From Pirellulales bacterium (GTDB lineage Bacteria > Planctomycetota > Planctomycetia > Pirellulales > PALSA-1355): a DNA stretch of 64,000 bases. The translations under genes and the position numbers were made by a program. The notes under the pieces were generated by a model. That model had not been told where the DNA came from, made no database searches, and saw only the letters and a program-made list of their open reading frames with translations. Of this stretch, positions 1 to 64,000 are shown one piece after another. Every line of letters begins with the position of its first letter. The stretch's first letter is position 1. The DNA lies in NCBI GenBank assembly GCA_022844125.1, contig JALHMI010000008.1, positions 1 to 64,000 on the forward strand, given 5' to 3'.

Positions 1-103
1 GATGCAATAACGCGTAACGGGCCTAACCAGCTCCAGAATTATTCGCGTTCACATCGCCGGAGTCTCGTTTTTTACCCACTGCTAGCACGCTGGCGCAACT
101 TCA

Positions 104-163
104 AAGCGCGTGAGCGAGGCGAAATACCAAGTCGCTCGACGCCCCAGCCTCGCTCACGCGCTT
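104..163. repeat. 17-bp perfect inverted repeat
   Basis: The arms at 104-120 and 147-163 are perfect reverse complements (AAGCGCGTGAGCGAGGC), separated by 26 bases. No T-run follows on either strand, so this looks like a dispersed intergenic palindrome rather than a classical terminator. It lies just beyond the 3' end of the minus-strand gene that ends at 205. I see no gene in positions 1-204. Confidence 0.7.
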
Positions 164-204
164 GGTTGTGATTGAGCATCCGAGAGTCAGTCGATGATCG
201 GCTG

Positions 205-1356
205 CTACTCGCGGACGCGAACCGCCTTCAGGTCGCGCGCTTTGTGGAGGATGAGGCCGCTGCTCTGCGGATCGCTCGTGTCGTCGAACGTGAACGTCAC
301 CTGGCCACGATCGGGCGCGATGCGGAAGGTGGTGCTCGACTCGGGAAAGAGCGTGGCGACCGGCTGGCCGGGGTTCTCGACCAGCAGCACGCCGTCGTTT
401 CGCGAGATGCGGATCTTGATCTTCGCGTCCTGCTCGGGGCTGTACGTGCCGACCAGCTTGTCGAGTTGCTCGGGCGATAGTTCGACGCGCGTGTCCCAGG
501 TGGTGCGCTGCTCGCCGGCGCGGATGTCATCGAGCGTGGGGCTATTTTGAAACAGGTCTGCAAGCGGTCGGGGCCTGGTTGCGCGGCGGGCCAGCTCTTG
601 ATCCATGTCCAGCACGATCGCCTCTTCGTAGTTGGCCAGATTGTAGAGATAGATCTTCCGGTTCTTGAGATCGAAGACGTTGGAGTACGAGGTGAAGCCG
701 CCCGGACCGCGCTGGTGGACCGCATTCAGGACGGCGGCCAAGCTATTTACGTCGGTGCTCGAGGAAGCCGCGAGAATTTGCTCCGCGCGGACGAAGCGCT
801 GGCAGCGGTAGCCGGACATGCCGAGGCGCGTGTTGGTGACGATCAGCCGGTCGGAAGTGCGCCGCGTGATGGACAGGCCTGTCTCGGGAAGCCAGGCGAC
901 AACGGCGGCATCGCCGGCAGCGTCGGCAAACAGGAACTGCCCGTCTGAGAGATGCTTGCAATTGTATTTTTCGAAGTAGGCGAGCGTTTCGGCCACGGTC
1001 GTGCATTCGTTCATGATCTTCTCGATCAGGTTGCGCGGCGTCTCTTTGCTGGGATCGGATTTCCAGGGGACTGGCGGCAGCGCCGTCGAGTCAAACGCGA
1101 GCCCCTTTTCGTTCATGCTCCCCTGGGCGAAGCGATCGTCGAAGCCGAAATTCACGCGCGCCAGTCGCCCCTTCGCGGCTGGGACGAACCAGATGTAACC
1201 CGGCCTGGTGAAGTCTTCGTTGTTGCAGAACAGGACCTGACCGTCGCGGACGACGCAGAAGATCGCGCAGGCGTGGGCCTGCGGCGCGGGGAGCAGGATC
1301 GTAGCCAGAGCGAACAAGGCATAGAGCGAGCGTTTGGGTCGAAACATCCTGCGCAT
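205..1356 (-). CDS. Secreted Ntn-hydrolase of the choloylglycine hydrolase / acyltransferase type
   Basis: The 383-residue protein starts with a signal peptide (MRRMFRPKRSL, a hydrophobic stretch, then PQAHA). Predicted cleavage leaves a cysteine in CAIFCVV at the new N-terminus. A cysteine there is the catalytic nucleophile in the penicillin V acylase, bile-salt hydrolase and acyl-CoA:6-APA acyltransferase families. The following NNEDF and GLAFDS segments fit that fold. The C-terminal 120 or so residues look like an added beta-rich domain. A longer open frame runs upstream to 1653, but it crosses a palindromic repeat and lacks a signal peptide, so a start at 1356 (or 1347, nine bases on) is preferred. 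The substrate is not predictable; hydrolysis of a linear amide outside the cytoplasm is the inferred role. Confidence 0.75.
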   Translation of the reverse strand: MRRMFRPKRSLYALFALATILLPAPQAHACAIFCVVRDGQVLFCNNEDFTRPGYIWFVPAAKGRLARVNFGFDDRFAQGSMNEKGLAFDSTALPPVPWKSDPSKETPRNLIEKIMNECTTVAETLAYFEKYNCKHLSDGQFLFADAAGDAAVVAWLPETGLSITRRTSDRLIVTNTRLGMSGYRCQRFVRAEQILAASSSTDVNSLAAVLNAVHQRGPGGFTSYSNVFDLKNRKIYLYNLANYEEAIVLDMDQELARRATRPRPLADLFQNSPTLDDIRAGEQRTTWDTRVELSPEQLDKLVGTYSPEQDAKIKIRISRNDGVLLVENPGQPVATLFPESSTTFRIAPDRGQVTFTFDDTSDPQSSGLILHKARDLKAVRVRE

Positions 1357-1545
1357 CCGCCGTGTGGTGAGGTGGTGAACTGACGCGGCGGGATGATAGG
1401 AAGCAGCCCGGGATGGGTAAAGAGCAATACCTCGAAGTTCGAGGGGTGGGGCGTGGGAACGATCTTGCCATGCTCCTTCCCCGCACAAATACCCCTCTGA
1501 CCAAACCCGTTTGGATGGCGCGAAGTAAGTCCCGAGGATGTCCGC

Positions 1546-1640
1546 AAAGTAGTAGGCACACGCCGTGTGCCGTAGCGGGAGCGAGAGCCGATACTCTTTT
1601 TGCAGGATGGTGACGGCACACGGCGTGTGCCTACTACTTT
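1546..1640. repeat. 28-bp perfect inverted repeat with a self-palindromic core
   Basis: The arms at 1546-1573 and 1613-1640 are perfect reverse complements, 39 bases apart. Each arm contains GGCACACGCCGTGTGCC, itself a palindrome around one base, so either a long hairpin or two small ones can form. It occupies most of the 344-base gap between two minus-strand genes (1357-1700). I see no gene in that gap. Confidence 0.8.
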
Positions 1641-1700
1641 CGTCCCCCGGCAAAGCCAGAGGCTACCATGCCTGACATTCAAGCGTCGGAACGAGCGAGC

Positions 1701-2546
1701 TCACACCGTGCCCTTGAACCCTTCCGGCAGGAAGAAGTCCTGCAGGAGCTTTGCGCCGGGGACGACGGAGTACTTGTCGAGGTTCGTGACGCCTTCTTGC
1801 TTCAGCACCTCGCTGTCGATGAAGAAGTTGCCCGTGCACTGGCGGCTGTCGCGGGTCAGGATGGCGTAGGCGGCGTCGGCCATGATCTGGGGCGTGCGGC
1901 CCTGGTCCACCATTGTTTGTCCGCCGAGCAGGTTGCGAACGGCGGCCGTGGCGATGACGGTCTCGGGCCAAATCGCGTTGACCGCGACGCCCTCTTCGCG
2001 AAACTCTTCGGCCATGCCGAGCACGCACAGGCTCATGCCGTACTTGGCCATCGTGTAGGCAACGTGGCCGGCGAACCAGCGCGCCTCCATCGCCAGCGGC
2101 GGCGAGATGTTGAGGATATGCGGGTTCGAGGCCTTCAGCAGGTGCGGCAGGCAGAGCTTGCTGGTCATGAACGTGCCGCGGGCATTGATGCCGTTCATCA
2201 GGTCGTAGCGCTTCATGTCGGTCTGGAGCGTGCCGGTGAGGCTGATCGCGCTGGCGTTGTTCACGAGGATGTCGATGCCGCCGAACTTCTTGACGGTCTC
2301 TTCGACCGCGGCTTGCACCTGGTCCTCGTAGCGGATGTCGGTGATGCAGGCGAGTCCCTTGCCACCGGCCTTCTCAAAGTCCTCGACGGCCGTGAAGGCG
2401 GTGCCTTCGAGCTTGGGGTGCGGCTCGGCCGTTTTGGCGACGACGACGACGTTTGCTCCGTCGGCGGCGGCGCGGAGGCCGATCGCTTTGCCAATGCCGC
2501 GGCTGGCGCCGGTGATGAAGAGGGTTTTGCCTTTGAGAGTGGCCAT
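1701..2546 (-). CDS. Short-chain dehydrogenase/reductase, HSDL2-like
   Basis: This 281-residue protein is a classical NAD(P)-dependent SDR. The Rossmann motif GASRGIGKAIG is near residue 14, NNASAIS follows in the middle, and the catalytic YxxxK is present as YTMAK. Stretches such as ITDIRYEDQVQAAVEETVKK and KRYDLMNGINARGTF closely resemble the SDR half of animal hydroxysteroid dehydrogenase-like protein 2. The C-terminal sterol-carrier domain of that protein is absent, which is common in bacterial homologues. The start ATG is at 2546. The substrate is unknown, probably a lipid-derived or steroid-like alcohol or ketone. It is divergent from argH. Confidence 0.88.
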   Translation of the reverse strand: MATLKGKTLFITGASRGIGKAIGLRAAADGANVVVVAKTAEPHPKLEGTAFTAVEDFEKAGGKGLACITDIRYEDQVQAAVEETVKKFGGIDILVNNASAISLTGTLQTDMKRYDLMNGINARGTFMTSKLCLPHLLKASNPHILNISPPLAMEARWFAGHVAYTMAKYGMSLCVLGMAEEFREEGVAVNAIWPETVIATAAVRNLLGGQTMVDQGRTPQIMADAAYAILTRDSRQCTGNFFIDSEVLKQEGVTNLDKYSVVPGAKLLQDFFLPEGFKGTV

Positions 2547-2784
2547 GATGAGGTTCCGCCCGAGGTTGATTTGGAGATGAGGGGTTCGCTACGAAGTGGG
2601 GGTGGGGCCAATGGTACCGCACTGGCCGGGCGGCTGGCAAACAGGTGCGGAAGTTCCTTGGCGGGCAGCACTTATCGGGCAACCCGGGGCTATTCAGCCT
2701 GTACGATCCGCACAGCCGGGCGGTCGTGGTTTGCGCGCTCGCGAAAACCGCGTTTTTGCCGGGTTTCGAGGGGTGTGCGGCTCG

Positions 2785-2813
2785 TTGACACTTTGTCGTA
2801 AGCCATTTACAGT
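2785..2813 (+). promoter_or_regulatory. Predicted sigma-70-type promoter for argH
   Basis: A perfect TTGACA (2785-2790) is followed after exactly 17 bases by TACAGT (2808-2813), four of six matches to the -10 consensus. Transcription would begin near 2820, about 60 bases before the argH start. The remainder of the 332-base gap (2547-2878) shows no gene. Prediction from sequence only. Confidence 0.5.
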
Positions 2814-2878
2814 AAATATGTTGCTGTAACTGCTGGCGTTCTTCTGGGCCCCATTCTGGGCCGCTGCGAGGGCTGTGC

Positions 2879-4258
2879 GTGGCTGACAAGGCTTGGGGTG
2901 GTGTGTTTAGCGAGGCGACGGATGCGCGCGTCGAAGCGTTCACTGAAAGTGTGAGCTTCGATCGCCGCCTTTATGCGCACGACATCACCGCCTCGGTCGC
3001 ACATGCCCAAATGCTGACCAGCGTCGGGCTGATAACCAACGACGAATGTCGGCAAATTGAGCAGGCTCTGAGCAACATTCGCCAGGAAATTGAGCAAGGC
3101 GACTTCCCGTTCCGCACCGAACTGGAAGACATCCACATGCACATCGAGCACGCGCTCATCGAGCGGCTCGGTGACGTGGGCCGAAAACTGCACACCGCCC
3201 GAAGCCGAAATGACCAGGTTTCGACTGACCTGCGCCTGTGGGTGCGCGACGCGATCGACACGATCGACGCGCGGCTGGTCGACCTGCAGCGGGCGTTCGT
3301 CGAAAGGTGCACCGCTGACGAAGGCGTGATCCTGCCAGCCTACACGCACATGCAGCGGGCGCAGCCGGTGCTGGCCAACCACTACTGGCTCGCATACTGC
3401 GAGAAATTCGAACGGGACCGCGGCCGCTTGGCTGGTGCGCGCACGCGGGCGAACGTGCTCAGTCTGGGCGCGGCGGCCGTGGCGGGGACGAGCCTGCCGA
3501 TTGACCGTCACGACGTGGCTGGGCGGCTGGGCTTTGAGGACGTGGCGGCGAACAGCATCGACGTCTCGAGCGATCGCGACTTCGTCGTGGAGTTCGCGTT
3601 CGTGCTGGCGATGATCGCCGAGCATCTGAGCACCTGGGCCGAAGAGTGGGTGCTGTGGTCGACCGCGGAGTTCGACTTTTTGAAGCTGCCGCAGCCGTTC
3701 TGCACCGGTTCGTCGATCATGCCGCAGAAGGTGAACCCCGACGTGCTGGAACTGACCCGAGGGAAGAGCGCCCGGGTGATTGGGAACTTGACGTCGCTGC
3801 TGGTGCTGATCAAGGGGCTGCCGCTGGCGTATAACCGCGACCTGCAAGAAGACAAAGAACGGCTGTTCGATTCGTACGACACGGTTAAAGCCTGCCTGGA
3901 ACTGGCCGCGCCGCTGGTGGCGGGCACCGAACTGAAACGCGAGCAGATTGCCGCGCGGCTCGACCGGGGGCACCTCGACGCGACGACGCTGATGGAATAC
4001 TTGATTTCGCGCGGGATGCCGCAGCGGACGGCCCATCATGCAACGGGCGAACTGGTGCGCAAGGCGCTGGACCGCGGCGTGCGGCTGGCGGATTTGCCGC
4101 TGGAAGACTTCAAAGCGGCCGACAAGAGCCTGGATAAAAGCGTGTTTGAAGTGCTGGGGCCCGAGCACGCCGTGGCTGCGTTTGTCAGCTACGGCTCGAC
4201 GGGTCACGAGCAGGTGGCCGCGCAGGTGGCGCGGTGGAAAAAGCAGCTTGGTTCGTAG
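2879..4258 (+). CDS. argH: Argininosuccinate lyase
   Basis: The 459-residue protein matches the usual length of argininosuccinate lyase, which splits argininosuccinate into arginine and fumarate in the last step of arginine synthesis. The N-terminal start ([12 protein letters not shown]) and [16 protein letters not shown] are typical of ArgH. The fumarase/aspartase signature [12 protein letters not shown] lies near residue 277 and carries the catalytic serine loop. The chosen start is GTG at 2879, with GAGGG about six bases upstream. It is transcribed alone on the plus strand. speA in this window consumes arginine, but nothing shows that the two are co-regulated. Confidence 0.97.
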
Positions 4259-4277
4259 GGTCGGACGAAGGGCGGCG

Positions 4278-4301
4278 AAAAAGGCTCCCGTCCCCTTTTT
4301 C
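4278..4301 (+). terminator. Possible terminator after argH
   Basis: A weak hairpin pairs AAAAAGG with CCTTTTT around a loop of about nine bases, ending in a T-run some 40 bases after the argH stop codon. The stem is AT-rich and short. It may also be a dispersed intergenic motif. Confidence 0.35.
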
Positions 4302-4366
4302 GATGGATGATGACGGCGAATGGATGCAAAACGAAAAACAGTGATTCACACCATTGGTCGATCGCC

Positions 4367-6850
4367 ATGCGTCTGTTGAACATTCATGTAATCTCGCGAG
4401 TCGTGTGCGGGCTAGTGCTCGCAGGGCTCGTGCTGTCGACATCCGCGCTGCACGCCCAGGATGACAACCCGTTTGGCGCACCGCCCGATGCGGGCGCGCC
4501 GGCTCAGGCACCAGCGGCGGGTGACAATCCGTTTGGCGATCCGGGTGATGCTCCGGCTGACATGCCGGCCGAGCCCGCGCCGGCGGGAGACGATCCGTTC
4601 GGCGCGCCGGATGCGAGCGACGATGCAACTGGCGGCGAGAGTCCGTTTGGCGGCGGTGATGCGCCCGAGCCGGATGCTGGCAGCGCGACGACGGCGCCAG
4701 CGCCTGGTGACGCGCCTGCGCCCGAGGCGCCGAAAATTCCTGATGATCCGGCTGTGCTGGCGGTGCTGGAATCGAAGCCTAAGAACCCGTTCGAGCTCTT
4801 ACGCGCCGTGCGAATTCTGGCGGACCTGGGGTATCCGAAATTGGCCGAGCCGTTCGCCCAGCAGTTGGCCGCTCAGCAGCTTGATCCGGCCCAGCAGGCC
4901 GCGCTGTTTAAACAGTTCCCTTCGGCGACGCTGTTACGGCTCGCACGCAATCCGGAATTGGGCAAGACGCTGACGCCCTTCATCGAGGGGCTGTACGGCG
5001 CGGCGGATGCGTTGCGGCGCGATCCCGCGCGGCTGGCCGACTACATCAAACATCTTGGCGATCCGAGCGCGGAAGTTCGCGCGCAGGCGATGCACGAGCT
5101 GCTGCGGGCGGGTGAATCGGCCGTATCGCCGCTGCTCACCGTGCTGGCCGATCCGAACCAGGTCCGGATTCATCAGGCGGCGAAAGCGATTCTGGTGCGG
5201 CTGGGAAATCGCGCGGTGCCGCCGCTGCTCGGCGCACTCGAGTCACCCGAGGTCGCAATTCGCCTGCAAGTGATTGAACTGTTGGGCGCGATGAAGGCCG
5301 AATCGGCCGCGGCATCGCTGCTGGCGCCGCTGGCCTCGCCGCGCAGCACGCCGCTCGAAAGGGCGATGGCCGCCGCGGCGATCGAACGGATCAGCGGCCA
5401 GGTGCCGACATCGGGCGAAGCGCTCCGGCTGCTCGAGCGCGGCGCTCGGCAGCGACTCGATCAGGCACGCCGGCCGGAGTTGTATGGCGACCGCGTGGTC
5501 GAGATCTGGCAATGGGACGACGCGAAGAAGGAAACGACGCCGGTTAACTACGACGCGCGCGGCGCAGCGCTGGCCGCGGCCTTGCGGTTGGCGGCGGACC
5601 TGCAGTCTATCGATTCAGAAAGCCCCGAGCGCCGGCGGCTGTATCTGACGGCCCTGCTCGAAGCAGCCAAACACAGTGTGGGGCTGGACGCGCCGCTGCC
5701 GAAGAAAGATGGTACCGCGTATGCCGTGGCGGCCAGCTTCGGTCCGCATGCGGTGGAGGACGTGCTCGCCAGCGCGATGGCCGAGGGTTATCTGCCGGCG
5801 GCGATTGCGGCGGCGCAGGTTCTGGGTGACATCGGCTCGCCCGTGCAGCTTGCGGCTGGTGGAGCGGCGCCGAGCACGCTGGCTCGTGCGGCGGGACACG
5901 ACGATCGGCGGCTGCGATTCACGGCGATTGAAGCGATCATGAAGCTCAAGCCGCAGCAGGCGTTCGCAGGCTCGAGCGCGGTGACCGAGGGGCTGGGCTA
6001 TTTTGCAGGTTCTTATGGCGTGCCGCGCGTGCTCGTGGTGCATCCGCTCTCCGCTTCCGGCGGACAGATCGCGGGTCTGGCGGCAGCCCATGGATATGAA
6101 GCCGACGTGGCGACGACGGGCCGGCAGGCGTTTGAGCTGGCCACGGCTTCGCCCGACTATGAACTGATTGTGATTCATTCGGCGATCGATCGGCCGGCGC
6201 TCGACGAGCTGGTGGCCCAGTTCCGCCGCGACCGGCGGACGGCACAAGTACCGATTGGCATCATCTCACCCGCGGCCGACATGGAGCGGATTCAAAGTTA
6301 CGCCCGCCGCGCTGGCGGGATGGTCGTGATGTCGCAGCCGACGACGGACGCCGAGATGAAACTGCTCGCGGACGACGTGCTGGCCGCGGCCGGGATGGGG
6401 CACGTCCCGGTCGACGTGCGCCGGGCCCAGGCCGTGAGTGCGATGGACTGGCTGATTGTACTGGCGGCGGAAGAGAACACCGTGTTCGATCTGCGGAGCC
6501 TGGAAGCAGCGGTGCTGCCGCTGGTGTATGTGCCGGAGATGGCCGGCAAGGCGATCGAACTCTTGGCGGACATCGGGACGCAGAAGTCGCAGCAGGCGCT
6601 GGTGGGGCTGGTGGATAGCCCGGCCCAGCCGCTGGCCACGCGCGAGGCGGCAGTCGCGGCGCTCGCGCGCAGCATTCGCCACTATGGCACGCTGCTGACG
6701 ACGGACGAGATCTATGCCCAGTACGACATCTACAACTACAACGCCGGCCGCAACCGCGACACGCACAAGGTGCTTGGACAACTGCTCGACGTGATCGAAC
6801 ATCAGGGCGATCCTCCGCCGCCGGAGACCGCCAAGACTAGCGGGCCGTAA
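4367..6850 (+). CDS. Secreted HEAT-repeat protein with NPF/DPF repeats and a pseudo-receiver domain
   Basis: The start at 4367 gives 827 residues and a signal peptide ending near STSALHAQD. An upstream in-frame ATG at 4307 would bury that peptide. Residues about 32-125 are Pro/Ala/Asp-rich with repeated DNPFG, DNPFGD, DDPFG and SPFGG units. HEAT-like helical repeats follow ([45 protein letters not shown], roughly residues 230-310). Residues about 553-676 resemble a response-regulator receiver, but the acidic pair and the phospho-acceptor Asp are missing ([17 protein letters not shown]). A last helical segment closes the protein. It is followed after 23 bases by a sigma-54 activator gene, which suggests an operon. 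The function is unknown; a scaffolding or sensing role is inferred. Confidence 0.75.
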
Positions 6851-6873
6851 GGTCGCCGCGCGGCGAAAACAGC

Positions 6874-7944
6874 ATGAGCGTAACGTTCCCTGCCTTCGAA
6901 CAGGACCCCACCCGGCCACCAATCCCGGGTTTGATCGGCAGCGGTCCGGCCATGCAGAAGGTTTTTGCGCTGACGCGGCGCGTGGCGCGGTCGAACGCCT
7001 CGGTGCTGCTCTTGGGTGAAACCGGCACCGGCAAGGAACTGATCGCCAAGGCGATTCACCAGACCAGCCAGCGGGCCACGGGACCTTTCGTGCGAGTGAA
7101 CTGCGGCGCACTGAGCGAAAGCCTGCTCGAAAGCGAACTGTTCGGCCACGTCCGCGGGTCGTTCACCGGGGCGATCGCCAACCGGACGGGGCGCTTCGAA
7201 GCGGCACACACCGGCACGATCTTTCTGGATGAGATCAACAGCACCACGCCCAAGCTGCAAGTGAAACTGCTGCGGGTGTTGCAAGAGCGGGAGTTCGAGC
7301 GTGTGGGCGATACGCAGACCGTGCGCGTGGATACGCGGGTGGTGGCGGCCAGCAACCGTGATCTCTTGTCGCTGGTGGAGACCGACGACTTTCGCGAGGA
7401 CTTGTACTATCGGCTGAACGTGGTGCCGATCAACCTGCCTCCCTTGCGCGAGCGACCGGAGGACATTCCGGAACTCGTGGGGCACTTCCTCACCTACTAC
7501 AACGAAGAGAACGATCGGTACGTCACGCACATCGATCCCAAGGCGCTCGAAGCGCTGCAAAACTATCACTGGCCGGGCAACGTCCGCGAGTTGCAGAACT
7601 ACGTGGAACGGGCCGTGGTGATGGCGGACGGCGATGAGCTGGCCAGCGAGCTGCTGCCGGAGAATGTGCTGGCGGGGCCGAAGCTGCGCAGCACTGGCGG
7701 ACGAACGAAAGCGGCCGATCTCGAGTCGCTGACATTCGACCTGGTGCAGCAGGGGCTCGCCTCGGCTGGCCCGCAGGAAGATAATTTACATGCCAAGGTG
7801 GTGAACCGCGTGGAGCGGGAGCTCATCGCCCAGGTGATGGCGAGTTGCGACAGCGTGCAGACGAAGGCCGCGACGAAGCTGGGCATCAATCGCAACACGC
7901 TGCATAAGAAGCTCAAGGAGTATGGCCTTGACGGTGAGGAGTAG
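6874..7944 (+). CDS. Sigma-54-dependent transcriptional activator without a receiver domain
   Basis: This is a 356-residue NtrC-family enhancer-binding protein. The AAA+ core begins almost at once: Walker A GETGTGKE at residues 48-55, the sigma-54-contact loop as GSFTGA instead of the usual GAFTGA, then the Walker B region FLDEIN. The C-terminus has a Fis-type helix-turn-helix ([21 protein letters not shown]). There is no N-terminal receiver, GAF or PAS domain, so control must come from a partner or from expression level. It starts 23 bases after the HEAT/pseudo-receiver gene and is probably co-transcribed with it. Targets are unknown, and I found no convincing -24/-12 promoter in the window. 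Confidence 0.9.
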
Positions 7945-7995
7945 CGGGCCATGCTTTAGGGTGGCACGATACGCCGTTAACCATCGAGCGAACTT

Positions 7996-8110
7996 GGGTG
8001 CCACAGGTGCTGCGCAGCAGTCACCTGTGCACGTTGAGACCTAGAAGATCCCGTGCTGCCGCTACCAGAAGAGCACAGGTGAGCCGCGCTCACGGCCACC
8101 TGTGGCACCC
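7996..8110. repeat. Two CACAGGTG-type palindromic elements
   Basis: The 340-base gap 7945-8284 holds repeats and no gene. One near-palindrome spans 7996-8032 (GTGCCACAGGTG facing CACCTGTGCAC). A second, at 8071-8110, pairs GAGCACAGGTG with CACCTGTGGCACC. The second has a close copy at 31850-31887, so this is a dispersed family. Confidence 0.7.
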
Positions 8111-8160
8111 TGATCCGTACGGCACGCACGAATCTCGGCAAGGAAAGGGTTAACCGCGTA

Positions 8161-8244
8161 GGGTGGCACGTCCCTGAGGCACGAAGGGCGTGTGTCGAGT
8201 ATCAAGCAGCACGCCCTTCGCCAGGGCTCAGGAGCGTGCCACCC
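8161..8244. repeat. Imperfect inverted repeat ending in GGGTGGCACG
   Basis: The left arm starts GGGTGGCACGTCCCTGAGG (8161) and the right arm ends CTCAGGAGCGTGCCACCC (8244). ACGAAGGGCGTG on the left matches CACGCCCTTCG on the right. The arms are about 33 bases with a few mismatches, so a long hairpin can form 40 bases before the next gene. Confidence 0.65.
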
Positions 8245-8284
8245 TCACGCCAGTTTTTGCTTCTACTTTCAGTCACGGTCACGA

Positions 8285-9172
8285 ATGGCAAGCTTCCTGT
8301 CTGGCATCAGCCTGCTGTGCTTTGGAGCCAGTTATGCCGTGGCCTGGGGCCTCGAGCTGGTGAAGCTGCTGCGCCGCAGCGGTGTGCGGCGACTCTTGAT
8401 GCTGCTGTTTGTGTGCGCGGGCTTTCTGGCACACACGCTGTATCTGGGGCATCGCGCGGTCGAGTATTCGGTGACGCCGCTTTCGAGCAGCTTCGACTGG
8501 TGCCTGGTGGCAGCCTGGCTGGTCGTAGCCGCGTACCTGTACCTGTCGTACTACTACCCCGAGGCAATGCTGGGGCTGTACATGCTGCCGCTGGCGATCG
8601 TGCTGGTGGTGGCGGCGGCGTTTGCCGATCGGACGCCGTTTGCGGCGCATGAAGCCTTGCGGGCGTGGGGCGCGGTGCACGGCATATCGCTCTTGGCCGG
8701 AACGCTGGCCGTGATGGTCGGCTTCGTCGCAGGATTGATGTACCTGGTGCAGGCGAACCGGCTGAAGCACAAGCGGCCCCCATCGCCGGGTTTCCGGCTG
8801 CCGAGCCTGGAATGGCTGGAGAAGGTGAACAGCCGGGTGATCATTCTCTCGGCGATCCTGATCGGGCTGGGCTTTCTGTCGGGCATCATCCTGAATCAGC
8901 TCGGACGCGGCGGCGCGGCGGTTCCCTGGAGCGATCCGGTGATCTGGAGCTCGGCGCTGATGTTCGCCTGGCTGGCGACGGCGGCGATCTTCAACATGTT
9001 CTATCAGCCCTCGCGGCGAGGGCGCAAGGTCGCCTACTTGACGCTGGTCAGCTTCGGCTTCCTCGTCCTCTCGCTAGCGATGTTCCTGTTGGTGGACAGC
9101 CAGCATGGCGCGGGGGGCGGGTCAAAGCCGAGCCCGGAGCAAGCCCTGCTGCACGTGGAGGGCCGATCATGA
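8285..9172 (+). CDS. CcsA/HemX-family integral membrane protein
   Basis: Starting at the ATG at 8285 gives 295 residues with about eight hydrophobic segments, from MASFLSGISLLCFGASYAVA to the segment ending LAMFLLVDSQHG. The layout and the VHGISLLAGTLAVMVGF segment fit the cytochrome c assembly (CcsA/ResC) family, which includes Bacillus HemX. Its stop codon overlaps the hemA start by four bases (ATGA), so the two are translationally coupled, as in the hemX-hemA arrangement elsewhere. HemX is thought to modulate glutamyl-tRNA reductase levels, while true CcsA moves haem in cytochrome c maturation. The neighbourhood favours the HemX role, but this is inference. The open frame extends 31 codons upstream through a palindromic repeat, so the later start was chosen. 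Confidence 0.82.
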   Translation: MASFLSGISLLCFGASYAVAWGLELVKLLRRSGVRRLLMLLFVCAGFLAHTLYLGHRAVEYSVTPLSSSFDWCLVAAWLVVAAYLYLSYYYPEAMLGLYMLPLAIVLVVAAAFADRTPFAAHEALRAWGAVHGISLLAGTLAVMVGFVAGLMYLVQANRLKHKRPPSPGFRLPSLEWLEKVNSRVIILSAILIGLGFLSGIILNQLGRGGAAVPWSDPVIWSSALMFAWLATAAIFNMFYQPSRRGRKVAYLTLVSFGFLVLSLAMFLLVDSQHGAGGGSKPSPEQALLHVEGRS

Positions 9173-10443
9173 AGGTGCAGATGATCGGCTGCAGCCACCA
9201 CCATTCGTCGGTCGCCGTGCGCGAGCGACTGGCTTTCGGCCCCACGCAGGTAGGCCTGGCGCTCGCGCAGCTTCGCCAGCAGTTTCCCAAAACCGAAGCC
9301 GTACTGCTGTCGACTTGCAACCGGGTGGAGATCTACACGGCCGCCGAGCAGCCGGACGGCTCGCCGACGCACGAGCAGGTCGCCCAGTTCATGGCCGACT
9401 TTCACGGGCTGCCGATCTATGAGATTTTCGACGACCTTTTCGAGCGCACCGGCGAAGACGCCGTGCGGCACCTGTTCATGGTGGCTGCGAGCCTCGACAG
9501 CATGGTGGTGGGCGAACCGCAGATCCTCTCGCAGGTGAAGCAGGCCTATGAGCTGGCCAAGGGGCACCAAAGCGCCGGGCCGCTCACGCACGGCATCTTT
9601 CAGACGGCCGTGCGCGTGGCGAAGCGCGTCACCACGGAAACGAACCTGCATCAGCGACGGGTGAGCATCCCGAGTATCGCGGTTGGGGATTTCGCGGCCC
9701 AGATCTTCGAGCGCTTTGACGACAAGCACGTGCTGGTGATCGGCGCCGGAGAGATGGGCGAAGAAACCCTTCGCTACCTGCAGAACGAAGGCGCGCACAA
9801 TGTCGCGGTCGTGAATCGCAGCGCCGAACGGGCCGAGAAGCTGGCCGCTACCTGGCGCGGCAGAGCGGTGTCTTGGGAAAAGCTGCCCGAGGAACTGGTG
9901 CGGGCCGACCTGGTGATCAGCACCACCGGGGCCGGACAGCCGGTCATCACGCTGGCGGATTACAAACGCATCGAGGCGGCGCGGTACCAGCGGCCGCTGT
10001 TCGTGCTGGACCTGGCGATGCCCCGCGATTTCGATCCGGCGATCGGCGACCGGCTGGGCGTGTACCTGTACTCGATCGACGACCTGCAGGCGGCCTGCCA
10101 GAAGAATCGCCAGGCGCGCGACGAGGAGCTGCCCGGGGCGATTCACATCGTCGAAGAAGAGACCGGTCGATTCATGGCCGAGCTCAACCATCGGGCGACG
10201 GCCCCGATCATCAAGCGGCTGCGCGAAGGCTGGCAGACGCCGAAGGACGAAGAGCTGCGGCGATTGTTCAACAAGCTGCCGGAACTTGACGAGCGCACGC
10301 GGAATGAAATCACGGTGTCATTCGAGCGGCTGGTCAACAAGCTCTTGCATCCGCCGCTGGAGTCGCTGCGCACGGAAGCCGAGCAAGGTCCGCCGCACGG
10401 CTTGCTCGAAGCACTGAAGCGGCTGTTTCAGATCAAGGATTGA
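9169..10443 (+). CDS. hemA: Glutamyl-tRNA reductase
   Basis: The 424-residue protein carries out the first committed step of C5-pathway tetrapyrrole synthesis, reducing glutamyl-tRNA(Glu) to glutamate-1-semialdehyde. The N-terminus shows the catalytic-cysteine motif LLSTCNRVEIY, followed by EPQILSQVKQAYELAK. The NADPH-binding region shows VIGAGEMGEETL. The C-terminus holds the helical dimerisation segment (FERLVNKLLHPP). The start is the ATG at 9169, overlapping the upstream membrane-protein stop by four bases. A much longer open frame from 8665 is only a shadow of the upstream gene. Confidence 0.97.
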   Translation: MKVQMIGCSHHHSSVAVRERLAFGPTQVGLALAQLRQQFPKTEAVLLSTCNRVEIYTAAEQPDGSPTHEQVAQFMADFHGLPIYEIFDDLFERTGEDAVRHLFMVAASLDSMVVGEPQILSQVKQAYELAKGHQSAGPLTHGIFQTAVRVAKRVTTETNLHQRRVSIPSIAVGDFAAQIFERFDDKHVLVIGAGEMGEETLRYLQNEGAHNVAVVNRSAERAEKLAATWRGRAVSWEKLPEELVRADLVISTTGAGQPVITLADYKRIEAARYQRPLFVLDLAMPRDFDPAIGDRLGVYLYSIDDLQAACQKNRQARDEELPGAIHIVEEETGRFMAELNHRATAPIIKRLREGWQTPKDEELRRLFNKLPELDERTRNEITVSFERLVNKLLHPPLESLRTEAEQGPPHGLLEALKRLFQIKD

Positions 10444-10470
10444 AGCGAGGGTCGGCGCAGCGCGCATAAA

Positions 10471-10496
10471 AAACCCAGGGAAGGCATTCCCTGGGC
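10471..10496 (-). terminator. Rho-independent terminator for the acidic-protein gene
   Basis: The stem CCCAGGGAA (10474-10482) pairs with TTCCCTGGG (10488-10496) across a five-base loop. On the minus strand the hairpin is followed by a run of T. It lies downstream of the minus-strand gene at 10539-10865. Almost the same stem and T-run recur at 39505-39533. Confidence 0.75.
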
Positions 10497-10538
10497 TTGT
10501 GGTCAGCGTATCGATTGAGGTGCGTGCCCTAGCGAAGA

Positions 10539-10865
10539 CTATTCGTCTTCGTCTTCCAGGTCATCGTCTTCTTCTTCGTCATCGTCCCAGTCGTCGTCCT
10601 CTTCATCGTCCCACTCTTCATCGTCATCTTCTTCGTCCTCTTCTTCATCGTCGTCGTCGACCTCTTCCCACTCGTCGTCTTCGAGGTCTTCTTCTTCGTC
10701 GTCATCCTCTTCGTCGTCGTCCTCTTCGTCATCATCCTCATCGTCGAAGGCGAAGGGGTTGTTCTCGACGACGCCCGGAAAGTCGCGCAGCAAGGTGGCC
10801 CGCGACTCGCCGATCAGGGCGGCGAGTTCACGGAGTGCGTCTTCGGGCAAGGCGGTGGTGATCAC
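10539..10865 (-). CDS. Small protein with an extremely acidic C-terminal tail
   Basis: The 108-residue protein has a short ordinary N-terminus (residues 1-40: EDALRELAALIGESRATLL, then an NNPFAF segment). It is followed by about 68 residues made almost entirely of Asp and Glu with a few Trp and Leu. The lower-strand reading frame ends before a clear terminator, and the start ATG at 10865 is plausible, so this is a real gene rather than a repeat artefact. Its neighbour upstream on the same strand is scpB. Acidic tails of this sort can mimic DNA, bind basic proteins or bind divalent cations. No function can be assigned. Confidence 0.7.
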   Translation of the reverse strand: MITTALPEDALRELAALIGESRATLLRDFPGVVENNPFAFDDEDDDEEDDDEEDDDEEEDLEDDEWEEVDDDDEEEDEEDDDEEWDDEEDDDWDDDEEEDDDLEDEDE

Positions 10866-10945
10866 GTTCGCTATCCTCCTCGAAAATCAGTAGTTCGTCA
10901 GTGGTTCGGTGATTGACTGGTATGTTGATCTCGGCGGGGCCGAGT

Positions 10946-11698
10946 TCAGAGAACGGAGTTTTGTGGCGTCGCGTTGCCCGCTGGTGCGGGAGCTCTGAGT
11001 TGTTCGGCTCGTGGCAGGTCGTCGAGGTGCCTCAGTCCGAAGACCTGCAGGAAGCGGCGCGTTGTGCTGTACAGATAGGGTCGTCCTAGTTCGTGGGCCC
11101 GGCCCGAGGTGCGAACCAGTCCACGTTCCATGAGTTGTCTGAGGATTTCGCCGCAGTCGACGCCTCGAATCGCTTCGATCTCGGACCGCATGACCGGTTG
11201 ACGATAAGCGACGACGGCCAAAGTTTCCAGAGCCGGTGCGGAAAGGCGCACTTCGCCGGTCGTGCCGGCGGTCCCCGCGGTGCTGCCTTTGCGGAGCCAG
11301 CCGGCAAATTGCGGCCGCGACAGGAGCTGAAAACCGCCGGCTACTTCTTCGGCCCGAAAGGCGCTTCCCGAGGCGTCGTACCAGTCGTTCAGCCGGCGGA
11401 CGAGCGTGCGGGCTTCGGTGCCATCGGCCAGGTTCGCCAGTTGGGCGAGCTTGCGGGTATTCATCGGCTCGTGAGCCAGGAACAAGACAGCTTCAAGTCG
11501 GGCGGTGCTGGCGTCGCGGAGATAGGGATCGGGCGCTACCTGTCGCTGCTCGGCGGCGGGATCGAGTCGGCGACGCCAATCGACGTTGGCCGAGCGTCGC
11601 GGGAGGATATCTGTCGATGCGGTGGCGACGCGCAACGTGCCACGAGCGCCCGAGAGCTGGGCGGCGGCCGAACGGTGCGATTTTCCGGAGCGTGCCAA
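10946..11698 (-). CDS. scpB: Segregation and condensation protein B
   Basis: The 250-residue protein has the two winged-helix domains of ScpB. The first begins near residue 66 (ARLEAVLFLAHEPMNTRKLAQL). The second contains APALETLAVVAYRQPVMRSEIEAIRGV and ILRQLMERGLVRTSGR, then GRPYLYSTT. ScpB works with ScpA and SMC to compact and segregate the chromosome. The first 60 or so residues are basic and Ser/Ala-rich and look like an unstructured extension, so translation could begin later. scpA is not in this window. The next gene downstream, on the same strand, is the acidic protein ending at 10539. Confidence 0.92.
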   Translation of the reverse strand: MARSGKSHRSAAAQLSGARGTLRVATASTDILPRRSANVDWRRRLDPAAEQRQVAPDPYLRDASTARLEAVLFLAHEPMNTRKLAQLANLADGTEARTLVRRLNDWYDASGSAFRAEEVAGGFQLLSRPQFAGWLRKGSTAGTAGTTGEVRLSAPALETLAVVAYRQPVMRSEIEAIRGVDCGEILRQLMERGLVRTSGRAHELGRPYLYSTTRRFLQVFGLRHLDDLPRAEQLRAPAPAGNATPQNSVL

Positions 11699-11943
11699 AA
11701 GGAATGCCCCAGCGCGCTGGGGAGTTAGCGAGTTTACCTAAGACGTTACACCGGTAAAGGTAAGCAGCCTTGGCCCGACTGACAAGTACCTTTCGAGGGC
11801 CCCGCTGGCGCGACGCAATCATGGGCCCTGGGGATGCACCGCAGGCGCGTGAGAAATCAGCCGTGAAAGTACGGACCACCGGCCAAATGCTTAAGGGGAA
11901 ATGCCAAGGCCCGGCAGCAAATCAGATGCCAGCAGTGAGCAGG

Positions 11944-12795
11944 CTAGCGATGCACTGCCGGCCAGGCGGAACCGGGCTGCCGGGAGACTTCGACGACCGG
12001 TGGTTGCGAGGGGGCTGGCTGATTCTGCGCAACGGGCTGCTGCGAGATCTCGACGCTGCCGCTATTGCGCCAGGCCTCGACCTGGGTGAGCACGTCGGAC
12101 ATTGCCTTGAGGGCGTCGCGGTCGGTGGCTTCGAAATGGCGTGTGTAGGACGCGTTGCTGGCGACGGCCATCCGGCAGTGGAAGCGATAGAGTTCGCCGC
12201 TTTGGCCCCAGGTTTCCAGCAGGTAGTACGTCGCGCCGTGCTGACGCAAGCGGCGCTCCATGTCTTTGAACGGATCGGTCGGCTCCAGCGGACAGGCCAT
12301 GCGATCGGCAGCGCCGGGCATGGGCGCACCGGCCGTGGGGCCACTGGGAAGTGGAGCAGGTGCGCCGGCATAGGGCCCGCCAGCATGCGCGGTCTGCTCA
12401 TGCTGTCCGGCGGGGACGGAATAGCTGGCCGGTTGATTTAAAGTAGTGGGATCGCCAGGGCCGCCGAGGGGCACGACCGCTGGCGGCATGTTGCCGGCGG
12501 CCATCTGAGGCATTTCGCCGTGGGGGCCATTCCAGCGCGGGGCGCTGTCCCATGGATTGGCTGGCTCGGTGGCGCCCGGCGCGCCGATGTTCGGGCCAAC
12601 GGTGCGGAAGCCATTCGGATCGGCCGGGGGCGTGGCTTCGACGGGTTTGCCGGTGCCGAGGGCCACAATGCGATCGACCAGGACGGTTTTGACAACATCT
12701 GGGAATGCACTGCCGAAGATTGCCGCGAGCGGCACAATGATCAGGCAGCTCAACATCACGAAGATGCGAAAGGCCAACACCGTTGAGCTTTCCAT
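11944..12795 (-). CDS. Membrane-anchored protein of unknown function
   Basis: The 283-residue protein has one N-terminal membrane segment (residues about 8-30). A Pro/Gly/Ala/Asn-rich linker of roughly 130 residues follows. The C-terminal domain (TDPFKDMERRLRQHGATYYLLETWG, then a Phe/Ser/Arg-rich strand and AMSDVLTQVEAWR) looks compact. I do not recognise the family; proteins of this layout are common in planctomycetes. The topology suggests a domain held on the outer face of the inner membrane. The 245 bases on its downstream side (11699-11943) show no gene. Confidence 0.6.
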   Translation of the reverse strand: MESSTVLAFRIFVMLSCLIIVPLAAIFGSAFPDVVKTVLVDRIVALGTGKPVEATPPADPNGFRTVGPNIGAPGATEPANPWDSAPRWNGPHGEMPQMAAGNMPPAVVPLGGPGDPTTLNQPASYSVPAGQHEQTAHAGGPYAGAPAPLPSGPTAGAPMPGAADRMACPLEPTDPFKDMERRLRQHGATYYLLETWGQSGELYRFHCRMAVASNASYTRHFEATDRDALKAMSDVLTQVEAWRNSGSVEISQQPVAQNQPAPSQPPVVEVSRQPGSAWPAVHR

Positions 12796-13004
12796 GCCAG
12801 TTGGGTTCCTGCCGCGAAGCCGAGTTCTGCCGCGAAGCGTGGGGCTTCCGTGCCGCCACTTGCCGCTGCTCCCGCCTGATCGCGCACAGGCGCTGCGGGC
12901 AAAGCGGCGGGATGATACGAGAAAGCGCCCCTGGGCAGCAATGGCAGTCGGGGGCGATTCGCGGGCTGCTAGCAGGAAGCTTGCGCGGCTTTAATGCGAG
13001 CCGC

Positions 13005-13703
13005 TCAGCCCCACAGCGTGCGCGGACGGTAGGCGGCCTTCACTTCGCGGACGAACTCGCCGAGCGCGGCCAGCGGATCGGCGGCGCTGATCACGGGATG
13101 GCCGATGGCGATCAGCTCGGCTCCGCCCTGGGCGGCGCGAACGCCGTCTTCCGGCAGGAAGCAGCCCACGCCGACGGGAATTTTCACGGCGCTCTGCACG
13201 GCACTGAGCCACTGCATGCTGTCTTGCGAAGCGTCGGCCTTGCGCTGGTCGGCGCCGTAGTGCAGGTAGATCATGTGCACGCCCCACTCCGCGCACTGGC
13301 GAGCACGAGCCGGCTGATCCTTGACGCCGATCGTGTCGGCCACAACCCAGACGCCGGAGTTCTTGGACTCGGTGATGGCCGAGCGGAGCGTTTCGTCGGG
13401 TGCGTTCGCGCAGACGGTCATGATGTGACCCCCCTGCTCCGCCGTGCGCTGGACGTTCTTCCAGCCGGAATCCATCGTCTTGTAGTCGGCGAGCACCGGA
13501 AAGTCGGGAAACGCGCGGACCATCTTGTCGATCGGTGCCACGCCTTGCGAGACGATCAGCGGGGTGCCGATCTCGAGCCAGTCGACGCCGGCCTCAATGC
13601 CGATCTTGGCCATCGCGAGGGCTTCTTCGATCGTGGCGTAGTCGAGCGCGATTTGGATAACAGGCGGCCTGGCGATCTTGAGCGTGAGCTGCGAGACGTT
13701 CAT
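13005..13703 (-). CDS. HUMPS/OMPDC-family decarboxylase or hexulose-phosphate synthase
   Basis: The 232-residue TIM barrel belongs to the orotidine-phosphate decarboxylase superfamily. It opens PPVIQIALDYATIEEALAMA and carries the signature DxKxxD as LADYKTMDSG. A phosphate-binding end (VGVGCFLPEDGV, then ELIAIGHPVISAADP) follows. Members either fix formaldehyde on ribulose 5-phosphate (3-hexulose-6-phosphate synthase) or decarboxylate 3-keto-L-gulonate 6-phosphate. The sequence does not decide between them. No 6-phospho-3-hexuloisomerase or ascorbate-pathway gene lies beside it. The start ATG at 13703 is well placed. Confidence 0.78.
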   Translation of the reverse strand: MNVSQLTLKIARPPVIQIALDYATIEEALAMAKIGIEAGVDWLEIGTPLIVSQGVAPIDKMVRAFPDFPVLADYKTMDSGWKNVQRTAEQGGHIMTVCANAPDETLRSAITESKNSGVWVVADTIGVKDQPARARQCAEWGVHMIYLHYGADQRKADASQDSMQWLSAVQSAVKIPVGVGCFLPEDGVRAAQGGAELIAIGHPVISAADPLAALGEFVREVKAAYRPRTLWG

Positions 13704-13796
13704 GGCGGGAGGAATTCTGAGAGAGGTGGGTGATGACGCCGCATGTTAGCGGCGCCCCATGCGCGGTGCAAACTGGAAGTTGTGTGTGGGTTTTGT

Positions 13797-14018
13797 ACGC
13801 CGAAGGCGTGAAACAAGTCAGCTCGGGGCATCACCCAGGGAAACTAGTCATCCCGCAGATCTCTCTTTGCCCTGCAAGGGCGCAACGCGCTGATGCGTGC
13901 TTAGTTTCGCCCTTACAGGGCTGGAGATATCAGCAGGGGGTCGCAAAATCCCCGGGCGATGACCTTCCCCACGATGCCCGGGGCTGACATGCTGCCGGCC
14001 TGCGGCCGAAAGAATTTT
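13797..14018. repeat. Array of palindromic modules, copy 1 (left flank of the speA block)
   Basis: Three modules sit in the 330-base gap 13704-14033. Module i (13797-13832) contains GCGTGAAACAAGTCAGC. Module ii (13869-13921) is a hairpin of GCCCTGCAAGGGCG facing CGCCCTTACAGGGC. Module iii (13976-14018) contains GGGCTGACATGCTGCCGG. The same three modules occur in reverse order and orientation at 17106-17319. Module i differs at only three of 36 positions between the copies. No gene lies in the gap. Confidence 0.8.
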
Positions 14019-14033
14019 AGTCTTTGCTGAGCC

Positions 14034-14918
14034 TCACGCCTCGGCCAAGAGCCGATCGAGACCCGCCAGCGCGACGGCCCACGGTGTGTGGGATTCGTGA
14101 TAGGTCGTCCACCAGTCGAGAAGCAGCTCGGCTGACGAGTCGATGGCCGCGGCATCGAACTCCCAGGTGTCGAGTGCCAGGGAGATCGACGGCAAGTCAA
14201 GCCGCGCGAGCTCGACCTCCTGAGCCGCGGCCAGCACGGCCGGCACCAGCGCGAACTGTCCGACCGCGGCAACGATCCGCGCGTGGCCCAGCGGCTCGGC
14301 ATATTTCGGCAGATCGAAATGTAGCTGTCCCCACAGCCAGCCCAGCCGCACGACTTCGGGCAGCTCGGCGCTGTTGTTGGCAAGCACGGCTTCGACCAGC
14401 ACCGAGTTGTACGGCGGGAACGCTTCGCCACCGCCGCCAGTGACGGGACGGACCAGCACGATCTCGGCCCGCTCGGGCGCGACGTCCGGTTCGGTGAGCC
14501 GGCGGAGCGTGGCGATGAGTCCCGGCCCGCGGGCTTCCCACTGCTCGCGGATTGGCCCGGTGCGAAGTTCGAGCTCTTCGACCAGTCCGGGAGCGTGCCG
14601 GAGGAACGCGCGATAGAGCGCTGCGATCTCGCGGGCGAGCACTTCGCTGCCCGTCGTGCGAGCGGAGCCGTGCAGCTTTGTCAGGACGACATCGACGAGA
14701 TGCCGCGGCGGTTCGAGGCGCACGCAGAGTGGTAGTGCGTGTGCGAAGAATACCTGTGCGTCGAGGTTCTCGAGGGCGAGCTGGCTCGCGAGGGCGTCGG
14801 CTGCGGCTGCGACTTCGGGCGAGGACGAAAGCTGAGGTTCGGGATGCGCGAAGCGGCACTTTGCCCAGTAAAGGGCGCTGGCACTGGCGCTGGCGATCCA
14901 CTGGGCTTCGGCGGTCAT
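14034..14918 (-). CDS. Conserved-looking protein of unknown function
   Basis: The frame gives 294 residues from the ATG at 14918 (MTAEAQWIASASASALYWAKCRF); a longer version from 14966 is possible. It is mostly alpha-helical in appearance, cytoplasmic (no signal peptide or membrane segment) and rich in Ala, Leu and Glu. I recognise no catalytic motif. It is divergent from speA, 235 bases away, and lies inside the block bounded by the mirror-image repeat arrays. Codon use resembles neighbouring genes and the frame is uninterrupted, which supports a real gene. Confidence 0.6.
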   Translation of the reverse strand: MTAEAQWIASASASALYWAKCRFAHPEPQLSSSPEVAAAADALASQLALENLDAQVFFAHALPLCVRLEPPRHLVDVVLTKLHGSARTTGSEVLAREIAALYRAFLRHAPGLVEELELRTGPIREQWEARGPGLIATLRRLTEPDVAPERAEIVLVRPVTGGGGEAFPPYNSVLVEAVLANNSAELPEVVRLGWLWGQLHFDLPKYAEPLGHARIVAAVGQFALVPAVLAAAQEVELARLDLPSISLALDTWEFDAAAIDSSAELLLDWWTTYHESHTPWAVALAGLDRLLAEA

Positions 14919-15043
14919 AGGAACCTTCGTGTCGTGGTTGGCGGACGGGCGAGTCGCGCTCGCCAAGCGAGCGATTATCGGCTGCGCGCCTGCTGGCGGC
15001 CAGAGCAGCGTGGGGAAGCGGCGGGTGTCTGCCTGCGGTAAAT

Positions 15044-15065
15044 CCTGCCTGCGGCAGGGTTTTTG
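15044..15065 (+). promoter_or_regulatory. Terminator-like hairpin in the speA upstream region
   Basis: CCTGCC (15044-15049) pairs with GGCAGG (15053-15058) and is followed by GTTTTT. It points toward speA about 90 bases before its start, although no plus-strand gene lies upstream to be terminated. It could be an attenuator in a leader or a stray palindrome. Only the sequence supports it. Confidence 0.35.
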
Positions 15066-15153
15066 CCATAGCTCTCCGTCGACCGCGTGTTAATAATTCG
15101 CTACGATTGTTTGTTTGCCTTGAGGTGATTTCCTTCGCGAGGGTTGTCGGAAG

Positions 15154-17073
15154 ATGCTCGATCAAGAAGTGCGACGCTGGACGGTGACTGACGCCGCCGA
15201 GATGTATGAAATCGCGCGCTGGGGCAAAGGCTATTTTTCAATCGGCGAAGACGGGCACGTTCGCGTGCATCCCGAGAAAGATCCCGAGCGCTGGCTGGAT
15301 CTGAAGCAGCTTGTCGACCGGTTGCAACTGCGCGGGATTGACCTGCCGATCCTGATCCGCTTCGCCGAGATTCTGAAGCATCGCCTGGGCGAAATTCACA
15401 AGGCCTTCGAGACGGCCATCGCCGAGAACAAATACAACGGCGCCTACGCCTGCGTTTACCCGATCAAGGTGAACCAGCAGCGGCAGGTGGTCGAGGAAGT
15501 CGTGCGGTTCGGCAAGCCGTTCAAGTTCGGGCTCGAGGCGGGCAGCAAGCCGGAGCTGATGGCCGTGGTGGCGATGGCCACCGACGACACGCCGATCATC
15601 TGCAACGGCTTCAAGGATGCCGAGTTCATCGAGATGGCGATGATGGCCCTCAAGATGGGGCGCACGATCATTCCAGTCGTCGAGAAGTACACCGAGCTGG
15701 AACTGATTCTGAAGCTTTCGGAAAAGATCGGCGTGCGACCACTGATCGGCTTCCGCGTTAAGCTGGCCGCGCGCGGCAGCGGACGCTGGCAGCAGTCGGG
15801 CGGGTATCGCTCGAAGTTCGGGCTGACGGTGAGCGAGATCCTGCGCGCGCTCGGCGAGCTGAAGAGCCGGGGCATGGAAGACTGCTTCAAGCTGTTGCAC
15901 TTCCACCTGGGAAGCCAGATCACGAACATTCGCCAGATCAAGAACGCGCTCAACGAAGCGACCCGGGTTTACGTTGACCTGGCCAAGCAGGGCGCGGGGC
16001 TGGAGTATCTGGACGTCGGCGGCGGATTGGGCGTCGACTACGACGGTTCGCAAACCAACTTCGAGTCGAGCGCCAACTACACGCTGCAAGAGTATGCCAA
16101 CGACGTGGTATACCACGTGCAGACGGTGTGCGACGAGGCCGGCGTGACGCATCCGACGATCGTGTCGGAGAGCGGCCGCGCGGTCGTGGCGTATCACAGC
16201 GCGCTGGTGTTCGGCGTGTTGGGCGTGGCCGGTCAGGGGGAGAACGACGTCCCGCTACAATTGTCGGAAGACGCCGAGCAGCCGCTGCACGATCTCTTGG
16301 ACACATATCAGAACCTGACCGTGCGGAACGTGCTCGAAGCCTATCACGACGCCGGCCAGGCGCTCGACATGGCGCTGAACCTGTTTGCCGGCGGATACAT
16401 GCCGCTCGTGCAGCGCTCGATGGCCGAGAACCTGTACTGGGCGATCTGCCACAAGATCCAGCGGCTCACGAAGCAGCTCGAGTTCGTGCCCGAGGAGTTG
16501 GAAGGGCTCGACGCGCAGCTCAGCGATACGTACTTCTGCAACTTCTCGCTGTTCCAGTCGATGCCCGACAGTTGGGCGATCAAGCAATTGTTCCCGGTGA
16601 TGCCGATCCATCGGCTGGACGAGCGGCCGACGCGGCCGGCGGTGTTGGGGGACATCACGTGCGATTCGGATGGCAAGATCGAGCAGTTCATCGATCGCCG
16701 CGACGTGAAGAAGACGCTGCCGCTGCACACGTTCAACGGTGAGCCATACTACCTGGGCGCGTTCCTGCTGGGAGCGTACCAGGAGATTCTCGGCGACATG
16801 CACAACCTGTTCGGCGATACGAACGCGGTGCACGTGAGCATGGACGAGGGGGGCCAGGTCGTGCTCGAAGCGGTGATCAAGGGAGACACGGTTCGCGAGG
16901 TGCTCGACTACGTGGAGTTCAACGTCGAAGGCCTCCGCAGCCAGTTCCGCGACTCGGTCGAACTGGCCGTGCGCGAAGGCCGCATCGGCTATGAAGAAGC
17001 CGGCCGGTTCCTCAGGTTCTACGAAGGCGGGCTGGAAGGCTACACCTACCTGGAAGAGCCGAGCGAGCACTAG
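15154..17073 (+). CDS. speA: Biosynthetic arginine decarboxylase
   Basis: The 639-residue protein is close to the usual length of SpeA, the PLP enzyme that converts arginine to agmatine for polyamine synthesis. The PLP-binding lysine lies in YPIKVNQQRQVVEEV near residue 105. LHFHLGSQITNIRQIK and the glycine-rich stretch LDVGGGLGVDYDGS follow. VHVSMDEGGQVVLEAVI near the C-terminus is also typical. The start ATG at 15154 gives the standard N-terminus (WTVTDAAEMYEIARWGKGYF). No agmatinase or agmatine deiminase is adjacent. A spermidine-synthase-like domain is found in the membrane protein at 55398-57491. Confidence 0.97.
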   Translation: MLDQEVRRWTVTDAAEMYEIARWGKGYFSIGEDGHVRVHPEKDPERWLDLKQLVDRLQLRGIDLPILIRFAEILKHRLGEIHKAFETAIAENKYNGAYACVYPIKVNQQRQVVEEVVRFGKPFKFGLEAGSKPELMAVVAMATDDTPIICNGFKDAEFIEMAMMALKMGRTIIPVVEKYTELELILKLSEKIGVRPLIGFRVKLAARGSGRWQQSGGYRSKFGLTVSEILRALGELKSRGMEDCFKLLHFHLGSQITNIRQIKNALNEATRVYVDLAKQGAGLEYLDVGGGLGVDYDGSQTNFESSANYTLQEYANDVVYHVQTVCDEAGVTHPTIVSESGRAVVAYHSALVFGVLGVAGQGENDVPLQLSEDAEQPLHDLLDTYQNLTVRNVLEAYHDAGQALDMALNLFAGGYMPLVQRSMAENLYWAICHKIQRLTKQLEFVPEELEGLDAQLSDTYFCNFSLFQSMPDSWAIKQLFPVMPIHRLDERPTRPAVLGDITCDSDGKIEQFIDRRDVKKTLPLHTFNGEPYYLGAFLLGAYQEILGDMHNLFGDTNAVHVSMDEGGQVVLEAVIKGDTVREVLDYVEFNVEGLRSQFRDSVELAVREGRIGYEEAGRFLRFYEGGLEGYTYLEEPSEH

Positions 17074-17105
17074 GGGATAGCTCATCGGCAGCGCCAGCAC
17101 GCCAT

Positions 17106-17319
17106 TTCTTCGGCCGTAGGCCGGCAACATGCCAGCCCTGGGCAACGCCTGGCAACGCCCAGGGATCGCTGTCTTTCTTCCAAGCCCTGGCAGGGCGACA
17201 CTCAACGAGGCCTGGGAGTGTCGCCCTCACAGGGCTTTGAGTCATGAATCTAGAGTCATGAGTCGTCACGCAATCCACGGGGCGATGCCCCGTGCTGACA
17301 TGTTTCACGCCTACGGCGT
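17106..17319. repeat. Array of palindromic modules, copy 2 (right flank of the speA block)
   Basis: This is the reverse-complement counterpart of 13797-14018. Module iii' is at 17106-17143 (TTCTTCGGCCGTAGGCCGG). Module ii' is a hairpin of GCCCTGGCAGGGCG (17184-17197) and CGCCCTCACAGGGC (17222-17235). Module i' is at 17284-17319 (GATGCCCCGTGCTGACATG). The 352-base gap 17074-17425 holds this array and no gene. Confidence 0.8.
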
Positions 17320-17425
17320 CGAATACAGCGGCATGCAACCGCCTACGCATCACCCGTGGCACTCAACTGCGACGACACTACTTTTCGGTATTTCACGACG
17401 CTGTGGGCGCGATACATTGGGTCGC

Positions 17426-18952
17426 ATGCTCAACCGGCTTCCGTCAATTCTTGTTCTGCTCACGCTGCATCTCGTCTCGGCCGCTGCGCTCGGCGACACG
17501 CTGGATGCGATTCACCAGCGCGGCGAATTGATCTGGGGCGCGGATGCCGAAGGAGGCGGACCGTACGTCTATCCCGATCCGAAGATGCCCGAGACCATGA
17601 TCGGGTTCGAGACCGAGCTGGCCGCGATGCTCGCGACGGATCTGGGCGTGAAGGCTCGATTCTTTCAAGGACCCTGGCACAACCTGCTCGACCTGCTCGA
17701 GACCCGGCAGATCGACGTGGTGATGAACGGCTATGAGCTGACGCCGGCACGGGCGGGCAAGTTCCTGCACACGCGGCCGTATTACATCTATCAACTCGTG
17801 CTGCTGGGGCGGAAGGACAATCCGCGGCTGCGGAGCTGGGACGACGTGCAGGCCCCGGTCGCGGGCGAGCGAAAGCTGAAGATCGGCGTGCTGGAAGCCT
17901 CGGCCGCGCAGGATTACCTGGAGGAGCACTATCAGGATGTGGTCGAGATCGTGATCTACGAAGGCACGACCGATGCGATGCGCGAGGTGGAGACCGAGAA
18001 GCTCGACGCGACGCTGGCCGATCTGCCTGCCGTGGTGTTCTACCGCGATCGCTTCACGGAGCTGGAGCGGATTGGCGAGCCGGTCGGACGCGGCTACTAC
18101 GTGATCTTTCTGCGCAACGGCGACGAGTGGCTGCGCGCGGCGCTCAATGAATCGATCGGCAAGCTGCTGGCGTCCGGCAAGCTGGAAGAAGTCTTTCGCC
18201 GCTATGGCTTGTGGACCGACCTGCAGGGCGAACTGAGCTTGCTGGGGACTGCGAGCGATGCAGACCTGGGCGTGACGGCCACGGAACTGCGTGGCTGGGC
18301 CGTGATTCGCAGCCGGGGCTGGATTCTGGTCAAGGCCGCGGGCATGACCGTGCTGCTGGCCGTGGTGGCGATGCCGCTGGCGATCGTGATCGGCCTGCTG
18401 GTCGCGCTGCTGCGGCTGTATGGTCCCGCGCCGCTGCGATGGCTGGCGATCGGGTATGTGGAGATCCTGCGCGGGACGCCGCTGCTGCTCCAGCTTTACG
18501 TCGTGTTCTACCTGCTGCCGGAAGTCGGGATCGCGATTCCGGCGTTTTGGGCGGCGATCGCCGGTTTGGCGATCAACTACTCGGCGTACGAGGCCGAGAT
18601 CTATCGCGCGGGACTACAGGCCGTACCACGCGGCCAGATGGAAGCGGCGCTGGCGCTGGGTATGTCGCAGTCGCAGGCGCTGCGGCGGGTGGTCGTGCCG
18701 CAGGCGGTGCGGATCGTGGTGCCCCCCGTGACGAACGATTTTATTGCCATGTTCAAAGACACGAGCGTCTGCTCGGTGATCACCGTGATGGAGCTGACCA
18801 AGGCCTACAGCGTGCAGCGCAATGACACCGGCGCGACGCTGGAACTGGCGGCGCTGACCGCCCTGCTCTACCTGGCGATGAGCATTCCGCTGGCACGGTT
18901 GGCGGCGTACCTTGAGAAACGGATGAACCGGCGGCCGAGGGTGACGTCATGA
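17426..18952 (+). CDS. Amino-acid ABC transporter: fused substrate-binding protein and permease
   Basis: From the ATG at 17426 the protein has 508 residues. A signal peptide (PSILVLLTLHLVSAAALG) leads into a family-3 solute-binding domain of about 240 residues (GFETELAAMLATDLGV, IDVVMNGYELTPAR). A His/Glu/Gln-type inner-membrane permease with about five membrane segments completes it (YVEILRGTPLLLQLYVVFYLL, RAGLQAVPRGQMEAALALGMS). The EAA loop LALGMSQSQALRRVVVPQA contacts the ATPase. The next gene, overlapping by four bases, is the ATPase. The fusion tethers the receptor to the pore, as in some GlnP-type importers. The transported amino acid is uncertain, probably polar. The frame extends upstream through the repeat array, so the later start with the signal peptide was chosen. 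Confidence 0.9.
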   Translation: MLNRLPSILVLLTLHLVSAAALGDTLDAIHQRGELIWGADAEGGGPYVYPDPKMPETMIGFETELAAMLATDLGVKARFFQGPWHNLLDLLETRQIDVVMNGYELTPARAGKFLHTRPYYIYQLVLLGRKDNPRLRSWDDVQAPVAGERKLKIGVLEASAAQDYLEEHYQDVVEIVIYEGTTDAMREVETEKLDATLADLPAVVFYRDRFTELERIGEPVGRGYYVIFLRNGDEWLRAALNESIGKLLASGKLEEVFRRYGLWTDLQGELSLLGTASDADLGVTATELRGWAVIRSRGWILVKAAGMTVLLAVVAMPLAIVIGLLVALLRLYGPAPLRWLAIGYVEILRGTPLLLQLYVVFYLLPEVGIAIPAFWAAIAGLAINYSAYEAEIYRAGLQAVPRGQMEAALALGMSQSQALRRVVVPQAVRIVVPPVTNDFIAMFKDTSVCSVITVMELTKAYSVQRNDTGATLELAALTALLYLAMSIPLARLAAYLEKRMNRRPRVTS

Positions 18953-19716
18953 TCAAGAATGCACAATCTGCCGTGACGGTTCGTTCGCTGGTCAAAGGCT
19001 ACCAAGGGCAGACGATCCTGGATGGGATCTCGCTGTCGGTCGCCCGTGGCGAAGTGTGCGGGATCGTTGGCCCTTCAGGCGGCGGCAAGACGACGTTCCT
19101 GCGCTGCTTGAACGGGCTGGAGGATTTTCAAAATGGCGAAGTCGATGTGGCCGGCGAGACGTTGCGCCCTGCGATTCCCGCGCGCGAGCGTTCGCGAGTG
19201 CTGCAGCGCGTGCGACGGCGCGTGGGCATGGTTTTCCAGCAGTTCAACCTGTTTCCGCATCGCACGGCGCTCGAGAACGTGATCGAAGCGCCGATCCACG
19301 TGCTGGGGATGCCGCGCGCGGAGGCGATCGAGCGCGCCCGTGGATTGCTCGATCGCGTGGGGCTCGGCGCGAAGCTCAACCATATGCCGGACATGCTCTC
19401 GGGCGGGCAACAGCAACGGGTGGCGATTGCCCGGGCGCTGGCGATGCAACCCGAGGTATTGCTGTTCGACGAGCCGACCAGTGCGCTCGATCCGCGAATG
19501 GCGGCCGAGGTCGAGGCGGTGATTGCCGAGGTGGCGGCCACGGGTCAGACGATGATCGTGGTGACGCATTCGCTGCGGCTGGCGCGGCGGACGGCGAGCA
19601 TGCTGCACGTGTTTGAAGGCGGGCACGTGCTGGAAAGCGGCCCGCCCGAGCAGGTGTTCGACGCGCCACGCGAGGAAGCGACGCGGAAGTTTTTGGAGGA
19701 TGCCCATCAGAAGTAG
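18949..19716 (+). CDS. Amino-acid ABC transporter ATP-binding protein
   Basis: The 255-residue ATPase has Walker [10 protein letters not shown] near residue 39 and the Q-loop [11 protein letters not shown]. The ABC signature [15 protein letters not shown] and Walker [13 protein letters not shown] follow, then the switch histidine in VVTHSLRLA. It belongs to the GlnQ/HisP/ArtP type that energises polar amino-acid import. Its ATG overlaps the stop codon of the fused binding-protein/permease gene (ATGA), so the two form one coupled transporter operon. Confidence 0.94.
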
Positions 19717-19734
19717 CGGGAGGGGGGAGATTCA

Positions 19735-19765
19735 TTAACCGCAGAGTTCTCGGAGGTACGCAGAG
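19735..19765. repeat. Single-arm copy of the CCGCGGAGGACACAGAGG-type repeat
   Basis: TTAACCGCAGAGTTCTCGGAGG and following bases resemble one arm of the inverted repeat at 20601-20795. No partner arm lies nearby, so it looks like a degraded copy. Confidence 0.5.
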
Positions 19766-19858
19766 TAAAGGACAGAGGGGAAGAGACTTAGAGAAGCGGT
19801 GTTTAGCCCGGAGGCATCGCCAACGGCGTGTGGTTCATCGTCGTGATGTCGCCGTTTT

Positions 19859-20563
19859 CTAGCGGCAGCGGCGGAACGAGCGTCGATGGTGACGCTGCGG
19901 GCTGCGAGTGCACGTTGAGGCTTTTACAGGATCCGGCTGCGGTGGGCCGATCCGCAGGTTGCGGAACCAGACTTCTTCGCTGTGGTTCTGCAGGCCGAGG
20001 TAGCCGTGCTGGAAACGCTCGGCGAGTTCGGGATAGTCGCTCGCGTCGGCGTCGACGATCACCACGCCATTGTGAACGACGCGGTAGTGCGTACCCCGGC
20101 AGTTGATCTCCATCGTGTTCCACTCGCCGGCAGGGCGCGAGACGTGCTCTGTGGCCGGCGCAACCAGATACACGCTGCCCGAGTATTGGCCGGGCTTGAT
20201 GTCCTGGTATCGCTCGGCTGCGTCGTCGAGAAGTTGGACTTCGACGCCGCCCCCTTCGCGATGCGCGCCGTCGGCCGGCACGCGGACGTAGATGCCCGAG
20301 TTGCCGCCAGGCTTCAGTCGATAGTCGAAGCGGAAGTTGAAGTCGCCATACTGCTCGCGACTGCGGAGCCAGGTGCCCTTCTCGCCGGTGCAGACAAGAA
20401 GACCGTCCTCGACGCGCCAGCTTTGCGCGGCATCGCTGGTGACGCCCTCCCAGCCGGCGAGATCGCGGCCATTAAAGAGCGATTGAAACCCGGGCTCCAG
20501 GGCCACGACAGATGAACTCATCAACAGAACCATCAGGCAGAGGAGTCGATTGCAATTCGGCAC
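19859..20563 (-). CDS. Secreted DUF1080 (3-keto-disaccharide hydrolase-like) protein
   Basis: The 234-residue protein begins with a signal peptide (LLCLMVLLMSSSVVALEP). One DUF1080 domain follows: FQSLFNGRDLAGWEG, EDGLLVCTGEKGTWLRS, FRFDYRLKPGGNSGIYVR and EWNTMEINCRG. This concanavalin-like fold is abundant in planctomycetes, and some members cleave 3-keto glycosides. The last 25 or so residues (PVKASTCTRSPQRHHRRSF) are basic and unlike the family. They read through repeat-like sequence, which suggests the original stop codon was lost. The substrate is unknown. Confidence 0.85.
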   Translation of the reverse strand: MPNCNRLLCLMVLLMSSSVVALEPGFQSLFNGRDLAGWEGVTSDAAQSWRVEDGLLVCTGEKGTWLRSREQYGDFNFRFDYRLKPGGNSGIYVRVPADGAHREGGGVEVQLLDDAAERYQDIKPGQYSGSVYLVAPATEHVSRPAGEWNTMEINCRGTHYRVVHNGVVIVDADASDYPELAERFQHGYLGLQNHSEEVWFRNLRIGPPQPDPVKASTCTRSPQRHHRRSFRRCR

Positions 20564-20600
20564 GAGAGGCTTCTCAAAGGCGGGAAGGGTAAAAGAGATT

Positions 20601-20795
20601 CACCGCGGAGGACACAGAGGTACACGGAGGAAACCAGAGGGAAGACAAGAATTCATTACTGTAACTCGGCAGGCGATCGAGGGTGAGAGGATAATCGAGA
20701 GTTGGCGGCGAAACGAGGAAACACGGCAGTTAAAAAGTCGTCGTCGATCCCCATTCCGCCGATGTTCTCTGTGCTCCGCTGTGTCCTCCGTGGTG
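20601..20795. repeat. Inverted repeat of the CACCGCGGAGGACACAGAGG type
   Basis: The left arm (20601-20630) begins CACCGCGGAGGACACAGAGG. The right arm (20766-20795) ends GTGTCCTCCGTGGTG and is its imperfect reverse complement. About 135 bases lie between them. Repeats of this sequence type are widespread in planctomycete and related genomes. The 314-base gap 20564-20877 contains this and no gene. Confidence 0.75.
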
Positions 20796-20877
20796 TATTT
20801 CCCTGCTTTCTTCTATGCTCGGAACGCTTTTTTCGAAGGCCCCTTAACGCCGAGCGGCGGGCCGGGATAATGGAAGG

Positions 20878-22227
20878 GTGAGCACCTCGGACGACGACGC
20901 ACAACCTCCTTCCGAACCCGCGGCGCATGACGCTTACGCTGCCGTGCGGGTGGCGAACTATCGTCGCTATTGGTTCGGGAATCTGCTGTCCATTCTTGGC
21001 ATGCAGATGCAATCGGTCACCGTCGTGTGGGAAGTGTATCGCCGCACACAGGACCCGTTCAGCATCGGCCTGGTCGGGCTGACGCTGGTGATTCCCGTGC
21101 TCTCGCTGGCGATTGTGGGCGGGCACGTGGCCGATCGCTACGACCGCCGCCGCGTGCTGACCTGTTCGGTATCGCTGAACATGATTGCCTCGCTGGGGCT
21201 CGCAGCGGCCAGCTTCTATGCCTGGCACATCGCCTGGATCTATGGCTTCCTGCTGCTCATCGGCACGGCCCGCGCTTTCCAGCAACCGGCCAAGAGCGCG
21301 CTGCTTCCGCAACTCGTGCCGCGGCACGTGTTCGCAAACGCGGTGACCTGGAACCTGGGCGGGTTTCAACTGGCGGCCGCGGCTGGCCCGGCGCTGGGCG
21401 GGGCGTCGCTGGCGATCTTTGGAGCGGAGTACGTCGCCTACGCGTTTCAGGCATGCGCATGCTTTGTGTTCGTGCTGTTGCTCACGCGGATCGAGATTCG
21501 TCCGTCGGCATTTACGCCCGAGGCGATTACGCTGCGCGGCGTGGCCGAGGGGTTTCAGTTTGTATGGCGGAACAAAGTAGTGCTGGGGGCGATGGCGCTC
21601 GACATGTTCGCGGTGCTGCTGAGCGAAGCCAAGTCATTGCTGCCGATCTTCGCGCAGGACATTCTGCACGTGGGTCCGGTGGGCTATGGAGTTCTGGCAT
21701 CGGCCGAATCGATTGGTGGTTTGAGCATGACGCTGGCGATGATGCACCGCCCGCCGATGGCCAAGGCCGGCCGGGCGCTCCTGTGGTCGGTGGCGGGGTT
21801 CGGAGTGGCGACGGCGACGTTCGGCCTGTCGCGCTGGTTTCCGCTGTCGTTTGTCGCGCTGCTGGCGATGGGGGCGTTCGATTGCGTGAGCGTGATCATC
21901 CGGCACACGCTGGTGCAGATGCTGACGCCGGATCGGATGCGGGGGCGCGTGTCGGCGATCAGCGGGATGTTTATCAGCGCGTCGAACGAGCTGGGGCAGT
22001 TTGAGAGCGGCACGCTGGCCCGGCTCACCAGCGCTGTGTTTGCCGTGGTGTTCGGCGGCGTGGCGACGTTGGGAGTGGTCGTCGGTGCGGCGATGGGAAT
22101 TCCGGAGTTGCGGAAATACGGCCGGCTCGATCAGCGACACGACGAGGAAGAGCCGTGGCCGGGAGGTGAAACGCCGGCAGTGAATAGAGCGCCCGAGCAA
22201 GTGGCGCCGGTGGAGAAAGTGGAGTGA
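20878..22227 (+). CDS. MFS transporter of the MFS_3 (EntS-like) type
   Basis: The 449-residue protein has about twelve hydrophobic segments and opens with AAVRVANYRRYWFGNLLSILG, typical of the MFS_3 branch that includes the enterobactin exporter EntS. The cytoplasmic-loop motif GGHVADRYDRRRVLT between helices 2 and 3 is the family signature for proton-driven transport. The C-terminal 40 residues are hydrophilic. The start is GTG at 20878, preceded by GGAAG. No siderophore genes are nearby, so the exported substrate is unknown. Confidence 0.88.
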   Translation: MSTSDDDAQPPSEPAAHDAYAAVRVANYRRYWFGNLLSILGMQMQSVTVVWEVYRRTQDPFSIGLVGLTLVIPVLSLAIVGGHVADRYDRRRVLTCSVSLNMIASLGLAAASFYAWHIAWIYGFLLLIGTARAFQQPAKSALLPQLVPRHVFANAVTWNLGGFQLAAAAGPALGGASLAIFGAEYVAYAFQACACFVFVLLLTRIEIRPSAFTPEAITLRGVAEGFQFVWRNKVVLGAMALDMFAVLLSEAKSLLPIFAQDILHVGPVGYGVLASAESIGGLSMTLAMMHRPPMAKAGRALLWSVAGFGVATATFGLSRWFPLSFVALLAMGAFDCVSVIIRHTLVQMLTPDRMRGRVSAISGMFISASNELGQFESGTLARLTSAVFAVVFGGVATLGVVVGAAMGIPELRKYGRLDQRHDEEEPWPGGETPAVNRAPEQVAPVEKVE

Positions 22228-22347
22228 TGCGCCGCGATACTGGGGTAGCCGTGGCGACTTATTGTCAGGGTGCCTGGTGGCACGGGAGGGATCGGATCAC
22301 GCGTTACCGGATAGTGAGTCCAACTCTTCACTCACGCCCGTCCTGAG

Positions 22348-22394
22348 CCCTCTGGTTGCAAGCAACACCGACAACAAGTTGTCGCTGCCACCCC
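22348..22394. repeat. GTTGCAAGCAACACCGACAAC repeat element
   Basis: CCCTCTGGTTGCAAGCAACA at the left and ACAAGTTGTCGCTGCCACCCC at the right closely match the element at 38530-38577 and, inverted, 38428-38464. The 293-base gap 22228-22520 otherwise contains fragments of related sequence and no gene. Confidence 0.6.
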
Positions 22395-22520
22395 GCCGTT
22401 CGGCGAAATCGTAAGCCAAAATGACAAGCGGGGATGCCGCCGTTTGACTGGCTGCATCCCCGCGTTGTGTTGGCACGGGCTGTGGGTCTCACGCGTGCCG
22501 GCTGAATCGGAGGCTGCCGC

Positions 22521-24707
22521 TCAGACCGTGTGGCTGAGGGCGGTTTCGATATTGAAGTGCGGCTTGTGCTCGTGGCGGCTTTCGGCCAGGGCCGTATCGA
22601 TCCGCACGTGAATCGAAACGGTCCAGCGGCCTTGTTCGTCGCCCTGCACCCACCAGTGCGGTTGCACCGCGACCGATTGATGCACGAGTTCGAAACCGCC
22701 TTCGCTCTGGCTGACGCTTTCGATCGGGTAGGTCCAGATGCTGGTCGGCCGCGAGAAGGCGAGGTTCACATCGATCCCGAGCCATTCGTCGACCAGGCCC
22801 AGCTCGCCGGCTTCGTGCAGGTCGAGCATCGAGCCGAGCTGACCGAAGCGGTGCCGCTCGCGACCGTAGAAGTAGCGATCGTCCGCGCCGCTGGGCAGAC
22901 CGGCGAAGTTGAACTCGGGGCTGAAGTGCAGCGTGCGACCTTCGGGCAGCCCTTCGAGCAAGTAGGCGATTTCCAGCGTGCTGCTGCCGGCGGCAAGCGT
23001 GACGCTCTTGGTAAGCTTCACCGGCAGATCGCCCGCCATGCCGTTACAGGTGAGCTGGACTTGCATGCGGCGCGGGTTGCGGCGGAGCCGGGCTTCGTAC
23101 GGGCGGAGGTGGAAGTCGCCCCACTCGTCAGCGTGGCCGCGAGCGATAGCATCGAGACTGACCGACGGATCGTAGAAATGATCCACGAGGCTCTTCCGCG
23201 GATGCTTGTCGTACTGGATCCGCTGGTCGAGGTTTTCCTGCTTGAAGATCACGCGGTCCATCACGCCGGCGACGTCGTTACGGTCGTCGGTGCCGGCCAG
23301 GACTTTGCTGTGATAGGCCTCGGGCTTGCGAGTGAGCGTGGCGAGCAGGTTGTGGGCGATAGGCCGCACGTCGAGCTCGTACATCATGCCCCCCTGGCCC
23401 GGAGCGAGCAGGGCCACGAGATGATCGCTGGCGAGCTGAACTTCCTTCCAGCCGTCAAAGGTGTAGTCTTCGCTGGTGAGTTCGACCCATTGCTCGGGGC
23501 GGCCGAGAGCCTTGTCCAGCAGCGTGTCGGCCAGGATGAGCTGGTGGAAGATGGCGTTGCGCAGGTGCGGCAAGTAGACGCCGCCGAAGGCGCCATGCCA
23601 GTAAGCGCAGTTGCACTGGCCGCGGTACAGGGCCGTGCGGGCTTTTTCCACAATCTCGCGCGGTGCGCCCGATTCGAGCGCGGCCTGCAGCTTGCGGCTG
23701 ACCATCATCATGCGGGTGTACATTTCGTTGGCTTCGGGATACTTCACGCGGAAGTTGCGCCAGAAGCCGCCGCGGACGAAGCGGGCGATGCGCGGCCAGC
23801 GTTCGTCGTGCTCCAGTTCGCGGCGCACTTGCACATACTGGGCGAGCTGCTCGGCCGGCAGCACCCATTCGGTCATTTCGCGATAACTGCCTTCGGGCAG
23901 ATAGACGCGGCCGAGCGGGGCCGTGGCGTCGAGCACTTCCTGCGGCGTAACCGAGTGAATCCACTCGCGATTTTCGACCAGCAGGTTGAAGAAGTTGCGC
24001 AGCCAGCCGTCGTCGTAGCAATGTTTTTTGGTTTCGGGCCAAGCGCCGAACTTTTCGCCGTCGTCGCCGAACACGACGACCGCGCCGGGATGATTGCTGG
24101 CGACGTGCCGCAGGTAGTCGATCGACTGGTGCGGAGCCTGGAACGGAATCATGTACCGCAGCGGCTCGCTGTCCGGGAACACGGCCAGCAGCTTGCCGTC
24201 GTCTTCGGTGAGGTAGTAGCCGTGGAGCTGATCTTCGGAGAGACCGGCGTTCTTGAAATGGAAGTCGTCGAGCATCGTGTAGCGGATGCCGGCATCGACC
24301 AGGTCGCTGGTCATGCTCTGCTCCCAGACGCGCTCGGGAATCCACGCGCCGCGAACCGTGGTGCCCAGCCGTCGCTCGAGCCAGCGGGTGTAGGACTGAA
24401 TCTGTCCGATGCGATCGTGTCGCGGGATCATTGAGAGGATCGGTTCGTAGAACGGACCGCCGATGATCTCGATCCGGCCAGCGGAAACCAGCGCGGCAAC
24501 GCGATCGAGATACTCGGGATGATTCGCGTCGAGCCACTCCATGAGCGGGCCGCTGGTGTGCAGACCGATCTTGAGCGACTCGTAGGGCTCAAACGCGTCG
24601 AGGAACAGCTTGTAGCTGTCCTGATACGACTGCTCGAAGACGTGGTCGAAGTTGCCGGTTGGTTGATGGTCGTGACAGACAAAGATCAGGCGGACAGTGT
24701 TCATCAT
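22521..24707 (-). CDS. GH57 4-alpha-glucanotransferase / alpha-amylase family protein
   Basis: The 728-residue protein resembles the glucanotransferase branch of glycoside hydrolase family 57. The N-terminus shows LIFVCHDHQPTGNF. The catalytic nucleophile is predicted to be Glu125 in WIPERVWEQ. The acid/base is predicted to be Asp216 in VVFGDDGEKFGAW. That spacing matches Glu123 and Asp214 of the Thermococcus litoralis enzyme. Two downstream beta-rich domains (DUF1925 and DUF1926 type) complete the protein. It likely rearranges alpha-1,4-glucans in glycogen metabolism, which fits the nearby glgA. The start at 24707 (or the next ATG at 24704) was chosen because upstream codons to 24908 do not resemble the family. 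Confidence 0.92.
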   Translation of the reverse strand: MMNTVRLIFVCHDHQPTGNFDHVFEQSYQDSYKLFLDAFEPYESLKIGLHTSGPLMEWLDANHPEYLDRVAALVSAGRIEIIGGPFYEPILSMIPRHDRIGQIQSYTRWLERRLGTTVRGAWIPERVWEQSMTSDLVDAGIRYTMLDDFHFKNAGLSEDQLHGYYLTEDDGKLLAVFPDSEPLRYMIPFQAPHQSIDYLRHVASNHPGAVVVFGDDGEKFGAWPETKKHCYDDGWLRNFFNLLVENREWIHSVTPQEVLDATAPLGRVYLPEGSYREMTEWVLPAEQLAQYVQVRRELEHDERWPRIARFVRGGFWRNFRVKYPEANEMYTRMMMVSRKLQAALESGAPREIVEKARTALYRGQCNCAYWHGAFGGVYLPHLRNAIFHQLILADTLLDKALGRPEQWVELTSEDYTFDGWKEVQLASDHLVALLAPGQGGMMYELDVRPIAHNLLATLTRKPEAYHSKVLAGTDDRNDVAGVMDRVIFKQENLDQRIQYDKHPRKSLVDHFYDPSVSLDAIARGHADEWGDFHLRPYEARLRRNPRRMQVQLTCNGMAGDLPVKLTKSVTLAAGSSTLEIAYLLEGLPEGRTLHFSPEFNFAGLPSGADDRYFYGRERHRFGQLGSMLDLHEAGELGLVDEWLGIDVNLAFSRPTSIWTYPIESVSQSEGGFELVHQSVAVQPHWWVQGDEQGRWTVSIHVRIDTALAESRHEHKPHFNIETALSHTV

Positions 24708-24826
24708 GGCGGGCGCGAGTTTGGCGCTTAGCGAAGGTTTGCGGGGGTGGATCGGGTGAGTAAGGACTTCTTCGGCAAAGAGAACGTGATTTATCCAGTC
24801 GTCCTGCGCCGATTTCCTTGCGCCGC

Positions 24827-25855
24827 TTACCCGGCCAAGTGAAGAGCACGCATGATGGCAGCCGCCTCTTCGGGAGGTACGGGATTTATCGCCAAGCCCG
24901 TGCCCCATTCGAAGCCCGCCGTCTTCGTGACGCGCGGAATGATCTCTATATGCCAGTGATAGTGGTCATTCTCAAAAGTGTCAAACGGAGACGTGTGAAT
25001 GATATAGTTGTAGGCCGGTCGGTCCAGCGCGGAGTCGATTTTGGCCACTACAGTCCGCACAACCGCTGCCAATTCACGCGCGCCGGCAGCCGAGAGCTGT
25101 TCGAGGTCGCTCTGGTGTTCCGCAGGCAGGATCCAGGTTTCGAAGGGCGTGCGGGCCGCATAGGCGCTGATTGCTACGAAGCCGATCTCGGGCCGGTTCG
25201 ACGGGGGATGAACCAGCCGCTGGCCACTGGACAGTTCGTCTGCCACAAGCTGGCAGTAGAGGCACTGGCGGTTGTGCTGGTGGTACCGGCTGGCCGCAGC
25301 GAGCTCGGCGGCGATCTCGCGCGGGACCAAGGGGAGCGCCATGATCTGGCTGTGCGCATGTTCGATCGAGGCGCCCGCGGCGGCGCCGACATTTTTGAAT
25401 ACGATGGGCTGTAGGTAGCGATTCAGGGCGCGAAGCGCGGCCAGTCGTTCACGATAGACCAGCAGCACCCCGGTGAGCTCGTCGACCGAGAGGTCGCTCG
25501 TGCCGAGCAGGTGGCGCGGATGTTCGATCACGACTTCGTGGGCGCCGAGGGCGGGCTGCGCGTCGAAGAGGTTCGCTGCATTTGGCGAGAATGCGCCTGC
25601 GCCGGGGAGCAGCGCGGGATAAAGGTTGGTGACGACGCGGACTTGCCAGCCGGGTCCATTGGCGGCAGTGCCGGCAGTGCGCACGGCGAGGACCTCTTCG
25701 GTGGTCTCGCGTTCGTGCCCTTCGCAGAAGGGACAGTCGGCCGTGGACGTGCGGCGGGCGGGTTCTCCCTCGGTGAGTTCGAGCGGGCGCTCGGCGCGGT
25801 TTTTGGCGATGATCACCCAGCGGTCGACGATCGGATCTTTACGGAGCTCGGGCAT
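24827..25855 (-). CDS. galT: Galactose-1-phosphate uridylyltransferase family protein
   Basis: The 342-residue protein shows the zinc ligands as CPFC and CLYC. The catalytic HxHxQ triad is present as EHAHSQIMALP, whose second His forms the nucleotidyl intermediate. A second HIT-like motif, YHWHIEIIPR, follows. GalT exchanges UDP between glucose and galactose 1-phosphates in the Leloir pathway. Homologues also act as related sugar-phosphate nucleotidylyltransferases, so the exact sugar is inferred. It lies between GH57 and glgA on the same strand, consistent with a glycogen/sugar-nucleotide cluster. The ATG at 25855 starts the typical PELRKDPIVDRWVIIA; upstream codons come from a repeat. Confidence 0.88.
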   Translation of the reverse strand: MPELRKDPIVDRWVIIAKNRAERPLELTEGEPARRTSTADCPFCEGHERETTEEVLAVRTAGTAANGPGWQVRVVTNLYPALLPGAGAFSPNAANLFDAQPALGAHEVVIEHPRHLLGTSDLSVDELTGVLLVYRERLAALRALNRYLQPIVFKNVGAAAGASIEHAHSQIMALPLVPREIAAELAAASRYHQHNRQCLYCQLVADELSSGQRLVHPPSNRPEIGFVAISAYAARTPFETWILPAEHQSDLEQLSAAGARELAAVVRTVVAKIDSALDRPAYNYIIHTSPFDTFENDHYHWHIEIIPRVTKTAGFEWGTGLAINPVPPEEAAAIMRALHLAG

Positions 25856-25906
25856 GAGGGGATTGTAGCGTGGGAGCGCGCAGGAGACATCGCGGTGAGT
25901 TGATCT

Positions 25907-26098
<192 letters not shown>

Positions 26099-26117
26099 CC
26101 GAAACGGGCAGGCACGC

Positions 26118-27617
26118 CTACCGCGCGCTGGCTAAACCGCGGCGGACGGAATTGGCGGTCAGGCGATAGAGTTCGCCGTAGCCGCGAGCGCTGGCGGACC
26201 AGGACCAGTCCTGCGTCATGCCGTTGCGGACGAGCTGCTTCCATAGTTCGGGCTGCGAATAGGCCGAGAGAGCTCGCTGCAGCGATTCGTTCAATGCGAG
26301 TTCACTGTACTCGCTAAAGCGGAAGCCGGTAGCGCGCTTATCAGCAATGGCGGCGTCTGAAGCGTCGACGATCGTGTCGACGAGCCCACCGGTAGCGCGG
26401 ACGATTGGCACCGTGCCGTACTTGAGGCTGTAGAGCTGATTCAGTCCGCAGGGCTCATAGCGGCTCGGCATTACGAAGATGTCGGCGCCGGCTTCGATCT
26501 GGTGGGCGAGCTTGTTCGAGAACTCAAGCTTTACGGCCACACGATTCGGATAGCGGCCGGCCAGGTAGCGGAGTGGATCCTGGTAGTCGGGTTCGCCGGT
26601 GCCGAGGATGACCCACTGCACCTCGGTGGTCTGGACGCGGTCGCGAATCGTGGCGGTCAGAAGGTCGATGCCCTTTTGCGTGGCCAGGCGGCCGACGAAC
26701 GCCACGAGCGGCGTGCCGGGCACTTCGGGCAGACCTAGCTCGCGCTGCAGAGCGGCCTTGCAGTGGGCCTTGCCGATGTCGACCGTGTCGGCCGTGTAGT
26801 TGGCGGCCAGGTGCTTGTCGGTGGCCGGATCCCAATCGCGATAGTCGACGCCGTTGACGATGCCGCTGAGCACGTCGCGACGCGCTTGCAGCACGCCTTC
26901 GAGTCCGCAGCCCAGCGGCGCGGATTGGATCTCCTCGGCGTAGCGCGGGCTGACCGTGTTCAGCCGATCGGAGAAAATCAGGCCGGTCTTGAGCAGGTTC
27001 AGGTTGCCGAAGAACTCCATCTGTTGCCAGTTGAAGTACTTCCAGTCGAGACCCGTAAGCAGCATGTCCCAGTGCCAGAACACGCCCTGATAGGCCATGT
27101 TGTGGATCGTGAACAGCGTGCCGATCTGTTCGTAGCCGGGGACGGCCGAGTATTCGAGTTTGAGGTAGGCCGGCACCAGTCCGGTCTGCCAGTCGTTGGC
27201 GTGGATCACGTCCACCTGCAGGTCGAGCAGGCGGATGGCTTCCATCACGGCGCGGCAGAAGAACACGAACCGTTCGCAGTTGTCGCGATAGTCTTCGCCG
27301 GTGGACGGATCCTGATAAATTCCGCTGCGGCCGAAGTAGTCGTCGTGCTCGACGAGGTAGACCGAGACGCTGGTCCCCGGGAGCGTGCTCTTGAGGAAGG
27401 TGCCGCCGACGATCTTGCTGCCGATGGGGATGTCGAAGCGGATGCCGGTTTCCTGGAGCGGCAGGCCGGCCGATTTCGCCTGGCGATAGGCGGGGATGAT
27501 GAGCGTGACTTCGTGCCCCAGCTTTTCGAGCTCGGCGGGGAGCGCGCCGCAGACATCGGCCAATCCGCCAGTCTTGGCGAACGGAACCGCTTCGCTGGTA
27601 ACCATCAGAATCTTCAC
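26118..27617 (-). CDS. glgA: Glycogen synthase (ADP-glucose type)
   Basis: The 499-residue GT5 glycosyltransferase adds glucose from ADP-glucose to glycogen. It starts KILMVTSEAVPFAKTGGLADVCGALP, with the KTGGL loop that binds the donor. It ends with FVMPSRYEPCGLNQLYSLKYGTVPIVRATGG, the second family signature. The start is GTG at 27617, with AGGGAGAG about ten bases upstream; the 72 codons before it do not fit the family. The GH57 enzyme and galT lie downstream on the same strand. Confidence 0.96.
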   Translation of the reverse strand: MKILMVTSEAVPFAKTGGLADVCGALPAELEKLGHEVTLIIPAYRQAKSAGLPLQETGIRFDIPIGSKIVGGTFLKSTLPGTSVSVYLVEHDDYFGRSGIYQDPSTGEDYRDNCERFVFFCRAVMEAIRLLDLQVDVIHANDWQTGLVPAYLKLEYSAVPGYEQIGTLFTIHNMAYQGVFWHWDMLLTGLDWKYFNWQQMEFFGNLNLLKTGLIFSDRLNTVSPRYAEEIQSAPLGCGLEGVLQARRDVLSGIVNGVDYRDWDPATDKHLAANYTADTVDIGKAHCKAALQRELGLPEVPGTPLVAFVGRLATQKGIDLLTATIRDRVQTTEVQWVILGTGEPDYQDPLRYLAGRYPNRVAVKLEFSNKLAHQIEAGADIFVMPSRYEPCGLNQLYSLKYGTVPIVRATGGLVDTIVDASDAAIADKRATGFRFSEYSELALNESLQRALSAYSQPELWKQLVRNGMTQDWSWSASARGYGELYRLTANSVRRGLASAR

Positions 27618-27846
27618 GTCGGTCGCTCTCCCTCTGTGGGCGGCCTGGAATCCCATTTGCGCCGGCACAATCCCTACGATCCGCGCGCGAAAAGCCGCCT
27701 CTCCCTTATTGTACGTTGCGAACCCGGCAAGTGCCCACCAATCCGCCTGGACGCGCAACAGGCTACCAGAAGCGGGTGGGATTGGGAGCGCGGGAATGGG
27801 ACGTGCGGGAATGCGCGACCATGTCGCGGCCACGGCTGGTTTGCCA

Positions 27847-29043
27847 TCACTTCCCGCTGATGAATGCTTCGATCCGGTCGAAGCCCGCCTTCAGAATGTC
27901 CATGCTCGTGGCGAACGAGATGCGGGCATAACCTTCGGCGCCGAAGGCCGAGCCCATTACGGCGGCGACGTTTTGCTGTTCGAGCAGGGTGAGGCACCAC
28001 TGGGCCGAGTTGTCGACGCGCACGCCGGCGTACTCGCGCCCCAGGTGTTCCTTGATATTGATGAAGGCGTAGAACGCGCCGCCCATCTCGGGGCAGCTCA
28101 GCCCGGGGATGCTGGCGATCCGCTCGCGGACGAACTCGCGCCGCTTGGCGAACTCGACGAGCATGTCATCGACGCACTGTTGCGGTCCGGTGACGGCAGC
28201 GAGCGCCGCGTACTGACTAACGCTCGAGGGATTGCTGGTCTCCTGGCTCTGCAGGTCGCTCATCGCCTTGGCGATGTTCGTGGGCGAGAGCGTCCAGCCG
28301 ATGCGCCAGCCGGTCATGGCGTAGGCTTTGCTCGCACCGTTGACGATGATGGTCCGCTCCTGCATGCCGGGACGGACGCCGGCGAACGTGGCGAACTTGT
28401 GCTTGCCGTAGACCAGCCGCTCGTAAATCTCGTCCGAGACGACGGTCAGGTTCCGCTCGAGGACGATGTCGGCCAGTGCCGCCAGGTCGGCGGGCGAGTA
28501 CATGCTGCCGGTCGGATTGCTCGGCGAGCAGACCAGCAGCATGGTGGTCTTGGGGGTGATGGCCTTTTTGAACTGTTCGGGTGTCAGGCGGAAGTCGTTG
28601 GCCTGCTCGGTCTCGATGATTACGGGGACGGCGCCGGTGAGCTTCACCAGCTCGGCATAGCTGACCCAGTAGGGCGCGGGGATGATCACCTCGTCCCCCG
28701 GGTTGCAGAGCGTGGTGAACACGTTGTGCAGCGAGTGCTTGGCGCCGTTGGAGACGACGACGTCGTTGGCGCCATAGGTGAGGCCGTGGGTGTCCTTGAA
28801 CTGCCGGGCGATGGCTTCGCGCAGTTCGGGGATGCCATTGGCGGCCGTGTAGTGGGTGTGGCCGGCCTGCATGGCGTCGATGGCGGCCTGGCAGATGTGC
28901 TCGGGCGTGTTGAAATCCGGTTCACCGAGGCTGAAGTCGTAGACGGTTTTCCCGCTCGCCTTGAGCTGCTTGGCCTTGGCGGCCATGGCCATGGTGGCCG
29001 AGGGTTCGAGGGCCTCGACGATTCGGGAAATGCGCAACGCCAT
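27847..29043 (-). CDS. PLP-dependent aspartate aminotransferase (class I)
   Basis: The 398-residue enzyme belongs to the subgroup that contains AspC of Thermus and aspartate/prephenate aminotransferases. YDFSLGEPDFNTPEHI is the N-terminal signature. The PLP lysine is in NGASKAYAMTGWRIGW. The carboxylate-binding arginine lies toward the C-terminus (GYARISFATSMDIL). It interconverts aspartate and glutamate with their keto acids, perhaps with some prephenate activity. It lies between glgA and transketolase on the same strand but is separated by more than 200 bases from each. The ATG at 29043 is well supported. Confidence 0.93.
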   Translation of the reverse strand: MALRISRIVEALEPSATMAMAAKAKQLKASGKTVYDFSLGEPDFNTPEHICQAAIDAMQAGHTHYTAANGIPELREAIARQFKDTHGLTYGANDVVVSNGAKHSLHNVFTTLCNPGDEVIIPAPYWVSYAELVKLTGAVPVIIETEQANDFRLTPEQFKKAITPKTTMLLVCSPSNPTGSMYSPADLAALADIVLERNLTVVSDEIYERLVYGKHKFATFAGVRPGMQERTIIVNGASKAYAMTGWRIGWTLSPTNIAKAMSDLQSQETSNPSSVSQYAALAAVTGPQQCVDDMLVEFAKRREFVRERIASIPGLSCPEMGGAFYAFINIKEHLGREYAGVRVDNSAQWCLTLLEQQNVAAVMGSAFGAEGYARISFATSMDILKAGFDRIEAFISGK

Positions 29044-29142
29044 GGGAACCGAACTCCTGGAAGATTTCTACGCCGTGATGGTTGAGGGCTGGCCGGTGGA
29101 AAGGTTCGCCGAGTGATTGATAACGTTCTGGCCGTCAACGGT

Positions 29143-29230
29143 AGCCCCGGCCTTTGGCCGGGGGTTGGCTTCCGCCAGGATCGAGTGAATCGTGCATGGC
29201 GACGGAACCCCGGGCAGAGCCCGGGGCTGC
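29143..29230. repeat. Inverted repeat of GCCCCGG hairpin arms
   Basis: AGCCCCGGCCTTTGGCCGGGG (from 29143) faces CCCCGGGCAGAGCCCGGGGC (ending about 29227). Each arm can also fold on itself. It lies between the aminotransferase and transketolase genes, next to the transketolase stop codon, and might help end transcription. No T-run follows. Confidence 0.65.
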
Positions 29231-29250
29231 GGGCCACTAACCGAAAAACC

Positions 29251-31323
29251 TTACTTCTTCAGCAGCGACTGAGCCGCCGCGACGACATTTTCGGGCATGA
29301 TGCCGAAGTGTTTGAACAGCAGCTCGCCAGGGGCCGAGGCTCCGTAGCTGGACATGCCGACAAACTTTCCGCCGAAGCCGAGATAGCGTTCCCAGCCTTG
29401 CGCGATGCCGGCTTCGCAAGCCACACGTTTTGTGACGGCTGGCGGCAGCACGCTGTCGCGATAGGCCTGATCCTGGGCTTCGAACAGCTCCCAGCACGGC
29501 AGGCTCACGACGCGCGCATTGATGCCCTGCGCGACCAGCGTTTCATAGGCGGAGACGCACACGCCCACTTCGCTGCCGGTGCCCATCAGGATGATGTCGG
29601 GCTGGGTGCCGGGCTTGGCATCGGCCAGGATGTAACCACCCTTGAGCACGCCATCGGCCGACGCGTACTTCGTGCGGTCGATCGTGGGGAGGTTCTGCCG
29701 CGTGAGCACGAGTGCCACGGGATGCTTCTTGAGCGGCATGATCGCCCGCCAGGCAGCAGCGACCTCGTTGGCGTCGCCCGGTCGCATGACGTACAAGTTG
29801 ATGATTGCCCGGGCCGCGGCCAGGTGCTCGACCGGCTCATGCGTGGGGCCGTCTTCGCCCACGCCGATCGAGTCGTGCGTGAAGATATAGATGACCGGCA
29901 GTTGCATCAGCGCGCTGAGCCGCATTGAAGGGCGCAGGTAATCGCTGAACACGAAGAACGTCGAGCCGTAGGCCCGCACGTCGGAGATGGCCATGCCGTT
30001 CAAGGCCGAGGCCATGCCGTGTTCGCGAATGCCGAAGTGGAAATTGCGCCCGCCGGGGGTTTCGCTCTGGAAGGACTCGTCCCCCTTGATGAGCGTGAGC
30101 GTTGAGGGGGCGAGGTCGGCCGAACCGCCGATCAGCCAGGGGACATTTTTGGCGACGTCGTTCAGGACTTCGCCCGACGACTTGCGGCTGGCGACTCCCT
30201 TCGGGTCGGCCGGGTAGCTGCGGATGTCTTTGTCCCAATCCTGGGGGAGCTCGCGCGCGACCATCGTCTGCCACTCGGCGGCGAGCTCAGGAAACTTCTT
30301 CGCATATTCGTCGAACTTCTTTTGCCACTCGGCATAGAGCCTCGCGCCGCGAGCGCCGATGCCTTCGGCAAAGTTCTTTCGCACCTCGTCGGGCACAAGG
30401 AACTTTTCGTCCTCGGGCCAGCCGTAGAAGGCCTTGGCCTTTTTAATTTCGTCTTCGCCTAGCGGTGAACCGTGCGCGTGCTCGGTGTTTTGTTTGTCGG
30501 GCGCGCCGTAGCCGATGATCGAGTGGACGATGATCAGCGTGGGCTTGTTAGTCGTGGCTTTGAACTCTTGGTAAGCCTTGCGGAGCGCGGCCAGATCATT
30601 GATGTCGGCGATCTCGATCACGTGCCAGCCGAGGCCGCGGAACCGTGTGGCCTTGTCTTCGCTGAAGGCGAGCTGCGTATGGCCTTCGATCGTGATCGTG
30701 TTGTCGTCGTAGATCCAGCAGAGGTTCGACAGCTTCAGGTGCCCGGCCAGCGAAGCGGCTTCGTTCGAGACACCTTCCATCAGGTCGCCGTCGCTGCAGG
30801 CGACGAACACGTCGTAGTCGAACAGCTCGTAGCCCGGCTTGTTGAAGTGGGCGGCGAGCCAGCGCTGGGCGATGGCCATGCCGACGCTGTTGCCGCAGCC
30901 CTGGCCGAGCGGACCGGTTGTGGTTTCGACGCCGGTCGTTTCGTAGTGTTCGGGATGGCCGGGGCAACGGCTGTGAAGCTGGCGGAACTGCTTAATCTGG
31001 TCGAGCGTGACGGCCGGTTCGCCGGTCGGCTTGTCGTCTTGGTACTGCTCGACGCCGGCCAGATGCAGGACGCTATACAGCAGCATCGAGGCATGGCCGC
31101 AGGAGAGGACGAAGCGATCGCGGCCGGGCCAGAGCGGGTGCTTGGGGTCGTAGCGGAGGACCTCGTTCCAGAGGGTGTAGGCCATCGGCGCAAGCGCCAT
31201 GGGCGTGCCAGGATGGCCGCTGTTGGCCTTCTGCACCGCGTCCATCGAGAGGGTGCGGATCGTATTGATGGCAAGCTGCTCGATGGTTCCCTGCGGCTTG
31301 CTGGTCTTGGTTTGCGTGGACAT
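29251..31323 (-). CDS. tkt: Transketolase
   Basis: The 690-residue thiamine-diphosphate enzyme moves two-carbon units in the pentose phosphate pathway. [18 protein letters not shown] and the [19 protein letters not shown]-like segment ([14 protein letters not shown]) near residue 157 give the cofactor site. The pyrimidine-binding domain contains [15 protein letters not shown]. It ends [18 protein letters not shown]. Cytoplasmic. The start is the ATG at 31323. It belongs to the run of minus-strand carbon-metabolism genes. The 601-base gap beyond it (31324-31924) contains repeats and one 21-codon ORF. Confidence 0.97.
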
Positions 31324-31543
31324 GCGGGTAGTTCAGGGGGAGTGGAGAAAGGTCTTGTTGCGGCGTTTGTCTTCGCCACGGCCGCACCCCATGTGCGGAT
31401 CTTGTGCCTTAAGTAAACCAATGAGTTTAGGGGCCGCGCGGCCGAGCGTCAACGAGCCGAGGGGCGGGGGTGCCGGTCCGCGGAGACGCCCGCGGAAAGC
31501 ATTTGAAGGTTGATGTTTAGGGCGGCTGGCGGGGTTGGCGCTG

Positions 31544-31688
31544 GGGTGCCACTGCTGGCTTGCCCAGCAGTGCTCTTCCGTGGTCTTGCCTTGTACTTAA
31601 CCCTGCTTGAGCGAACCCGCCTCGTCGATGGACGCAGCAAGGCAAGACCTGAAGAAAAACGCTGCTGGGCAAGCCAGCAGTGGCACCC
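31544..31688. repeat. Long inverted repeat, GGGTGCCACTGCTGG family, copy 2
   Basis: The ends are GGGTGCCACTGCTGGCTTGC at 31544 and the reverse complement ending GGCACCC at 31688. The inner arms (GGTCTTGCCTTG and CAAGGCAAGACC) match copy 1 at 25907-26098. The unpaired centre differs from that of copy 1 in sequence and length. This supports two copies of a mobile or formerly mobile non-coding element. Confidence 0.8.
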
Positions 31689-31778
31689 ATAAAGCAGTTT
31701 CTCTCAAGCGAAGCGCTATGATCTGCCGATCTTGGCACGCACACGAGCTTTCTTTTTCGCGTACCAGGACCCCCAAGC

Positions 31779-31844
31779 ATGAGCAGCGAGCAGATTGCCC
31801 GAGCGGTGTTCATTGCGCTGGGCGTGTTGATTCTGAGTATCTAG
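31779..31844 (+). CDS. Possible 21-residue hydrophobic peptide or truncated gene start
   Basis: ATG at 31779 opens a frame of 21 codons, MSSEQIARAVFIALGVLILSI, ending in TAG. AGGA lies nine bases upstream. Residues 9-21 could form one membrane helix. The stop falls six bases before a dispersed palindrome (31850-31887), so the frame may be the remaining start of a longer membrane protein cut by the repeat. It is equally possible that it is not translated. Confidence 0.3.
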   Translation: MSSEQIARAVFIALGVLILSI

Positions 31845-31849
31845 TGCGC

Positions 31850-31887
31850 GAGCACAGGTGAGCCGAGTACGGCCACCTGTGGCACCC
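31850..31887. repeat. CACAGGTG-type palindromic element, second locus
   Basis: GAGCACAGGTGAGCCG at the left and CACCTGTGGCACCCC at the right match the element at 8071-8110 almost base for base, with a slightly shorter centre. Confidence 0.7.
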
Positions 31888-31924
31888 CGGTCCGAACGCG
31901 GCCACCTCGGGCAAAGAACCTGGT

Positions 31925-32464
31925 CTAGCCCTTCGGCTTTTCGATGACCGTGGCCTTGGTGATCGTGACCGGCTTCACCGGGCGATCTTGTCCGCCGGTC
32001 TGCACGACGCCGATCTTCTTGACCACGGCCAGGCTTTCAGGATTGGCGGTCTTGCCAAAGGCGGTGTACTGGTTGTCGAGGTGCGTGACCTTCTCCAGGC
32101 AGATGAAAAACTGCGAGCCGGCCGAGTTGGGGTCGTTGGTGCGAGCCATCGAGAGGACGCCGGGCTCGTGCGGGGTGCGATTGAACTCGGCCTTGATCGT
32201 GTAGCCGGGGCCGCCCGTGCCGGTGCCTTCGGGGCAGCCACCCTGAATCATGAAACCTTTGATGATGCGGTGGAAGCCGAGGCCGTCGTAGTAGCCGATC
32301 TTGGCCAGCGCGAGCATGTTCTTCACATGGCCCGGGGCGAGGTCGGGGAAAAAGTCGAGCAGGATTTTGCCTTCGGTCGTGTCGAGTTCGAGCTGGTAGG
32401 TATTCTTGGCGAAATCGATGGTCGGCAACGCGGCGTCTACTTCGGCTTTGCGATTCTTGGCCAT
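31925..32464 (-). CDS. Peptidylprolyl cis-trans isomerase, cyclophilin type
   Basis: The 179-residue cyclophilin speeds isomerisation of X-Pro bonds in protein folding. GLGFHRIIKGFMIQGG carries the catalytic arginine of the FHRxxxxFMxQGG motif. GTGTGGPGYTIKAEF and SAGSQFFICLEK complete the active site. It has no signal peptide, so it is cytoplasmic. A short charged leader (MAKNRKAEVDAALP) precedes the domain. It is divergent from the lactate permease gene. Confidence 0.94.
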   Translation of the reverse strand: MAKNRKAEVDAALPTIDFAKNTYQLELDTTEGKILLDFFPDLAPGHVKNMLALAKIGYYDGLGFHRIIKGFMIQGGCPEGTGTGGPGYTIKAEFNRTPHEPGVLSMARTNDPNSAGSQFFICLEKVTHLDNQYTAFGKTANPESLAVVKKIGVVQTGGQDRPVKPVTITKATVIEKPKG

Positions 32465-32611
32465 GATGGATCGGGCCCCTCGTGGTTCGGCGGATAGTGG
32501 TCAGTGTTCCTGATCGATTGCAGTCAGTAGACTATCAGCCTCAGGCGGCCTGGAATAGCACAAACTCACGTCCGGGGTGGGCCGCCGAGTATCTCGCGAA
32601 TAGGCGGCCGC

Positions 32612-34303
32612 ATGGACTGGGTGCAAGTTTACGATCCGCTCGGTAGCGCGTGGCTGAGCACGCTCTTGGCCGCGGCGCCTATTGTCGTCCTGCTGGGGCT
32701 GCTGGTCATCGGGCAATCGGCCCCGCGGGCGGCCGTGGCCGGGCTGCTGGTGGCGCTGACGGTGGCCGTGTTCGGATTCGGGATGCCTGGTTCGGCGGCG
32801 GCCGCGTCGGCCGTTTACGGCGCGCTGTTCGGGATGCTGCCGATCGGCTGGATCGTGCTCAGCGCGGTGTTTCTGTTTCACCTGACGGTGCGCACCGGGC
32901 AGTTCGAGGTGGTGAAGCATTCGGTGGCGGCGATCTCGCCCGATCGGCGGATGCAGGCACTGTTGATTGCGTTTTCGTTCGGCACGTTTGTCGAAGGGGC
33001 CGCGGGCTTCGGCACGCCAGTGGCCATTTCGGCAGCGCTGATGATCGGGCTCGGCTTTTCGCCGCTGTACGCCGCGGGGCTGGCGCTGATTGCGAACACT
33101 TCGCCGGTGGCGTTTGGCGCGCTCGGCACGCCGATCACGACACTGGCGAAGATTTCCGGCATCGACGAGATGTTGCTCAGCCAGATGGCGGGGCGGCAGT
33201 TGCCGTTCTTTTCGTTGATCGTGCCGGCGTGGCTGGTGGCGACGATGGCGGGCTGGCGCGGCGTGGTCGGCGCCTGGCCGGCGATCCTGGTGTGCGGCGG
33301 GAGCTTCGCGGGCATTCAGTTCCTGACGGCGAACTTTCACGGGCCGACGCTGGTGGACGTCGTCGGTGGGTTGGGCTCGCTTCTGTCACTGGCCGTGTTT
33401 TTACGGTTCTGGCAGCCGCGCGAGGTGTGGCGCTTTCCGGATGAGCCGCCGGTGGAAACGCAAGTTGCGCCGCCGGTGCTCACGCGCCGGGAAGTGGCCT
33501 ATGCCTGGGTTCCGTGGCTGCTGCTTTCGGTGCTGGTGTTCTTGTGGGGAGCACCGCAGGTGCGCGAGGTGCTGAACGGCGGGCCGGCGGATCGGCCGAA
33601 TGCGCTCTCCGGAATCAGCCGCGTGACGTGGGAGATGCCGCGGCTGGATCGACAGGTGTATCGCACGGCTCCGGTGGTGGAGGTGCCTGCGGGAAGCGAC
33701 CGCGCGACAGAGGCGGAGCGCGCGATCTATGACTTCAACTGGCTTTCGACGACCGGGAGCGGCATCTTCATCGCCGCGATACTCACGGCGCTATGGCTGC
33801 GCGTTTCGCCGCGCGCGTTCATCACCCAGTTTGTCTTGACGGTTTTTCAGATGCGGTGGGCGCTGCTGACGATCGCCTGCATGCTCGCGCTCGCGTTTGT
33901 GACCAAGTACAGCGGCAGCGACGCCACGATGGGGCTGGCCTTCACACGCACGGGCTGGTTCTATCCCTTCTTTGCGCCGATGCTCGGCTGGCTGGGCGTG
34001 GCCCTGACGGGTTCAGACACGTCGTCGAACGCGCTGTTCGGCAGCTTGCAGCGGATCACGGCCGAGCAGCTCAAGCTGAACCCGGTGTTGATCGTGGCCT
34101 CGAACAGTACGGGGGGCGTAATGGGTAAGATGATCGACGCCCAGAGCATCGTCGTGGCAGCCGTGGCGACGGGACAGAACGGCGGCGAGGGGCGCATCCT
34201 CAGGTTCGTGTTCTTCCACAGCGTGGCGCTGGCCTGCCTGGTGGGGCTGCTCACGCTGGCGCAGGCGTATTGGTTGACGTGGATGATTCCGGGGGGCGAC
34301 TAG
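32612..34303 (+). CDS. lctP: L-lactate permease family transporter
   Basis: The 563-residue protein has about thirteen hydrophobic segments and matches the LctP length. It begins WVQVYDPLGSAWLSTLLAAAPIVVLLGLL. The family stretch FVEGAAGFGTPVAISAALMIGLGF follows. The C-terminal GVALTGSDTSSNALFGSLQ and NSTGGVMGKMIDAQSI are strongly conserved in lactate/glycolate permeases. It imports lactate (or glycolate) with protons. Its last codons overlap the convergent FkbM gene by four bases. No lactate dehydrogenase gene is adjacent. Confidence 0.95.
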   Translation: MDWVQVYDPLGSAWLSTLLAAAPIVVLLGLLVIGQSAPRAAVAGLLVALTVAVFGFGMPGSAAAASAVYGALFGMLPIGWIVLSAVFLFHLTVRTGQFEVVKHSVAAISPDRRMQALLIAFSFGTFVEGAAGFGTPVAISAALMIGLGFSPLYAAGLALIANTSPVAFGALGTPITTLAKISGIDEMLLSQMAGRQLPFFSLIVPAWLVATMAGWRGVVGAWPAILVCGGSFAGIQFLTANFHGPTLVDVVGGLGSLLSLAVFLRFWQPREVWRFPDEPPVETQVAPPVLTRREVAYAWVPWLLLSVLVFLWGAPQVREVLNGGPADRPNALSGISRVTWEMPRLDRQVYRTAPVVEVPAGSDRATEAERAIYDFNWLSTTGSGIFIAAILTALWLRVSPRAFITQFVLTVFQMRWALLTIACMLALAFVTKYSGSDATMGLAFTRTGWFYPFFAPMLGWLGVALTGSDTSSNALFGSLQRITAEQLKLNPVLIVASNSTGGVMGKMIDAQSIVVAAVATGQNGGEGRILRFVFFHSVALACLVGLLTLAQAYWLTWMIPGGD

Positions 34304-35145
34304 GGAATCGCTACCGCCACGGGTGTCGCTGATTCTACCGGGGCCCTGAGCACGCGAAGCTTTGAGCCTGCGATGAGGCGCTCGAGCGCTGCCGGGGTAC
34401 AGGCAAAGTAGTTCGTCGAATCGGCTGGCGCATTGGTTTCGCGAAGCGAGTTTCGGCGCGTGTCGTAAGCGTAGGTGCGATAGCCGTACTCGGCCAGCAG
34501 CGCGACCACCTCGGGCGTGCGTTCGCTGCACTCGATCATCAGGATCGGCTCGGCACTAGCCAACGTTTCGCGCATGCCCTCGAGCACGTCGAGCTCCAGG
34601 CCTTCGACATCGATCTTCGCGGCCAGCGGCTTAAGGCCGAGATCGTCGAAGCGGCGAATCTCGATCGCTACGGTGGTGACGCTCACCTGAGTGCCAACTT
34701 CACGTTCGATCGCCGCGCGATTGTGTTCGAGCGCCGCGCGATCGGCCGTGGCCCAGGGGGAGAGCGGCGTGCCGCTGGCGACGGGACAGAAGAGCGTGAG
34801 CATCTGCTGCCGGCGACCGAGGCCCACCATGCGAAAGTCGAAGCCCGGGCCGAGCAGGTTGCGCGTGGCGGCGAGCTCCGGTTCCAGCAGGCGGTTCGGT
34901 TCGAAGCTGAGGATTTCGAGCGAGCGATTGAAGATGCGGATCGAGCGAGCGGATTGGCCGGTGTTGGCGCCGATGTCGACAACGAGTCCTTCGCGATTGT
35001 TGAAATTGCGGAAGAAGGCGAAGTCGCGATCGTGCGGCACGCGAAGCCAGTAGGTGGTAGTGCCGAACCAGCGCTTGGCGGCCAGGTAGGCGCGCGGCCA
35101 GCGGCGGAGCGTGCGTTTGCCAACGTTGCGAAGCTGCTCGATCAT
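34300..35145 (-). CDS. FkbM-family methyltransferase
   Basis: The 281-residue protein has the FkbM SAM-binding start (LVVDIGANTGQSARSIRIF, residues about 54-72) and the conserved FEPNRLLEPEL. The AKIDVEGLELDVLEGM and ILMIECSE segments are characteristic of the family. Such enzymes methylate sugars or lipids, often in surface polysaccharide loci. It lies just downstream of an O-antigen-ligase-like gene on the same strand (50 bases apart), which supports a polysaccharide role. Its 3' end overlaps the lactate permease end by four bases. Confidence 0.88.
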   Translation of the reverse strand: MIEQLRNVGKRTLRRWPRAYLAAKRWFGTTTYWLRVPHDRDFAFFRNFNNREGLVVDIGANTGQSARSIRIFNRSLEILSFEPNRLLEPELAATRNLLGPGFDFRMVGLGRRQQMLTLFCPVASGTPLSPWATADRAALEHNRAAIEREVGTQVSVTTVAIEIRRFDDLGLKPLAAKIDVEGLELDVLEGMRETLASAEPILMIECSERTPEVVALLAEYGYRTYAYDTRRNSLRETNAPADSTNYFACTPAALERLIAGSKLRVLRAPVESATPVAVAIP

Positions 35146-35195
35146 CGCGCGGATTCCTTTAACTTTCTACGCTTTGCTTCAATCGTGAGTTCGCA

Positions 35196-36626
35196 CTAGC
35201 CACCGGCTTTGCCGGCGGAGCCGTGCAAGAGATAGCCTTTCAACCACCAGGGAGCCATCGCCATCCGGACGTTTGCCGTCGTGCCTGCGGCGCGTTCTTT
35301 GAGCGCGAGCCCCACGGCCGATCCGCCCAGGAAGAACATGAACATGTTGACCATGGCAACGAGCGAGACGTCGTGGAACATCGCGTTGGGAAGGTAGACG
35401 CCGATCGCGGCCAGGAACAACAGGCCGAGCTGATGTTCCCAAAGCGGCAGTCCATCGGCTTGCCAGAGCGTGAATGCCTGCCAGGTCCAGGCCAGGAGCA
35501 TGACGGAGAAAAGCCCGGCGCCGATCAGGCCCGTCTCGGTGAGTAAGGCCAGGAACGCGTTGTGCTGGACGAACGGCCGGGCCTTGATCAGCGGCAGCTC
35601 GGTCGAGCGGTCGGCCAGGTACTCGGGCATCACTTCGCGATACTGGGCGAAGCCGCAGCCCAAGAGCGGACGATCGAGAAACATGTGCCAGGCGACGGTC
35701 GCGAGAATCGGGCGCAGCTTTGCCGATTCGGCCGTCAGCTCGGCGTCGAGTTCCTTGTCGCGTTTGAACGTGAGGATGCTTTCCCAGAAGATCGCCGTGC
35801 CGAGCACGGTGGCCAGCACCATGCCGCCGACGACCACGCCGCGCCAGACACGCGGGGTCGAGAGGGTCACGACGACACCCACGCCGCAGACTGCGCCCAT
35901 CCAGACGCTGCGGGTGAGCGTGCTGTAAACGCCCCAGGCGTAGATCGGCATCGTGGCAAGCAGCACAAGCTGCCAACGCCGCGAAAGCCGGGGCCACCAG
36001 AGCAGCGCCGCGCACAGACCGATGCTTTGCACGATGCCGTTGGCCACGGGATTCAAGAACGGACCGCGGCCCCGGCCGAAGAACTCAACGTGAGTGGGCG
36101 AGGTGATGTAGCGCGGAAACACGACGTTGAACTTGCCGTGGGTTTCGGCCACGGCGGTCACGCAGAGGTACAGTCCGAACACCGCCAGCGAACCGAGGAC
36201 CCACCAGGCGGCCGATTCGCTGTAGCGCGTTTGCCGCGCGATCCAGTAGAGCGTGGCCGGCATGAACCAGCTAATGATCAGCATGGCCACCGGCCACCAG
36301 CCGTCGATGCGGAAGTTGTGCGTCAGCGTGCTGAACGTGAGCAGCAGCAGGAACGCCGCAAGGACGAGATCGACCTTGGCCACGGGCTTGGAGTCGGTCA
36401 GGCCCCAGCGGCGATAGAGGACGTATTGCCCGCAGAGCACGATCAGGAGGATGCGGTCGCTGGTGAGCGGAAGCGCGCCGGTGTTCACGTGAAAGAACGG
36501 GTGACCAAAGACGCTGCCGGCCAGCAGGAGCAGGAGCATCGTGGCGACGAGTCCGCCGCGGATCATTGTCGGCGCAGCCCAGGCCACGACGACAATCAGT
36601 CCGAGTGCGAGGAGGACGAAATCCAC
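35196..36626 (-). CDS. O-antigen ligase / polymerase-like membrane protein
   Basis: The predicted protein of about 476 residues has ten or more hydrophobic segments and the large periplasmic loop typical of the Wzy_C (O-antigen ligase) family. The loop contains HMFLDRPLLGCGFAQYREVMPEYL and FVQHNAFLALLTETGLIG, with the conserved H-N pair. Such proteins join or polymerise surface glycans. The start is uncertain: GTG at 36626 (VDFVLLALGLIVVVAWA) fits the first membrane helix, while the open frame upstream to 36881 has no family features and no good ribosome site. The FkbM methyltransferase gene follows. Confidence 0.78.
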   Translation of the reverse strand: MDFVLLALGLIVVVAWAAPTMIRGGLVATMLLLLLAGSVFGHPFFHVNTGALPLTSDRILLIVLCGQYVLYRRWGLTDSKPVAKVDLVLAAFLLLLTFSTLTHNFRIDGWWPVAMLIISWFMPATLYWIARQTRYSESAAWWVLGSLAVFGLYLCVTAVAETHGKFNVVFPRYITSPTHVEFFGRGRGPFLNPVANGIVQSIGLCAALLWWPRLSRRWQLVLLATMPIYAWGVYSTLTRSVWMGAVCGVGVVVTLSTPRVWRGVVVGGMVLATVLGTAIFWESILTFKRDKELDAELTAESAKLRPILATVAWHMFLDRPLLGCGFAQYREVMPEYLADRSTELPLIKARPFVQHNAFLALLTETGLIGAGLFSVMLLAWTWQAFTLWQADGLPLWEHQLGLLFLAAIGVYLPNAMFHDVSLVAMVNMFMFFLGGSAVGLALKERAAGTTANVRMAMAPWWLKGYLLHGSAGKAGG

Positions 36627-36879
36627 GGGTGTGACACCGCCGCTGATGGTTGGAAGGGCCAAAAGGCAACTGCCGTGCTGCCGATTCAAACCTAGGCCAC
36701 GGAGCAGGAATTTCCCGGGAAATCGCGGGGGTCCGAGATGCGCTGCGTGTGACGAATCGTTGGGGTTGTGCCGGTTCTGGGGGCGATGAATCGGGTCTGG
36801 CGGCTTGCCGGGCGGCCAGTGGGTGGCACACAATTGAAACCGCGCCGCACCCCGTCCTACCTCTGGGAGCAATAGAAGC

Positions 36880-37908
36880 ATGCGAAACGCCGTTCAGGGA
36901 TACGTTCGAATGGTTCTGGGCCTGGTTGCCGCGAGCGGGGCGCTGAACGCCGGGGCGGCGGAAGGGCCGAACCCGGCATTCAAGCCGACTGCTCAAACGA
37001 AGTTTGTGCCAGCAGGCACGAAGCTCGCGCTGCTGTGGCTGGAAGGGGAGTTCACCGAGGGCCCTGCTCCGGCGGCGGACGGCACCCTGCTCTTCTCGGA
37101 CATTGGCAACCGGATCATGCGCTACGATCCCGCGTCGAAGAAGGTGAGCGTGTATCGTGCACCGAGCGGCAAGGCGAACGGCCTGATGTTCGATCCCCAG
37201 GGGCGGCTCGTGGCCTGCGAAGGCGCGGGGCCCGGCGGCGAGCGAAGGATCACGATCACGGGACCGAACGGCAAGGTGCGCACCCTGGCCGATGCTTACG
37301 AGGGCCAGCGATTCAACAGCCCGAACGATCTGGCGATCAACGCCGCGGGGGACGTGTACTTTACCGACCCGCGTTATGTCGGGGGTGAGCCGCGTGACCT
37401 GGACTTCGAAGCCGTGTTCCTGGTAAAGGCCGACGGCAAGGTATCGATCGCCACGCGCGAGGTCGAGAAGCCGAATGGAATCTTGGTCGCGCCAGATCAG
37501 AAGACGGTCTACGTGGCGGATCACAACAGCGATCCGCTCGGAGCGCACACGCTGCTGGCGTTCGACTTGGCGCCGGATGGCTCGCTGGTCGGGAAACGGC
37601 TGCTGTTCGACTTTGGCCCGCGGAAGCGCGGGATCGACGGGATGACGATGGATCGGGACGGGAACATTTATGCGACGGCCGGTAGCGGCAGCGAAGCGGG
37701 GATCTATGTGTTCAGCCCCGCGGGCGAGCCACTCGCATTTTTATCGACGCCCGGCGATCCGACGAACTGTGTGTTCGGGGTCGGTGAGCAGGCCAGCACG
37801 CTGTATGTGACGGCGGCTGCGCCGAAGGAATCCAAGACTCCTGCGAAGTACGGGCTGTACTCGTGCGAGCTGCCGACGAGCGGCTATCATGTGTTTCCGC
37901 AGAAATAA
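36880..37908 (+). CDS. Secreted SMP-30/gluconolactonase-type beta-propeller
   Basis: The 342-residue protein begins with a signal peptide (MRNAVQGYVRMVLGLVAASG, cleaved after GAAEG). The SMP-30/LRE domain follows: WLEGEFTEGPAPAADGTLLFSDI, then RFNSPNDLAINAAGDVYFTDPRY. The PNDL and TDPRY segments supply metal-binding residues. KPNGILVAPDQKTVYVAD continues the propeller. Family members hydrolyse sugar lactones, and the planctomycete homologues are often annotated gluconolactonase. The cupin gene starts 23 bases after its stop, so they are probably co-transcribed. Confidence 0.9.
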   Translation: MRNAVQGYVRMVLGLVAASGALNAGAAEGPNPAFKPTAQTKFVPAGTKLALLWLEGEFTEGPAPAADGTLLFSDIGNRIMRYDPASKKVSVYRAPSGKANGLMFDPQGRLVACEGAGPGGERRITITGPNGKVRTLADAYEGQRFNSPNDLAINAAGDVYFTDPRYVGGEPRDLDFEAVFLVKADGKVSIATREVEKPNGILVAPDQKTVYVADHNSDPLGAHTLLAFDLAPDGSLVGKRLLFDFGPRKRGIDGMTMDRDGNIYATAGSGSEAGIYVFSPAGEPLAFLSTPGDPTNCVFGVGEQASTLYVTAAAPKESKTPAKYGLYSCELPTSGYHVFPQK

Positions 37909-37931
37909 CGCTACGAAACGGAGTTCACGCA

Positions 37932-38408
37932 ATGAAGTCGCCGCTGGAGATATTGATTCACTCGGGCAATCAGGGGCAGCCTTATTGGTTTCTCGATGCG
38001 CTGTCGATCGTGCGGCTGAGCGGCGTGCAGACAGGTGGCACGTTCTCGCTGATCGAGGACCGGCTGCCGGCGGGCCGGGCGACGCCATTTCATGTTCATC
38101 GCCGCGAGGATGAGACGTTTTACGTGCTCGATGGCGAGTTCACGTTCTTCGACGGGAAGCGAAAGATCACCGGTGGGCCGGGGACCACGGTGTTTCTGCC
38201 GCGCGACATTCCGCACGGCTTCCGGGCGGACACGGCCGGCCGCATCTTGATTCTCACGACGCCCTCGGGATTCGATTCGTTCGTGGCCGAAGCCGGAGAG
38301 CCGGCGACGCGCTGGGATCTGCCGACGCCGGCCGCCCCGGACTATGCAAAGCTGACTGAGATTGCGGCGCGTTACGAGATCGAGATCCTGGGTCCGCTGC
38401 CGGAGTGA
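37932..38408 (+). CDS. Cupin-domain protein
   Basis: The 158-residue single-domain cupin has the metal-binding motif 1 as PFHVHRREDETFYVLDGEFTF (His, His, Glu) and motif 2 with DIPHGFRAD. The short hydrophilic C-terminus has no known domain. Cupins of this size act as dioxygenases, isomerases or sensors; the reaction cannot be told. It follows the SMP-30 gene by 23 bases, suggesting a joint role in sugar-acid metabolism. Confidence 0.86.
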   Translation: MKSPLEILIHSGNQGQPYWFLDALSIVRLSGVQTGGTFSLIEDRLPAGRATPFHVHRREDETFYVLDGEFTFFDGKRKITGGPGTTVFLPRDIPHGFRADTAGRILILTTPSGFDSFVAEAGEPATRWDLPTPAAPDYAKLTEIAARYEIEILGPLPE

Positions 38409-38427
38409 GTGTGCTTTGCCACACAAG

Positions 38428-38577
38428 CGGGTGGCAGCGACAACTTGTTGTCGGTGTGCAAAGCACAATAGGGATCGTGCGACGTCCGGCGCGAAGTTCG
38501 ATCTCGCAATTCGGTCACGGTTTCCCTGAACCCTCTTGTTGCTGCGCAACACTGACAACGAGTTGTCAGTGCTCCCC
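38428..38577. repeat. Inverted repeat of the CAACACTGACAAC family
   Basis: The left arm (38428-38464) reads GGGTGGCAGCGACAACTTGT and the right arm (38530-38577) ends with AACGAGTTGTCAGTGCTCCCC. They are imperfect reverse complements separated by about 65 bases. The right arm is close to the element at 22348-22394. It fills the gap between the cupin and radical-SAM genes. Confidence 0.7.
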
Positions 38578-38588
38578 TGAGGTCGACA

Positions 38589-39470
38589 TTAATCTGTCTG
38601 CACACCATAGAACGGCGCGGCAGTCAGGCCGGTGCGCTCGGTGACGAGGCGCACGATCGCGTCGACTTCGTCGTTGGTGAGCGGCAGGACGTACGACTCG
38701 GCCGGGCGGCGCGCGACCGTGTAGATTTGGACGAGGCTGATCTGTCCGCCGACGGCGATGATCTCGTTGAGCCGGTCGCAGAAGGCCTCGAGTTCAGCCG
38801 GTGACGGTGGCTGGCCATCGACTCGCATGAAGAGCGACTGGATGACGAGCGGGCGCACACGCGCGGCGTTGGCGATGTTGTCCAGAATCTGCCGGAACGG
38901 AATCGGCGTCCGATCGACGAGCTTGAAGTACTCCTCGGTGCCGGCTTCGAGCTTGGCCCAGATTTCGCCGTTGTGCGCATCGAGAATCTCGAGACCGCGT
39001 TTCACGTGTTCGCGATGGAACATGCTGGCGTTGGTGATCAGGACCATCTTCACGTCGAGCAGCCCGAGCCGCTCTTTGATCTCGGCACAACGCTCGATGA
39101 TCTCGTCGAAGTTCTTGTACGTGGTCGGCTCGCCATCCCCGCTGAAGGCGATGTCGTTCAGCCGCCGCAGCGCCGGCGGCGTGCTGGCGAACTCGGGCGA
39201 TTCAAAGAGCTTGCCCGAGCTGACAAGCACGAGCATGTCCTCGAGTTCGGCGAGCAACTGGTCCATGCCGACGAAGCGGGTTTCGCTTTGCTGGGTGCGA
39301 TCGACCTGGCAGTAGATGCAGTCGAAGTTGCAGACTTTGTCGGGGTTCAGGTTCACGCCGATCGAGATTCCGCCCGAGCGCCGGCTGAGCACCGGATAGA
39401 CGAAGCGGTTCGTGTGGAACGAACGCTCGTGATGCGTGTGCAGTTCGTGGGTGGTGGGCGTATCGGTCAT
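38589..39470 (-). CDS. Radical SAM protein of the COG0731 type
   Basis: The 293-residue protein has the iron-sulfur motif CNFDCIYC (a CX3CX2C near residue 47) preceded by GGISIGVNLNPDKV. The SAM-binding region is FSGDGEPTTYKNFDEIIE. These features place it near the wyosine-related Fe-S oxidoreductases. It lacks the flavodoxin part of TYW1, and bacterial members have no settled function. It stands alone on the minus strand after a strong terminator. Confidence 0.85.
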   Translation of the reverse strand: MTDTPTTHELHTHHERSFHTNRFVYPVLSRRSGGISIGVNLNPDKVCNFDCIYCQVDRTQQSETRFVGMDQLLAELEDMLVLVSSGKLFESPEFASTPPALRRLNDIAFSGDGEPTTYKNFDEIIERCAEIKERLGLLDVKMVLITNASMFHREHVKRGLEILDAHNGEIWAKLEAGTEEYFKLVDRTPIPFRQILDNIANAARVRPLVIQSLFMRVDGQPPSPAELEAFCDRLNEIIAVGGQISLVQIYTVARRPAESYVLPLTNDEVDAIVRLVTERTGLTAAPFYGVQTD

Positions 39471-39504
39471 CGTTTGGAATTATACGCCGCGCGCAGCGGG
39501 GACA

Positions 39505-39533
39505 CGAAAAACCCCAGGGAAGCATTCCCTGGG
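39505..39533 (-). terminator. Rho-independent terminator after the ilvN-ilvC group
   Basis: The stem at 39513-39521 (CCCAGGGAA) pairs with 39525-39533 (TTCCCTGGG) around a three-base loop, with T-runs following on the minus strand. It ends transcription of the small gene at 39572-39847 and probably of ilvN-ilvC. The sequence is nearly the same as the terminator at 10471-10496. Confidence 0.8.
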
Positions 39534-39571
39534 CCTGGTTGAGTTGGAGGCAGGTTTTCGAACGAGGCGGG

Positions 39572-39847
39572 TTAACTCAGCTTTTTGAGCCGGGTGAACT
39601 CGTCCATCGTGACCGTGGTCAGCTCGCCGTCGTCGCGCTTGAGGATGATCATGTCGGCGAAGACTTTGTCGTCGCGATTGCGGCGGAAGTGCAGCCCCTG
39701 CCGGCGGCGCTCGGTGTTTTCCACCGTGCCGACCGTCTTCGTGGTCCAGGTCTTCGACGAGCCGACTTTTACCTCGTGCTCGACTTCGATCCGGTCGCCG
39801 CTTTTCAGTTCGGTGAACAACTGGCGGGATTCGGCTTCCGTGGTCAT
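39572..39847 (-). CDS. Small protein of unknown function in the ilvN-ilvC transcript
   Basis: From the second ATG (39847) the protein has 91 residues; a start at 39859 adds four. It looks like a compact beta-rich fold: RIEVEHEVKVGSSKTWTTKTVGTV, then basic strands (ERRRQGLHFRRN) and DGELTTVTMDEFTRLKKL. I do not recognise the family. It begins just after ilvC on the same strand (24 bases) and ends before a terminator, so it is probably co-transcribed with the branched-chain genes. Confidence 0.7.
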   Translation of the reverse strand: MTTEAESRQLFTELKSGDRIEVEHEVKVGSSKTWTTKTVGTVENTERRRQGLHFRRNRDDKVFADMIILKRDDGELTTVTMDEFTRLKKLS

Positions 39848-39871
39848 GGCAGGTCCCAATTGGAGAGCAGC

Positions 39872-40873
<1,002 letters not shown>

Positions 40874-40994
40874 GGATCAACTCCCAAAGTTGGCTGGCGC
40901 CGCGGGGCGCGCTTAATTGCGCCGCGCGAAGTAGATGGTTTGTGTGGTGGTGCTGGTGGGTCGCCGTTGGTTCGGCGGCGTTACTTGGACGCCA

Positions 40995-41504
40995 TTACTT
41001 AGATTTCGTCGCGGGTTCCTGGCCGCCACGCTTGCCGCGGACCATGGCGATCCGGCCGGTACGGACGAGCTCGACAATGCCGAACGGCCGCATGAGGTCG
41101 ATGAACGACTCGACCTTTCGTTCCTGGCCCGAGATTTCGACGATGACCTCCTCGTCCGCGACGTCGACGATGCGGCCGCGAAAGATGTCTGCCAGTTCGC
41201 GAATTTCGCTGCGGCGACCGAGCGGTGCGCGGACCTTGATCAGCATCAGGTCGCGTTCGACGTGTTCCTGCGAGCTGACATCAATCACCTTGACGATCGT
41301 GACGACCTTCTCGAGCTGCTTGCGCACCTGCTCAAGGACATTGTCATCGCCGACGACGACGAACGTCATCCGCGACAAGTCGGGGTTTTCGGTCTCGCCG
41401 ACGGCCAGGCTGTCGATGTTGTAGCCACGCGAGGCCAGCATGCCGGAAATGTGTGCCAGCACGCCGGGCACGTTCTGTACTACCGCTGAAAGGACATGAC
41501 GCAT
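40995..41504 (-). CDS. ilvN: Acetolactate synthase small (regulatory) subunit
   Basis: The 169-residue protein begins with an ACT domain (VLSAVVQNVPGVLAHISGMLASRG and YNIDSLAVGETENPDLSRM). It continues with the small-subunit C-terminal domain (ELMLIKVRAP-like DLMLIKVRAPLGRRSEI and RPFGIVELVRTG). It binds valine and activates the catalytic subunit at the first shared branched-chain step. The gene symbol could equally be ilvH. The catalytic subunit gene is elsewhere. Confidence 0.95.
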   Translation of the reverse strand: MRHVLSAVVQNVPGVLAHISGMLASRGYNIDSLAVGETENPDLSRMTFVVVGDDNVLEQVRKQLEKVVTIVKVIDVSSQEHVERDLMLIKVRAPLGRRSEIRELADIFRGRIVDVADEEVIVEISGQERKVESFIDLMRPFGIVELVRTGRIAMVRGKRGGQEPATKSK

Positions 41505-41742
41505 AGAACTATTTCTCCAGCTCGCACTCGATCAAAAGGCGGCCGGCGGATCGAAGGAAACTGCCAGTCGGGCAACAAGATAAACCGATGATGATAGTCC
41601 CCCGGGGGAGGCCCCACAAGTGACCGCACCCCCCAGGAGTCAGGCCGCGCAAAATTCCGCCGGCGCACGCGAAAAAGCACATTTCGCCGCACGGTGGGAG
41701 GAGCTTTGTGGGCTCGGGGTTCGCGCTGTTGTCAGGGGCGCT

Positions 41743-43227
41743 CTAGCCGATGGCCGAATCGGCAGGATCGGTTTGGCCGTGGTGCTCGTCGAAGATGTCG
41801 CCATCGTGCTCTGCACGCTCGTCGTGCAGATCGTGCTCGTGCGCGTCATGCTCAGAGCTGATGGCATCGTGCTCGTCGGCATCGACGTCGGCTCGGCGAT
41901 CGCCCGCCGCGCGTTTGCGCAGGTAGAGCTTGATGGGCACTTCGGCGAAGGGCATGTGCTCGCGCAGAGCTCCCAGGAGGTAGCGGCGATACGGCTCGCT
42001 GAAAGCCTGCGGCTCATTGCAGAACAGCACGATCGTCGGCGGCTGGGTGCTGACCTGCGTGGCGTAGTAGATCTTGGGCCGGCGGTTCTGAAAGAGCGGC
42101 GCGGGATTGGCGTCGATCGCTGCCCGCAAGACCTTATTGAGCCCGCCGGTGGTCACGCGTTCGGCTGCCTGCTTGTAAAGCATTTGGGCATGGTTGAGCA
42201 GGGCCTTGACGTTGCGGCCGGTCTTGCCGGTGACGAAGGCCATGGGCACGTACCACATCGTGCGGAAGGTGTCGTGCAGATAGCTGACCCACTTCTCGGT
42301 GGGCATCGTGTCGGCTACCAAATCCCACTTGTTCACGACGAAGATGCAGGGCTTATAATTCTCGGCGATATATTCGCAGAGCTGCTTGTCGACCTTGCCG
42401 ATGCGTTGCGTCGGATCGAAGAACATCAGCACGACGTCCGCCCGGCGAATGCTGCGCTGGGCGCGGTGCGAGCTGTAGTACTCGACGTCGGTGGCGAGGC
42501 TCTTGGTGCGTTTGAGACCCGGCGTGTCGATGGCGATGAACTGTTTGCCGTCGAGTTCGAAGCGGACATCGACCGAGTCGCGGGTGGTGCCGGCCACTTC
42601 GCTGACGATCATCCGTTCGGCGTGGGCCAGCGTGTTGACGAGCGTGCTTTTGCCGACGTTGCGGCGGCCGACAATGGCCACCTTCATCACGGAATCGACC
42701 GCAGCCGGCACGACCTCGCCCGGCACCTGCTTGGGCAATCGCTCGCCGATCATGTCCAGCAGTTGCTGCCGACCGCGATTCTGCATCGTGCTGACGCGGA
42801 TCAGCTTGCCCCGGCCAAGCTTGTAGAACTCGTCGGCCTGCGTGTCGAAGGTGTGGTCGTCGGTCTTGTTGGCCACGCAAATCACGGGCTTATCGCTGTA
42901 GCGCAGCCGGCGAGCCACCTCGAGGTCCTGGTTGGTCAGGCCCGTGCGGGTGTCGACGACGAACAGGATGACGTCGGCCGATTCGATGGCCGCGGAAATC
43001 TGCTCGTCGATCTTACTGGTGAGTTTGTCAGGATCCTCGAAGCCGATGCCGCCGGTGTCGACGAGTTCGAAGTAGCGATCGCGCTCGAACATCAAGTAAT
43101 TGACGCGATCGCGGGTGACGCCTTCGACATTGTCGACGATGGCCAGGCGTTTGCGGGCGAGCCAATTGAAAATGCTCGATTTGCCGACGTTGGGGCGTCC
43201 GACGATAACGACCTGAGGAACGCCCAT
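41743..43227 (-). CDS. der: Ribosome-assembly GTPase Der (EngA)
   Basis: The 494-residue GTPase has two consecutive G domains (Walker A GRPNVGKSSIFN near residue 8 and GRRNVGKSTLVN near residue 190). A KH-like C-terminal domain follows (YFVTQVSTQPP-like YYATQVSTQPPTIVLFCN). Der assists 50S subunit assembly. After the KH domain an extra 55 residues are rich in His, Asp and Glu (DADEHDAISSEHDAHEHDLH), which is unusual. Metal binding is a possibility, not shown. It is divergent from the uracil-DNA glycosylase gene. Confidence 0.96.
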   Translation of the reverse strand: MGVPQVVIVGRPNVGKSSIFNWLARKRLAIVDNVEGVTRDRVNYLMFERDRYFELVDTGGIGFEDPDKLTSKIDEQISAAIESADVILFVVDTRTGLTNQDLEVARRLRYSDKPVICVANKTDDHTFDTQADEFYKLGRGKLIRVSTMQNRGRQQLLDMIGERLPKQVPGEVVPAAVDSVMKVAIVGRRNVGKSTLVNTLAHAERMIVSEVAGTTRDSVDVRFELDGKQFIAIDTPGLKRTKSLATDVEYYSSHRAQRSIRRADVVLMFFDPTQRIGKVDKQLCEYIAENYKPCIFVVNKWDLVADTMPTEKWVSYLHDTFRTMWYVPMAFVTGKTGRNVKALLNHAQMLYKQAAERVTTGGLNKVLRAAIDANPAPLFQNRRPKIYYATQVSTQPPTIVLFCNEPQAFSEPYRRYLLGALREHMPFAEVPIKLYLRKRAAGDRRADVDADEHDAISSEHDAHEHDLHDERAEHDGDIFDEHHGQTDPADSAIG

Positions 43228-43393
43228 GACCAGCTAACCGCCTGAGTGCCTGAAAAACCCACAAGAGATGAAAGCGTCTGGGGTTCGCCGCCGCGATCCG
43301 CCTCTGAAGACGCACTGCAATCATAGTTGAATTCGCGTCTGGCGGCCAATCCGAGGCGCGGTTTTGCAGGCAAGCGGGGGGATCCACCGGGCG

Positions 43394-43423
43394 TTTCCCG
43401 CGAAGTTTACAACTTCGTATACT
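43394..43423 (+). promoter_or_regulatory. Predicted promoter with a perfect palindrome between -35 and -10
   Basis: TATACT at 43418-43423 is a near-perfect -10 box about 40 bases before the glycosylase start. A weak -35 (TTTCCC, 43394-43399) lies 18 bases upstream. Between them CGAAGTT-TAC-AACTTCG (43401-43417) forms a perfect 7-3-7 palindrome, which looks like an operator. A repressor bound there would block the promoter. The protein involved is not identified. Confidence 0.45.
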
Positions 43424-43460
43424 TGGGGCGGAAGAATATCACACGAGGACGGAGACTCGC

Positions 43461-44249
43461 ATGCCCCCGCGCCCGACCAATCGCGCCGCCCGCGCCACGG
43501 TTCAGAAACTGGAAAGTCTCCGCCGCTCGGGGGTTGAGCAACTTCCCCGCGCCAAGCCGAAAGCCGCCAGACCGCAGGTGGTAGCATCGAAGTCGACCGA
43601 GTCGACCGGTATGTCCGAGAAGGGGGCGCCCATGGCGGCGGCGGTCGTCGCGCAACAGCCCGTCGCGAGCAAGCTGCCCGTGGGCGACACGTTGGAGTCG
43701 GTTCGCGCTGACGTGGCGGCATGCACGGCTTGCGCGGAGTTGGCCTGCACGCGGAAGCAGACCGTGTTTGGCGTGGGGAATCCGCACGCCAGGCTGTGTT
43801 TTCTGGGTGAAGCGCCGGGCGCGGATGAAGACGCCCAGGGAGAGCCGTTTGTGGGCCGCGCGGGGCAGTTGCTGACGAAGATCATCGAGGCCTGCACGCT
43901 AACGCGCGAGGACGTGTACATCCTCAACGTGCTGAAGTGCCGGCCGCCGGGGAATCGCAACCCCCTGCCGAATGAAGTGGCCAACTGCCGCGAGTTTCTC
44001 GACCGGCAGCTCGCGCTGATCAAGCCGGAGTTTATCTGCTGCCTGGGGACGATCGCCGCGCACACGCTGCTGGAGACGGACACTCCAATCAGTCGGCTGC
44101 GCGGAAAGTTTGTCGATTACAAAGGCATTCCGGTGATGTGCACGTATCACCCGGCGTACCTGCTCAGGAATCCTGCGGCGAAGAAGGACGTCTGGGAAGA
44201 CATGAAAGTTTTGATGCGGCGCGTGGGGATCGAACTGGACAAGAAGTGA
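43461..44249 (+). CDS. Family 4 uracil-DNA glycosylase (Fe-S type)
   Basis: The 262-residue protein has a basic, Ala/Pro-rich N-terminal extension of about 75 residues. The UDG core follows, starting with the iron-sulfur cysteines in AACTACAELACTR. Motif 1 is GEAPGADEDAQGEPFVGRAG. NVLKCRPPGNRNP contains another cluster cysteine, and motif 2 is YHPAYLLRN. It removes uracil from DNA at the start of base-excision repair. The start is the ATG at 43461, preceded by GGACGGAG. A perfect palindrome in its promoter suggests regulation, perhaps by a damage-response repressor. Confidence 0.94.
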   Translation: MPPRPTNRAARATVQKLESLRRSGVEQLPRAKPKAARPQVVASKSTESTGMSEKGAPMAAAVVAQQPVASKLPVGDTLESVRADVAACTACAELACTRKQTVFGVGNPHARLCFLGEAPGADEDAQGEPFVGRAGQLLTKIIEACTLTREDVYILNVLKCRPPGNRNPLPNEVANCREFLDRQLALIKPEFICCLGTIAAHTLLETDTPISRLRGKFVDYKGIPVMCTYHPAYLLRNPAAKKDVWEDMKVLMRRVGIELDKK

Positions 44250-44269
44250 AAAACGGTGCCAGGAACGTT
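44249..44269. repeat. AAACGGTGCCAGGAAC repeat fragment
   Basis: AAAAACGGTGCCAGGAACGTT follows the glycosylase stop codon directly. The same core occurs at 47776-47835 and at 63971-63993. Confidence 0.6.
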
Positions 44270-44282
44270 CCGGGCAACGTTT

Positions 44283-44699
44283 TCAAGGTTTCGTCGCCAC
44301 CAGCATCGCACCGGCGACCATCAGCGCGCCGCCCGCCCAATGACGCCAGCTCGTTGGCTCGCCGAGGAAGGCAATGGCCAGCACCATCGCCACGACGATG
44401 CTCAGCTTGTCGATCGGTGCGACTTGCGAAGCTTCGCCCAACTGCAGCGCGCGGAAGTAACACAGCCACGACGCGCCGGTCGCCAGGCCCGAGAGCACCA
44501 GGAACAACCAGGTCTTTGAGCTGATCGACGCCGGCCACGTGCTGCGCGCGGCGACGATCGCCCAGGCGAACACCAGCACCACCGCGGTGCGAATCCCCGT
44601 GGCAATGTTGGAGTCGATCTCCTTGACGCCGACTTTCGCGAGAATCGCCGTCAGACCGGCGAACAGCGCCGAAAGCAACGCCCACGTGAGCCAGCTCAT
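44283..44699 (-). CDS. Single-domain EamA/DMT-type transporter protein
   Basis: The 138-residue protein has four to five hydrophobic helices and one EamA domain (MSWLTWALLSALFAGLTAIL, then ASWLCYFRALQLGEASQVAPIDKLS). Full-length drug/metabolite transporters carry two such units, so this half-size form probably acts as a dimer. The start at ATG 44699 is preferred over 44735 because the helix begins at once. It is downstream of, and on the same strand as, the DinG-type helicase. Confidence 0.85.
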   Translation of the reverse strand: MSWLTWALLSALFAGLTAILAKVGVKEIDSNIATGIRTAVVLVFAWAIVAARSTWPASISSKTWLFLVLSGLATGASWLCYFRALQLGEASQVAPIDKLSIVVAMVLAIAFLGEPTSWRHWAGGALMVAGAMLVATKP

Positions 44700-44744
44700 G
44701 GTGCCACCGAAGAACAGGTGAGTGATCGTTGCCAACTCTTCGAA

Positions 44745-46757
44745 TTAGAACAAGTTCTTCACGCCCTTTTCCTCCCGGGCCGATTCCACAATCCGCGGGC
44801 AGTCCGGCAGCGAATCGAGAAACAGCTTGCCGTAAGGCTTCGTGCGTACGCGCGGGTCGAGAATTACGACGATGCCGTGGTCGCGCTGCGTGCGGATCAA
44901 GCGGCCAAAGCCTTGCTTCAGCTTCAGAACCGCCTCGGGCAGTTGATACTCGGTGAAGGGAACGCGTCCCGCCGCGCGAATCGCTTCCAAGCGAGCTTCC
45001 AGCAGCGGACGATCGGGCACGCTGAATGGCAGCTTCGCGATGATCACGTTCTGCAGCGCGTCGCCCGGCACGTCGACGCCTTGCCAGAAGCTGTCCGTCC
45101 CCAGCAGCACCGCCCGCGGGTTCGCTCGGAACTGCTCGACCATCTGCGTCCGCGGCAGCCCATCGGCCTGGCAATATAGCCCCAAATTCGTTTCGGCGAG
45201 CCACGGCGTCAGGTCCGCGGCCACGCGCTTCATCATCTCATAACTGGTGAGCAGCACGAACGCATGCCCATCGGTCCGGGCGGCGTACCGTTTGATCATC
45301 GCGACGACCGCCCGCTGATAAGCTTCGGCATCGCCCGTCGGATCAGGCATGTCGTCCAGCAGAATCAACTCGGCCTGCTTCGCATAGTCGAAAGGGCTGC
45401 CCCACTTGCGGCATTCAGCCTGGGTGAGTCCGACACGCGACTTGAAGAAGTCGAACGAGCCGTTCTTGCCGATCGAGAGCGTGGCGCTTGCCATCACGAC
45501 AGTCTTCACCTTCTCGAACAGGTGCTCGCGCAATGCCGGTCCTACGTCAAGCGGAGCGGCGGACAGCCCGATCCTCCGGCGACCGCGGCGGCTGCGGGTG
45601 GCTTCGATCCAGTACACCGAACCGTCCTGCCGCTGCAGTCGCCAGTCGTCCACCAGTTCCGACAGCGCCGCCAGCCGTTCGCTGGCCGACGTGAAGTCCA
45701 GCTTCTCTTCGTCCGGCACCCCGTGCGCCAGCGTCTTCAGCGTGCGCGCGAGCTTGGAAAGAGCAGGGCTGAGCTTGTTCTCAACGATCTCCGGTTCGCC
45801 GACGCGCGTGGTCTGCCGACCGTAGCGCTCGAGCCAGTCCTCGACATCATCAAAGAATTGATCCGCGCGGAAGCGGCACGCCTGCACCTCGCGCTGGGCC
45901 TCGGCCAGCCGATGATGCACGAGCAACCCGCGCTGCGTGCGCTCGTTATAGAGTTTGGCCAGCGTGAACTCGATCTGGCCGCTGGTGAGGTTCACGCCCA
46001 GATGATCGCCGGCCACTCCCTCGAGATTGTGTGCTTCGTCGAGGATGACGATGTCGTAATCCGGCAGAATGCTCGCGCCCTGGGCGCGCAGGGCCAGATC
46101 GCTGAAGAACAGCGCGTGATTCACCACCAGCACCTGGGCGTTCTGCGCGCGGCGACGAGCGCGATAGTAGAAGCATTCCTGGTGCGTGGGGCACTGCCGG
46201 CCGTGGCAGTTCACGCTGTCGCTTTCCACCTCGTCCCACACCTGCGGTAGCGGTCGCCGGGGCAGGTCGGCGAGCGAACCGTCGGTCGTGTTCTTGCTCC
46301 ATTCGACCAGTGACCGCAGCTGCGAGAACTCCTCATCCTGCAGATAAAGGCTCGAAGCACGTTCGCTGGCCAACTGCAACCGCCTGAGACTCACGTAGTT
46401 CTGCCGCCCCTTGACCAGCACTGCCGAGAACTCCAGCGGAATCACGCTGTTCAAGAACGGCAAGTCGCGCTCGATGAGCTGTTCCTGCAAAGCGATCGTA
46501 TGCGTTGAGACCACCACCCTTCGCGGTCGGCTGCCGGCGAAGGGCTGCGTCTCGTCGGCCACGGCCAGAATTGCGGGCACCAGGTAGGCAAAACTCTTGC
46601 CGACGCCCGTGCCCGCTTCAGCCACCAGGTGCCGCCCACGCTGAATGGCTCCGGCCACGGCTTCGGCCATTTCGAGCTGCTGGGGCCGCTGTTCGTAGTG
46701 CGGCAGCCGGGCAGCAATTCGGCCGCTCGGTCCCAGGATGTCGGCCGGAGTGAGCAT
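44745..46757 (-). CDS. dinG: DinG-family ATP-dependent DNA helicase
   Basis: The 670-residue superfamily 2 helicase has Walker A GTGVGKSFAYLVP near residue 50. Iron-sulfur cysteines lie in NCHGRQCPTHQECFYY, with DEAH as ILDEAHNLEG. The C-terminal motifs include FVLLTSYEMM and FWQGVDVPGDALQNVIIAKLPF. It unwinds DNA with a 5' overhang and acts in repair and replication. It lacks the N-terminal exonuclease found in Gram-positive DinG. The ATG at 46757 is well placed. The sequence TGGAA-GTT-TTCCA lies in its upstream region. Confidence 0.93.
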   Translation of the reverse strand: MLTPADILGPSGRIAARLPHYEQRPQQLEMAEAVAGAIQRGRHLVAEAGTGVGKSFAYLVPAILAVADETQPFAGSRPRRVVVSTHTIALQEQLIERDLPFLNSVIPLEFSAVLVKGRQNYVSLRRLQLASERASSLYLQDEEFSQLRSLVEWSKNTTDGSLADLPRRPLPQVWDEVESDSVNCHGRQCPTHQECFYYRARRRAQNAQVLVVNHALFFSDLALRAQGASILPDYDIVILDEAHNLEGVAGDHLGVNLTSGQIEFTLAKLYNERTQRGLLVHHRLAEAQREVQACRFRADQFFDDVEDWLERYGRQTTRVGEPEIVENKLSPALSKLARTLKTLAHGVPDEEKLDFTSASERLAALSELVDDWRLQRQDGSVYWIEATRSRRGRRRIGLSAAPLDVGPALREHLFEKVKTVVMASATLSIGKNGSFDFFKSRVGLTQAECRKWGSPFDYAKQAELILLDDMPDPTGDAEAYQRAVVAMIKRYAARTDGHAFVLLTSYEMMKRVAADLTPWLAETNLGLYCQADGLPRTQMVEQFRANPRAVLLGTDSFWQGVDVPGDALQNVIIAKLPFSVPDRPLLEARLEAIRAAGRVPFTEYQLPEAVLKLKQGFGRLIRTQRDHGIVVILDPRVRTKPYGKLFLDSLPDCPRIVESAREEKGVKNLF

Positions 46758-46960
46758 GGTCGCACGTCGCGCGGCGAGCCGCCCGCTTGAGTTCTCGGGG
46801 TTCCGACTTCCGGACCGTCCAAAGTCTGGAAAACTTCCAAAGTATCAGGTTGTTTTCGGGACGGATAGCGCCTTTTAGAGGGTAGCGCTCGCCCGCCCAC
46901 CAGGATTGCCGTCATTTCTCAAGCTGTACGCAGGTCGTAACGGCTGTAGGCATTACCTCG

Positions 46961-47004
46961 CGATTGGCCGACGGCCGCCGAAACGAAGTGCCGTTCGCCA
47001 ATCG
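46961..47004. repeat. Imperfect inverted repeat CGATTGGC...GCCAATCG
   Basis: Arms at 46961-46975 and 46990-47004 are reverse complements except for two positions. It is the only clear structure in the 405-base gap 46758-47162, where no gene is visible. It lies about 160 bases before the next plus-strand gene. Confidence 0.5.
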
Positions 47005-47162
47005 TGGGGCATGCGTTTTGCAACTCAATTTATGCGGAGTTTGCGAGCTAGAGTCCCTGGTAGAGGGCCGGAAAGCACGAAGCACGCCCGAACAAACTCA
47101 TTTGGTCCCGTGAGCCGCACGCGGAATTGTGCCCTGGGACGCGTTCTTCGAGGGGTGTGAAA

Positions 47163-47756
47163 ATGGCAGAACGTCGCAAGCGAATCATGAAGCGGCTGCT
47201 CATGGAAGAGTTCGAACGGCGAACCATGCTCGATGCAAGTTTTCCGGCCATGGCCGCGACCGGCCTGACCAGCAACTCGTACGAAGACTTTTACAAAGCG
47301 CAGGTCGGCACCGAGATTGGCGGCGCCGCCGGCGTCGGCATGCTGGACGAACTTGCCTCGGCCATTCCCGGCGTGTTCGTGCCAGTGGCGGGCACGGTAC
47401 CGACGGGGCCGAACTCCTTTGAATTCAACGCCACCAGCGGTGTCGGACAGATGCTGCTCACCACCGGCGCCAACACGCTCGGCATCAGCAGCTTTGTCAC
47501 ACCCACGGCCGGACCCTCACGCGCCGGCGGCACCGGCAACGCGGCGCTCGGCGGCACGATCCAGGTCGAAGCCACCGATCAAGCGCTCGAAGAGTTGATG
47601 TCCGAACTGCCGGCTCTAGCCAACGCGAAGCTGGATGGCAAGGAGCCGAAGGTTGCGAAGCGACCCGAAGCCGACGAAGTTACGCCGCGTTCGGAAAGCG
47701 AAATCGAGCACATCGCCGATGAACTCGAAGAGATGTTCGCCCTGGCCGCAAGTTGA
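47163..47756 (+). CDS. Short protein with planctomycete surface-protein N-terminal motif
   Basis: The 197-residue protein starts MAERRKRIMKRLLMEEFERR and continues TMLDASFPA. The FERRTMLDA stretch resembles the LEPR-like (FExLExRxLL) motif found at the N-termini of many exported planctomycete proteins. The middle is Gly/Ala/Thr-rich and could be a beta-type or disordered linker. The C-terminus (ESEIEHIADELEEMFAL) is an acidic helix. No known domain is present. The start ATG at 47163 is preceded by GAGGGGT. The neighbouring dnaE gene is transcribed in the same direction but separated by repeats. Confidence 0.65.
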   Translation: MAERRKRIMKRLLMEEFERRTMLDASFPAMAATGLTSNSYEDFYKAQVGTEIGGAAGVGMLDELASAIPGVFVPVAGTVPTGPNSFEFNATSGVGQMLLTTGANTLGISSFVTPTAGPSRAGGTGNAALGGTIQVEATDQALEELMSELPALANAKLDGKEPKVAKRPEADEVTPRSESEIEHIADELEEMFALAAS

Positions 47757-47775
47757 CAAACGGTGCTAGTTGACC

Positions 47776-47835
47776 AAACGGTGCCAGGAACCTCTTTTGC
47801 CATGAACTGCGAAACGGTTCCTGGCACCGTGTTTT
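47776..47835. repeat. Inverted repeat AAACGGTGCCAGGAACC ... GGTTCCTGGCACCG
   Basis: The arms at 47776-47792 and 47817-47835 are near-perfect reverse complements separated by 24 bases. A partial copy lies just before the left arm (CGGTGCTAG at 47761). The same core is found at 44249-44269 and 63971-63993. It lies between the surface-type gene and dnaE. Confidence 0.75.
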
Positions 47836-47936
47836 GCGCTACTGGGTACCCTCGTCCGCAGGCGTTAGAATGACCGCTGGTTGGCTGGTGGATGCCGACC
47901 CGAGGATCATGCTCTGCCTCAGCGAGGGATTGCCAC

Positions 47937-50900
47937 GTGGAAGCGCCGCCGTTTGTTCATCTGCATTGCCACAGCCACTACAGCCTCCTGGACGGCGCCA
48001 GCCCGATCAAGGGCCTCGTCGAACGGGCCAAAGAGCTGGGCATGAACGGCCTCGCCCTGACCGATCACGGCAATCTCTACGGCGCGCTCGACTTCTATCG
48101 CCGGGCCAAAGACGTCGGTATCAACCCGATCATCGGCTACGAGGCCTACATCGCGCCCCAGTCGCGCTTCCAGAAAGACGCCGGCGGGATGAAGGAAGCC
48201 AGCTTCCACCTGACGCTGCTCGCCCAGAACAAGATCGGCTTCAAGAACCTGGTGAAGATGGCCAGCCGGGCCTTTCTCGAAGGCTTCTACTTCAAACCCC
48301 GCATCGACAAGGAACTGCTCGAAGCCCACAGTGAAGGGATCATCTGCCTCAGCGGGTGCGTCTCGGGCGAGTTCAGCCGCACGATCCTGCAGCAGCACGG
48401 TGACATGCCGGACCTGACAGGCGCGATGGAGATCGCCGGCTGGTTCCACAAGGTCTTCGGCGACCGCTACTTCATCGAGATTCAAAACAACGGACTCGAA
48501 ATCCAGCAGCTTGCGATGCAAGGCGCGGTCGAAGTGGCCAAGAAAATGGGCCTGCCGGTCGTGGCCACCAGCGACGCCCATTACGTGCGGCGCGAGGATG
48601 CCGAAGCCCAGGACGTGCTGCTGTGCATCAACACGGGCAAGTTCCGCACCGACAAGCAGCGGATGAAAATGGAGGGCGATCAGTTCTTCCTCCGTAGCCC
48701 GCAGGAAATGTTCGAGGCGCTCGGCGCCGAACATGCCGATGCGCTTGCTCGCAGCCAGCAGATCGCCGACTCAGTCGACATCGAGCTCGATCTCGGTCAG
48801 CGGCACTTCCCCACGTATAAGCTGCCGAAAGAAACCACCGCGAAGGACTACCTGCACGAACTGTGCATCAGCGGGCTCAAGGAGCGCTATGCCGACGACG
48901 CCGAGCGCTGGACCGACGGCGAGCTGTCGCCGGAGGTGATCGAGCGGCTCGATTTCGAGCTGAACGTCATCAACAAGCTCGGCTTCCCGAATTACTTCCT
49001 GATTGTGTGGGATTTCGTGCGTCACTCGCGCGAATGCGGCATCCCGGCCACGGCGCGCGGTAGCGGTGTCGGTTCGCTGGTGTCCTATGCGCTTTATCTG
49101 AGCCACGTCTGTCCGCTGCGATACGACCTGCTGTTCGAGCGATTCCTGGACGAAAGTCGCAAGGAAGCACCGGATATCGATATCGATTTTTGCAAGCTCC
49201 GCCGCGGCGAGGTGATCAACTACGTCAAAGAAAAGTACGGCGAAGCCAACGTCGCCCAGATCGGCACGTTCGGCACGCTCGCGGCCCGCGCTGCCATCCG
49301 CGACGTCGGCCGCGCGCTTGGCATGCCGATCTTCCGCGTCGACCAGATCGTGGCGATGGTCCCCGATGAACTGGGCATCTCGCTCAACAAGGCGATCGAA
49401 GACAGCGCCGATCTGAAGAAAGCCTACGAAAGCGATCCCGAGGTGCGCGAGCTCTTGGACCTCGCGCGCAAGATCGAAGGCCTCGCCCGCAATGTCGGCA
49501 CGCACGCCGCGGCGGTGGTGATCGCCGACAAGCCACTGGACGAATATGTCCCGCTAGGCCGAGTAGCGGGCAAGGAAGAAATCATCACCCAGTGGGCGAT
49601 GGGCGACGTCGAAGCTGCCGGCCTCTTGAAGATGGACTTCCTCGGCCTCCGCAACTTGACGATCCTCTCCAAGGCCGTCGACCTGATCGAGCAGACGACC
49701 GGCAAGCGAGTGGACCCCTACAAGTTTCCGCTCGAGGACAAGGAAACCTTCGCGCTGCTTTGCCGCGGCGAGACGAAAGGCATCTTCCAGCTCGAAAGCG
49801 GCGGCATTCGCGACCTGCTGCAGAAGATGAAGCCGGACCACTTCCGCGACATCATCGCCACCAACGCGCTCTATCGTCCCGGTCCGCTTGAAGGCGGCAT
49901 GGTCGACGACTATGTACAGGTCAAGCACGGCCGCAAAGAAGCCCAGTATCCGCATCCCGTGATGAAGGACGTCCTGGAAGAGACCCATGGCGTGATGGTC
50001 TACCAGGAACAGGTGATGCGGATCCTCAATCGCCTGGGCGGGATCGCCCTGCCCAACGCCTACACCTGCATCAAGGCGATCAGCAAGAAGAAGCTCTCGC
50101 TGATCGCCAAGTACAAGGAAGAGTTCATCGACGGCGCGCACGCCAAGGGGCTGCCGAAGAATGCCGCGGCCGAACTGTTCGAGATGATCGAAAAGTTCGC
50201 CGGCTATGGCTTCAACAAGAGCCACTCCACGGCCTACGCCCTGATCGCCTACATGACGGCCTATCTCAAGGCCCACTATTCGGTCGAATTCATGGCGGCG
50301 CTCCTCTCGGGCGATCTCGACGGCCGCAACTTCAAGAAGAAGGACTCGCTCGTCGAGCATCTGGAAGATTGCCGGCGGATGAATATCGAAGTGGTCGTGC
50401 CGGATGTCAATCGCTCGAATGCCGACTTTGCCGTCGCCGATAACAAGATCCTCATCGGCCTGAACGCAATCAAAGGCTGCGGCATGGTCGCCATGGAGTC
50501 GCTCGTCAAAGTCCGCGCGGAGGGCGGTCCCTTCCGCGATCTGTTCGATTTCTGCGAACGAGTGGATCCGGGCCTGATCAACAAATCCACCATCGAAACG
50601 CTGATCAAAGCCGGCGCCTTCGACTCGCTCGGCGCGCAGCGCTCGCAACTTTCCGCCGTGCTCGAACGGGCGATTCAGTCGGGCGCCTCAAAACACGCCG
50701 ACCGCAAGAGCGGCCAGAAGGGCCTCTTCGACGCGATGGAAGAAGACGCCGGACCGGCCGCGCCCGTCGCACTCCCCGACATTCCCGAGTGGGATGACCG
50801 TGAGAAGCTCGCGGCCGAGAAGGAAGTGCTGGGCTTTTATCTCTCCAGCCATCCGCTGGCCGAGCACGAGAAGACGCTTGCCACATTTTGCACGCACACC

Positions 50901-51527
50901 TCGTCCGACATCGCCGCGCTGCCCCATCGCTCGGAAGTCATCCTGGGTGGGATGCTCTCGTCGCTCAAGTTCTCGCAGACGAAGAATCCGCGGCCCGGCA
51001 GCACGCACACCAAGTACGTGATGTTCGATCTGGAGGACATGCACGGCGCCATGCGATGTATCCTTTGGCCCGAGGACTTTGCCGTCCACGGGCATCTGGC
51101 CGAGGCCGACGCGATTCTGGTAATCCGCGGCGCCGTTGATCGCCGGCCCGGGAGCGAAGAGGCCAACATTGTGGTGAACGAACTGATCCCGCTCGGCGAT
51201 CTGCAATCGCGCTTCACCAAGGGGATGATGGTCCGCATCATGGAACAGCACCACGGCGAACGCGCGCTGCAGGAGCTGTTCGAGATCCTCCGCGGGTACC
51301 CCGGCAATTGCGAGCTGCAGCTCGTGCTCTGCCTGGCCGACGGCAGCCGGGTGTTCATGAAGAGCGACAAGGTGCGGGTGGAGCTGAACCCCGAGATGCG
51401 CAGCCGGATCGATGGCCTGCTGGGCCCGGGCAACGTCAAGCTGATCGCCGCTCCGCCCACCCCCTCGCGTGCTCCCCAGAACGGAAAAGGGAACTATGGC
51501 CGCGACCGGCAGATGGCCCGGACCTGA
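47937..51527 (+). CDS. dnaE: DNA polymerase III alpha subunit
   Basis: The 1196-residue protein is the replicative polymerase. It begins with a PHP domain (FVHLHCHSHYSLLDG). The catalytic aspartates are in PDIDIDFCKLRRGEVINYV near residue 411. RNVGTHAAAVVIA, EDKETFALLCRGETKGIFQLES and GFNKSHSTAYALIAY are standard DnaE blocks. The C-terminus has an OB fold (EVILGGMLSSLKF). The start is GTG at 47937 with GAGGG upstream; an in-frame ATG at 47892 gives an unusual leader. No helper subunits are nearby. Confidence 0.97.
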   Translation: MEAPPFVHLHCHSHYSLLDGASPIKGLVERAKELGMNGLALTDHGNLYGALDFYRRAKDVGINPIIGYEAYIAPQSRFQKDAGGMKEASFHLTLLAQNKIGFKNLVKMASRAFLEGFYFKPRIDKELLEAHSEGIICLSGCVSGEFSRTILQQHGDMPDLTGAMEIAGWFHKVFGDRYFIEIQNNGLEIQQLAMQGAVEVAKKMGLPVVATSDAHYVRREDAEAQDVLLCINTGKFRTDKQRMKMEGDQFFLRSPQEMFEALGAEHADALARSQQIADSVDIELDLGQRHFPTYKLPKETTAKDYLHELCISGLKERYADDAERWTDGELSPEVIERLDFELNVINKLGFPNYFLIVWDFVRHSRECGIPATARGSGVGSLVSYALYLSHVCPLRYDLLFERFLDESRKEAPDIDIDFCKLRRGEVINYVKEKYGEANVAQIGTFGTLAARAAIRDVGRALGMPIFRVDQIVAMVPDELGISLNKAIEDSADLKKAYESDPEVRELLDLARKIEGLARNVGTHAAAVVIADKPLDEYVPLGRVAGKEEIITQWAMGDVEAAGLLKMDFLGLRNLTILSKAVDLIEQTTGKRVDPYKFPLEDKETFALLCRGETKGIFQLESGGIRDLLQKMKPDHFRDIIATNALYRPGPLEGGMVDDYVQVKHGRKEAQYPHPVMKDVLEETHGVMVYQEQVMRILNRLGGIALPNAYTCIKAISKKKLSLIAKYKEEFIDGAHAKGLPKNAAAELFEMIEKFAGYGFNKSHSTAYALIAYMTAYLKAHYSVEFMAALLSGDLDGRNFKKKDSLVEHLEDCRRMNIEVVVPDVNRSNADFAVADNKILIGLNAIKGCGMVAMESLVKVRAEGGPFRDLFDFCERVDPGLINKSTIETLIKAGAFDSLGAQRSQLSAVLERAIQSGASKHADRKSGQKGLFDAMEEDAGPAAPVALPDIPEWDDREKLAAEKEVLGFYLSSHPLAEHEKTLATFCTHTSSDIAALPHRSEVILGGMLSSLKFSQTKNPRPGSTHTKYVMFDLEDMHGAMRCILWPEDFAVHGHLAEADAILVIRGAVDRRPGSEEANIVVNELIPLGDLQSRFTKGMMVRIMEQHHGERALQELFEILRGYPGNCELQLVLCLADGSRVFMKSDKVRVELNPEMRSRIDGLLGPGNVKLIAAPPTPSRAPQNGKGNYGRDRQMART

Positions 51528-51663
51528 AATGCCGCCCAATTCTGTGGCTGGCGTCGGGGCCTACCTGTCGGGCGGCCCTGCTCAGACAGATTCCGGGACG
51601 TTTTTCTGCCGTTTATGCCGGCTGTGCGGCCTTCCGCAAGCACAAGCGAGCCCGCAACTTTAG

Positions 51664-51692
51664 TTGCTTTACCCAGCTTACCCAATTAAGAT
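51664..51692 (+). promoter_or_regulatory. Possible promoter for the DUF1598-type gene
   Basis: TTGCTT (51664-51669) and TAAGAT (51687-51692) are separated by 17 bases. Each box matches the consensus only partly. It lies in the 297-base gap after dnaE, about 130 bases before the start at 51825. No gene is seen in that gap. Confidence 0.3.
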
Positions 51693-51824
51693 CAATGGGG
51701 TGCATGGACGCCGCAAATGCTACCAACTACAGCGCTTCCACTCCGCGCGGCCCTCGCGGGCAATTAGCCGGAGTGGAGGCGCCTTCGGAACACTTCTTGT
51801 TTCTCTGTCGGGAGAGTGCGGGTC

Positions 51825-53198
51825 ATGCGGCTTCGTTTTGCCCTTTGTTTGCTGGCGGCCCTGGCCGTTTCTTCAATCGCGTCGCCTGCGGTCGCTCAGA
51901 CCCAGGATCCCGGTGTCAGCGGCGCGAACGGTGTCATCATCGACGCCGATGGCGTGCTCAAACTCCAGAACTACCCGGATCCGGGCGGGCGTCTCGTCAA
52001 GCAACGGATCGCCCAGGCCCGCGCCTCGCTGAATCCTGACGTGGCGAAGAGCAGTGACCTGCGCAAGGTCTCCCTGAATCGGCTCGAGGCGGCCATCAAG
52101 GCGAAGTTGGAGAAGAACGAAGCTCCCACCGAGGAGATGCAGTTCCTCGCCGGCCTGACGCGCGTTCGCTACGTCTTCTACTATCCCGAGACCAAAGACA
52201 TCGTTCTGGCCGGCCCGGCCGAAGGCTGGGCCCTCGACGCCGCTAACCACGTGCTCGGCATCGAGTCGGGCAGGCCCCTGCTGCAACTGCAGGATCTGAT
52301 CGTGGCGCTGCGGGCTTTCCCGCCGACGGGGAAGAAATCGAACGTCATCTCGGTCTCGATCGATCCGACGCAAGAAGGCCTGCAGAAGATGCAGAACTTC
52401 ATCGCCAGCGTCAGCCCGCGTGCCACACCCAGTGACGCCGAGATGATCGCCAATGGCATCCGCACGAGCCTGGGCATGCAGAACGTTCGCATCGGTGGCG
52501 TCCGCCCGAACACGCACTTTGCCCAGGTACTGCTCGAATGCGACTATCGCATGAAGCTGATCGGCCTGGGAATGGAAAAACCACCGGTGAAGATCGCCAG
52601 CTACGTCGATCGGGCCACGCCCAGCTCCAGCAACTCGCTCGAACGCTGGTTCTTTACGCCCGACTACAAGTCGGCCCGCGTCGCCGCCGATAGTCTGGGC
52701 CTGGAACTCGTGGGCGACACCGTGAAGCTGGTTTCCGAAAACCAGGTCGTCTCGAACGACGGCACCCGCAAGGTCTCCGGCGGCTCGAACAAGGCCAGCG
52801 AGCTGTTCACCACGGCATTCACGGCCAAGTTCGCCCAGCTCGGACAGAAGCTGCCGGTTTTCGCCGAGATGCGAAACATGATCGACCTCTCGATCGCGGC
52901 CGCGTTCATCAACCAGCAGGACTTCTACGCCCAAAGCGGTTGGAACGCTGACCTGTTCCACGACGAAAACTCGCTGGCGGTCGAAACCTACAACACGCCG
53001 CTGCACGTCGAAACCGTGTGCACTGCTGTCTGGAAAGGGAGCCGGCTGTTCACGCCCGTGGGCGGCGGCGTCACGATTCACCCTCGCCGGGCCCTGGACG
53101 CGGAGAACGCCTTGCCGGATGAAGATGGCAAGATCACCGAGCTTCGGGACAGTATCGACCTGAAAGATCTCGCCGCCGACCGCTGGTGGTGGGACTAG
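51825..53198 (+). CDS. Secreted protein, probably DUF1598 family
   Basis: The 457-residue protein has a signal peptide (MRLRFALCLLAALAVSSIAS, cleaved near PAVAQ). It contains the blocks YVFYYPETKDIVLAGPAEGW and HFAQVLLECDYRMKLIGLGM that I associate with the planctomycete DUF1598 family. A C-terminal segment with VCTAVWKGSRLF and GGGVTIHP follows. No catalytic motif is evident. The family has no settled function; the export signal places it outside the cytoplasm. The ATG at 51825 was chosen over the upstream GTG. Confidence 0.78.
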   Translation: MRLRFALCLLAALAVSSIASPAVAQTQDPGVSGANGVIIDADGVLKLQNYPDPGGRLVKQRIAQARASLNPDVAKSSDLRKVSLNRLEAAIKAKLEKNEAPTEEMQFLAGLTRVRYVFYYPETKDIVLAGPAEGWALDAANHVLGIESGRPLLQLQDLIVALRAFPPTGKKSNVISVSIDPTQEGLQKMQNFIASVSPRATPSDAEMIANGIRTSLGMQNVRIGGVRPNTHFAQVLLECDYRMKLIGLGMEKPPVKIASYVDRATPSSSNSLERWFFTPDYKSARVAADSLGLELVGDTVKLVSENQVVSNDGTRKVSGGSNKASELFTTAFTAKFAQLGQKLPVFAEMRNMIDLSIAAAFINQQDFYAQSGWNADLFHDENSLAVETYNTPLHVETVCTAVWKGSRLFTPVGGGVTIHPRRALDAENALPDEDGKITELRDSIDLKDLAADRWWWD

Positions 53199-53295
53199 CG
53201 ACCGGCGCACCCGGATGGCACCATCAACTCTAAAGTCCGGGCAATCCTTTCCCCGGGAACTTTTTGGCGCCGCGGCTCGACTCTCGCGTGGCCGC

Positions 53296-54642
53296 CTACT
53301 CCTTTGGCACCACCAGCACCACGCGCACGTCGCACACGTTCGTGTGCGTTGGTCCGGTCTTGATCAGCCCGCCGAGCGGCTCGAAGAAGTTGTAAGCGTC
53401 GTTGCGTTCTAGAAACTGTTCCGGTTCGAGACCTCGCCGCCGCGCCTCGTCGACGAGTCGATTATCCGCAATCGCTCCAGCGGCATCGGTCGGTCCATCT
53501 TCCCCGTCGGTACCGCCTGATAGGATCGCCATGCCCGAGAGATCTTCGTCCCATAGCCTCCTCACTGCGGCCAGGACAAGCTGTTGATTGCGTCCGCCGC
53601 GACCGCGCCTGCCCGCCTCGACGAGCTTCACCGTCGGCTCGCCGCCACTGATGAGGCATGCCGCAGCGCGATTGCAGCGCATCGACATGGCCCTCTCAGC
53701 GAGCCCGACACCGAGCGACTCGGTCGCTCCTTCAGACGCCGCAGCCGACTCGCTCGTGACCTGATATCCGAGCTGCTCGGCAAACTTGGCTGCCGCCGCC
53801 ACCGCCACGGCGTTGTTCCCGATAATATGATTCGACACCCGGCAGCGCGGCGCGTCGTGTTTCGCTTGCTTTCGCGCTGCGAGGGCCTCGAACACTCGCT
53901 CCGAAATGCCTTGCTCGCGAGCTCGATACTTTTCAAGTATCCGCAGGGCATCTTCCGGCCGCGAAGAATCCTCGACAGTCGGCCCCGAAGCGATGATCTC
54001 GAGCGGATCGCCCAGCACGTCCGAAATGATCAATGTCACCAGGCGGCCGGCATTGCACGCTCGGGCGAGCCCGCCCCCTTTGATCTGGCTGAGCTGTTTG
54101 CGGACCGTGTTCAGTTCGTCAATCGGCGCACCCGCCGCGCTCAAGAACCGAGTGACCGCCAGCTTGTCGTCCAGCGTGATCCCTTCGATCGGCAGCGGAA
54201 GCAGCGCGCTGCCTCCGCCCGAGATCAGCGCGATTACCAGGTCGACTGGCAGTGCGGAGGCCACCAGTTCCATGATCTTTCGCGAACCCTCGGCGCCCTC
54301 GGGCGTGGGTTCGTTGACTCCCGCCGGCCGCGCCGCGTGCAAGTGAACGTGTTCGAGCCTGCGCGCGCAATCGGCCGGCACGTTGATCCAGCCGGTCAGT
54401 TGGTGCCGCTGCGCCAGCTTGGATCCCAACGCCTCTTCCAACCCCGCCGCCATCCCGGCCCCGGCCTTCCCCGCGCCGACGACAATGATCCGCCCGCCCG
54501 GCCTAAGGGCGATCGACTCGCCGGCAATCTCCAGCGTGTCACCGCTCACCCGCACGTTGTCGCGCACCAGCCGGTCCGATCGCACCGCGCCGACGGCGGC
54601 CTGCCAGATCGCCAGGGCATCGGTTCGAAGCAGGGTGCTCAA
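53296..54642 (-). CDS. Glycerate 2-kinase (MOFRL family)
   Basis: The 448-residue protein belongs to the type 2 glycerate kinase family, once called hydroxypyruvate reductase TtuD. The N-terminal domain has IIVVGAGKAGAGMAAGLE and the glycine-rich loop ALISGGGSALLPLP. IKGGGLARACNAGRLVTLIISDVLGDPLE follows. The C-terminal MOFRL domain shows GGRNQQLVLAA and SGGTDGEDGPTDAAGA. It phosphorylates glycerate at C2 and feeds glycolysis. The start is the ATG at 54642. Confidence 0.93.
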   Translation of the reverse strand: MSTLLRTDALAIWQAAVGAVRSDRLVRDNVRVSGDTLEIAGESIALRPGGRIIVVGAGKAGAGMAAGLEEALGSKLAQRHQLTGWINVPADCARRLEHVHLHAARPAGVNEPTPEGAEGSRKIMELVASALPVDLVIALISGGGSALLPLPIEGITLDDKLAVTRFLSAAGAPIDELNTVRKQLSQIKGGGLARACNAGRLVTLIISDVLGDPLEIIASGPTVEDSSRPEDALRILEKYRAREQGISERVFEALAARKQAKHDAPRCRVSNHIIGNNAVAVAAAAKFAEQLGYQVTSESAAASEGATESLGVGLAERAMSMRCNRAAACLISGGEPTVKLVEAGRRGRGGRNQQLVLAAVRRLWDEDLSGMAILSGGTDGEDGPTDAAGAIADNRLVDEARRRGLEPEQFLERNDAYNFFEPLGGLIKTGPTHTNVCDVRVVLVVPKE

Positions 54643-54657
54643 TCAGTTTACGCCTTG

Positions 54658-54999
54658 TTAAAGGTCGAGAAGAGCGCGGAGTCGGTCGTCGACTTCCGCA
54701 GCGACCTGAGGGGACAGGATCCCTAACTTTCGAACAACGTTTCGGCCGTGAATTGTGGCGAGCTTGTGCAATCGAATCACTGATTACGTTTTCAACCTGG
54801 CCGACGCGTGTGTTGGGTTGGCCGGATCGATGAGTATGTCCGTCGGCAAAAGTACCGGTGGAATAACCGAAGAGATGTATGCCACCAACAACTCCGGGAC
54901 TGTTCCAAGACCGCCCGTGAGAAGCAAGACGGGGCGCAATTTCGCTCCAACGGACCCGCCAAAGGGAAATAAGGCCAGGGAGATTTCGTCAGGTTGCAT
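54658..54999 (-). pseudogene. MazF/PemK-like toxin gene interrupted by an in-frame TAA
   Basis: The frame begins MQPDEISLALFPFGGSVGAK (ATG at 54999) and continues KLRPVLLLTGG, resembling the start of MazF-family RNases. It runs to ARLKT, where a TAA stands at 54784-54786. The same frame then continues for 41 codons as SVIRLHKLATIHGRNVVRKL and GILSPQVAAEVDDRLRALLDL before the next stop at 54658. The SVIRLHKL block is the usual end of MazF-like toxins, so the TAA cuts a once complete gene. The start overlaps the antitoxin stop by eleven bases. A sequencing error is the main alternative. Confidence 0.7.
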
Positions 55000-55222
55000 C
55001 CAGCGATTCCCCATCGTCGAGCGTGTAAATGTCCTCCCGCGAATCGCTCAGCTCTGCAGCCCATTCATGCGCAATGCCAGCACTCCACTCATCGTCACCC
55101 TCGACGACTACCGGCTCCGAAACGATTAGCACCTGAACCGGACCTGGTGGGATCGAGTCTGGAACTCGAACAACGAGTTCATGTCGATCATTAACGTGCC
55201 CTGATAGCCGATGCCCAGTCAT
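54989..55222 (-). CDS. Small antitoxin-like protein
   Basis: From the ATG at 55222 the protein has 77 residues (a start at 55291 would add 23). It begins TGHRLSGHVNDRHELVVRVP and continues PPGPVQVLIV, a beta-strand layout seen in small planctomycete and cyanobacterial antitoxins. The C-terminal half is acidic (DDEWSAGIAHEWAAEL). It overlaps the disabled MazF-like gene by eleven bases in the usual antitoxin-first order. If the toxin is dead, the antitoxin may be a remnant or may protect against related toxins. Identification depends mainly on context. Confidence 0.6.
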   Translation of the reverse strand: MTGHRLSGHVNDRHELVVRVPDSIPPGPVQVLIVSEPVVVEGDDEWSAGIAHEWAAELSDSREDIYTLDDGESLDAT

Positions 55223-55397
55223 CTCCGAACTCCATGCTGCCGTTGACTCTGCGAACTCACACCCCAATTCTACTCCCGGGTAAGCACCCACGAAACCATC
55301 ACCTACTATCGCCTTACTGCCGCCTCCTGCGCCACCGAGGCGTGTGGTACGCTATAACATCGCTTTTTCGCATGCCGTGAACAGGGCTCGCACCCGC

Positions 55398-57491
55398 ATG
55401 ATCCGCTATCCGCTGACGATCTTTCTCAGTGCCTTCCTGCTGTTTCAGGTGCAACCGCTGGTAGGCAAGATGATTCTGCCCTGGTTCGGCGGCAGCCCCG
55501 CGGTCTGGACCGCCTGCATGCTGTTCTTTCAGATGCTGCTGCTGGGCGGCTATGCCTACGCCCATGCGGTGAGCACGCGGCTGCCGGCCAAGATGCTGAC
55601 CGGCCTGCACGGCGGACTGCTACTCCTCTCGCTCGCGTTTCTGCCCATCGCGCCGGCGCTCTCCTGGAAGCCCGAAGGGAGCGAGATGCCGCTCTTGCGG
55701 ATCGTGGGCTTGCTGACCTTCACAGTCGGTCTGCCGTACTTCTTGCTCTCGACCACCGGGCCGCTGCTGCAGGAAAGCTTCCGCCGCGAGACCGGCCGCA
55801 CTCCCTATCGGCTCTATTCGCTTTCGAACGCGGGCTCGCTGCTCGCGCTGCTGAGCTATCCATTCGTGTTCGAGCCGCAGTTCACGCTGCGCATGCAGAC
55901 CCTCGGCTGGTCCGCCGGCTATGCGGGTTTTGTGCTGCTGTGCCTGTGGTCGACGGCCGAATTTGTCCGGCTGTGGCGCGCCCAGCCCAGCACGGAAGCC
56001 GAGACAGCGCCGGCGGTCGCTTCACCGCGCCCGCCGCTGCGCAGGATCGTCTTGTGGCTCGCCCTGGCGGCGTGCGGTTCGGTGATGCTGCTGGCCACCA
56101 CGAACCAGCTCTGCATGGAAGTCACCTCGGTGCCGTTTCTGTGGGTGTTACCACTGTCGTTGTACTTGCTGACGTTCATCATCTGCTTCGATCACGAGCG
56201 CTGGTATCCGCGCCGCGCGATGACCGTGCTGCTGGCCCTGGCGGTCCTGGCCGGCTGCTGGGGCTTGTTCGAAGGACACGAGCTCGAGGTTTGGGAACAA
56301 CTCGTGTTGTTCTGCGGCGCCATGTTCATCTGTTGTATGGTCTGTCACGGCGAACTGGCCTACGCCAAACCCGCGCCCGAGCATGCCACGCTGTTTTACC
56401 TGATGGTCTCGGCCGGAGGCGCGCTGGGCGGTCTCTTCGTGGCGATCGTCGCCCCGCTTATTTTCTCGGGCTACTGGGAATACCCGCTCTCGCTGATTGC
56501 CACCATCGTGCTGGCTTTCATCGCCGGTCAAGAAAGCTCGACGGGCCGCATCGAACTGCCGCGTCCGATCTGGATCATCGGCGGGGCCGTCTTGGTCACT
56601 CTGTCGGCAGCCGTGGGGCTGGTCATCGCCCGTCAGCGTTTCGCCGAGCAATCGACGCTCGAATCGACGCGCAACTTCTACGGCGTCCTCCGCGTCAACC
56701 GAGACGGCAGCATGACCGACGACAACGGCGAGTTTCACGAGCTGATTCACGGCACGATCCAGCACGGCTTCCAGTATCTCGACGAGGACAAACGCAGCCT
56801 GGCCACCAGCTACTATGGACACGAAAGTGGTGTAGGCCTCGCCATCGATCGGCATCCTCGCCGCCGCGCCGAAGCTCCCGAGGACCGCACGCTGCGAGTC
56901 GGCGTTGTCGGACTCGGCACCGGCACGCTCGCCACCTACGGCTTGCCCGGCGATGTGATCCAATACTTCGAAATCAATCCCGAAGTGGTCCGACTCTCCG
57001 AGGAGTACTTTACCTATCGCAAAGATTCGCTCGCCAAAGTCGAGATCATCATGGGAGACGCCCGGTTGAATCTCGAGAAGCAGCGTGACGAAAACGATCC
57101 GCACAAGTTCGACGTCCTGGCAATCGACGCCTTCTCGAGCGATTCGATTCCAATGCACCTGCTCACCGAAGAGGCCGTGCGGCTGTATCTCGACCGCCTG
57201 AAGCCGGACGGCATCCTCTGCATCCACATCTCAAACCGCTTCCTCGATCTCGATGGTGTCTGCCTGGCCATCGCCCAGAAATTGGGCTGGCCCATTGTGC
57301 TCGTCGATTCGTCGGGCGAGTCGGAACTCGGCACCAACAAAGCGAGCTGGATGCTGATCACCAAGAACCAGGAGTTCCTCCAGGACGAGGCGATCAAAGC
57401 AGCCATCAACGCCGACTGGCCCGGCGCGCGACAGCCTGTGCTCTGGACCGACGACTACGGCAGCTTGTGGCAGGTGATGGCGGAGGAGTGA
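55398..57491 (+). CDS. Membrane-bound spermidine-synthase-like fusion protein
   Basis: The 697-residue protein has about ten to eleven membrane helices over the first 400 residues (IRYPLTIFLSAFLLFQVQPL and later segments). A C-terminal cytoplasmic domain like spermidine synthase follows. It shows VGVVGLGTGTLATYG and YFEINPEVVRLSEEYF (SAM-like binding), then DVLAIDAFSSDSIPMHLLTEEA. Such fusions are common in bacteria, but their products are uncharacterised, and it is not certain that they make polyamines. The start at 55398 is an ATG with a plausible helix; the frame extends to 55344. Confidence 0.84.
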   Translation: MIRYPLTIFLSAFLLFQVQPLVGKMILPWFGGSPAVWTACMLFFQMLLLGGYAYAHAVSTRLPAKMLTGLHGGLLLLSLAFLPIAPALSWKPEGSEMPLLRIVGLLTFTVGLPYFLLSTTGPLLQESFRRETGRTPYRLYSLSNAGSLLALLSYPFVFEPQFTLRMQTLGWSAGYAGFVLLCLWSTAEFVRLWRAQPSTEAETAPAVASPRPPLRRIVLWLALAACGSVMLLATTNQLCMEVTSVPFLWVLPLSLYLLTFIICFDHERWYPRRAMTVLLALAVLAGCWGLFEGHELEVWEQLVLFCGAMFICCMVCHGELAYAKPAPEHATLFYLMVSAGGALGGLFVAIVAPLIFSGYWEYPLSLIATIVLAFIAGQESSTGRIELPRPIWIIGGAVLVTLSAAVGLVIARQRFAEQSTLESTRNFYGVLRVNRDGSMTDDNGEFHELIHGTIQHGFQYLDEDKRSLATSYYGHESGVGLAIDRHPRRRAEAPEDRTLRVGVVGLGTGTLATYGLPGDVIQYFEINPEVVRLSEEYFTYRKDSLAKVEIIMGDARLNLEKQRDENDPHKFDVLAIDAFSSDSIPMHLLTEEAVRLYLDRLKPDGILCIHISNRFLDLDGVCLAIAQKLGWPIVLVDSSGESELGTNKASWMLITKNQEFLQDEAIKAAINADWPGARQPVLWTDDYGSLWQVMAEE

Positions 57492-57551
57492 CCCCTCAGC
57501 TGTGACGTGAATCTAGTGCGGGCGTTGCACCCGACGCGCGCTAGCGGGCCC

Positions 57552-58169
57552 TCAGTCGGTAAGTTCTTTAACTTTGGTTGTCTGCATCGCGCGTTGCAGC
57601 AGACTGACGGAGCTTTGCCAGAGGCGGCTGACAGCTTTCCGGCTTGCGGCGGAGTCGTGCTGCCGCATGAGACCACCGTCGTCGAGCACGACTTCGAGTT
57701 GGCCTTCCAGTGGCGGAGCTGCGGCCACTGCCAGAACATCGGCGGGCCAATCGAGTCCGCAACGGACTAGCTCACTTCGTATCGCTCTTAGATCCCACAC
57801 ATGGGCCGGCGATCGTTCGTTCACGCCTGAGGTGACCAGGTACCGCTGGTCGGGACTGAATGTCATGTTCGCATAAACATTCAGGTCGGGGTGGGTCATG
57901 CGCGCCCAATCTTTGCCAGTAAAAGGATCGACTAGGCGTAGAATCCCGTTAGCCTGGCCGACGGCGAGCACGCGACTGTCTGGCGAAAACGCAATCCCCA
58001 ACCCGGTTGGCGTTGTGCCATGCGCGTGCAGTTCGCCAACGCGTTGCCAATCGCCGGTGCGCCAGAGCGTGACTCCGTCGGGCGTGGCTGCCAACAGACG
58101 GCCATCGGGACTGAACTGCACGACGCCGCAACGGCCGATTGCCAGCTCGGCCAGATGGCATGCCTTTAG
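57552..58169 (-). pseudogene. 3' fragment of a WD40-repeat gene
   Basis: The open frame encodes about 200 residues with WD40 blades: VVQFSPDGRLLAATPDGVTL, LGIAFSPDSRVLAVGQANG and NMTFSPDQRYLVTSG. It ends VWDLRAIRSELVRCGLDWP, the usual ending of planctomycete WD40 protein-kinase proteins. WD40 sequence continues right up to a TAA at 58170-58172 with no start codon and no kinase part, so the 5' end is missing. The PEP-CTERM gene begins on the other side of that point. It is a truncated remnant. Confidence 0.7.
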
Positions 58170-58187
58170 TTAATGAGGGGTACGCCA

Positions 58188-59018
58188 ATGACCTGCCGAC
58201 ATGAATTGCCGCTTAAATTGTTTCGCAAAGCGATGTGCGGGATTGTCGCAATCCTTTCCATTTGTGCGACGTCGGCTCGGGCCGCGATCGTGTTCCAGGA
58301 CAATTTTAACCGCAGCGGCCCGCTGAATGGGAGCACGCCCTCGTTCACCGCCGGGAGCAATTGGACGGCTAATCCCGGATTCGCCACCGATGGAACCAAG
58401 GTGAACGCGGCGTTTGGGTTAGGAAATTTCACAACGTCGGCATACGTGCCCCTACCTGTGGCCATCACTAGCGGAAACATCTACACGCTGACAGCCACAA
58501 TGCATCGCGGGCTTTCGACCGACGACACGGCGATCATGATTTTCGGTTTCTTCGATGCGGCGCCTTCCTGGAATGCGAGCGTCGCCGTGGACGAAGGTCA
58601 CGCCATCGCCATTGCTCCGCGCAACAATAGGCCTTCGGTGAACACCATGCTCCATGGTTTTGTCAACGCGGCCGACATCGGTGTGGCGGATGGGACCAAC
58701 GGAACCACGTTTGGCGTGCGGCTGTATGAAACGGCCCCCAACACCTGGTGGGCGGTCGCCGTCGAATTGGCTCCTACCAACCAATTGATCTTGGGCTAGT
58801 TTTCGCCGACGCCGATCTCGCTGGCCAACATCCATAGCATCGGGATGATCTCGGGATCGCTCTTGCCACCTTATATCGACGATTTTACGCTCGACGTGAC
58901 CCCGGTGCCCGAACCCGCCACTTTGACCTTGCTGGCCTGCTCTCTACTGGCCTGCGGCGGACTGGCCTTGAAAAGGCGCAGGCGTCGGCCGAGGACAAGT
59001 ACTGAAGCTGAGACCTAA
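58188..59018 (+). pseudogene. PEP-CTERM protein gene interrupted by an in-frame TAG
   Basis: From the ATG at 58188 (GAGGGG upstream) the frame gives a signal peptide (AMCGIVAILSICATSARAA) and a 200-residue beta-rich domain (IVFQDNFNRSGPLNGSTP onward). A TAG follows at 58797-58799. The same frame continues for 72 codons (FSPTPISLANIHSIG, then DFTLDVTPVPEPATLTLL). It ends in a hydrophobic helix, KRRRRRPRT and TAA at 59016-59018. VPEP, a transmembrane helix and a basic end form a standard PEP-CTERM sorting signal. The interruption removes that signal. Readthrough or a sequencing error cannot be excluded. Confidence 0.75.
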
Positions 59019-59053
59019 GCCCGCACGCCCCTTGCGGGAACTGGACTTTGAGC

Positions 59054-61783
59054 CTAGCGCTGGGCCTGCTGCCAGCCGGGCAGCGTGCGATGCACGATTT
59101 GAATTGTCACGTCGTCGATCGCTGCTTGACCCAACCCGGCCAGCGCGAAGGTGAGCGTCAGTGGACCTTGCTGGGTGGCGGCGCGATAGAGGGTGAGCTG
59201 TCGCCAGCCCTTGGTCTGCGAGATCCGCATCGCCAGCGGCTCGCCGCTTTGCGAGTCGAAAATCACCAGCCCATCGGTACTGGCCGCAATGGGGGTATCG
59301 ATCCGCACCCAGGCGTCGATCTGCACCAGGTCGCCGGCCTCGACGTCCACCGGTGCGCTGGTGATCCAGACCGGCGGCGTCTCGACCGCGCCGGGCACCT
59401 TTCCCGCGACCGCAGGCGCCGCTTGCAGCAAAAGCCCCGCCGCACCCGTATGCGCGCTCATCGGGCTCAAGTCGACGCTGGTGCGAATGCCTGTCTGCGG
59501 GTGCTGGTAGTGTTTCCAGCCGGCGGCGAGCATGGCAGGTAGATTCTCGCAGCCGCCTTCGGCCAGGCGATTGGGCGAGCGCTGCGCCGCGGCGAGTTGC
59601 TGTGCAAACAGCTCGCGCGCCGGCAACGTGCCGAACGAGACCATCAAGGGGTCGGACAGGTCTCCCACGTTGCTGGTGGCGTGATCCCAGGAAACGCGCT
59701 GTACTTGCCGGATGACTTCCATAGCATGCCGTGCCGCGGCGTACGACCGCGCCAGATCCGTCGCCGCCAGCGTCTCGGCCTGCCGCAGATCGTTCTCGAC
59801 CGTGGCCTTCGTCTCCTGCGGAATTTTGCCGCTGGCCGCGGGGCTGATCCGCGCCAGCACGTCGTTCACCTGCGCGTGCTCGAGTGATGCCAACTCGCGC
59901 GCCAGGTGCACGGCCCGCCGTTCGACCTTGGCAATGGTCGCCCGCAACGTACGAACAATTAAGGGATCGTGTGTGAACACGACCAGCGAATCGCGAGCGT
60001 CGCCGTCGAGCACCACGGCCATCCCGCCGGCCACGCGCGTGCTGCGCAGGATTCGCAGCCCGGTCGGCGAAAGCTCGTAGGCGTCGTCTCCCTCGGGCAC
60101 GCCCGGCACGGTGAAGGCGATCATTGCGCCGGCCTGCGTGCCCGTCACGAACTGCCCCCTCGGCGGCTGAAAAATCGGCAATAGCAGCCGGCTGTGGTCG
60201 GTCTCAAGCACCGCGCCAGTCGTGTTCGGATTGCTCGTGTTCGCGAGCGGAGCGAAGTTGCCGGCGGCGGGCCAGCGTTCGATCAGTCCCAGTTCGACAT
60301 TCAACAGCTCGAGCGCCGCCGCCCGAGCGCGCGTGGCCATGTCGCCCGCGTCTAGTCTTGAATAGGATGTGAAGCACAGACCGCGCGACCGCGAGGCCAG
60401 CGCTGCATGCACGATCGCCCGCATCTGCGCGAGCTGCCAGTTGGGCGGCTGGACCGGCACTCCGGCCACCAGCCTCATCTGCTCGGCCAGCGCCGGCGAA
60501 GCCTGCGTGGGAATCGTCGCCCATAGCGGAGCTCCCGCCCGGGCAAGCTGCGACCGCTCGGCCAGCCAGCGCGTGTACTGATCGACGTTGAACGTGGTGC
60601 CCAGCACTTCGCGCTCATCGAGATACACCTTGAACGGCGGGCGGGTGTAATTCTGCAAATCGCTGGTCGGACCGCACACGATGGGCCGCGAGCGGCTGTC
60701 GGCCCGCGTCACGGCATCGGCCCAGGCATGCGCCACGTCAAACTCTCGGGCCGTAAGCCGGCTTCCCAGATCCCAGGCCAGCACCGGGTCGTACTCTCTG
60801 CCAATACTGCCGGAGCGCAATTGCTCGACCGTGGGCGGCGGGCTGATCAACCAAAGTTGCAGCCGTGCAGCATCGGCCAGGAGTTCCGCCGGCGGCGGCT
60901 GGCGCAGTCGCACGCAATTGAACCCCAACGACTGTAAGCGCTCGAGCGCTTCGCCGCGATGCTCAATCACCCGCGGAAAGAACGGCTGCCCGCCCACCAT
61001 CAGCCGACTGCGATACTCGATCTCCGGCATCGAGCTCAGCGTTTCGGAAGTGGCCGGCAAGTAGTTGCGTTCCACGGCGCCAGCCGAGGCGGCGAGCGTC
61101 GGTTGGCGCGCAGTCCCGGCAGCCACGGCCTCGGGCTCAATCGCCCCGGTAATCTCCAGGTCGTCGAACCAGATGTTCGTCGCGCCGGCTCCGCCAAACA
61201 CGTTCACCAGCACCAGGTCGATGTACGCCTCGCGCCCGTCCACCTGCGGACCGAACTGCGAACGTAGTACGCGCACCTGCCACTCGAGCGCACGCGGCAG
61301 GTTATCCACTCGCAACATCTGCCAACTGCCAGCCCGTTGATAACTGCTGCCACGCAGCAGCGTCGTCAGCGGCTGGCCCGTTTCCGGGTGCGGGCTCCGC
61401 GGCAACACCACTCGCACCGCAACTTGCAGCCCCGGGCGATCGGACCGCACCCACAAGCTTGCCGCCAACTCATTGATCACGCGCGCCGGGCGAACAGGGT
61501 AACTGTAGTAGATCGCGGTACCGCCGCCGCTGTTGATGCTCAGGTGCTCCGAGCGGCGCCCCGAGTGCGGACAGGTTTCCACGCGGCTGTGGGCGGTGAC
61601 CTGGTGCCGCGCATCGCCGCCCGCCGCCTTCATGATCGTCTCGGGCGACTCGAAATCATCGCGCAGCACGCCCTGCGCAACCGCCGGAGCCGATAGCGCC
61701 GCCAGCGCCAAGCTCGTGGCGAGCCAGGCGAATAGTGGGGGGCAGCCAAGGCTGCGCAGCGAACTGCGGACAAAGTGGGACAT
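59054..61783 (-). CDS. Large secreted protein of unknown function
   Basis: The 909-residue protein starts with a signal peptide (LATSLALAALSAPAVAQG). A start at 61801 adds six residues. The first 230 residues look like a carbohydrate-binding beta-sandwich (DDFESPETIMKAAGGDARHQ and NIWFDDLEITGAIEP). A central region with NCVRLRQPPPAELLADAARL and RGLCFTSYSRLDAGDMATRA could be a TIM barrel. The last 150 residues again look beta-rich (EAGDLVQIDAWVRIDTP). I do not recognise it as a named glycosidase and see no clear catalytic pair. It probably acts on a polysaccharide. Confidence 0.7.
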   Translation of the reverse strand: MSHFVRSSLRSLGCPPLFAWLATSLALAALSAPAVAQGVLRDDFESPETIMKAAGGDARHQVTAHSRVETCPHSGRRSEHLSINSGGGTAIYYSYPVRPARVINELAASLWVRSDRPGLQVAVRVVLPRSPHPETGQPLTTLLRGSSYQRAGSWQMLRVDNLPRALEWQVRVLRSQFGPQVDGREAYIDLVLVNVFGGAGATNIWFDDLEITGAIEPEAVAAGTARQPTLAASAGAVERNYLPATSETLSSMPEIEYRSRLMVGGQPFFPRVIEHRGEALERLQSLGFNCVRLRQPPPAELLADAARLQLWLISPPPTVEQLRSGSIGREYDPVLAWDLGSRLTAREFDVAHAWADAVTRADSRSRPIVCGPTSDLQNYTRPPFKVYLDEREVLGTTFNVDQYTRWLAERSQLARAGAPLWATIPTQASPALAEQMRLVAGVPVQPPNWQLAQMRAIVHAALASRSRGLCFTSYSRLDAGDMATRARAAALELLNVELGLIERWPAAGNFAPLANTSNPNTTGAVLETDHSRLLLPIFQPPRGQFVTGTQAGAMIAFTVPGVPEGDDAYELSPTGLRILRSTRVAGGMAVVLDGDARDSLVVFTHDPLIVRTLRATIAKVERRAVHLARELASLEHAQVNDVLARISPAASGKIPQETKATVENDLRQAETLAATDLARSYAAARHAMEVIRQVQRVSWDHATSNVGDLSDPLMVSFGTLPARELFAQQLAAAQRSPNRLAEGGCENLPAMLAAGWKHYQHPQTGIRTSVDLSPMSAHTGAAGLLLQAAPAVAGKVPGAVETPPVWITSAPVDVEAGDLVQIDAWVRIDTPIAASTDGLVIFDSQSGEPLAMRISQTKGWRQLTLYRAATQQGPLTLTFALAGLGQAAIDDVTIQIVHRTLPGWQQAQR

Positions 61784-62055
61784 GAATCTGAAATGCAACA
61801 TCGGAGAAATCGGCGTGCACCGAACGTAAGTCGTGCTTGTATCAGCGTTTGCGTTTGGAGACCAGATCACCTGTTGCGATTTACCGACACGCCGCCGGCG
61901 GCGACTGCTGGCACAAATTACACCCAACCTGTTATATTCAAAGGTCTTAGGAATATTCGCCAGCGCCCGGCACGACTACTGGCATAGCGTCTGCTTTTCT
62001 GGGCCTGCACTGAACCGCTACTCCGGCCCCAACGACCCTACTGCCAGGAACAACG

Positions 62056-62337
62056 ATGAACCCAGCCACGCATACCGTGAAATCGCCGAGCGACGAACTT
62101 CCGGCCGACATCCTCGACCTGGTCGCTGCGCTCGAAAAGCTGCCCGCCGAACACCTTGGCCGGATCGAACCGCTGCTGGCTCGCGTTCTGGAAAGCACCA
62201 AGCGTCGTCGCCGGATTCTCGGTCTCGTGCAGGACGCCCTCTCGCAACTGCGGCTCGACATGAAGTACTTGATGTTCGATCTCGAAGCCACACGGCGCGA
62301 ACGCGACGAACTCCGCCGCGGACACGAGGAGCTCTAA
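62056..62337 (+). CDS. Small helical protein upstream of the kinase gene
   Basis: The 93-residue protein is helical in appearance: LPADILDLVAALEKLPAEHL, then RRILGLVQDALSQLRLDMK and ATRRERDELRRGHEEL, which could form a coiled coil. No DNA-binding or catalytic motif is recognised. It lies 160 bases before the kinase gene on the same strand, so joint expression is possible. The family is unknown to me. Confidence 0.62.
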   Translation: MNPATHTVKSPSDELPADILDLVAALEKLPAEHLGRIEPLLARVLESTKRRRRILGLVQDALSQLRLDMKYLMFDLEATRRERDELRRGHEEL

Positions 62338-62498
62338 GCGGCTGCGCTGCAATCGTTGCGGCTCTTGCCCCGGTGGAATAGCATGGGGTTGAGAGCACGA
62401 ACATATCAGGGTTTTGCCGCGGCTGGCGGGCGCCGCGGCCTTTCGGAACGGGCTGGAATCTTGGGGCATCTTCGGGCAGACGGGGGGAGTGGCTCGCC

Positions 62499-63968
62499 AT
62501 GGTCGAGCTGACTGCTGAACAGTACGCTCAGCGCGTCTTCGACCTGAACCTCGTTGACGAACGTCAACTCGCCGAGGTCTGGGGCGAGGTCGGTACGCGC
62601 CAAGTCACTGCCGAAGAGATGCAGCAGCTCCTCCTCCGCCGCGAACTGCTCACCAACTACCAGACCAAGCTCCTCGAACGCGGCGAAAACTCAGGCTACT
62701 TCTACGGCGACTACAAGGTGCTGTACCTCATCGGCACCGGCACGTTCGCCCGCGTATACCGCGCCTGCCATCGCACCACCGGCGAGATCGTTGCCGTCAA
62801 AGTCCTCCGCCGCAAGTTCTCGGACAATCCCGAGGAATCCGACCGCTTCGTGCGCGAAGGCCGGATGGGCGCCACGCTCAAGCACCCCAACATCGTCCCG
62901 ATCATGGAAGTGCATTCCAAAGGCATGACGCACTTCCTGGTCATGAAATTCGTCGAGGGGCGCAACCTCCGCGAGTTCATCAAGATTCGCAAGAAGTTCG
63001 ACCCGCTGCAGGCCGCCAAGCTCGTCGCCGATATCGCCGCCGGACTGGGCTATGCCTTCACCCGCGGCATCTGCCATCGCGATCTCAAAATGTCGAACGT
63101 CATCGTCAGCAGCACCGGCACCGCCATGCTGCTGGACTTCGGCCTCGCCGGCGCCGACAATAAAAACATCACCGACGATGCCATGCAGAACCCGCGCACG
63201 ATCGACTACGCCGGGCTCGAACGGGCCACCGGCGTCCGCAAAGACGATCCCCGTAGCGACATCTACTTTCTGGGGTGCATCTTCTACCACATGATCACCG
63301 GTCAGCCCCCGCTGGCCGAAACCCGTGACAAGATTCAGCGCCTCAGCCGCACGCGCTTCACCGACATCGTGCCGCTTCTGCAACACGATCCGTCGCTCCC
63401 CAAGCCCATCGTCGCCGTCGTGAATCGGGCCATGGAATTGAAGCCCGAACAACGCTACCAGTCGCCAGCCGAGATGCTGGCCGAACTGAAAGGCGCGATC
63501 AACAAGCTGAACAATCCGGATGCCGCCGCCGGCGACGACGAAAAGGGCGTTGCCGCTGCCGCGCCCGCGCCGCCGCAGCGCACGCTGATGTTTATCGAGT
63601 CAAACGCCGCGCTGCAGGACATCCTCCGGGAGCGGCTCAAGAGCAACGGCTACCGCGTGCTGGTCACGGCCGATCCCGAACGGGCTCTGGCGCGATTTAA
63701 CGGCGAGACCAAGGCCGCCGATTGCGTGATCTTCAGCACAGGCGAACTGGGCGAGTCGGCCCTGGCGGCCTTCAACCGCTTTGCCGAAGGCGAAGCCACG
63801 CGCGAAATCCCGGCCGTGCTGCTGCTGGGCGAAAATCAGCTCGACTGGAAGAGCCAGGCCAAACTGGCCGACCATCGGGCCGTGCTGGCCATGCCCATCA
63901 AGCTTCGCCAGATGCGCGAAGTCCTGGCCAAGCTCGTCCCCCTCGACGCCGCCACCAAAACCGCCTGA
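62499..63968 (+). CDS. Ser/Thr protein kinase with a degenerate receiver-like C-terminal domain
   Basis: The 489-residue protein has an N-terminal helical segment of about 70 residues (ELTAEQYAQRVFDLNLVDER). The kinase domain follows: GTGTFARVYRA near residue 79, VAVKVL with the catalytic lysine, HRDLKMSN near 193 and LLDFGLAG near 212. The last 125 or so residues resemble a response-regulator receiver (TLMFIESNAALQDILRERLK onward). They lack the phospho-acceptor Asp (DCVIFSTGELG) and the acidic pair. The cytoplasmic kinase probably signals in a planctomycete network, and its receiver-like part is likely a binding module. Confidence 0.9.
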   Translation: MVELTAEQYAQRVFDLNLVDERQLAEVWGEVGTRQVTAEEMQQLLLRRELLTNYQTKLLERGENSGYFYGDYKVLYLIGTGTFARVYRACHRTTGEIVAVKVLRRKFSDNPEESDRFVREGRMGATLKHPNIVPIMEVHSKGMTHFLVMKFVEGRNLREFIKIRKKFDPLQAAKLVADIAAGLGYAFTRGICHRDLKMSNVIVSSTGTAMLLDFGLAGADNKNITDDAMQNPRTIDYAGLERATGVRKDDPRSDIYFLGCIFYHMITGQPPLAETRDKIQRLSRTRFTDIVPLLQHDPSLPKPIVAVVNRAMELKPEQRYQSPAEMLAELKGAINKLNNPDAAAGDDEKGVAAAAPAPPQRTLMFIESNAALQDILRERLKSNGYRVLVTADPERALARFNGETKAADCVIFSTGELGESALAAFNRFAEGEATREIPAVLLLGENQLDWKSQAKLADHRAVLAMPIKLRQMREVLAKLVPLDAATKTA

Positions 63969-63970
63969 CG

Positions 63971-63993
63971 AAAACGGTGCCAGATACCGTTTT
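63971..63993. repeat. AAAACGGTGCCAGATACCGTTTT palindrome
   Basis: A 23-base near-palindrome (AAAACGGT facing ACCGTTTT) lies just after the kinase stop codon. It belongs to the same family as 44249-44269 and 47776-47835 and may help end transcription. Confidence 0.6.
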
Positions 63994-64000
63994 CTGACCC

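What the first reader, a model, noticed from the sequence alone, without database searches (positions are those of the whole stretch)
13797..17319. Mirror-image arrays of palindromic modules flank the speA block
Two arrays of about 220 bases, at 13797-14018 and 17106-17319, contain the same three modules in opposite order and orientation. Module i (36 bases) differs at three positions between the copies, and modules ii and iii also match. Each module is itself a hairpin or half of one. The block between them holds one unknown gene and speA. This makes a large inverted repeat that could allow inversion of the block by recombination, or it could mark old non-autonomous insertions.
Basis: seen in the sequence. 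Interest (0 to 1): 0.6.

Follow-up and report, generated by a model that had tools for sequence, protein, structure and literature searches.

The report
Transposase-less copies of a hairpin-ended transposon
The two mirrored arrays beside speA are scattered copies of a small mobile DNA element that lacks its transposase gene; tracing its relatives suggests that an RNA family listed in public databases (Acido-Lenti-1) is really the hairpin ends of a widespread kind of transposon.

Summary
Two ~215-bp arrays (13793-14012, 17107-17323) share modules in inverted order. Each array is itself an imperfect palindrome, A-B-C / C'-B'-A', so the mirror symmetry is weak (155 identities inverted, 149 direct). 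The arrays are two of 19 places carrying these modules in the genome (34 modules; grouped). They are absent from 29 of 29 other speA loci examined, and gene order there shows no inversion. The modules match the 5' flank of an IS200-like Y1 transposase gene elsewhere in the genome (43 of 44 and 23 of 23 nt). A same-family genome carries the whole form A-B-C-[tnpA]-C'-B'-A'. The arrays are best read as transposase-less (MITE-like) copies, probably mobilised in trans. Wider result: these transposases carry the motifs published for 'subclass 1.2' TnpA_Y1, described as having no REP-like ends. Their ends are what Rfam calls the Acido-Lenti-1 sRNA (RF01687): 62 of 110 tnpA loci have an outward-facing match within 200 bp, 33 on both sides, 38 have none; all 30 tnpA-bearing genomes of 149 contain RF01687, and so do 10 of the rest.

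The parts
13793..14012 (-). Array 1: whole tnpA-less element, read A2-B-C-C'-B'-A1 on the + strand (strand given as the A1-to-A2 direction)
   Evidence: R1 hits 13793-13839 (-) and 13951-14012 (+); nhmmer to array 2
13797..13809 (.). A2 end hairpin ACGCC-GAA-GGCGT of array 1
   Evidence: sequence; model
13823..13839 (-). B hairpin of array 1, left half; imperfect stem
13869..13881 (.). C palindrome GCCCTGCAAGGGC
   Evidence: sequence
13909..13921 (.). C' palindrome GCCCTTACAGGGC, inside a 23-nt stretch identical to the 5' flank of the tnpA on contig C4
13951..14012 (+). B'-A1 outer module of array 1, with an enlarged B loop
17107..17323 (+). Array 2: whole tnpA-less element, read A1-B-C-C'-B'-A2 on the + strand
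   Evidence: R1 hits 17107-17163 (-) and 17277-17323 (+)
17111..17123 (.). A1 end hairpin CGGCC-GTA-GGCCG of array 2
   Evidence: sequence; model
17184..17196 (.). C palindrome GCCCTGGCAGGGC
   Evidence: sequence
17223..17235 (.). C' palindrome GCCCTCACAGGGC
   Evidence: sequence
17277..17323 (+). B'-A2 outer module of array 2; 43 of 44 nt identical to the 5' flank of the tnpA on contig C4; sub-threshold Rfam Acido-Lenti-1 match
14034..14966 (-). Gene between the arrays ('unk', 310 aa, no Pfam match at E<=0.01), divergent from speA; array 1 lies 21 bp after its stop codon
15154..17073 (+). speA, arginine decarboxylase; array 2 lies 33 bp after its stop codon
13005..13703 (-). OMPdecase/HUMPS-family gene left of array 1; collinear in relatives

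Best explanation
Each array is a non-autonomous, transposase-less copy of an IS200-like element whose ends are compound hairpins: end hairpin A, conserved linker GCTGACATGTTG, hairpin B, and inner palindrome C. The autonomous form is A-B-C-[tnpA]-C'-B'-A', where tnpA is a ~150-aa Y1 HUH transposase with the Y---Q--HH motif of 'subclass 1.2'. Inferred mechanism: TnpA, supplied in trans, binds the folded A/B hairpins on single-stranded DNA, cuts at the ends and inserts the small element elsewhere, much as TnpA_REP is thought to mobilise REPINs. The two arrays sit just after the stop codons of two divergent genes, which is why they look like mirrored brackets; nothing found suggests that they act on the block as a unit. 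Shown: anatomy, copy number, identity with tnpA flanks, absence from the relatives examined. Inferred: binding, cutting, mobilisation in trans.
For: Own genome: 34 modules over 40 bits among 37 at E<=1, grouping into 19 places. In 13 of the 19 the halves face outward as '-...+': 12 pairs (one of them only 30 bp apart) and one triple; the others are 150-170 bp apart, start to start. Each of the 13 has one A1-type and one A2-type end (12 distinct, the C17 pair being a duplicate whose A1 end is decayed; sequences). The remaining six places are five single modules and the tnpA place on C4. Both hairpins of the module are supported by covariation (32 cells changed on both sides against 11.7 in shuffles; 92.6% of cells paired against 25.5-46.1% when slid). 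The 5' flank of tnpA at C4:153022-153471 matches array 2 in 43 of 44 nt and array 1 in 23 of 23 nt. tnpA of same-family genome G001 (70% identical protein; Y1_Tnp 81.4 bits) has A-B-C on one side and C'-B'-A' on the other (R1 58.2 and 57.6 bits). Control: R1 over 33 loci (189 kb; 29 speA loci plus 4 longer stretches that overlap some of them) gives nothing better than E 0.16. In 39 related genomes R1 at E<=1e-6 is in 6; same-family G002 has neither tnpA nor R1. Arrays are absent from 29 of 29 other speA loci; the HUMPS-unk gap is roughly 100-125 bp in G001 and 330 bp here.
Against: No transposition was observed, and no close strain was available for a base-exact empty site; the intergenic DNA of G001 does not align well. 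The only closely matching tnpA in this genome shows the array-type end on its 5' side only, so that element may be damaged. No target-site feature was identified. The two window copies differ from each other at about 30% of positions, so activity is probably old. G021 has three R1 matches but no tnpA at E<=1e-15 with this query, and many genomes with such a tnpA have no R1 match.
Confidence: 0.87

Rival explanations
1. The arrays form an invertible bracket: recombination between them flips unk-speA.
For: Inverted orientation of two similar sequences 3.1 kb apart.
Against: Longest exact inverted match 12 nt; overall identity about 70%. HUMPS-unk-speA is in the same order and orientation in G001 without arrays; g10946-g11944-HUMPS-speA likewise in G003 and g10946-g11944-unk-speA in G002; unk/speA divergent in 12 of 12 other loci where unk is found. 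Chance that some two of 19 places lie within 3.6 kb is 0.17. The right-hand junction could not be compared.
Confidence: 0.03
2. The module is a structured RNA (as Rfam's Acido-Lenti-1 entry supposes), transcribed and acting as an sRNA or cis element.
For: Rfam lists it as an sRNA; RF01687 matches the B'-A2 module of both arrays weakly (25.6 and 17.4 bits, gathering 37). Hairpins covary. Both arrays lie right after stop codons.
Against: In 110 tnpA loci the nearest left match is '-' in 46 of 58 and the nearest right match '+' in 51 of 56, i.e. outward-facing pairs around tnpA. That is the geometry of DNA ends, not of one transcript. Covariation is equally expected of a DNA hairpin.
Confidence: 0.07
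3. The elements are kept as 3'-UTR hairpins (terminators or mRNA stabilisers), mobility being only their origin.
For: Arrays begin 21 and 33 bp after the stop codons of unk and speA. The A1 end faces a gene's 3' end in 10 of 12 distinct pairs, and in 7 of 8 where both neighbours run the same way (noticed after the fact, one-sided binomial 0.035).
Against: Not present at these genes in 29 of 29 other speA loci. A landing preference explains the position equally well.
Confidence: 0.2

Closest known systems
REP/BIME/REPIN elements with their TnpA_REP (RAYT) genes (PMC6006769, sections read; PMC8266576, abstract read; PMC3116915, search listing only)
   Same: Small, scattered, paired inverted hairpins tied to a Y1 HUH transposase; probably mobilised in trans.
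   Different: No repeated GTAG/GTGG foot in the arrays; two-hairpin outer module plus inner palindrome; the transposase lacks the Y---NP motif of class 2 and has Y---Q--HH.
TnpA_Y1 subclass 1.2 (PMC6006769, Table 1 and section 18, read)
   Same: Length about 148 aa, DH[IV]H, WQ, Y---Q--HH.
   Different: That paper lists 'no' in the REP column and Cyanobacteria and Bacteroidetes as main taxa; here many loci carry compound hairpin ends and come from Planctomycetota, Verrucomicrobiota, Acidobacteriota and others.
TIRtrons / TIRYT (PMC3733652, section 16 and passages, read)
   Same: Y1 transposase genes flanked by inverted repeats, some with moderately abundant scattered TIR families, several in Acidobacteria.
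   Different: Their GGGGWSAS motif, shared by some, is absent from both arrays. Whether the listed acidobacterial TIRYTs are proteins of this family was not tested.
Rfam RF01687 Acido-Lenti-1 'sRNA' (PMC2864571, passages read)
   Same: 46-nt double hairpin equal in position to the B-A module; flanks related tnpA genes.
   Different: Listed as a probable RNA, not cis-regulatory; the window modules lie below its gathering score.
IS200/IS605 (subclass 1.1)
   Same: Same transposase superfamily (NF033573: 71.3 bits over cut-off 55 for L011, 54.4 just below for L012).
   Different: Ends are compound hairpins forming imperfect terminal inverted repeats; this genome has only two such tnpA, 41% identical to each other.

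Membership tests
REP/REPIN (class 2 TnpA_REP) | GTAG or GTGG tetranucleotide at the 5' foot of the hairpin | tested here: not met
   GTAG absent from array 1; in array 2 once per strand, inside the A1 hairpin. GTGG once per array on one strand, not as a repeated foot.
REP/REPIN (class 2 TnpA_REP) | cognate transposase with Y---NP motif | tested here: not met
   0 of 112 transposases of this family have Y---NP; 108 of 112 have Y---Q--HH.
TnpA_Y1 subclass 1.2 | DH[IV]H, WQ, Y---Q--HH, about 148 aa | tested here: met
   Both own-genome proteins. Over 112 loci: 97 strict HuH, 112 WQ, 108 Y motif. WQ was part of the pattern that fetched 80 of them, so that count is partly circular.
TnpA_Y1 subclass 1.2 | position in the published subclass tree or HMM | not tested
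   The paper's profiles were not on hand.
Rfam RF01687 | score at or above the gathering threshold of 37 bits | tested here: not met
   Window modules 25.6 and 17.4 bits. The sister element on C11 meets it at one end (49 bits) and lies just below at the other (35.6).
Non-autonomous (MITE-like) derivative of a transposon | same ends as a tnpA-bearing element, internal gene missing | tested here: met
   43 of 44 and 23 of 23 nt with the own-genome tnpA flank; complete form in G001.
Non-autonomous (MITE-like) derivative of a transposon | demonstrated movement in trans | not testable with these tools
   Needs an experiment.
TIRYT/TIRtron | GGGGWSAS motif shared by some TIRs | tested here: not met
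   Absent from both strands of both arrays; the paper gives it for some TIRs only.

The most novel reading that the evidence does not exclude
Rfam's Acido-Lenti-1 is not an RNA family but the terminal double hairpin of a multi-phylum family of HUH elements driven by subclass 1.2 transposases. That would make these 'orphan' transposases a separate REPtron-like lineage with its own GTAG-less end code and swarms of non-autonomous copies such as the two beside speA.
Probability: 0.8. Interest if true: 0.62.

Novelty: new variant of a known kind. Interest (0 to 1): 0.55.

Why it matters
It assigns a likely substrate to a transposase subclass described as lacking recognisable ends. It also suggests that a public RNA family is mislabelled, so genome annotations and papers treating Acido-Lenti-1 as regulatory RNA (for example PMC13298647, passage read) may need another reading. 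It gives simple, testable ssDNA substrates. The speA block itself needs no special mechanism.

Tried and rejected
Inversion of the block: rejected on synteny and lack of recombinable identity. Clustering as a sign of function: not significant (0.17). Canonical REP by GTAG foot: not met. Class 3 TnpA_Y1 (Planctomycetes; CnGA foot) was considered first and dropped, because the Y motif here is Y---Q--HH, not that of class 3. Base-exact empty site in G001: alignment uninformative. Six of the ten RF01687-positive genomes without a strict tnpA hit still had none at E<=1e-5 with the profile; this counts against a strict one-to-one link, though lost tnpA or incomplete assemblies are possible. 38 of 110 tnpA loci had no RF01687 match at E<=0.05; for one of them, L072, inspection and weak R1 matches (17.8 and 18.8 bits) show diverged B/A hairpins anyway; the other 37 were not read one by one. 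The tnpA loci L104-L132 were not scanned with RF01687, except that L012, the same gene as L104, gave one match (27.8 bits); it is not among the 110. Other Rfam matches in these scans (miRNA families, snaR and similar) were taken as hairpin artefacts. No structure prediction or fold search was run.
Full report
WHAT IS THERE. The two arrays exist as described. Each has the same plan: an end hairpin A, a linker GCTGACATGTT(G), a hairpin B with a G+C-rich stem, and an inner palindrome C (GCCCTnnnAGGGC), followed by the same parts in reverse. Array 1 reads A2-B-C-C'-B'-A1 and array 2 reads A1-B-C-C'-B'-A2, where A1 is CGGCCnnnGGCCG and A2 is ACGCCnnnGGCGT. Because each array is itself an inverted repeat, array 1 is nearly as similar to array 2 directly (149 identities) as inverted (155). 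The 'mirror image' therefore rests mainly on the A1/A2 ends. Both fold better than any of 200 shuffles. The gene speA is an arginine decarboxylase by TIGR01273 and Pfam.

GENOME-WIDE. From 17 modules elsewhere in the genome (window copies and tnpA-adjacent copies left out) I built a covariance model, R1. The stems covary: 92.6% of cells pair, 32 cells changed on both sides against 11.7 in shuffles, score 0.382 against 0.110. R1 finds 34 modules over 40 bits in 6.44 Mb; three more hits lie at E 0.01-0.58. The 17 training modules match by construction; the four window modules (48.0-63.5 bits) and the tnpA-adjacent ones do not. The 34 modules fall in 19 places. In 13 places the halves face outward '-...+': 12 pairs, one of them only 30 bp apart, and one triple; the rest are 150-170 bp apart, start to start. 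Five places hold a single module, and one is the tnpA place on C4. Each of the 13 has one A1-type and one A2-type end, read by eye from the sequences; two of the 13 are a duplicate on contig C17 whose A1 end is decayed, and one A2 end (C1) has a changed base. Some two of 19 places within 3.6 kb occurs in 17% of random placements.

THE TRANSPOSASE. The genome has ten Y1_Tnp (PF01797) matches. One, at C4:153022-153471, has the half element C'-B'-A2 just upstream of its start. This half matches array 2 in 43 of 44 nt, and 23 of 23 nt of array 1 around C'. Its other side shows no R1 match at E<=1. The nearest homologue, in same-family genome G001 (70% identical protein), has the complete plan A-B-C-[tnpA]-C'-B'-A' (R1 58.2 and 57.6 bits). 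Copies in G003, G202 and G245 show diverged versions. As a control, 33 loci (189 kb: 29 speA loci plus four longer stretches overlapping some of them) give no R1 match better than E 0.16. Among 39 related genomes R1 at E<=1e-6 occurs in six: G000 34, G001 8, G003 2, G021 3, G031 2, G038 1. Same-family genome G002 has neither R1 nor tnpA, but G021 has R1 without a tnpA hit at E<=1e-15, and many genomes with such a tnpA have no R1 match: R1 describes a narrow subfamily. The arrays are thus best read as tnpA-less copies.

ACIDO-LENTI-1. Rfam's Acido-Lenti-1 sRNA (RF01687) matches the B'-A2 module of both arrays below threshold (25.6 and 17.4 bits against 37). In the same genome it has 19 matches at E<=1, five over threshold; the best (49 bits) and another of 35.6 bits, inverted, flank a second related transposase on C11. 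That element has the same plan with other stems, and tnpA-less relatives exist (L023/L024, L027). I then asked how general this is. Of 149 Planctomycetota genomes, 30 have this tnpA (query L011, E<=1e-20) and 40 have RF01687 (E<=1e-3). The handles show the same draw of genomes in both calls: all 30 tnpA genomes are among the 40, and 10 of the other 119 are too. In those ten a profile search found tnpA or fragments in four and none in six. 72 of 110 loci have at least one; 62 have an outward-facing match within 200 bp of tnpA and 33 on both sides. The nearest match on the left is '-' in 46 of 58, and on the right '+' in 51 of 56. 38 of 110 have none. Controls: 0 of 8 other Y1_Tnp loci of this genome (L013-L020) and 0 of 14 speA loci scanned (of 29) have a match. 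A model-free test of inverted similarity between the two 200-bp flanks gave a median score of 40 against 12 for cross-locus pairs; 77 of 128 loci exceed the 99th percentile of 762 controls (128 of 139 loci had enough flank on both sides). Loci with outward matches on both sides include Terriglobus albidus DSM 26559 (L186), an Acidobacteria MAG (L169), Verrucomicrobia (L191), Deltaproteobacteria (L175), Nitrospirae (L192) and Gelidibacter gilvus (L205, Bacteroidota).

WHICH TRANSPOSASE CLASS. The proteins have DH[VI]H, WQ and Y---Q--HH at about 150 aa (97, 112 and 108 of 112, none with Y---NP; WQ was part of the fetching pattern for 80). These are the key motifs given for subclass 1.2 in PMC6006769 (sections 12, 17, 18 and 27 and passages read), which lists 'no' in the REP column and calls it generally without typical IS200 terminal structures. 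PMC3733652 (section 16 and passages read) describes Y1 genes with long inverted repeats ('TIRYT'), partly in Acidobacteria; its GGGGWSAS motif is absent from the arrays.

IS IT IN PRINT? In the paper library 'Acido-Lenti-1' occurs in three papers and 'RF01687' in two. Of PMC2864571, PMC10059132 and PMC13298647 I read the passages holding the term; none of these passages links it to a transposase. PMC7682815 was seen only in the search listing. Further searches listed REP/RAYT papers; of the five shown, none holds the Acido-Lenti term. Supplements were not readable and most subscription papers are not held, so novelty is provisional.

THE speA BLOCK. The arrays are absent (nhmmer E<=0.01) from 29 of 29 other speA loci with up to 1.5 kb on each side. 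Order and orientation HUMPS(-) unk(-) speA(+) are the same in G001. In G003 (no unk) and G002 (no HUMPS) the remaining neighbours are collinear, and unk is divergent from speA in 12 of 12 other loci where it is found. The HUMPS-unk gap is roughly 100-125 bp in G001 (from tblastn alignment ends) against 330 bp here, the difference being about one array; the gap itself does not align well enough for an exact empty site. The ABC transporter genes right of speA were not found in the relatives' stretches, so the right-hand junction could not be compared. Longest exact inverted match between the arrays: 12 nt. There is no support for inversion.

WHY THEY LOOK LIKE BRACKETS. Array 1 starts 21 bp after the stop of unk and array 2 33 bp after the stop of speA, each with its A1 end next to the stop; the genes are divergent, so the arrays mirror each other. 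Over the genome the A1 end faces a gene's 3' end in 10 of 12 distinct pairs, and in 7 of 8 where both neighbours run the same way. Gene calls come from a simple script, which in two of the 12 cases (C5:34385, C4:413508) also drew an open frame across the element; four single modules were not counted; the pattern was noticed after the fact (one-sided binomial 0.035). It may be a landing preference or retention as a 3'-UTR hairpin.

JUDGEMENT. The identity of the arrays as transposase-less copies is well supported. Mobilisation by TnpA through folded single-stranded ends is inferred from the superfamily (PMC8266576, abstract read) and untested here. The wider claim about Acido-Lenti-1 and subclass 1.2 is the interesting part.

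Noticed in passing
G000:C17:86925-87913 and 101449-102437 (in L233): A 989-bp inverted duplication at 99.7% identity, 13.5 kb apart, carrying one copy of the array; unlike the speA pair this could be a real substrate for recombination.
   Followed up: partly
L014 (G000:C6:77959-81327): A class-2-like Y1 transposase (YMHQNP) sits inside many copies of a third repeat family (GGGTGGCnCTGACAA... / ...CCGACAnTTGTCGGTGCCACCC); by eye similar repeats are near L006 and L022.
   Followed up: no
window 14034-14966 (-): 310-aa protein without a Pfam match, divergent from speA in 12 of 12 other loci of the order where it was found: a conserved partner of arginine decarboxylase?
   Followed up: partly
window 10539-10865 (-): Open frame made almost only of Asp/Glu after its first 40 or so residues; low-complexity, may not be a gene.
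   Followed up: no
G049 (unnamed Planctomycetota genome): Very strong RF01687 pairs (up to 62.4 bits, inverted, about 90-112 bp between halves) but no tnpA of this family at E<=1e-5: orphan non-autonomous swarm or another driver.
   Followed up: partly
window 29209-29247 (+): Weak R1 match (19.4 bits), possibly a decayed module.
   Followed up: no
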